DNA from: a virus | Virus record (IMG/VR): IMGVR_UViG_3300002242_000758 | Span: 6,185 to 29,345 of that record | Length of the DNA: 23,161 nucleotides | Strand: one strand, 5' to 3' | Part shown: positions 1-23,161 of the stretch, piece by piece | How positions within the stretch are numbered: position 1 is the first letter of the stretch | Layout of the letters: each line of letters starts with the position of its first letter | Position numbers and translations under genes: made by a program | The notes under the pieces: model-generated | The model's input: only the letters and a program-made list of their open reading frames with translations | Databases searched by the model: none | Told to the model about the DNA's origin: nothing

Positions 1-987
1 AAGAAATTAAGAATAAAATATGATGCATTTTATAATAGAGTAGTAAAAGCTGTAACTGAATTAGTTACTCCTAGTTTTGTAGCTATTGACAGTTTGACTG
101 AACTAGAATCATCTAAGACAGCTGATGTTGTTTTAAATGGAGATATAGATTCTAGTAATGTCGTATTTGCGCAACAAGGTCTGTTTAAAACTAAATTTAT
201 CAAAGACTTACCGAGAATGTCTAATAAAGCTAATATATATTTCTTATTAACTGCTCATGTTGGTAAGGATATACAATTAGCAGCTAGTCCATATGCGCCT
301 AAGCCTACTAAGGCTCTCCAGTTTATAAAACATGGAGAAAAAATAAAAGGCGTAAGTGATAAATTATTTTTCCTATCTTCACATTTGTGGCAATCTAGCT
401 CAACAACACCTCTAATAAATCAATCAACTAAGGGTCCCGAATATCCTATAAATGAAACTGATAATAATACGGATCTATTTTTAGTTAGATTATTGATGTT
501 AAGATCAAAATCTGGTCCTTCTGGAATAACAGTAGACCTCATAGTTAGCCAAAAAGAAGGGGTTCTACCTAGTTTATCTGAATTCCATTTTATCAAAACT
601 ATGAAATATGGATTAGAAGGAAGTAATAGAAGTTATGCACTATCCCTTTATCCTAATTGTAAATTATCTAGGACTACTGTAAGAGGTAAAATAGAAAAAG
701 ATCCTAAACTTAGAAGAGCACTAAATATAACTGCTGAAATGTTGCAAATGACACAGTATATGCAGCAATATAAAAAATATTTCTGTACACCAGCCGAGCT
801 ATATGAAGATATTAAAAAACAAGGGTATGATTGGGATGATATTTTAGAAAATACAAGAGGATGGTGGACTATAAAAAATTACAGTACTAAATCTAAATTC
901 CTGTCTACTTTAGATTTATTAAAAATGAGAGTAGGGGAATATACCCCATATTGGTATAAGAAAGATAAAAAAGGAGCTAAAAAATGA
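1..987 (+). CDS. RecA-like ATPase/recombinase (UvsX-type), C-terminal part, 5' truncated
   Basis: The reading frame is open from base 1, so the gene starts upstream of the window; the first in-frame alternative start, TTG at 94, has no ribosome binding site and cuts into the ATPase core. The visible protein begins shortly before a Walker B-like strand, FVAIDSLTEL, followed by a strand NIYFLLTAHVGK that fits the RecA sensor region. Further on come KIKGVSDKLFFLSS and RSKSGPSG, then a C-terminal helical part with KLSRTTVRGKI. This order matches the RecA-like recombinases annotated in jumbo myophages; I recall it from that family and did not search. Expected role: strand exchange in recombination-dependent replication. 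A DnaB-type helicase is the main alternative because the Walker A region is outside the window. The stop overlaps the next start (ATGA), indicating translational coupling. Confidence 0.6.
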   Translation, partial: KKLRIKYDAFYNRVVKAVTELVTPSFVAIDSLTELESSKTADVVLNGDIDSSNVVFAQQGLFKTKFIKDLPRMSNKANIYFLLTAHVGKDIQLAASPYAPKPTKALQFIKHGEKIKGVSDKLFFLSSHLWQSSSTTPLINQSTKGPEYPINETDNNTDLFLVRLLMLRSKSGPSGITVDLIVSQKEGVLPSLSEFHFIKTMKYGLEGSNRSYALSLYPNCKLSRTTVRGKIEKDPKLRRALNITAEMLQMTQYMQQYKKYFCTPAELYEDIKKQGYDWDDILENTRGWWTIKNYSTKSKFLSTLDLLKMRVGEYTPYWYKKDKKGAKK

Positions 988-1391
988 AAAAAAAGTTACC
1001 AATTAGAGAGCCTCTTACTAATAAAGAGGCCATAGAACTTAATGATGAACTTTATAAAATGTCTCAAGAATTATATCTAAAAGATAGTAGTCATGGGGAT
1101 CTATTGTTTAAATTCTTAACTAGATTAAGAGCGAATAATGAAAAAGCTTATGAAATATTAAGTAATTATATATTCAGCATAGATCCTAATATATCTGATA
1201 AAAATTCTCTTATACAAAAAATTACCATTAATAAGGTTTTAATTTCTTATCTATTAACAATAGCAGCTGTATCTGGTATTGATGTAAGTAATGCGCTTAC
1301 TGGGTGTGATAATGGTTTTAAAGAGGATGTTTGGCTAGATGGTGTCTTTGAATTAGTATTGCCAGTTATTTTGAATAATTTAGATATATAA
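984..1391 (+). CDS. Hypothetical protein, 135 aa
   Basis: The start ATG overlaps the upstream stop codon as ATGA, and GGAG lies 8 nt upstream inside the end of the recombinase gene, so the two are translationally coupled. The protein is mostly helical by composition: a charged N-terminus (MKKKLPIREPLTNKEAIELN) followed by amphipathic segments and one short hydrophobic stretch around residues 85-98 (VLISYLLTIAAVSG) that is probably buried rather than membrane-spanning. I recognise no motif. Position between a recombinase and a possible RNA polymerase fragment hints at a DNA-transaction accessory role, but that is inference from context only. Confidence 0.75.
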   Translation: MKKKLPIREPLTNKEAIELNDELYKMSQELYLKDSSHGDLLFKFLTRLRANNEKAYEILSNYIFSIDPNISDKNSLIQKITINKVLISYLLTIAAVSGIDVSNALTGCDNGFKEDVWLDGVFELVLPVILNNLDI

Positions 1392-1401
1392 AGGAATAAT
1401 A

Positions 1402-2115
1402 ATGGAAAGAATCTATAGAGTTAAGAAGAGCGGTGATGATGCTAAATCATCTGATCCAAAACTGATCGCCAAGTTATCAGGTAGTTTGCCTATATTATAT
1501 TTGACTGGTAATTTTATAGATAGGTATAAGATAGAAGAAACAGATACTATTTTTAATAATAGTCCAAATAGTGTATATCTAGAAGATGCCAATAATACAG
1601 AACTTGATGTATTGGCAGAAGTATTTAGTGCGAATAGAAATGAAAATTTATTATTAGTAGATAGTACTAAGAATAGACTTACTATTTTTAATGGAGTAAA
1701 TGATTTTGTGCCAGATCATTTTGCAAATAATCAGATCTATGTTCATGCTTACGATGTAGGAGGGACTTCTCTCCATTATGGCAGTGGTGAAACAATTACA
1801 CTACCTACAAGTACCAATATGGGTAAATTTTCATATACTAAATCCGTTAATAATCTTTCAAAAGCCAAAAAGTATACATTAACTCTACCAGGCATGAGAA
1901 TAGGATCTATGATAGATGATGTAAGATACACGGGTTCTGGTATAAAAGAAAATGTTACTATATTAACTATTTTGGAATTAGATGTAGATGAACTACAATT
2001 AGATACAAAAGAGTTAACCCTTTATACTATTTATTCCAGTGATTTTTTCCGTAATAAATTAAGAATTATTGGAAGAAATTTAGATGTAAACAAAATCCAT
2101 ATACCTTTAATTTAA
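1402..2115 (+). CDS. Hypothetical protein, 237 aa, beta-rich
   Basis: It begins 10 nt after the preceding stop with AAAGGA placed 5-6 nt before the ATG. The protein is rich in short beta-strand-like segments alternating with Asn/Asp/Gly/Ser loops (for example residues 25-40 and 140-165), a composition common in phage virion or single-strand-DNA-binding beta folds. No catalytic motif, signal peptide or transmembrane segment is visible. The operon places it between the RecA-like gene and the beta-subunit-like gene. I do not recognise the family. Confidence 0.75.
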   Translation: MERIYRVKKSGDDAKSSDPKLIAKLSGSLPILYLTGNFIDRYKIEETDTIFNNSPNSVYLEDANNTELDVLAEVFSANRNENLLLVDSTKNRLTIFNGVNDFVPDHFANNQIYVHAYDVGGTSLHYGSGETITLPTSTNMGKFSYTKSVNNLSKAKKYTLTLPGMRIGSMIDDVRYTGSGIKENVTILTILELDVDELQLDTKELTLYTIYSSDFFRNKLRIIGRNLDVNKIHIPLI

Positions 2116-2125
2116 AGGCTGATAT

Positions 2126-2800
2126 ATGTCTAAGAAAGATAAAAGAAAGAAGGTAGAGAAGTTTATTTTAGAATGGATGGATAAATTAACTGGTACAGAT
2201 TTTAATCGTAAGCTTTACGAAGAATTATTTAAAAAAATGGATGATGAAGAATTCGATGAGTTTATGAGGAAATTAAAAGCTGGGGCTATACTAAATGTTA
2301 TAGTCCCACATTATAAGGGTGCTACTAAAATCAGTTTAGAAAAAAATTTTAAACTTTATAAAGAACTTGGTAAGGATTTTTTTCAGTATCTTATTTATAA
2401 ACCAAAAGATCCTAAAAAACCTACTATAAAAAGTAAGTATAAATTCTTAACACTTTTACTTCCATTTAGAAGAACAAAACAAACAGCAGAAAAAGGTTTA
2501 TCAGTTCCTCTACACGATAAACAAATAGACGCCGTTACCGGGCAAGCTATAAACGATAGTAAAGGTTCTAAACTTAGTTATCCTGAAGTACAAGTTCTTA
2601 ATGGTATGGGATTAAAAGATAGTGTTACAGAACTTTTTAGCGATAGAGGTGGGTCTGATAGTGGTAGATTGTTGAAACAGTTATTGATTAAATATGGAAA
2701 GGCATCTAAAAACGTTTTAGAGTATTATGATAGTGGAACATTGTCTACTAAATCTCTTAAAAACTATTTTAATGGTATGCATCTAAAAATAAATCTTTAG
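2126..2800 (+). CDS. Small protein with RNA polymerase beta-subunit C-terminus-like region
   Basis: The 224-aa product has a lysine-rich helical N-terminal half (about residues 1-100). The C-terminal half can be laid along the end of bacterial RpoB: DKQIDAVTGQ (131-140) against the DDK-I/M-HARSTG stretch, then a Gly/Lys loop, then SYPEVQVLNGMGLKDSVTEL (151-170) against [20 protein letters not shown], then RGGSDSGR (174-181) against KSDDVNGR, and a closing STKSLKNYFNGMHLKINL against ESFNVLLKEIRSLGINIEL. The match was made by eye, is low in identity and needs profile confirmation. If real, this is a split RNAP fragment analogous in concept to the fragmented multisubunit RNAPs of phiKZ-like phages. 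It could instead be an unrelated conserved jumbo-phage protein. It is the last gene of the plus-strand unit, ending in a hairpin. Confidence 0.45.
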   Translation: MSKKDKRKKVEKFILEWMDKLTGTDFNRKLYEELFKKMDDEEFDEFMRKLKAGAILNVIVPHYKGATKISLEKNFKLYKELGKDFFQYLIYKPKDPKKPTIKSKYKFLTLLLPFRRTKQTAEKGLSVPLHDKQIDAVTGQAINDSKGSKLSYPEVQVLNGMGLKDSVTELFSDRGGSDSGRLLKQLLIKYGKASKNVLEYYDSGTLSTKSLKNYFNGMHLKINL

Positions 2801-2827
2801 TGTGTAAGGGTATTGCCCCTACACACT
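2799..2827. terminator. Bidirectional hairpin terminator between convergent genes
   Basis: The inverted repeat AGTGTGTA-a-GGG / CCC-c-TACACACT has a 5-nt loop (TATTG). It overlaps the stop codon of the plus-strand gene ending at 2800. A second small AGAAAA/TTTTCT dyad follows at about 2829-2842. The convergent minus-strand gene ends at 2847, so one hairpin can serve both strands. T-runs are modest on both sides. Confidence 0.65.
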
Positions 2828-2846
2828 GAGAAAATCTTTTCTTTAT

Positions 2847-4919
2847 CTAGTTAAGAGGATAAACTTTACTAATATAACCATATATACCTACCTCATCATT
2901 AATGGTATCATCTCTCCAAAGAATAGGCATGTTACCAGTAGGAAATGATTGCGTTATATTTTTATCTATATATGTTATCTCATTATCATTACGTTGGTAT
3001 AGATTTGTTATAGGATATATTTGATCTCCTACTATATCTATAGTTGTAAACATTGCATCTTTTACTTCTAAGTATGATTTATAGCCTAAATTTATATTAT
3101 TATGTCCAGAATTAGCAACATATGTTTTTGCATGATTTATGTCCATGAGTAATTGGACTGTATAAGAGGTATTTTTATCAAAAATATTAATAACTTTTTT
3201 ATAGTTCTCTATTAGTTCTTTAAGACTGTTATATTCGATATCCACTATAGAGTATATTAAATTTTCAAAAATTATATCATGCGTTTTTTCATTAAGTAGG
3301 CTATCATACTCATAACTTTTTAATTTACGCTCTAATGTATCTATATTATATTCCTCTATGTAAGGCGTGAATATGAAATCTGTTAGCGTCATAATGTCAG
3401 TCTTTGCAGTATTATCTACTACATTCGACATAAGAGTCCATATTTTTTTGTAAATTAAAATAACCGAATTTATATAGTCTGTTAAATCATCTTTATTGTA
3501 TATATAATCAGGGCTATCTTTATCCTTTAAAATATAATCAAGTATTTTACTATTCTTACTTTTGTACCATGTTGATGATATTGCAGTATCTTTATTTATT
3601 GTATAGTTCAATTTACCCCCATATTTTATTTCGAATGTTTTTGTTGTTAAATTATTAAGTTTGTATAATAAATATACTAAAAGTATTTTAACCTGTTCTG
3701 GTGATAGCTTAAAAATTTTACTATCGATAGGATCGTAGAAATCTACATAGTGTGTCATTTTGTTATCATTAATTAAACTTATTACATTTCCTATAATTAT
3801 ACTAAGAATAGATTCATCTGTTAATCTAATTTTATTAGGTCTATCTATCAAGAATAATTTAGTAGCACTATTATAAATAAAATCAGTTTGTAGTATATTT
3901 TTATATTGTTCTGGATCTAATATAGGATATTTTGGTATTTGTTTATTATCCTTAAAAAGTTTATTAACAGCTTCTAATGTATAGGTTTTATTTAGGATAT
4001 TAAAAACTGAGTCATTAGCTTTAGCTACAGTTAAATTAACTCCAGTCTCTACAAATCCTTTAGTTATATCTTTATAATTATCTTCTATATATATTAATCT
4101 ATTTTTCTTAAGTATACCTTTACCTATACCTATATTGTTTTTATCAAAAAGGTCTATAAGAACATTTTCTAATATCTCATTTTGTCCTATATTATGCTTC
4201 ATTCTGTTAAGATTACCATAAAACCATACATTAGTACTAGTGTTAAGTATGTCTATATCATTAGCTAAATATTTATACGACATAAAATGTAAATTTCTAT
4301 GGAAATCATCAGCTTTATATGTTAGGACATGTTTTAATTTTATAGAAAGTATAAAATTAAATAGAAATGTATATAGGGTATTTAATAATGCTGGCAAATA
4401 TAATTCATCAGTCATATAGTATCTATTATTATAATTATGCATGAAATTATCTACAAACTGATTTAAACTAGATATAATATCTACTTCATTGTCTTCTATA
4501 AAAGAAACATCATATGCTAATATACTATAATTAGGGGCCTTTATACAATCATCTATATCTAAATTATATAATAACCCCTTTATGTAGTCACTCATTCCTG
4601 GATTCATTTTTAAAGTCTCTGTATAGTATGTATCAAACTTTAAAAGTTCTCTTTTAATATTTGGATTATGTATAAGTAAATCCGGAGTTAATTCTATTAT
4701 ATCGGGGCTATCTAGTCTTTTAATGACGACCTTTGGATCTATAAGATTTTTCATACCTGCAATGTTTTGATAATATTTACTGTCTTTTAGTTCGGGAGTC
4801 GGTCTACCATATTTCACATAAAACTGATAATTCTGATGGACTCGTATCTCGTCTATTTTTATAACAAGACTTTTAATGAAATTAATAGTTCTTTTATAAT
4901 ATGTGGTTAAATCTATCAT
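2847..4919 (-). CDS. Large protein of unknown function, possibly virion-associated, 690 aa
   Basis: I place the start at the ATG at 4919 (protein beginning MIDLTTYYKR) because GGAG sits 6 nt upstream at 4929-4926; the ATG at 4931 would lie upstream of that ribosome binding site. The protein is rich in Asn, Tyr, Ile, Asp and Lys and looks mainly helical. It has no P-loop, nuclease or protease motif and no signal peptide. The stretch around residues 180-205 (LPALLNTLYTFLFNFILSIKLK) is hydrophobic but is interrupted by polar residues. It is a monocistronic unit diverging from the portal gene through a shared palindromic promoter-like element, which suggests co-expression with virion genes. Function unknown. 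Confidence 0.8.
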   Translation of the reverse strand: MIDLTTYYKRTINFIKSLVIKIDEIRVHQNYQFYVKYGRPTPELKDSKYYQNIAGMKNLIDPKVVIKRLDSPDIIELTPDLLIHNPNIKRELLKFDTYYTETLKMNPGMSDYIKGLLYNLDIDDCIKAPNYSILAYDVSFIEDNEVDIISSLNQFVDNFMHNYNNRYYMTDELYLPALLNTLYTFLFNFILSIKLKHVLTYKADDFHRNLHFMSYKYLANDIDILNTSTNVWFYGNLNRMKHNIGQNEILENVLIDLFDKNNIGIGKGILKKNRLIYIEDNYKDITKGFVETGVNLTVAKANDSVFNILNKTYTLEAVNKLFKDNKQIPKYPILDPEQYKNILQTDFIYNSATKLFLIDRPNKIRLTDESILSIIIGNVISLINDNKMTHYVDFYDPIDSKIFKLSPEQVKILLVYLLYKLNNLTTKTFEIKYGGKLNYTINKDTAISSTWYKSKNSKILDYILKDKDSPDYIYNKDDLTDYINSVILIYKKIWTLMSNVVDNTAKTDIMTLTDFIFTPYIEEYNIDTLERKLKSYEYDSLLNEKTHDIIFENLIYSIVDIEYNSLKELIENYKKVINIFDKNTSYTVQLLMDINHAKTYVANSGHNNINLGYKSYLEVKDAMFTTIDIVGDQIYPITNLYQRNDNEITYIDKNITQSFPTGNMPILWRDDTINDEVGIYGYISKVYPLN

Positions 4920-4936
4920 AGTTAGCTCCATTTTAG

Positions 4937-4951
4937 TTTGAAATTTTCAAA
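4937..4951. promoter_or_regulatory. TTTGAAA dyad, candidate divergent promoter/operator
   Basis: TTTGAAA-T-TTTCAAA is a perfect 7-bp-arm palindrome lying between the divergent starts at 4919 (minus) and 4965 (plus). Each strand therefore has a TTTGAAA about 21-25 nt before its start codon, just ahead of the ribosome binding site. The same heptamer occurs at comparable positions upstream of the genes at 10697, 12840, 17075 and 17150. Promoter function is inferred from recurrence and position. Confidence 0.45.
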
Positions 4952-4964
4952 AAAAAGGATGTAT

Positions 4965-7340
4965 ATGCAGAAGAAAATATATGAGCCTACAATGTTTAAG
5001 GGTTCTAAGGAAAAAATAATAAAGAAAACAATAAAGACTATCGATGGTGAAAAAGTTGAAATAGATGGTAATGGGATTAATAGTTTTGTAAAACATGGTA
5101 GAAGTGTCGAATCAGTTATACAAGATATTCTAACCTTATTTCCAGATATCAACCTCTCTATAGAGACTATGGTATCTTTAATTTTATCCCCTAATGATAT
5201 GGGTGATCCTAAACTAACATTTAAGTTAGAAAATGCATACTTACCTAGTGATGTTAAGAATGCTATTATAGGAACGTTAACTACATATGTAAATAGTGAA
5301 TATAAGTTAGTATCAAAACTAGATGAGATTGTAACAGAATCCCTCTATACAAAAGGAGCGTATATCGAACTCAATATCCCTCCTAAGAATATATTAGATT
5401 TATTAAATATGGTAAGTAGAAAACCAAAAGTTGGGATAGAATCTGCTTTAAATAAAATATCATTTTTAAAGTTAGGAATAGGAGAAGAGGTAGTTGATAA
5501 AGAATACAATGTTGAAGTAACTGACAATCAAAGTTATCTTTTTATAGATTTAATAAATGAAGTTAAAATAAACTCTATAATAAATCATAGTATTTTAAAT
5601 AGAAATAATACAATAACTACTGGTTTAGAATCCCTAGTAAAATTAAATAATGATACTGCTGTAATTTCAGTAGATAAGGTAGGTTCTGGTAAACCTATCA
5701 TCAAAAAATTGTCTGCTAGTTCAGTAATGCCAGTATCCAGTAAAGACGACCCATCTATCCATTATGGATATTTTATTGTACTTGATGAAAATGGTAGACA
5801 GGTAGTTAATGCAGCTCCTACTTTAGATTATAAATCAGAAAAATATATCAAAGGCGTAAAAGACAATTTTAAAGGGGCCCCTACTGCACCTTCTACTAAT
5901 ATTAAAAAATTAGATAAATTTAGAGAGGTGCTTTTAAAGCAAATACTTAGTAAATATTTAGATAAATCTATTTATAAAGATTTAGTATCATTGGATATAG
6001 ATATAGATAATTCACTTATGGAATCTATAGCTGACTATATGTTAAAAAAATCCAAATTAAAGATAGTTTTTGTACCTCAGGAATTAGTTAGTTATTATGC
6101 AGTTAACTATAGGCCTAATGGTACTGGCGAGCCATTATTAGAAAGAATTATAACACTAGCTTCTATAAGAGGTATTATTCTATATACAAACTTATTATCA
6201 TTTGTTAAGAGTTCTCTTACTACAACTAATGTTAATGTAAATTTAGATCCAGATGATCCTAATTATAGGAAAACAGCAGAGCAGATTATGGCGTGGGTTC
6301 TTAAGAATAGGCAGATAGAACTACCTATAGGTCTATTAAAAGCTGAAGATTTCGTAGATTGGGCTAAAAAATTAGGTATATCATTTAACTTTAAGCATCC
6401 AGGGCTGCCTGATGTGGATATAGAAGTAGAAGAAAAAAATACTGAAATAAAACCTATAGATACTGATTTAAAAGAGACAGTAGATAAACATATAATAACA
6501 GCATTATTGTTAACCCCAGAAATGTTGGATAATGATTTTAATCCAGAGTTCGCTACTAGTATTATAGCTAAAAATAAATTGTTAGCTAAACGCGTCAAAA
6601 AGATTCAAAGAAAGTATGATGAACTTATGACTAAAGATATTGTTAAAAAATTAACATTAGATAGTAAAATAAAAGAAACTTTAAAAGACATTATAATAAA
6701 TAACGATAAGAAGATTAGATCTCTTTTAAAAGACAAAGATCCTAATATTGATGTTAAAGTTATTAAAAAGATAGATAAAGATGTATTGGCAGAATATGTT
6801 ATAAGTAGTATATATAAGAATTTAACAGTTACACTACCAGCTCCAGAAGTGACAGAAGACAGAAACTCTAAAGATCGATTAGACAACTTTTTAGATATGC
6901 TAGATACTATCTTAGATAAAATTCTAAGTACTGATCTTATTCCAGACGATCTTTTAGGTGATCTCGGTGATAAAGTAGATAATGTTAAAGATGCTATAAA
7001 AGTTATACTTATAAAAAGATTTGTGGATGAAAATAATATATTACCAGAAGTTACTAATATGTTTCTTCTAAACGAGGATGGTGAGCCTAATGATAATATA
7101 ATGGAAGATTTTAAATCTCATATAGACGCTATTTCTAAAATAATTATACCGTTTATTAAAGATAATACTAAATTTAAAAATAAGGTAGATGACAAATTAG
7201 ACAAAATAGAAAATGAAGATGAAGGTGGAGATGAAAATAATGAAACTGATTCTGGAGAAAACAATACTGGAGAAACTAACGCAGAGGGAGAGGGCAATAA
7301 CACTTTAGAAGAGCCTAATGAAAATAGTGAAGAAATATGA
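4965..7340 (+). CDS. Portal protein (head-tail vertex)
   Basis: The start is the ATG at 4965 (MQKKIYEP), 6 nt after the AAGG of an A-rich ribosome binding site; the TTG at 4938 and ATG at 4959 lie before or within that site. The 791-aa product follows the plan of large-phage portals: an N-terminal wing region, the motif VFVPQELVSYYAVNYRPNGTG near residue 370 onwards, then LLERI..LASIRGIILYTNLL, LDPDDPNYRKTAEQ, a segment DWAKKLGISFNFKHPGLPD, and TDLKETVDKHIITALLLTPEML followed by FATSIIAKNKLLAKRV, which resembles the portal stem/crown junction. The last ~50 residues are a very acidic Asn/Glu/Gly tail, likely disordered. It would form the dodecameric DNA channel. Family assignment is from remembered portal patterns; terminase, which often neighbours portals, is not in the window. 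Confidence 0.65.
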   Translation: MQKKIYEPTMFKGSKEKIIKKTIKTIDGEKVEIDGNGINSFVKHGRSVESVIQDILTLFPDINLSIETMVSLILSPNDMGDPKLTFKLENAYLPSDVKNAIIGTLTTYVNSEYKLVSKLDEIVTESLYTKGAYIELNIPPKNILDLLNMVSRKPKVGIESALNKISFLKLGIGEEVVDKEYNVEVTDNQSYLFIDLINEVKINSIINHSILNRNNTITTGLESLVKLNNDTAVISVDKVGSGKPIIKKLSASSVMPVSSKDDPSIHYGYFIVLDENGRQVVNAAPTLDYKSEKYIKGVKDNFKGAPTAPSTNIKKLDKFREVLLKQILSKYLDKSIYKDLVSLDIDIDNSLMESIADYMLKKSKLKIVFVPQELVSYYAVNYRPNGTGEPLLERIITLASIRGIILYTNLLSFVKSSLTTTNVNVNLDPDDPNYRKTAEQIMAWVLKNRQIELPIGLLKAEDFVDWAKKLGISFNFKHPGLPDVDIEVEEKNTEIKPIDTDLKETVDKHIITALLLTPEMLDNDFNPEFATSIIAKNKLLAKRVKKIQRKYDELMTKDIVKKLTLDSKIKETLKDIIINNDKKIRSLLKDKDPNIDVKVIKKIDKDVLAEYVISSIYKNLTVTLPAPEVTEDRNSKDRLDNFLDMLDTILDKILSTDLIPDDLLGDLGDKVDNVKDAIKVILIKRFVDENNILPEVTNMFLLNEDGEPNDNIMEDFKSHIDAISKIIIPFIKDNTKFKNKVDDKLDKIENEDEGGDENNETDSGENNTGETNAEGEGNNTLEEPNENSEEI

Positions 7341-7362
7341 TGATCATAATTAAAAAAATGTG

Positions 7363-7389
7363 ATAGAGTAGGATTTTTTCCTACTCTAT
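7363..7389 (+). terminator. Rho-independent terminator after portal gene
   Basis: Perfect 11-bp stem ATAGAGTAGGA / TCCTACTCTAT with a 5-T loop, followed about 11 nt later by a TATTTTTTTAT tract. It separates the portal gene from the next plus-strand unit. Confidence 0.7.
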
Positions 7390-7414
7390 TGTTAATTCTA
7401 TATTTTTTTATACT

Positions 7415-7440
7415 TATATTACTAATATGAGCCTAGAGCT
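7415..7440 (+). promoter_or_regulatory. Candidate strong virion promoter (class B motif)
   Basis: TATATTA followed by CTAATATGAGC and CTAGAGCT matches, without gaps, TATATTA followed by TTTATGTGAGC and ATAGGGCT at 10887-10912, upstream of the 599-aa virion gene. It lies after a terminator and 24 nt before the start codon at 7465, with AAAAGGAG in between. Two ungapped copies this similar in non-coding AT-rich DNA are unlikely by chance; promoter function is inferred. Confidence 0.45.
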
Positions 7441-7464
7441 TAAAAATTATTAAAAGGAGAAAAT

Positions 7465-8046
7465 ATGGCACTTATTCCAGTTAAAAAGGACCCTCGTACT
7501 GGGGCAGATATTATGTGGCAAGATAACGCTACAGGTAGGTATTATACGGTTAACCAGTATGGACAGACTGTGGAGGTAGACCAATATGGCAGGCCTATAC
7601 AACAGACACAGCCATATCAACAACCTATGCAGCAATATAATAATTATGGCGGCAACACTTATGGCAACCCATACTATAATCAACAAGCTATGAGACAACA
7701 ACCCCAACAGCCTATAACTAGTATAAGTGGTGGCTATAATCCACCTCCAACTTATGGTACTGTAAATGCAAGCGCGCCAACGCCATCCAGCTATAGAGGT
7801 AAAACAACCGCCCCTCAATATCAGCAATCACAACAGGCGTGTAACCCAACCCCAACTACACCTAAGCCAGAGCCTGTTGAAGTTTCAAAACCACAAGAAG
7901 TTATTAGTTTGGTAGATTATGAGCCAGAGCCTGGTTCTGAATTAGAACCACTTATAGATACTGATAAAAATAGCGTGGATATATCTATTAAAAGTACTAC
8001 TAGAGAATATAAATTTGTAGTAGCTAAGAAAGGAGAAGAACAATGA
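7465..8046 (+). CDS. Gln/Tyr/Pro/Asn-rich disordered protein, 193 aa
   Basis: AAAAGGAG lies 6 nt before the ATG. The N-terminal 22 residues look ordered (MALIPVKKDPRTGADIMWQD), followed by two short related units YYTVNQYGQTVEV and VDQYGRPIQQ, then a prion-like low-complexity stretch (about residues 45-125) dominated by Q, Y, N, P, G and T. Residues 130-165 are Pro/Glu-rich, and the end (SVDISIKSTTREYKFVVAKK) looks beta-like. The strong upstream motif shared with the 599-aa gene suggests abundant, virion-time expression. Its stop overlaps the next start as ATGA. Possible roles are a scaffold, assembly chaperone or flexible virion linker; none can be shown. Confidence 0.75.
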   Translation: MALIPVKKDPRTGADIMWQDNATGRYYTVNQYGQTVEVDQYGRPIQQTQPYQQPMQQYNNYGGNTYGNPYYNQQAMRQQPQQPITSISGGYNPPPTYGTVNASAPTPSSYRGKTTAPQYQQSQQACNPTPTTPKPEPVEVSKPQEVISLVDYEPEPGSELEPLIDTDKNSVDISIKSTTREYKFVVAKKGEEQ

Positions 8047-8798
8047 ATGATATAAAACAATTTACTAATATGGTAGATATGAAATTATGGCTAAAAGGAG
8101 AGTTTATAAAGGAAGGCAAGCATAGTATTAAAAATGTTTGCCTTTGCAATAATGACGTTGCAGAAAGAGGGGAGCATGACAAAAGTATAATTACTTTTAA
8201 GGATGTCATTAATGATAAAACTAATTTTCCTAAAATTAAAGAAAATATCCGTATGGATATTTATAAATTTTTTAATAGGAAAATGACTGAATATGCAAAT
8301 AGGAGGCTTAGAAATCTAACTTCTGATTTTGCTATTAAGAATGGTGAAATTATAGGAGCTCCTCCTATTATAAAAGACTATACAAAAGAGAGAGATGAAC
8401 TAATACGTATGTCTAAAACTAAGGCTAGCTATTTAGAGAAAACTCTAGCTTCTATAAATATGAAGAACATACTAGTTGAATACAAGATGAAATCCGAAAT
8501 CAGCGAAAAATTATTATTGTTAAGTTTTGGTTTAACTTTTGATACTTTATATCTGGAGGCGCTGCCTCTACCAAAAAATAATAATATAAAGTATAAAAGG
8601 GCTGTCTTACTAGGAAGTCATTTTAGCCCATGTGACGAAGTAATGCTGGTTGGAAACGCACAGATAAGTGCACCTAACGCGCATCTAGTAGACAAAGAGA
8701 CACTGATTATAACCGAATCTGATATATATATTATAGATAGAACTATATATCAGAATTTAAGTATTAGAAAGTTATATGAAAATGAGTTAAACAGATAG
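8043..8798 (+). CDS. Hypothetical protein, 251 aa, coupled to the Q/Y-rich protein
   Basis: The ATG overlaps the upstream stop (ATGA) and AGGAG lies 7 nt before it inside the preceding gene, so expression is translationally coupled. The N-terminal part is basic and helical (about residues 60-150, with an ERDELIRMSKTKASYLEKTLAS helix). The C-terminal part looks beta-rich: RAVLLGSHFSPCDEVMLVGN, then HLVDKETLIITESDIYIIDRT. No known catalytic motif is seen. Coupling suggests it works with, or binds, the 193-aa protein. Unknown family. Confidence 0.75.
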   Translation: MNDIKQFTNMVDMKLWLKGEFIKEGKHSIKNVCLCNNDVAERGEHDKSIITFKDVINDKTNFPKIKENIRMDIYKFFNRKMTEYANRRLRNLTSDFAIKNGEIIGAPPIIKDYTKERDELIRMSKTKASYLEKTLASINMKNILVEYKMKSEISEKLLLLSFGLTFDTLYLEALPLPKNNNIKYKRAVLLGSHFSPCDEVMLVGNAQISAPNAHLVDKETLIITESDIYIIDRTIYQNLSIRKLYENELNR

Positions 8799-8833
8799 AC
8801 TATGGGACTTTTTAGTCCCATAGTTATTTTTTT
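8799..8833. terminator. Hairpin terminator between convergent genes
   Basis: Perfect 10-bp stem ACTATGGGAC / GTCCCATAGT with a 6-nt loop, followed directly by TATTTTTTTT. It starts immediately after the TAG stop at 8796-8798 and abuts the stop of the convergent minus-strand gene at 8833. It is canonical for the plus strand; on the minus strand it lacks a downstream T-run. Confidence 0.75.
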
Positions 8834-9633
8834 TATATGTTTGGATTAACTAAAGCTTTAAGGAATCGACTATGACTCACATTGTCGTTCATAAAACTAA
8901 GTTTCATCCATTTTTCTTTTATGTATGTTTTATAGTCTTCTAAAGCACTAGCGTAATCATTAACTATATCACCAACTTTATTTATTTCATGCCCATAATA
9001 TATAGCTCCCTTATCCAATTCTATAACCAATTTGTTATAAATATATACTTTTGTAGCAAGAACAACTAATTCTGCAAAATAAGGATAGAATGCTGGTTGT
9101 ATATTATTAAGATTTTTATTATTCTCTACAAGAACATTAAGAAAGCAATTAGCTAAACTTGTAACATTATCATGGAGTAAAATAGTGTTAGGTCCTATTA
9201 ATTCTAAATTAGTAAATACGACACCATTATCTACTTTAGAATCAAACTGAAATTTATTATTTAGTAAATTAAATAGTTGATTATTTGTTGTGTTATACAT
9301 AGAGCCTTGTGAGTATCTACATACAACACTAAGTGCATTCATTATTTTTTTATTTCCAGTAACACTATAAGGCACACTAATAATACTATTATAATTAGTA
9401 TAGTTTAATTCATAGTAGTTAATACTACACTTATCAATGGGTATGCTTAGAGACATACCTCCAGTTATGTTTATATCTTGTAGAACGATAGGTGCTATAA
9501 TCAAATCTTCTATTTGTTGGCTTATGGTTGTATTAACGTTATAGACATCGGCTTTTTTTAACAATGCTAATTGTAAGATCTCTATAGGGATCTCTAAAAA
9601 TACTCTATTTATAGCATATTTTATAGCAGACAT
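8833..9633 (-). CDS. Putative virion (neck/connector-type) protein, 266 aa
   Basis: The ATG at 9633 is preceded by AAAAGGA with 8 nt spacing and lies 11 nt after the stop of the 350-aa gene, so the two form an operon. The protein has a mixed N-terminal half with beta-like segments, then a helical C-terminal half rich in aromatics (FYPYFAELVVLATKVYIYNK) and a terminal stretch YKTYIKEKWMKLSFMNDNVSHSRFLKALVNPNI. That C-terminal pattern recalls small conserved structural proteins of large myophages, but I cannot name a family with certainty. Location between portal and the presumed major virion protein supports a head-tail completion role by context. Confidence 0.7.
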   Translation of the reverse strand: MSAIKYAINRVFLEIPIEILQLALLKKADVYNVNTTISQQIEDLIIAPIVLQDINITGGMSLSIPIDKCSINYYELNYTNYNSIISVPYSVTGNKKIMNALSVVCRYSQGSMYNTTNNQLFNLLNNKFQFDSKVDNGVVFTNLELIGPNTILLHDNVTSLANCFLNVLVENNKNLNNIQPAFYPYFAELVVLATKVYIYNKLVIELDKGAIYYGHEINKVGDIVNDYASALEDYKTYIKEKWMKLSFMNDNVSHSRFLKALVNPNI

Positions 9634-9644
9634 TTTATATCCTT

Positions 9645-10697
9645 TTATTTATTTTTTAATAGCTCATGTAGTTGTTTTATTTTTTCACTAATTATAAAGT
9701 TAACCGTATTATTAGGAACATTAAGAAAATTTTGTCTTTCTGCTAATTTTAACCATAGCTTAAGATCGTTTATTTCATCTTTATTTCTTCTTCTATCTAC
9801 TATCTTTAATAAAAATTTAAAATATTCTACTCTAGCTAAAAACATTACCCAATAGCTTTTTCTATTAAAATAAACATTGGATATTTTAAAGCTATTTATT
9901 AGTTTGTTACCTGTAAAATCTGGTAGGATCGATAATAGTTCTTGGTATGTTATATTACTATTTTTCTTAATTTCATCTATGTACCAGTTCTGTATACTAG
10001 TTATAAGTGGGTCTATATTTTTTATATAGAAAGGATTAAAATTATTGAATTCATCCACTTCTGTCTTATTGTATAACGCTATATACCTGTTAAATATACT
10101 ATGTTTAAAAATATCTTTTATTGTATTTGTAATGATTCTAGTATATACAAATTTAGCAGGATCTATGCTATAGTTTTCCGGTTTAGTGATCATTTCATTT
10201 CTAGCCCATTTATAATAGTCCATACCTAATTTAATAGGGTCCACTATGTACACATTATATTCATCACCATCATATTCTTTTTCGTAACGCTTTGGGTGTG
10301 TTAGGAATAATGATGTTATATTAGTATATATACATGTTAGACTTTTTTTCATATTGTCACCAACAATAAAAAATTCATTAACATCGTCAAATACAGTGTT
10401 TAAAAAAGGATCACTATTAAGATTAATGTTATCTATGAAACCTAGTTCATTAGCTAGATATTTAGTTTTATCTCTTAAAGAATCTAATACACTTAGTTCG
10501 TCATTATGTATATTTATTTCGGAAGCTTCTATTAACGTAACTAACTTATTAGGTCTTTTAACATAGAATCCAGATTGTTTATAATATTTTTTAACAATAT
10601 TTAAATATTCATTTACTAATTTAGTGGCATAGTTAAGTTTATAATGGATTATCTCTTTTGGCCTTATGTCTACTGGCCTTGTTAGTAAGCTTATCAT
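9645..10697 (-). CDS. Hypothetical protein, possibly virion-associated, 350 aa
   Basis: First gene of a two-gene minus-strand operon. GGAG at 10708-10705 lies 7 nt before the ATG, and the TTTGAAA element of the divergent region lies just upstream. The protein is helical and rich in Lys, Asn, Tyr and Ile, with no catalytic motif, signal peptide or membrane segment. The tail from about residue 285 (WVMFLARVEYFKFLLKIVDRRRNKDEINDLKLWLKLAERQNFL) is a long amphipathic helical region. Function unknown; context with the adjacent 266-aa gene suggests head-tail structure or assembly. Confidence 0.75.
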   Translation of the reverse strand: MISLLTRPVDIRPKEIIHYKLNYATKLVNEYLNIVKKYYKQSGFYVKRPNKLVTLIEASEINIHNDELSVLDSLRDKTKYLANELGFIDNINLNSDPFLNTVFDDVNEFFIVGDNMKKSLTCIYTNITSLFLTHPKRYEKEYDGDEYNVYIVDPIKLGMDYYKWARNEMITKPENYSIDPAKFVYTRIITNTIKDIFKHSIFNRYIALYNKTEVDEFNNFNPFYIKNIDPLITSIQNWYIDEIKKNSNITYQELLSILPDFTGNKLINSFKISNVYFNRKSYWVMFLARVEYFKFLLKIVDRRRNKDEINDLKLWLKLAERQNFLNVPNNTVNFIISEKIKQLHELLKNK

Positions 10698-10714
10698 AAA
10701 GCTACTCCTTATAA

Positions 10715-10730
10715 GTTATTTCAAAATAAC
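10715..10730 (-). promoter_or_regulatory. TTTGAAA promoter-like element within a dyad
   Basis: Read on the minus strand, TTTGAAA lies at 10725-10719, about 21 nt before the ATG at 10697. It is embedded in the dyad GTTATTT-CA-AAATAAC with 7-bp arms. Position and sequence match the other TTTGAAA elements in the window. Function inferred. Confidence 0.4.
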
Positions 10731-10768
10731 AAGCAGTGTTAGATATAATAAAAATATTTTTTTTATTA

Positions 10769-10788
10769 TATATTATTTATAATGAAGC
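10769..10788 (+). promoter_or_regulatory. Degenerate second copy of the class B motif
   Basis: TATATTA-TTTATAATGAAGC resembles the class B element at 10887 (TATATTA-TTTATGTGAGC) but with an insertion and without the following TAGGGCT. If functional it would be a tandem upstream promoter for the 599-aa gene, giving a leader through the two hairpins downstream. AT-richness makes this weaker than the other two copies. Confidence 0.2.
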
Positions 10789-10793
10789 AAATA

Positions 10794-10825
10794 TAAAATC
10801 TTACTCTCTTATGGGTAAGGTTTTA
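10794..10825 (+). other. Hairpin in leader region
   Basis: 11-bp stem TAAAATCTTAC / GTAAGGTTTTA (one G-U pair as RNA on the plus strand) with a 10-nt loop. No T-run follows; instead GGGACAGGGTATAG does, so it is not a standard terminator. Possible leader RNA structure or protein-binding site. Confidence 0.35.
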
Positions 10826-10852
10826 GGGACAGGGTATAGACGATCTAAGTTT

Positions 10853-10886
10853 TAGCTAAAAAATGAATCGAATATTTTTTTAGCTA
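10853..10886. repeat. Inverted repeat abutting the class B promoter motif
   Basis: Perfect 11-bp arms TAGCTAAAAAA / TTTTTTAGCTA separated by 12 nt, ending exactly where the TATATTA of the candidate promoter begins (10887). It could be an operator, or insulate the promoter from upstream transcription. Confidence 0.4.
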
Positions 10887-10912
10887 TATATTATTTATGT
10901 GAGCATAGGGCT
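10887..10912 (+). promoter_or_regulatory. Candidate strong virion promoter (class B motif)
   Basis: TATATTA, TTTATGTGAGC, ATAGGGCT: an ungapped match to the element at 7415-7440. It lies 35 nt before the start codon of the 599-aa gene, which has the strongest Shine-Dalgarno in the window (AGGAGG). Promoter function inferred. Confidence 0.45.
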
Positions 10913-10947
10913 CGGATATATATAAATAACTAAATAGGAGGAATGTT

Positions 10948-12747
10948 ATGGAAAGAGGCATCAAACTTGATGACAACTTAAATCAAACAGGAATGGATGA
11001 GTTGTTAGGTGGCGGTAAGTCTGAAAATGAAACTAATGCTAAGAAAAGTTTGAATATTGTTGGCCTTAGCGGTCTAGACACAATGCTGTTGGAAGACGGA
11101 AGTCAAGAAGCCCTACAAAAATTCAGTTCTAAAGTAGCTGAAGTTTTGACTGAAGGAGCTATTAAGACTAAAGTCTTTAAAGTGGATAAGGAAAGACTTG
11201 GTCTAGGCTATAGCTTCGTTATAATAGCTACCCAAGCTTCTAATGGTAAAGTGTACTATTTTAGTGCATTGTTGGAAGTTACTGGCAGACAGCCATTAAC
11301 TGTTAAGCAAATTATAGACGAGCTTACAGTTAAGAATAGTACTGCTATTTTAGTAACTAGCGATGCATTTGATGGTACATTTTATAATGTCGCTGAAGAG
11401 CTCTTAAGAAGATCTTTCGAAAAGGTCACAGGTCTTAAGAGCTTGGATGGAGTAGTGGTGCCTTATAAGAGTGATTTAGTAACTACGGCTGAAGTAGTTG
11501 CTAGATATGCTCACAATAGGCTTTTAGTAGTATCTAAAATGGATACTAAAGAACTTAGCGACCTATCTTTTAGAGCTTTAAGGGATTTGGAAAGAAATTC
11601 CAGTGTTAACCTAGATATTAAGTTTAACACTGGGCTCACTCTAAATCCCGTTGGTAGGGTTGTTAGGAGTGACTTCAATGTAGAGTCTAGCATTGTGTCT
11701 AATGTCAATGTTAGATCTCTACATGAAATAGGTGGTAGAAAAAGATTAGCAATGGCGTCTGGATATTTAGAATATTTCGTTTCAGAAATGAAAAATGAAT
11801 ATACCGGCCAAACTACAAATATAGCGACTCCAATGATAATCTTAAGCGAATTCGTTAGCAGAGCGAATACATTAAATTATGTGTTAACATCAATAATTAA
11901 CGCAACTGCATTCACTAACCGCTCAACTCTTGGAGCACTTATTATTGAAAAAGATGCCGGCCCATTAAACGTTCTTTTCAATTATGGTGGTGAGCCAGGC
12001 AAATTTGGGGAAAAGTTGAGTTTTAAAGATCCAAAGGCTAAAAGAGAATTAATAAATGATATAATTAACAAGCATATAGTCAGCACGCCTATTTTTGCGG
12101 TAGAGGTAGAAATATATGGTGCTAACTATAGTCATATGTCTCCATTTGCCGCATTGGCTAATAGTGAAAGTTTAGTGCCTGCTACAAAGGATATTATAGA
12201 TGGAGCGTCCCTGCTAGTAGGCGCGCCTATTGAATCTAAGAATGTTTTGGCTGAACAGCCAGCTATACTTCCAATGGGAGAGTATATAGATGCTAATGGG
12301 GATACAAGGGATCTTAGAGAGATAGACCTAGCTTTCATTTGCAAACATAGTAATGATATTAAGCTTATATATGAATGGATATATTCAACTGCTACACCAC
12401 CAGCATGTATAGAGGCAACTGGAAAAGATCCTTATACGTTACGATTAGAAATATATAATAAACTTGCCAATATGCTTGGCATAACTCCAGTAATTACTGG
12501 TAAAGTTGCTAGAATACCGCTTAATGGTGCATTTGTGGACGAAATAACCAGAAAGGCAATGGCAGCTAGATATTATCCAGTGCCAGTTAATTCTGATATT
12601 GGATATAATGAAATCAATAATCTTCAAGCATTATCTGGTATCTATGCGAACGCAACTATGGGGGCAACTGGACTTGGCATGCCTACATTCGGCAATAGCT
12701 TCAATAGCCCTATCCCAGGGGTTAATGTTAGCTATTATAGAAGATAA
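10948..12747 (+). CDS. Probable major virion structural protein, 599 aa
   Basis: The ATG is 6 nt after AGGAGG, the best ribosome binding site here. Codon third positions are visibly richer in C/G than in neighbouring genes (frequent GGC, GCC, AGC, CTT), a usual sign of very high expression, and the gene has its own promoter motif and strong terminator. After a Gly/Asn-rich N-terminus (GMDELLGGGKSENE) the protein has mixed alpha/beta content; notable stretches are GGRKRLAMASGYLEYF (about residue 267), the central RSTLGALIIEKDAG, GEYIDANGDTRDLREID (about 448) and an end rich in Gly/Asn/Ser. I recall a related pattern in virion proteins of jumbo myophages, but cannot decide between tail sheath, capsid or another abundant component. 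Mass spectrometry of virions or structure prediction would resolve it. Confidence 0.55.
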   Translation: MERGIKLDDNLNQTGMDELLGGGKSENETNAKKSLNIVGLSGLDTMLLEDGSQEALQKFSSKVAEVLTEGAIKTKVFKVDKERLGLGYSFVIIATQASNGKVYYFSALLEVTGRQPLTVKQIIDELTVKNSTAILVTSDAFDGTFYNVAEELLRRSFEKVTGLKSLDGVVVPYKSDLVTTAEVVARYAHNRLLVVSKMDTKELSDLSFRALRDLERNSSVNLDIKFNTGLTLNPVGRVVRSDFNVESSIVSNVNVRSLHEIGGRKRLAMASGYLEYFVSEMKNEYTGQTTNIATPMIILSEFVSRANTLNYVLTSIINATAFTNRSTLGALIIEKDAGPLNVLFNYGGEPGKFGEKLSFKDPKAKRELINDIINKHIVSTPIFAVEVEIYGANYSHMSPFAALANSESLVPATKDIIDGASLLVGAPIESKNVLAEQPAILPMGEYIDANGDTRDLREIDLAFICKHSNDIKLIYEWIYSTATPPACIEATGKDPYTLRLEIYNKLANMLGITPVITGKVARIPLNGAFVDEITRKAMAARYYPVPVNSDIGYNEINNLQALSGIYANATMGATGLGMPTFGNSFNSPIPGVNVSYYRR

Positions 12748-12773
12748 AAGTAAGAGGCATCGGCCTCTTACTT
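12748..12773 (+). terminator. Strong Rho-independent terminator
   Basis: Perfect 11-bp stem AAGTAAGAGGC / GCCTCTTACTT with a 4-nt loop, followed by ATTTTTTTATTTTTTT. It begins directly after the stop of the 599-aa gene, which fits a separately controlled abundant transcript. Confidence 0.85.
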
Positions 12774-12800
12774 ATTTTTTTATTTTTTTAATAAACTAAA

Positions 12801-12822
12801 AAGATGTTTTGAAAAAATAGTT
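12801..12822 (+). promoter_or_regulatory. TTTGAAA-type promoter-like element
   Basis: AGATGTTTTGAAAAAATAG contains TTTGAAA at 12808-12814, 25 nt before the ATG at 12840, and follows a strong terminator. The start of the next gene has a related AGATGTTCTGAATAG. Function inferred from recurrence. Confidence 0.4.
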
Positions 12823-12839
12823 TAAAAAAAGGATGTTGA

Positions 12840-13784
12840 ATGTATGATGTATATACTGGAACACTAGGAGCTTTCTTTAATAGAGAAAAAGTAGAATATG
12901 GACTTAACACTGTTTTAGCTAATGTTGATGGAAGTCTGAGTTATGAAGTCGCTGAGGATAGAGTCAGAGTGATTATATTAACTGGAGCTAACGATATAGA
13001 AAAAGAAGTTCCTACTTTTCAGCACCCTATTATTTTTGAAACAGTTAAAGGTGATAGGGCAGTAGCATGTGACTTAAGACCATTTATGAAATCTAATTTA
13101 GAAAATATTATAACTGTAAGAGATAAACTAGCTGATAAATATAATGGCATGTTACAATTGTATAGGCTAATTCTTACTAAGTTATTAGTAGAAGATGAAG
13201 GATATTGGCTAGGGGCGCTAAATGACCATCTTAGAGAATCATTTTCTACTATTATAAAAACAGTTATATCAGTTTTGACTTATAACGAATCAGTAAAAAG
13301 ACCTGTTGAGATTGTTAGCGATTTGCATTATGCATCTGTAGATATAGATAAAGATATAAGCGATAAAAGTAAAATTTTAGAATTACTGCCTAGAGATGAT
13401 ACTAGTGATCTTTTAAGAGGCGACTATACTTATATTTATAGGAAAATTCTTGATGGTGATTTAATTTTGCCTAGTAGGACAATAGGTAGTTTGACTAATA
13501 ACATAATAAATGTTTTAGATAGTAAACGTGCGTCTGGTATAAATGTAGATATCTTAGTTAAATCTTTATCAGCAGGATTTTTTAGCTTAGATAGAAAAGG
13601 TATAGCTATAGCTATGGTAGAAGATAAACCTACTTTAGCAGCATTGCTTTATATGGTTATAACCGAAAGTGTGAACAGCAAATCTACTTTTAGAAGAATA
13701 ATCATGGGCGCAAAGAGATTTACAAAACCTAATGACTTTGTTAAAGGCTTTAAAAGAGTTATAGATGAACAAATAGTAGGCTAG
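12840..13784 (+). CDS. Conserved jumbo-phage-type protein of unknown function, 314 aa
   Basis: AAAAAAAGGA lies 6 nt before the ATG. The N-terminus (MYDVYTGTLGAFFNREKVEYGLNTV) followed by a beta-rich region and VPTFQHPIIFE, then CDLRPFMK, resembles a protein family I recall next to major virion protein genes in large myophages. The middle (about residues 95-150) is helical, and the C-terminal ~90 residues contain ALLYMVITESVNSKSTFRRIIM. No enzymatic motif is visible. Context directly after the 599-aa gene suggests a structural or assembly partner. Its stop codon lies inside the terminator palindrome. Confidence 0.7.
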   Translation: MYDVYTGTLGAFFNREKVEYGLNTVLANVDGSLSYEVAEDRVRVIILTGANDIEKEVPTFQHPIIFETVKGDRAVACDLRPFMKSNLENIITVRDKLADKYNGMLQLYRLILTKLLVEDEGYWLGALNDHLRESFSTIIKTVISVLTYNESVKRPVEIVSDLHYASVDIDKDISDKSKILELLPRDDTSDLLRGDYTYIYRKILDGDLILPSRTIGSLTNNIINVLDSKRASGINVDILVKSLSAGFFSLDRKGIAIAMVEDKPTLAALLYMVITESVNSKSTFRRIIMGAKRFTKPNDFVKGFKRVIDEQIVG

Positions 13785-13804
13785 TAACATATGTTACTAG
13801 CCTA
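13777..13804 (+). terminator. Palindromic terminator overlapping the stop codon
   Basis: A 28-nt perfect palindrome (TAGGCTAGTAACAT and its complement) includes the last codons and TAG stop of the 314-aa gene and is followed by ATGGTTTTATTTTTT. Being fully palindromic it could also act as a protein-binding site. Confidence 0.65.
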
Positions 13805-13830
13805 TATGGTTTTATTTTTTCTAATAGATA

Positions 13831-13848
13831 GATGTTCTGAATAGAAAA
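13831..13848 (+). promoter_or_regulatory. Variant TTTGAAA-type element (GATGTTCTGAATAG)
   Basis: GATGTTCTGAATAG lies after a terminator and about 15-28 nt before the ATG at 13859, and aligns with GATGTTTTGAAAAAATAG upstream of the gene at 12840. Weak match to the core heptamer; function inferred. Confidence 0.3.
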
Positions 13849-13858
13849 AGGAGTATTT

Positions 13859-15994
13859 ATGGCGGATTTAGCAAACAGTTTTAAATTTAAATTAGAAGAG
13901 TATAAGAGAAATATAGATCCTATAAAACACTATATGAAAATAGCATCTTTTGTTAGGGATAAATTAAAACAAACAAATAATAGCAGAGAAGTCATTAAAG
14001 AATATATAAAATCTAATAAGAAGTATCAAAATCCTACTGTATATTTTAGAGAAAGAGATTTAGATGGTAATATATCTATGAAAAAAGAATCTCTTAAATC
14101 ATATTTAGATAATGTAAAAAAAGAAGGTAATATTATGGTGCCTTCTGGAACAGTTTATTTTCCACCTAATAAAAAATTATCATTACACAGTGAATTTACG
14201 ATGGTGAATAAGAAAGAACGCGACGTTCATAAAAAACAGGCATTTAAATACAAAATGGAAAAACTTTGGGACAAATTTAATTATCATAATACTATACAAA
14301 AAACTAAAAAAATATTTAATAACAGTCTGTCAGGGGCTTATGCTAGTGCTGGGACTATTCTTAATAACTCTTCAGCTCATTATACACTAACTAGTATGAC
14401 GAGAGCTATGTCTGGTATTGGAAATGCTATATCCGAATCTATCATTAAGGGTAATAAACATTATAGAAATCCTGATGTTATGTTAAGTCACATAGCTACT
14501 GTAGCATTATGGGCAGATTTAGAAAGGATAGAGAGAACTGTTAAAAGGTATCATCTATATGTACCTACTGCTGATGAGGCTATGCAATATCTATTAAAAA
14601 GTAGTTCTAAATATTGGAGAGATATAGATAAAGAACTTATTATTTATAGATTCTTAAAATCTCTTAATGTGTATGAACGAGCGGCAGTTATTTATCATAT
14701 AGATTTTTATGCTATACGTACTTTTAACGATAATTTCGTGAGAGGTATAATACATGATTTTTTAGAATATGAGGTTATTAATTTTACTAGAGAAGAAGCT
14801 AATAATATTATAGATAATACGAGCGAGGTAGTTCGTAATATATCTATATATAGCCTATCTGATAGATTAAAGGGCAAACAAAGAAATGATTACACAGATG
14901 AAGATATGGTAAACTTAGCTTCACTAGTTTTGAATGTAGAAAAAATTATGGGAACATTAGGTGAGGTTATAAGAACATTTTTTATAACATCAGTTTTTCC
15001 TCCAAACATTTCAAGAATAAAAGATATGGTTAGGGAGGCTATAGTGCTATCAGATACTGATAGTACATGTGCTACATATGAGGACTGGCCAGACTGGTAT
15101 TTTGGTAAACCAGTTATGAATTCTCATGCAGTAGCTATAAGTAGTTTAATAATGTTTATAACTACAGAAGTTATGGACCACTATATAAAGTTGTTTGGAG
15201 TTAACCTTAATATAAGTTATGAAAAAGCTAAAGTATTAGCCATGAAAAATGAGTTCATGTGGGATGTGTTCGTTAATACTAATGTTTCTAAACATTATTA
15301 TGCTAATATAACTATACAAGAAGGAAATATTTATGATTTCGAGGATAAGAAAGCCACATTAGAAAAAAAAGGAGTTAATCTTATAGCTCCTAATGCCTAT
15401 GGTCCTATTAGAGATTTAGTAGACGATATGATGGTATCTATTATGGAAGATGTTAGAACTATTGGTAAGATAGAATTGACTAAATATCTTAATATGGTTA
15501 AAGGTGCTGAGCGATTACTTATTGATAAATTAAAAGAAGGCTCTCCAGAAATATTTAAACTAGAAAAAATAAAACCAGCTAAAGTTTATAAAAATGATCC
15601 TAGTCATTCTCCATATTTCTATCATCTTTTATGGGAAACTATATTTAAAGAAAAATATGGTTCAGCACCAGATCCAACATATATAGCCGTTAAGATTCCA
15701 GTTATAGTTAAAAGTAAATCAGATATGGAGAAATTTTTAGATAGTATTAAGGATAAAAACTTAGCTGATAAATTTAGAAAATTTTTAAAAGATCATGACA
15801 AGTCTCATATCGGGACATATAGGTTACCATTAGTTAAAGTATATGAGAAAGGTATACCTGATATTTTAAAAGATTGGATAGACGTTAAGAGAGTCGTAAA
15901 AGATAATTGCAATCCTTTATATATGGTTTTAGAAACTATTGGGTATTATTTAAAAGAAGATTCTATCTTAACAGAATTAGATGGTATGATCTAA
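13859..15994 (+). CDS. Family B DNA polymerase, C-terminal (palm/thumb) half; split polymerase
   Basis: The ATG follows AAAAAGGAG at 5-6 nt. The 711-aa protein carries VPSGTVYFPPNKK (94-106) and basic residues as found between motifs A and B; motif B, QKTKKIFNNSLSGAYASAGT (147-166), matching the K-x3-NS-x-YG pattern with Ser replacing Tyr; motif C, SDTDST (398-403), with the two catalytic aspartates; and the post-C KHYYANITIQEG...KKATLEKKGV (478-506), matching KK-Y-A and K-G-E/V segments leading into the thumb. The 3'-5' exonuclease domain and a normal motif A (D-x2-SLYPS) are absent; the N-terminus reads MADLANSF...YKRNIDP, which aligns at or just after motif A, NIDP paralleling T4 gp43 NISP. 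About 230 residues separate B and C, implying a large insertion (roughly 205-375). The upstream half must be encoded elsewhere. It is followed by a 26-aa peptide and a dNMP kinase, consistent with a replication role. Confidence 0.75.
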   Translation: MADLANSFKFKLEEYKRNIDPIKHYMKIASFVRDKLKQTNNSREVIKEYIKSNKKYQNPTVYFRERDLDGNISMKKESLKSYLDNVKKEGNIMVPSGTVYFPPNKKLSLHSEFTMVNKKERDVHKKQAFKYKMEKLWDKFNYHNTIQKTKKIFNNSLSGAYASAGTILNNSSAHYTLTSMTRAMSGIGNAISESIIKGNKHYRNPDVMLSHIATVALWADLERIERTVKRYHLYVPTADEAMQYLLKSSSKYWRDIDKELIIYRFLKSLNVYERAAVIYHIDFYAIRTFNDNFVRGIIHDFLEYEVINFTREEANNIIDNTSEVVRNISIYSLSDRLKGKQRNDYTDEDMVNLASLVLNVEKIMGTLGEVIRTFFITSVFPPNISRIKDMVREAIVLSDTDSTCATYEDWPDWYFGKPVMNSHAVAISSLIMFITTEVMDHYIKLFGVNLNISYEKAKVLAMKNEFMWDVFVNTNVSKHYYANITIQEGNIYDFEDKKATLEKKGVNLIAPNAYGPIRDLVDDMMVSIMEDVRTIGKIELTKYLNMVKGAERLLIDKLKEGSPEIFKLEKIKPAKVYKNDPSHSPYFYHLLWETIFKEKYGSAPDPTYIAVKIPVIVKSKSDMEKFLDSIKDKNLADKFRKFLKDHDKSHIGTYRLPLVKVYEKGIPDILKDWIDVKRVVKDNCNPLYMVLETIGYYLKEDSILTELDGMI

Positions 15995-16028
15995 TGATAG
16001 TGCATAAAATAAAAGAAAAAGGATTGCT

Positions 16029-16109
16029 ATGGGCCATTTTATAGACCAACATACGTTTATAATAATCTTATTAATCTTATTGTTATTACTTTTACCAGAA
16101 TATTTATAA
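16029..16109 (+). CDS. 26-aa single-pass membrane peptide
   Basis: AAAAAGGA lies 5 nt before an ATG, and the frame encodes a short polar N-terminus (MGHFIDQHT), a run of about 13 Ile/Leu/Phe residues and PEYL before TAA. The stop runs into the AAAAGGAG of the dNMP kinase gene, so it sits tightly in the operon. The hydrophobic core is long enough for one short transmembrane helix. Role unknown; a phage membrane micropeptide or leader peptide coupled to kinase translation are both possible. It is below usual gene-calling length. Confidence 0.55.
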   Translation: MGHFIDQHTFIIILLILLLLLLPEYL

Positions 16110-16122
16110 AAGGAGAAATTAG

Positions 16123-16689
16123 ATGGAAAGACTTATTGTTTTAACTGGATATAGTAGATGTGGAAAAGATACCACTGCTAAAGCTTTAAAAAATAGATAT
16201 AAGAAAAATGGTAAAAAAGTCGATATTTTTAATTTTAGTAGGGTACTTAAAGAAATTTTATCTAAGATATTGGATATAAGTATAGATAAGTTAGATAAGT
16301 TAAAAAATAATCGTGTAACTATAGAAACAAAATATTTTAGTTTTGATATTAGAACATTGTTAAAAAGAACAGCTGATGTTTTTAGAGGTTTAAGAGGTGA
16401 TGATTTTTTCGCTAGACAGATAATAGACTCTATAACAGAATCAGAGGCGGATGTTATTATTATAACGGATTTGAGATTTCATGTAGAATATGAAACTTTA
16501 AAATCTTTAGGCAAAGAGTTCGTTACAGTAAGAGTTATAAGGAATGACCCCGAATGTAAAGCGAGAAAAGGGGATGAAGAAGTTGATGCCTTAGCATACG
16601 ATATAAGACTTATCAAAGAGGATAATGGTAAATGCATCGATAAACTATACAGCCAAATAGAAGAAAAATATAAACTTATGGTAATATAG
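16123..16689 (+). CDS. Deoxynucleoside monophosphate kinase, T4 gp1-like
   Basis: The ATG is 7 nt after AAAAGGAG. The 188-aa protein starts with a beta strand and Walker A, GYSRCGKDTTAKAL (9-22), followed by a LID/NMP-binding helical region containing LLKRTADVFRGLRGDDFFARQI (79-100), and VIIITDLRFHVEYETLK (111-127), the Walker B-like strand and D-x-RF-x2-E motif typical of phage dNMP kinases. RVIRNDPECKARKGDEEVD (137-155) matches the late conserved part. It would phosphorylate dNMPs to dNDPs using ATP to supply nucleotides for phage replication. Length is shorter than T4 gp1 (about 241 aa) but the motifs are intact. It lies downstream of the polymerase half. Confidence 0.8.
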   Translation: MERLIVLTGYSRCGKDTTAKALKNRYKKNGKKVDIFNFSRVLKEILSKILDISIDKLDKLKNNRVTIETKYFSFDIRTLLKRTADVFRGLRGDDFFARQIIDSITESEADVIIITDLRFHVEYETLKSLGKEFVTVRVIRNDPECKARKGDEEVDALAYDIRLIKEDNGKCIDKLYSQIEEKYKLMVI

Positions 16690-16708
16690 GTCGCTCTATA
16701 TTACCATA
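16677..16708. terminator. Bidirectional terminator overlapping both convergent stop codons
   Basis: Perfect 13-bp stem TATGGTAATATAG / CTATATTACCATA with a 6-nt loop. It includes the TAG stop of the kinase (16687-16689) and the stop of the minus-strand gene (16701-16703). T-rich DNA follows on both sides, weakly on plus, better on minus. Confidence 0.65.
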
Positions 16709-17075
16709 TAATTTTATAAGTATTGTTAACTTTATCAACTAGAGCCTTACCTATAATGTTACCTGTAGGATCAGTCAGATCTAAAAGTTTAGGATCTTTA
16801 CTTTTATTAGTGTGATAGTAATAATCACTTTCAAATGTTTCATTAACATTTTTACTATATATTTTACATCTAACATATACTTCATTATCATCAGTACATG
16901 TACTTCCATCTGAACAAGTTAATTCAGTCTCCCAGACATCTACATCATCGCCATATAGAGTCTCTTCTTTTATAATATTATTAAAATTAGGATCTTCTGC
17001 TACTTGCCATTTAATAGCTACTATACCACTTATTTCATTAGCCTTTACAAAATCTTTTAAATAAAATCTAGCCAT
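16701..17075 (-). CDS. Small FN3/Ig-like beta-sandwich protein, 124 aa
   Basis: GGAG lies 6 nt before the ATG at 17075. The sequence SGIVAIKWQVAEDPNFNNIIKEETLYG, followed by WETEL, then EVYVRCKIYSKNVNETFESDYYYHTN, has the strand pattern of a fibronectin III-like domain (W-x-V-x2-D-x2-F then Y-x-R-x-R-x-Y). Such domains decorate virion surfaces of tailed phages. Cys54, Cys60 and Cys70 are clustered; two could bond if oxidised. No signal peptide. It is a lone minus-strand gene between plus-strand units, with its own TTTGAAA element, so it may be a late-acquired decoration or tail accessory. Fold assignment is by eye. Confidence 0.6.
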   Translation of the reverse strand: MARFYLKDFVKANEISGIVAIKWQVAEDPNFNNIIKEETLYGDDVDVWETELTCSDGSTCTDDNEVYVRCKIYSKNVNETFESDYYYHTNKSKDPKLLDLTDPTGNIIGKALVDKVNNTYKIIW

Positions 17076-17092
17076 AATTAACTCCGTTTATT

Positions 17093-17107
17093 AATTTCAA
17101 AGAAATT
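17093..17107 (-). promoter_or_regulatory. TTTGAAA promoter-like element in a dyad (minus strand)
   Basis: On the minus strand TTTGAAA is at 17101-17095, about 19 nt before the ATG at 17075, centred in the dyad AATTTC-AAA-GAAATT. It diverges from the plus-strand element at 17121-17131. Confidence 0.45.
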
Positions 17108-17120
17108 CATTCTTCGAATA

Positions 17121-17138
17121 TTTTGAAAAAACTATAAT
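17121..17138 (+). promoter_or_regulatory. TTTGAAA promoter-like element (plus strand)
   Basis: TTTTGAAAAAACTATAAT lies upstream of the AAGGA site and 21 nt (from the heptamer end) before the ATG at 17150. It closely matches the minus-strand TTTTGAAATAACTTATAA upstream of the gene at 10697. The apparent TATAAT is too close to the ribosome binding site to serve as an ordinary -10. Confidence 0.45.
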
Positions 17139-17149
17139 AAGGATAACCT

Positions 17150-18622
17150 ATGATAAATTATGGTATAGAAAGCATATATAGACAAAAGGATACCAGTTTT
17201 TTAGATAGTTTACAGAATGATATAGAAGAAATTTATGATATTATAAAACTTAGTGTTCCAGACATATTAGAGTCTTTACGGAATTTAGACAAGGGATATG
17301 AAGATTATAATAAATATAAAAAAGAGATACAGATTAGTTTAATAAAAGATAAATTAGATCATATGTCCAAAATTTTAACTGAAAGATTTGGTGTAAATAT
17401 ATTTATAAATAACTTAGTAGATAAAGATAAAATAGTTAATATAATCATCCCACCATTAAATAGTGGCGTTATAGATTTAGCCATGAAAGATATAGATAAA
17501 TTGTTTCATAAAAAGTTTACATTATCGAGCTTATGGGAAGAAACTCTTAGTAAGAATGAACGGATATCATATGATTTTATTAGAAACTTAAGAGATGCAA
17601 TAAAATCAGGACAGTTTAGCTTAGATTTAAAGAATGCTAGAATAGTAGGTCTTAACCATGTTAAAGTACCTATATCTTTTAACTTTTTAGCGGCTATGAT
17701 ATTAAGATTAGAACCAAAAGAAGTTGTTTCTATTATTTTAGAGCAGATAGGGCTACTATTTACACATTTGGAATATTTGTATACTACCACGAATAATAAT
17801 TATACCTTGTTAAATACATTTCTAAATGAAAGATTTAATAAACAAACTCCTCCATTAGAGGCATTAAAATTAGCATTAGCTAAAACAGATATAGACGTAC
17901 CATTAGATTTTACTACACCTATGGCCGTACTAGAAGCATTAGACATATACATATTAAAAACTTTTAGATATGATAAGAATAAAAAAGATATGACTTTAGA
18001 CTATCAGTCATTAAGTGACGAATTTGTTACTCTCTTTGGATATGGTGGTGAATTAACATCTGCGTTGATAAAAATACAAGATTGGGGTAAAGTATCTTTA
18101 GAAATAAAAAAAGATCGTACATTGGCTATAGCGATTAATATTATTAAAATATTAACATTTTTATCTAGCGCAATTATAACTATTTTAATATTTGGAGTGT
18201 TTGGTATACTAATAGTAGCGGCTATGATAGGTGTAGCTATGATAAAGCTTGTTATAAAATTTATACTTAACTTAGTATTTTCTCTACTAGCTGCCATATT
18301 TAATTTAGATTTGGGTTCTTATAGCAATACTGAAGTTCTTATACAAAGATTAAATAAATTAAAACTAGACCTAATAAAGCAAGTAAGGCAATTAGGTAAT
18401 GGCGATAAAATAGAAAAAAGCATTATTATAAGTCAGATAGACTTTATAAAAAGAAATATTTCCTTTCTTAAAAATAAGTTAGGAATTTTAAATAAAAGTG
18501 ATAATACTTTAATGAATGAAGATATTGAAACTTTACAAAAGAAATTTGTTGAGCAATTAACAGAAAATGAGTTGCATTATTATAGTGCCAAATTTTCTGA
18601 TCTAAAAAAATATCAAAAATAA
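17150..18622 (+). CDS. Metallopeptidase-like protein with degenerate active site and membrane segments, 490 aa
   Basis: AAGGA is 6 nt before the ATG. Residues 92-118 (NIIIPPLNSGVIDLAMKD), FSLDLKNARIVGL (156-168) and EPKEVVSIILEQIGLLFTHLEYL (188-210) follow the layout of phage zinc-metallopeptidase-like proteins, where the last segment normally reads IILHEIGHxF. Here HEIGH is EQIGL (198-202), so both zinc histidines and the catalytic Glu are replaced. The downstream SDEFVTLFGYGGELTSAL (289-306) matches the region that carries the third zinc ligand and is retained. Residues about 325-385 form two or more hydrophobic segments likely to enter a membrane, and the C-terminal ~100 residues are coiled-coil-like. 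It heads a three-gene operon. I infer a structural or regulatory pseudo-enzyme; family assignment is from remembered patterns. Confidence 0.55.
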   Translation: MINYGIESIYRQKDTSFLDSLQNDIEEIYDIIKLSVPDILESLRNLDKGYEDYNKYKKEIQISLIKDKLDHMSKILTERFGVNIFINNLVDKDKIVNIIIPPLNSGVIDLAMKDIDKLFHKKFTLSSLWEETLSKNERISYDFIRNLRDAIKSGQFSLDLKNARIVGLNHVKVPISFNFLAAMILRLEPKEVVSIILEQIGLLFTHLEYLYTTTNNNYTLLNTFLNERFNKQTPPLEALKLALAKTDIDVPLDFTTPMAVLEALDIYILKTFRYDKNKKDMTLDYQSLSDEFVTLFGYGGELTSALIKIQDWGKVSLEIKKDRTLAIAINIIKILTFLSSAIITILIFGVFGILIVAAMIGVAMIKLVIKFILNLVFSLLAAIFNLDLGSYSNTEVLIQRLNKLKLDLIKQVRQLGNGDKIEKSIIISQIDFIKRNISFLKNKLGILNKSDNTLMNEDIETLQKKFVEQLTENELHYYSAKFSDLKKYQK

Positions 18623-18631
18623 GGATAAGAC

Positions 18632-19081
18632 ATGATGGTGTTTAGAGGTAACATTTTCGATGAAAATTCAAGTGTTGAGGAAATAGCGGAAAAATTTCTA
18701 GAGCCTAGTCAAAATCTTAGATATGAATATCCAAATTTGGAAGTACTACCTAAGGAAGAAAGAAAGGCTATATGGGTAGGAGCAGTTTTTAAAATAGTGG
18801 ACGATATAGAGTTGGATATGGATAGAAATCTATCTAGGGTAGTATTAAATGTGATAATTAAAAGAATAGCATCTGCTATAGCATTAGCATTAAGAGAAAA
18901 TAATATAGTAGATGATACTTTTGTAATAGAGTTAGGGTTTAAACTACTTGAAGATAAAATAGCTATGTACTCTAATAAATTTAAATTATTCCGTTTGACT
19001 AGAGAACAATATGCGGCTAAATATATAAAAGATAAGCAATTGTATAATAATTTTACTATTAGAGCATATTTGGAAGTATAG
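18632..19081 (+). CDS. Hypothetical protein, 149 aa, first of a paralogous pair
   Basis: AAGGA is 6 nt before the first of two adjacent ATGs, 9 nt after the preceding stop. It is mainly helical. Segments YPNLEVLPKEERKAIWVGAV, KIVDDIELDMD, IASAIALALRENNIVDD and YSNKFKLFRLTREQY correspond in order and spacing to those of the next gene, indicating tandem duplication followed by divergence. No catalytic motif. It is co-transcribed with the peptidase-like protein and may form a complex with it and its paralogue. Confidence 0.75.
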   Translation: MMVFRGNIFDENSSVEEIAEKFLEPSQNLRYEYPNLEVLPKEERKAIWVGAVFKIVDDIELDMDRNLSRVVLNVIIKRIASAIALALRENNIVDDTFVIELGFKLLEDKIAMYSNKFKLFRLTREQYAAKYIKDKQLYNNFTIRAYLEV

Positions 19082-19093
19082 AAAGGTTTTACA

Positions 19094-19558
19094 ATGTTTT
19101 TTTATAATGGAAAAAAATTTCAACCATTCGCTAAAAAAGAAGAACTTAAAACTGTATTTTCACCATTATCCATGAGTCTTAAAAAAGCTTATCCATTATT
19201 AGCCACTATGTCTAATGATGAAAAAGAAGCTATACTAACTGGATTGGTAGTAAAAACAGTAGATAAATTAAAAGAGGATACGAGATTAGCGGCAGAAATA
19301 GCTGGGTTATCCCCTGATAAATTAAAAGCTATTGCCGCTATATTTGCTAATGGTTTAGCTTTAGCACTATATGAGCATAATAGTATAGATACTGAAAAAG
19401 TAAAAAATATAGCATTTGAGGTTATGCATACAAGGCTAATCATGATGGCTGGTAAGTTTAAAATCTATAAGGTTATTAAAGAACCGTTTAGACCCATAAA
19501 AGCTTTAGAAAATGATAAAAATTTAAAACTTTTCATTACAGCATATAACAAATTTTAA
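19094..19558 (+). CDS. Hypothetical protein, 154 aa, second of a paralogous pair
   Basis: AAAGG lies 7 nt before the ATG, 12 nt after the preceding stop. Segments YPLLATMSNDEKEAILTGLV, KTVDKLKEDT, ANGLALALYEHNSIDTEKV and MAGKFKIYKVIKEPF parallel those of the 149-aa neighbour. Relative to that paralogue it has a few extra residues in the middle (EIAGLSPDKLKAIAAIF). Helical, soluble, no known motif. Last gene of the operon, followed by a strong bidirectional hairpin. Confidence 0.75.
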   Translation: MFFYNGKKFQPFAKKEELKTVFSPLSMSLKKAYPLLATMSNDEKEAILTGLVVKTVDKLKEDTRLAAEIAGLSPDKLKAIAAIFANGLALALYEHNSIDTEKVKNIAFEVMHTRLIMMAGKFKIYKVIKEPFRPIKALENDKNLKLFITAYNKF

Positions 19559-19561
19559 ATA

Positions 19562-19596
19562 ATAAGTACTAGTAGGCTAATCCTACTAGTACTTAT
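19562..19596. terminator. Bidirectional terminator between convergent operons
   Basis: Perfect 15-bp stem ATAAGTACTAGTAGG / CCTACTAGTACTTAT with a 5-nt loop, the longest stem among the terminators here, followed by GTTTATATTTTT. It fills the gap between the stop at 19558 and the convergent stop at 19599. Confidence 0.75.
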
Positions 19597-19598
19597 GT

Positions 19599-22466
19599 TT
19601 ATATTTTTACTACAGTTATAGATATATCTGGCTTTACGACTAGCTCGCCATTAGGTTGTCTGACTAATCGTTTATTGACTATGAATTTAGAACTATATTC
19701 TACATAGTTTAGAATATTAGTTTCATTATTAGGGAATATATTAGATATTCTCACTGATAATACATCAGGTCCTATACTCTCTTCTATTTTTTTCTCTATA
19801 CTAGCTATAGTAACTGGTTTGGATAGTTCTTCTTGTACTATAAGCGCTACTTTTCTTTCCATAGCACTAGTTAATACAAATGGTATTTCCTTATCTACAT
19901 ATATAATAACAGTAGGGCTAACAAAGTTATCGAAAGCTACATTTAAATAGTTAATATTAACCACTACTTTATTTAAATTGTTAGATGGTATAAATTTTAT
20001 TCTAGTATTATCTAAAAGATATTGATTTATAGTTTTTAACTCATCTGTTATAACATTAGTCAGTTCTTTAAAGTAAGCGATTCTATAATCTTTATAGGTT
20101 TTATTTGTTACTCTTAAGAAATTATCCTCTATGAGTAATAGAGTAGGTATATGTATAACACCGAACTCATTATCTATAATAGGCTTCCCATTATCATCTA
20201 ACATTACATCACCTTTATGATGTAAAATAACTGGATTTCCATTAGAATCTTTCACTATTTCACCCGCATGATGAGCTATGACCAATTCTACGTCATCATC
20301 TTGACCATCGTTATCTGTATCTTTAGGCACTATTTTAATAGTACCGTCCTTGTCTAACTCATATACATTTTCTTTATATGTTAGATAAACATCTTCCTCG
20401 TATACTTTAAATTTTCTTCTAGTATAGCTTAGTCTATAATTAGTAAATAAATTTTCTAAGACTATACCGAAATTTATATCAAAAAACTCTTGGTAAAATA
20501 CTGCTGTTGGAGTTTCATTATAAACTAAGGTTAAATCCCCAGCTTCTATTCCATTAGGAAGATCATTTTTTGTAGTATATATAGTCATACTGAAGTTAGT
20601 AGTTATATTTACTCCCATTTCAGCTAAATCACCAATACCATTAACAAGCATTAAAGTATCATTTTTATCTATATAACCATTTGTTTTTAGATTAAATGTA
20701 AAGTATACTTTATCATTAGTTATAGTAGAATTACCTTTAATTATGAATTTACCACCATTTTTAGTATGGTAAACTAGTTCGCCAAATAGATAATTAGAGC
20801 CTATTTCAGTTATCCATGATTCTGGTTCTATTTCTATAGTAGCGATATAATTATCGCTATCTTCTTCTATTTTATATTTCATACTTCTATCTAATATAGT
20901 AACAGTAGATGTGGAGTTGTCATTAATGTATGTAGTTTTTACATTATCTATAGTAGGTTGGTTAACATCATAAACTCTTAAATATAATCCATTTTCTTTA
21001 TCTAAAATATATTTATATAGGTTAAAGAAATATTTATTCTTGTTATATTCATCTATTTTAGATAACGCCATATTAGCTAATTCTGATTCTTCATTACTAT
21101 TTAATGGTCTAATGGTGCCATTTTTATATTTATAAAATTGGAATGGTTCTATAATAGTATAATTGTCTCTAAATTTTATTTTCTTACTATTTATATTTGG
21201 TTTATACAAATGAACTTCATTGTAAAATTCGTCTATAGTTGTAAATACATCGTAATTTAAATTGCCTATATTTTTATTAACTAGTATCTCTCTTTCTAAT
21301 AATGTATTAAATGTAGCAGCATAACTAAAACCATAATTAGTTATCTTATCTTTTATTTCATAGATAGTTATAGGGAGTTTGTTATCGCCAGTGCTTTTGG
21401 TGATGACCTTATTCTTAAGCTCTTGAAATGTTATTTCATCCATACCACCATATGTATAGGTATTAGCAGATACAACAAAATTAATATTTTTTATACCAGT
21501 TATACGAGGATCTGTAGTATTAGGCATCTCTATATGGAAGACAAAATCTGTGCTGTTATAACTATATAGTGGCTCTACTATATTACCTAATGTTGTATAT
21601 AACTCAACATTGACAAAACTTTCTATCATATCTTTAAATACGAATACTGATGGTACTTCTAAAACTATATTATTGTCTAATGGTTTTATTAAAATATAAG
21701 GGACATCCGGGTTGTATACAAATTCACTATATGTTTTCTTTAACTCTATAGGGAGACCCGTTTTTAAATCCATACTATCAGCAGTTAAGAATGTATATTT
21801 TTCGTTATTATTTAATTTAAATTCCATAACTATTGGAGAACCCTTTATTATAGTTTCATTATAGACATATCGTTTAATTTGCTGTAATTCAATATCTAAT
21901 AATATCCATTCCATTCCATTATTATCTGTTAATGTTGTAGAATCTATCATCTCTCCGCTTTTATAGCTTATATCTAGTGTATTATACATAAATTTGGCAA
22001 ATGTCTTACCATTATTATATACTTTTACTAAAATATCATTAAGTAAAGTATATGTTAGATCATTGATAGTTATAGTACTAAATTTCGGTATAATTATCTC
22101 AGTATAGTTACCAGTCCTATAGCCAAAATTTAAAATATCTTTCTTGTTAATCATAAAACTAAAACCAGCTTTACTTGGAACTGCAAAAATATTATTAAGT
22201 TCGTCATTAGTTAGATGGTGGTATAATGATTTTTTATCAGTAGCCAAATATGGATACATATTTCTCATATTAGAAGCATACTCTTGAGCTAACGCTGAAC
22301 TTATTGTGGCTGTATTTTCCATTAGAAAAATAAATGGATTACTTGGATCTGGGATATCTAATTTACCATTTAAGCCTTTATCTATATAATCTAGACTTTT
22401 AACCATAATAAGGTTGGGGTCATAGATATATTTAGTTAACTCTTTTTTTATATCATCTTTATTCAT
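19599..22466 (-). CDS. Baseplate wedge protein, gp6/J-like, 955 aa
   Basis: AAAAGGAGA is 6-7 nt before the ATG at 22466. The N-terminus (YIYDPNLIMVKSLDYIDKG then NPFIFLMENTATISSALAQEY and MRNMYPYLA) matches the start of T4 gp6/baseplate-J-like wedge proteins of large myophages. A long beta-rich middle follows. Near residues 714-760 there is DTDNDGQDDD, a calcium-loop-like D-x-D-x-DG pattern, then two 17-residue repeats HHAGEIVKDSNGNPVIL and HHKGDVMLDDNGKPIID. The C-terminal part (KVVVNINYLNVAF, then FVLTSAMERKVALIVQEEL, then IEKKIEESI) fits the J-type C-terminal module. It would dimerise into the baseplate ring that triggers sheath contraction. Assignment rests on remembered family patterns, not a search. 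Confidence 0.65.
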   Translation of the reverse strand: MNKDDIKKELTKYIYDPNLIMVKSLDYIDKGLNGKLDIPDPSNPFIFLMENTATISSALAQEYASNMRNMYPYLATDKKSLYHHLTNDELNNIFAVPSKAGFSFMINKKDILNFGYRTGNYTEIIIPKFSTITINDLTYTLLNDILVKVYNNGKTFAKFMYNTLDISYKSGEMIDSTTLTDNNGMEWILLDIELQQIKRYVYNETIIKGSPIVMEFKLNNNEKYTFLTADSMDLKTGLPIELKKTYSEFVYNPDVPYILIKPLDNNIVLEVPSVFVFKDMIESFVNVELYTTLGNIVEPLYSYNSTDFVFHIEMPNTTDPRITGIKNINFVVSANTYTYGGMDEITFQELKNKVITKSTGDNKLPITIYEIKDKITNYGFSYAATFNTLLEREILVNKNIGNLNYDVFTTIDEFYNEVHLYKPNINSKKIKFRDNYTIIEPFQFYKYKNGTIRPLNSNEESELANMALSKIDEYNKNKYFFNLYKYILDKENGLYLRVYDVNQPTIDNVKTTYINDNSTSTVTILDRSMKYKIEEDSDNYIATIEIEPESWITEIGSNYLFGELVYHTKNGGKFIIKGNSTITNDKVYFTFNLKTNGYIDKNDTLMLVNGIGDLAEMGVNITTNFSMTIYTTKNDLPNGIEAGDLTLVYNETPTAVFYQEFFDINFGIVLENLFTNYRLSYTRRKFKVYEEDVYLTYKENVYELDKDGTIKIVPKDTDNDGQDDDVELVIAHHAGEIVKDSNGNPVILHHKGDVMLDDNGKPIIDNEFGVIHIPTLLLIEDNFLRVTNKTYKDYRIAYFKELTNVITDELKTINQYLLDNTRIKFIPSNNLNKVVVNINYLNVAFDNFVSPTVIIYVDKEIPFVLTSAMERKVALIVQEELSKPVTIASIEKKIEESIGPDVLSVRISNIFPNNETNILNYVEYSSKFIVNKRLVRQPNGELVVKPDISITVVKI

Positions 22467-22486
22467 GCTCTTCTCCTTTTACTGTG

Positions 22487-23161
22487 TTATACGTAATTAC
22501 TAGCTTCTACGTGTAATGATTTATTTTTATAAGGATTTTGTAATAAACTTATTTCGTCAAGTAACCCAAATTCAGAAGGATCTTTTATTTTATCTTCTTG
22601 TGGTTTCAATATCTCAGGATCTTCATTTAGTATGAATTTTTTATAACTAGGACTATCTTTGCTTATTAGCCAGACTATCTCATAAGTTTTTAAGTTTATA
22701 ACTGGATATCCTCTAAAGTCAAATAAGCGTAATAGATCATAATCGATAGGAACCATATTAGATTTCTTACCGCTTAGAACATTTCTAATGTCTGGATGAA
22801 ATATACCCATAAGGCGGTTAAAGTCTAATAGGTTTCTAGTATAATTATATCTAGCCCCCATACATGTGAAATTGATATTAATTTCATTTGTTTGCTCGTT
22901 ATAGGGTTTATCTCTAGAGTAATCAGCATATTTTCCTGATGGCCATGACACTGGAAAACTCGCACCTGTTACAAATGATTTAGTTATATACCTATTTGTA
23001 CTGTCTAATGTAAATTTGTATATTCTTGTATTATAATCAAATTCATTTTCTAAAATAAAATCTATATATGGGTATAAAACACCCTCAAAAACTAATGACG
23101 CATATTGTATCCATTTTTCGAATAACAATGTTATAGGCTCATTAACAAAGTTCTTAAATGT
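22487..23161 (-). CDS. Tail/baseplate-associated protein, 5' truncated by window
   Basis: The frame is open through the window end (upstream codons give TFKNFVNEPIT before LLFEKW), so the true start lies beyond 23161; the TTG at 23128 has no ribosome binding site. Visible features are WIQYASLVFEGVLYPYIDFI, YKFTLDSTNRYITKSFVTGASFPVSWPSG, INFTCMGARYNYTRNLLDFNRLMGIFHPDIRN and a Lys/Glu/Pro-rich C-terminus. The pattern is compatible with a small baseplate or tail-tube-initiator-type protein, consistent with its place directly upstream of the wedge gene in the same operon (20-nt gap). Exact role unresolved. Confidence 0.55.
   Translation of the reverse strand, partial: TFKNFVNEPITLLFEKWIQYASLVFEGVLYPYIDFILENEFDYNTRIYKFTLDSTNRYITKSFVTGASFPVSWPSGKYADYSRDKPYNEQTNEININFTCMGARYNYTRNLLDFNRLMGIFHPDIRNVLSGKKSNMVPIDYDLLRLFDFRGYPVINLKTYEIVWLISKDSPSYKKFILNEDPEILKPQEDKIKDPSEFGLLDEISLLQNPYKNKSLHVEASNYV

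Follow-up and report, generated by a model that had tools for sequence, protein, structure and literature searches.

We observed that the open reading frame at positions 13859-15994 (+) of the window (the whole 23,161-nucleotide stretch of viral DNA analysed here, part of a 73-kb viral record) encodes a phiKZ-type divergent family-B DNA polymerase, and that this protein would be the C-terminal subunit of a two-chain replicase. The 711-aa protein has an ATG start and carries motif B, motif C and the thumb, while in relatives the exonuclease and motif A are encoded by a separate gene. It is extremely likely that motif A lies on this partner and not on the polymerase chain, and very likely, we infer, that the two chains assemble into one working polymerase.

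The profile search that the initial annotation had proposed as a check returned a polymerase and no other fold. The Pfam family PF20286, "Divergent Family B DNA polymerase", matched the protein end to end (positions 3-696/705, E=1.5e-164) at 549.5 bits, where the curated cut-off is 25.7 bits, and phrog_2927 (DNA polymerase) matched with E=3e-167. It is thus near certain that the protein belongs, over its full length, to the divergent family-B polymerases of phiKZ type. Relatives were found in 291 public phage records, chiefly phiKZ-related, mostly with 25-31% identity over most of the length. phiKZ gp50 and SPN3US gp18 (PF20286, phrog_2927) are like the window protein in being full-length collinear with it, with the same motifs B and C; they also lack the exonuclease and motif A, and have the same partner family in the genome. 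Their identity to the window protein is about 29%, the latter coming from a branch of AT-rich metagenomic phages. The AlphaFold2 model of the window polymerase had a mean pLDDT of 90.2 and a pTM of 0.85. Its best PDB matches in Foldseek were RB69 gp43 structures (prob 1.00, E only ~2e-3), and no relative of solved structure was detectable by sequence.

The initial annotation had placed NNSLSGA at residues 154-160 and SDTDS at 398-402, with KHYYAN and KKATLEKKGV further on, and we recovered all of these. In an alignment of 46 homologues N155, S158 and G159, then D399, T400, D401 and S402, and in the thumb-proximal part K478, Y480, K504 and G505 were invariant. As these columns are invariant across the 46 homologues, motifs B, C and KHY are not chance resemblances. 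Motif B, the motif C DxD and the KxY of PF20286 polymerases were all found in the window protein as invariant columns, and the glutamates E193, E465, E488, E502 and E551 were also invariant.

The chain opens with an N-terminal extension without motif A (aa 1-93; 13859..14137 +), upstream of the fingers; this extension may help to dock the partner chain. The fingers start at aa 94-133 (VPSGTVYFPP...R..K; 14138..14257 +). Here the profile alignment to the fingers region of yeast Pol delta was weak (E=0.69), and the stretch was aligned by eye to the SPNG of T4 at gp43 residue 454; R121 and K125 within it are invariant in the 46 homologues. Motif B (KIFNNSLSGA, aa 151-160; 14309..14338 +), where K151 is invariant as well, is followed by a long multi-helical insert before motif C (about aa 199-394; 14453..15040 +), which is all-helical in the AlphaFold2 model. 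A lineage-specific helical insert has been reported for the divergent phiKZ-type PolB family (PMC7824862). Motif C (SDTDS, aa 398-402; 15050..15064 +), with its two catalytic aspartates, aligned by profile to motif C of T4 gp43. KHY (aa 478-480; 15290..15298 +), which corresponds to the KxY motif of PolB, fell opposite the KKRY region of gp43 in the alignment.

As had been claimed from the first reading, neither an exonuclease domain nor a D-x2-SLYPS motif was found in the protein, its Pfam match being PF20286. The window protein therefore does not hold motifs A, B and C and an exonuclease in one polypeptide, as a single-chain PolB does; it shows both PF20286-family traits, the long helical insert before the motif C hairpin and the lack of a fused exonuclease. 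The profile alignment of the polymerase chain with gp43 covered gp43 residues 600-733, from motif C to the thumb (76.6%, E=2e-5). The PF00136 matches to PF20286-type polymerases in ten relatives begin only at model position 97-103, and those compared (e.g. G031, G030, G026) fall inside the PF20286 ORF.

We also considered whether the polymerase is self-sufficient through a diverged motif A of its own (MADLANSF, or the D/N at columns 58/71), the exonuclease only proofreading in trans. Iyer et al. 2021 (PMC7824862) treated the exonuclease as a possible standalone associate, with a motif A in it unmentioned, and column 71, the best acidic column in residues 1-98, is Asp in 39/46 homologues, followed by column 58 with Asp in 34/46. 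However, no residue of this pre-fingers region is an invariant acidic one across the 46 homologues, and the window protein has Asn at both columns. The partner holds an intact and invariant motif A, which would be pointless in a mere exonuclease, and we consider a self-sufficient polymerase quite improbable. The proposal that MADLANSF is a diverged motif A had to be given up: the stretch is not conserved (phiKZ gp50 starts MTAFAQPNPFLKDVNDYHRDID and the homologue at L014 starts MSSVEQIFKIPKEQY), and the real motif A is intact in the partner. A "DYVNSYP" near the N-terminus of the PBS1 homologue was taken as chance, since the homologous SA1 protein is without it.

The half that is missing here belongs to a gene family of its own, phrog_3011 (phiKZ gp82, SPN3US gp44, OBP gp99), which supplies the N-terminal domain, exonuclease and motif A that the window chain lacks. 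The C-terminal part of SPN3US gp44 reads ...ADADLTQAYPSATNMMNQSRETT..., after which come about 65 more residues. This pattern, with exonuclease motifs ahead, is common to phiKZ gp82, OBP, VP4B and FLC8, and is likewise present in Bosolaphorus, Miami, phiR1-37 and Staphylococcus phage PALS_2 (where the annotation of the partner begins inside the exonuclease). In an alignment of 31 partners we observed invariant ExoII (D226, W231, N232, D236), ExoIII (Y369, D373) and motif A (D479, D481, Y486, P487) residues, and D140/E142 of ExoI were invariant or nearly so. D481 of motif A aligns with the catalytic Asp of gp43. The partner profile matched RB69 gp43 with E=3e-16 in three collinear pieces, namely ExoI/II (96-232), ExoIII (283-346) and motif A (405-434). 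With hhalign, the partner against seven gp43 sequences gave 99.1% probability and E=5e-19, and the alignment stopped at motif A.

Motif A was carried by 71/71 uninterrupted partner ORFs from viral contigs, its start lying 68-150 aa from the C-terminal end; the pattern used for this count demanded a motif-A-like string and a minimum length, so that interrupted or aberrant genes were excluded by design. Introns or differing start sites account for most of the 22 partner loci set aside from it. The partner of the nearest relative has DLDITSAYPS near its C-terminus, where it reads IYDLDITSAYPSATAAANISTATTHR. When modelled alone, it was confident over residues 1-430, with RB69 gp43 as its fold match (E about 1e-13), while pLDDT fell below 50 over most of 432-510. 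The invariant motif A, and with it the best-conserved residues of the partner, falls in this low segment. The low values would fit a strand that takes up its fold only in contact with the other chain, and they could also come from a poor alignment there; we take them as support, not as proof. We also looked at the "putative exonuclease gp064" of RAY, which is cytoplasmic (PMC10299810), as a candidate partner. It was rejected because the gene order is against it, the partner lying at ~231 kb in the close relatives of RAY.

By alignment, the split sits between motif A and the fingers, at about T4 residues 430-454. In T4 gp43 coordinates the polymerase chain starts just past motif A, about 90 residues before the fingers. 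The initial description of the gene as split at motif A was thus right about the split and wrong about its place: since motif A is intact in the partner chain, the break falls just downstream of it, not through it. We found no distant homology between the partner and polymerase chains. When the two were concatenated, they were collinear with gp43 2-897 only at a very permissive threshold, and as the score equalled that of the partner alone, this alignment was not counted as evidence.

A similar division is seen in the T4-like split gp43A/gp43B of Aeromonas phages 25, 44RR and avDM5 and Acinetobacter AM101, likewise cut between motifs A and B. The gp43A and gp43B of phage 25 co-purify and are active, two chains forming one polymerase (PMC2988022). 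The two avDM5 chains span T4 residues 5-500 and 512-897, and their genes are neighbours. The T4-like cut thus falls at T4 residue ~500-512 and the phiKZ-type one earlier, at the position given above; in the phiKZ type, moreover, there is additional sequence at both ends, and tens of kb separate the two genes. The window family shows neither the split near T4 residue 500 nor the closely placed genes of the T4-like pair. Split PolBs of archaea (Methanothermobacter, Nanoarchaeum) also have the PolB active site spread over two polypeptides, and differ from the phiKZ type in split point and lineage.

We further examined whether the two genes occur together. The partner was present in 28/33 records tested, among them the 155-kb contig of the nearest relative, whose polymerase is 64% identical to that of the window; there the partner lies at 151305-152945 (-) and the polymerase at 92227-94296, ~57 kb apart. 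An ORF with ExoI-III and motif A, which the initial annotation had suggested looking for, was therefore found in these relatives and not in the window's own 73-kb record, searched with one sequence and two profiles as queries. The partner is probably absent from this record because the record is a fragment, and for that reason its absence is not decisive. Among public phage records, the polymerase/partner counts by host genus were 81/81 for Pseudomonas, 62/62 for Erwinia, 24/24 for Salmonella, 22/22 for Vibrio, 21/21 for Serratia, 20/20 for Aeromonas and 16/16 for Klebsiella; these cover the seven largest gamma-proteobacterial groups and come from separate searches for each gene, not from record-by-record pairing.

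The polymerase gene itself was present in 23/23 records tested. A complete polymerase gene elsewhere in the genome would have spoken against a split enzyme. Searches of the window's own record and of 22 relatives turned up no complete gene for PolB, PolA or PolC; PF00476 and PF07733 (PolA/PolC families) gave zero matches in the 23 records. What we observed is therefore a distribution of the motifs over two genes, their co-occurrence and no other detectable replicase in the relatives. These results also bear on whether the gene is a degenerate, non-replicative remnant with a structural or regulatory role, like the inactive PolB module of eukaryotic Pol epsilon, with another polymerase copying the genome. 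A chain without motif A and exonuclease would suit such a role. However, its motifs B, C and KxY are strictly conserved, the relatives have no other detected polymerase of these families, the gene is found in every record tested, and DNA polymerase has been listed among the core genes of these phages (PMC10299810). We thus regard a remnant as very improbable.

The least credible explanation is that one ordinary polymerase gene has been separated by an assembly break or by an intron in the contig. Many relatives do have a partner gene broken by group I introns, but the window ORF has its own ATG start, a ribosome-binding site (AAAGGAG, 13847..13853 +) and, between the upstream gene and the polymerase gene, a terminator-like hairpin with a T-run (13776..13805 +; two found against 0.1 expected). 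The same start and the same missing N-terminal half are found in dozens of contigs and in phiKZ and SPN3US, so that the homologues already refute a break. The initial annotation was thus correct in calling this a genuine split of a family-B polymerase gene. Of the clean start that it had described, the ribosome-binding site and the hairpin stood, and the promoter-like element did not, as no sigma-70-type match was seen on the + strand. Phages of the phiKZ-related group transcribe with their own RNA polymerase, and the sigma-70 scan therefore says little.

The interruptions of the partner gene were seen at recurrent places. Group I introns (RF00028) were detected in the partner genes at L130, L131, L173, L180, L187, L188 and L215, and that of Goslar has an HNH-gene insert. 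Motif A itself is cut at the exon boundary, the break separating its two aspartates (...D | LDVxxxYP), in Goslar, L173, L178, L179 (the same contig as L133), L187, L188, L193, L195, L198 and L199, and the partner gene at L208 ends at the same motif A point, at the contig end. A second interruption site, ~32 residues upstream of the motif A break, was seen at L130, L131, L180, L188, L191 and L215. Homing elements prefer active-site codons (PMC2988022), and the motif A interruptions agree with this.

The neighbouring genes indicate the source of the window. A protein at 10948-12747 (+) resembles chimallin, the phage nucleus shell protein (phrog_4795, E=2e-19), and is very diverged, with no Pfam match up to E=1. 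The ORF at 12840-13784 (+) is related to gp28, the vertex-binding protein of phiKZ (PF25614, E=1e-15), with the polymerase gene directly downstream. From these two genes we conclude that the source is a phiKZ-related jumbo phage that probably forms a nucleus. Unlike in phiKZ and SPN3US, the polymerase gene of the window comes after the chimallin-like and gp28-like genes. On its other side it adjoins a deoxynucleoside monophosphate kinase gene (phrog_139, E=6.5e-25; 16123-16689 +). Just 3' of the polymerase gene (16029-16109 +), after a purine-rich stretch, lies a possible hydrophobic micro-ORF of 26 aa, MGHFIDQHTFIIILLILLLLLLPEYL, which may be a single-pass membrane peptide or chance. At 94-987 (+) a UvsX-like recombinase match was seen (phrog_97, E=3e-18) that covers profile positions 186-376 of 506 only; the missing part could be encoded 5' of the ORF, or the recombinase itself could be truncated or split.

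The primary papers on the split are reportedly those of Kazlauskas and Venclovas 2011 and Cornelissen 2012. A "split subunit DNA polymerase" has been published for phiKZ (PMC5105663), gp18 and gp44 of SPN3US were paired as a split polymerase after Cornelissen et al. (PMC5694885), and the exonuclease protein of AR9 was described "with a partial catalytic domain" (PMC5312081). The split is therefore family-wide and already described for phiKZ, SPN3US, OBP and AR9 (same papers). Outside the two primary papers, the accessible literature may nowhere say explicitly that motif A lies on the exonuclease chain throughout the family, and we saw no biochemical work in it on a phiKZ-type pair. In the Bacillus phage AR9, gp152 and gp132 are likewise a catalytic subunit and an exonuclease protein (PMC5312081), and belong to a more distant branch. 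The homologues of Staphylococcus SA1 (L225:1508-3460) and Bacillus PBS1 (L226:1520-3445) have a more T4-like motif B (NSYYG/NSFYG) and VDTDS as motif C, and for this reason may be the least diverged members of the polymerase family.

Since motif A is missing from the polymerase and present on the partner, the catalytic site would be built from two chains, and the suggestion of an active site shared by two polypeptides is supported by the motif A partner gene of the relatives. In the enzyme that we propose, the window chain would form the fingers, which hold motif B, and the thumb, together with the KxY strand and motif C, the source of two catalytic aspartates. The N-terminal domain and the 3'-5' exonuclease would come from the partner, encoded tens of kb away, as would motif A, which holds the metal-binding aspartate still lacking. 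On docking, the motif A strand of the partner would complete the palm sheet next to motif C. Metal-dependent catalysis would require aspartates of both chains, and neither alone would polymerise. This model thus predicts that the chains physically assemble, where their interface lies and that they are catalytic together.

An obligate two-chain replicase might be completed only where separately expressed subunits meet, e.g. in the phage nucleus, so that the split would be a spatial or temporal switch and not a neutral accident, and the motif A introns would mark a preferred conserved homing target. Such a regulatory purpose is speculation, and we hold it to be unlikely. The two-chain reading would locate the catalytic residues of the phiKZ-type replicase, with motif A on the exonuclease chain and motifs B and C on the polymerase chain. 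The exonuclease protein should accordingly not be annotated as a stand-alone nuclease. As the window chain has no sequence-detectable solved relative, the pair is an obvious target for structural and reconstitution work, and the annotated "DNA polymerase" of these phages, if expressed alone, would be expected to show no activity.
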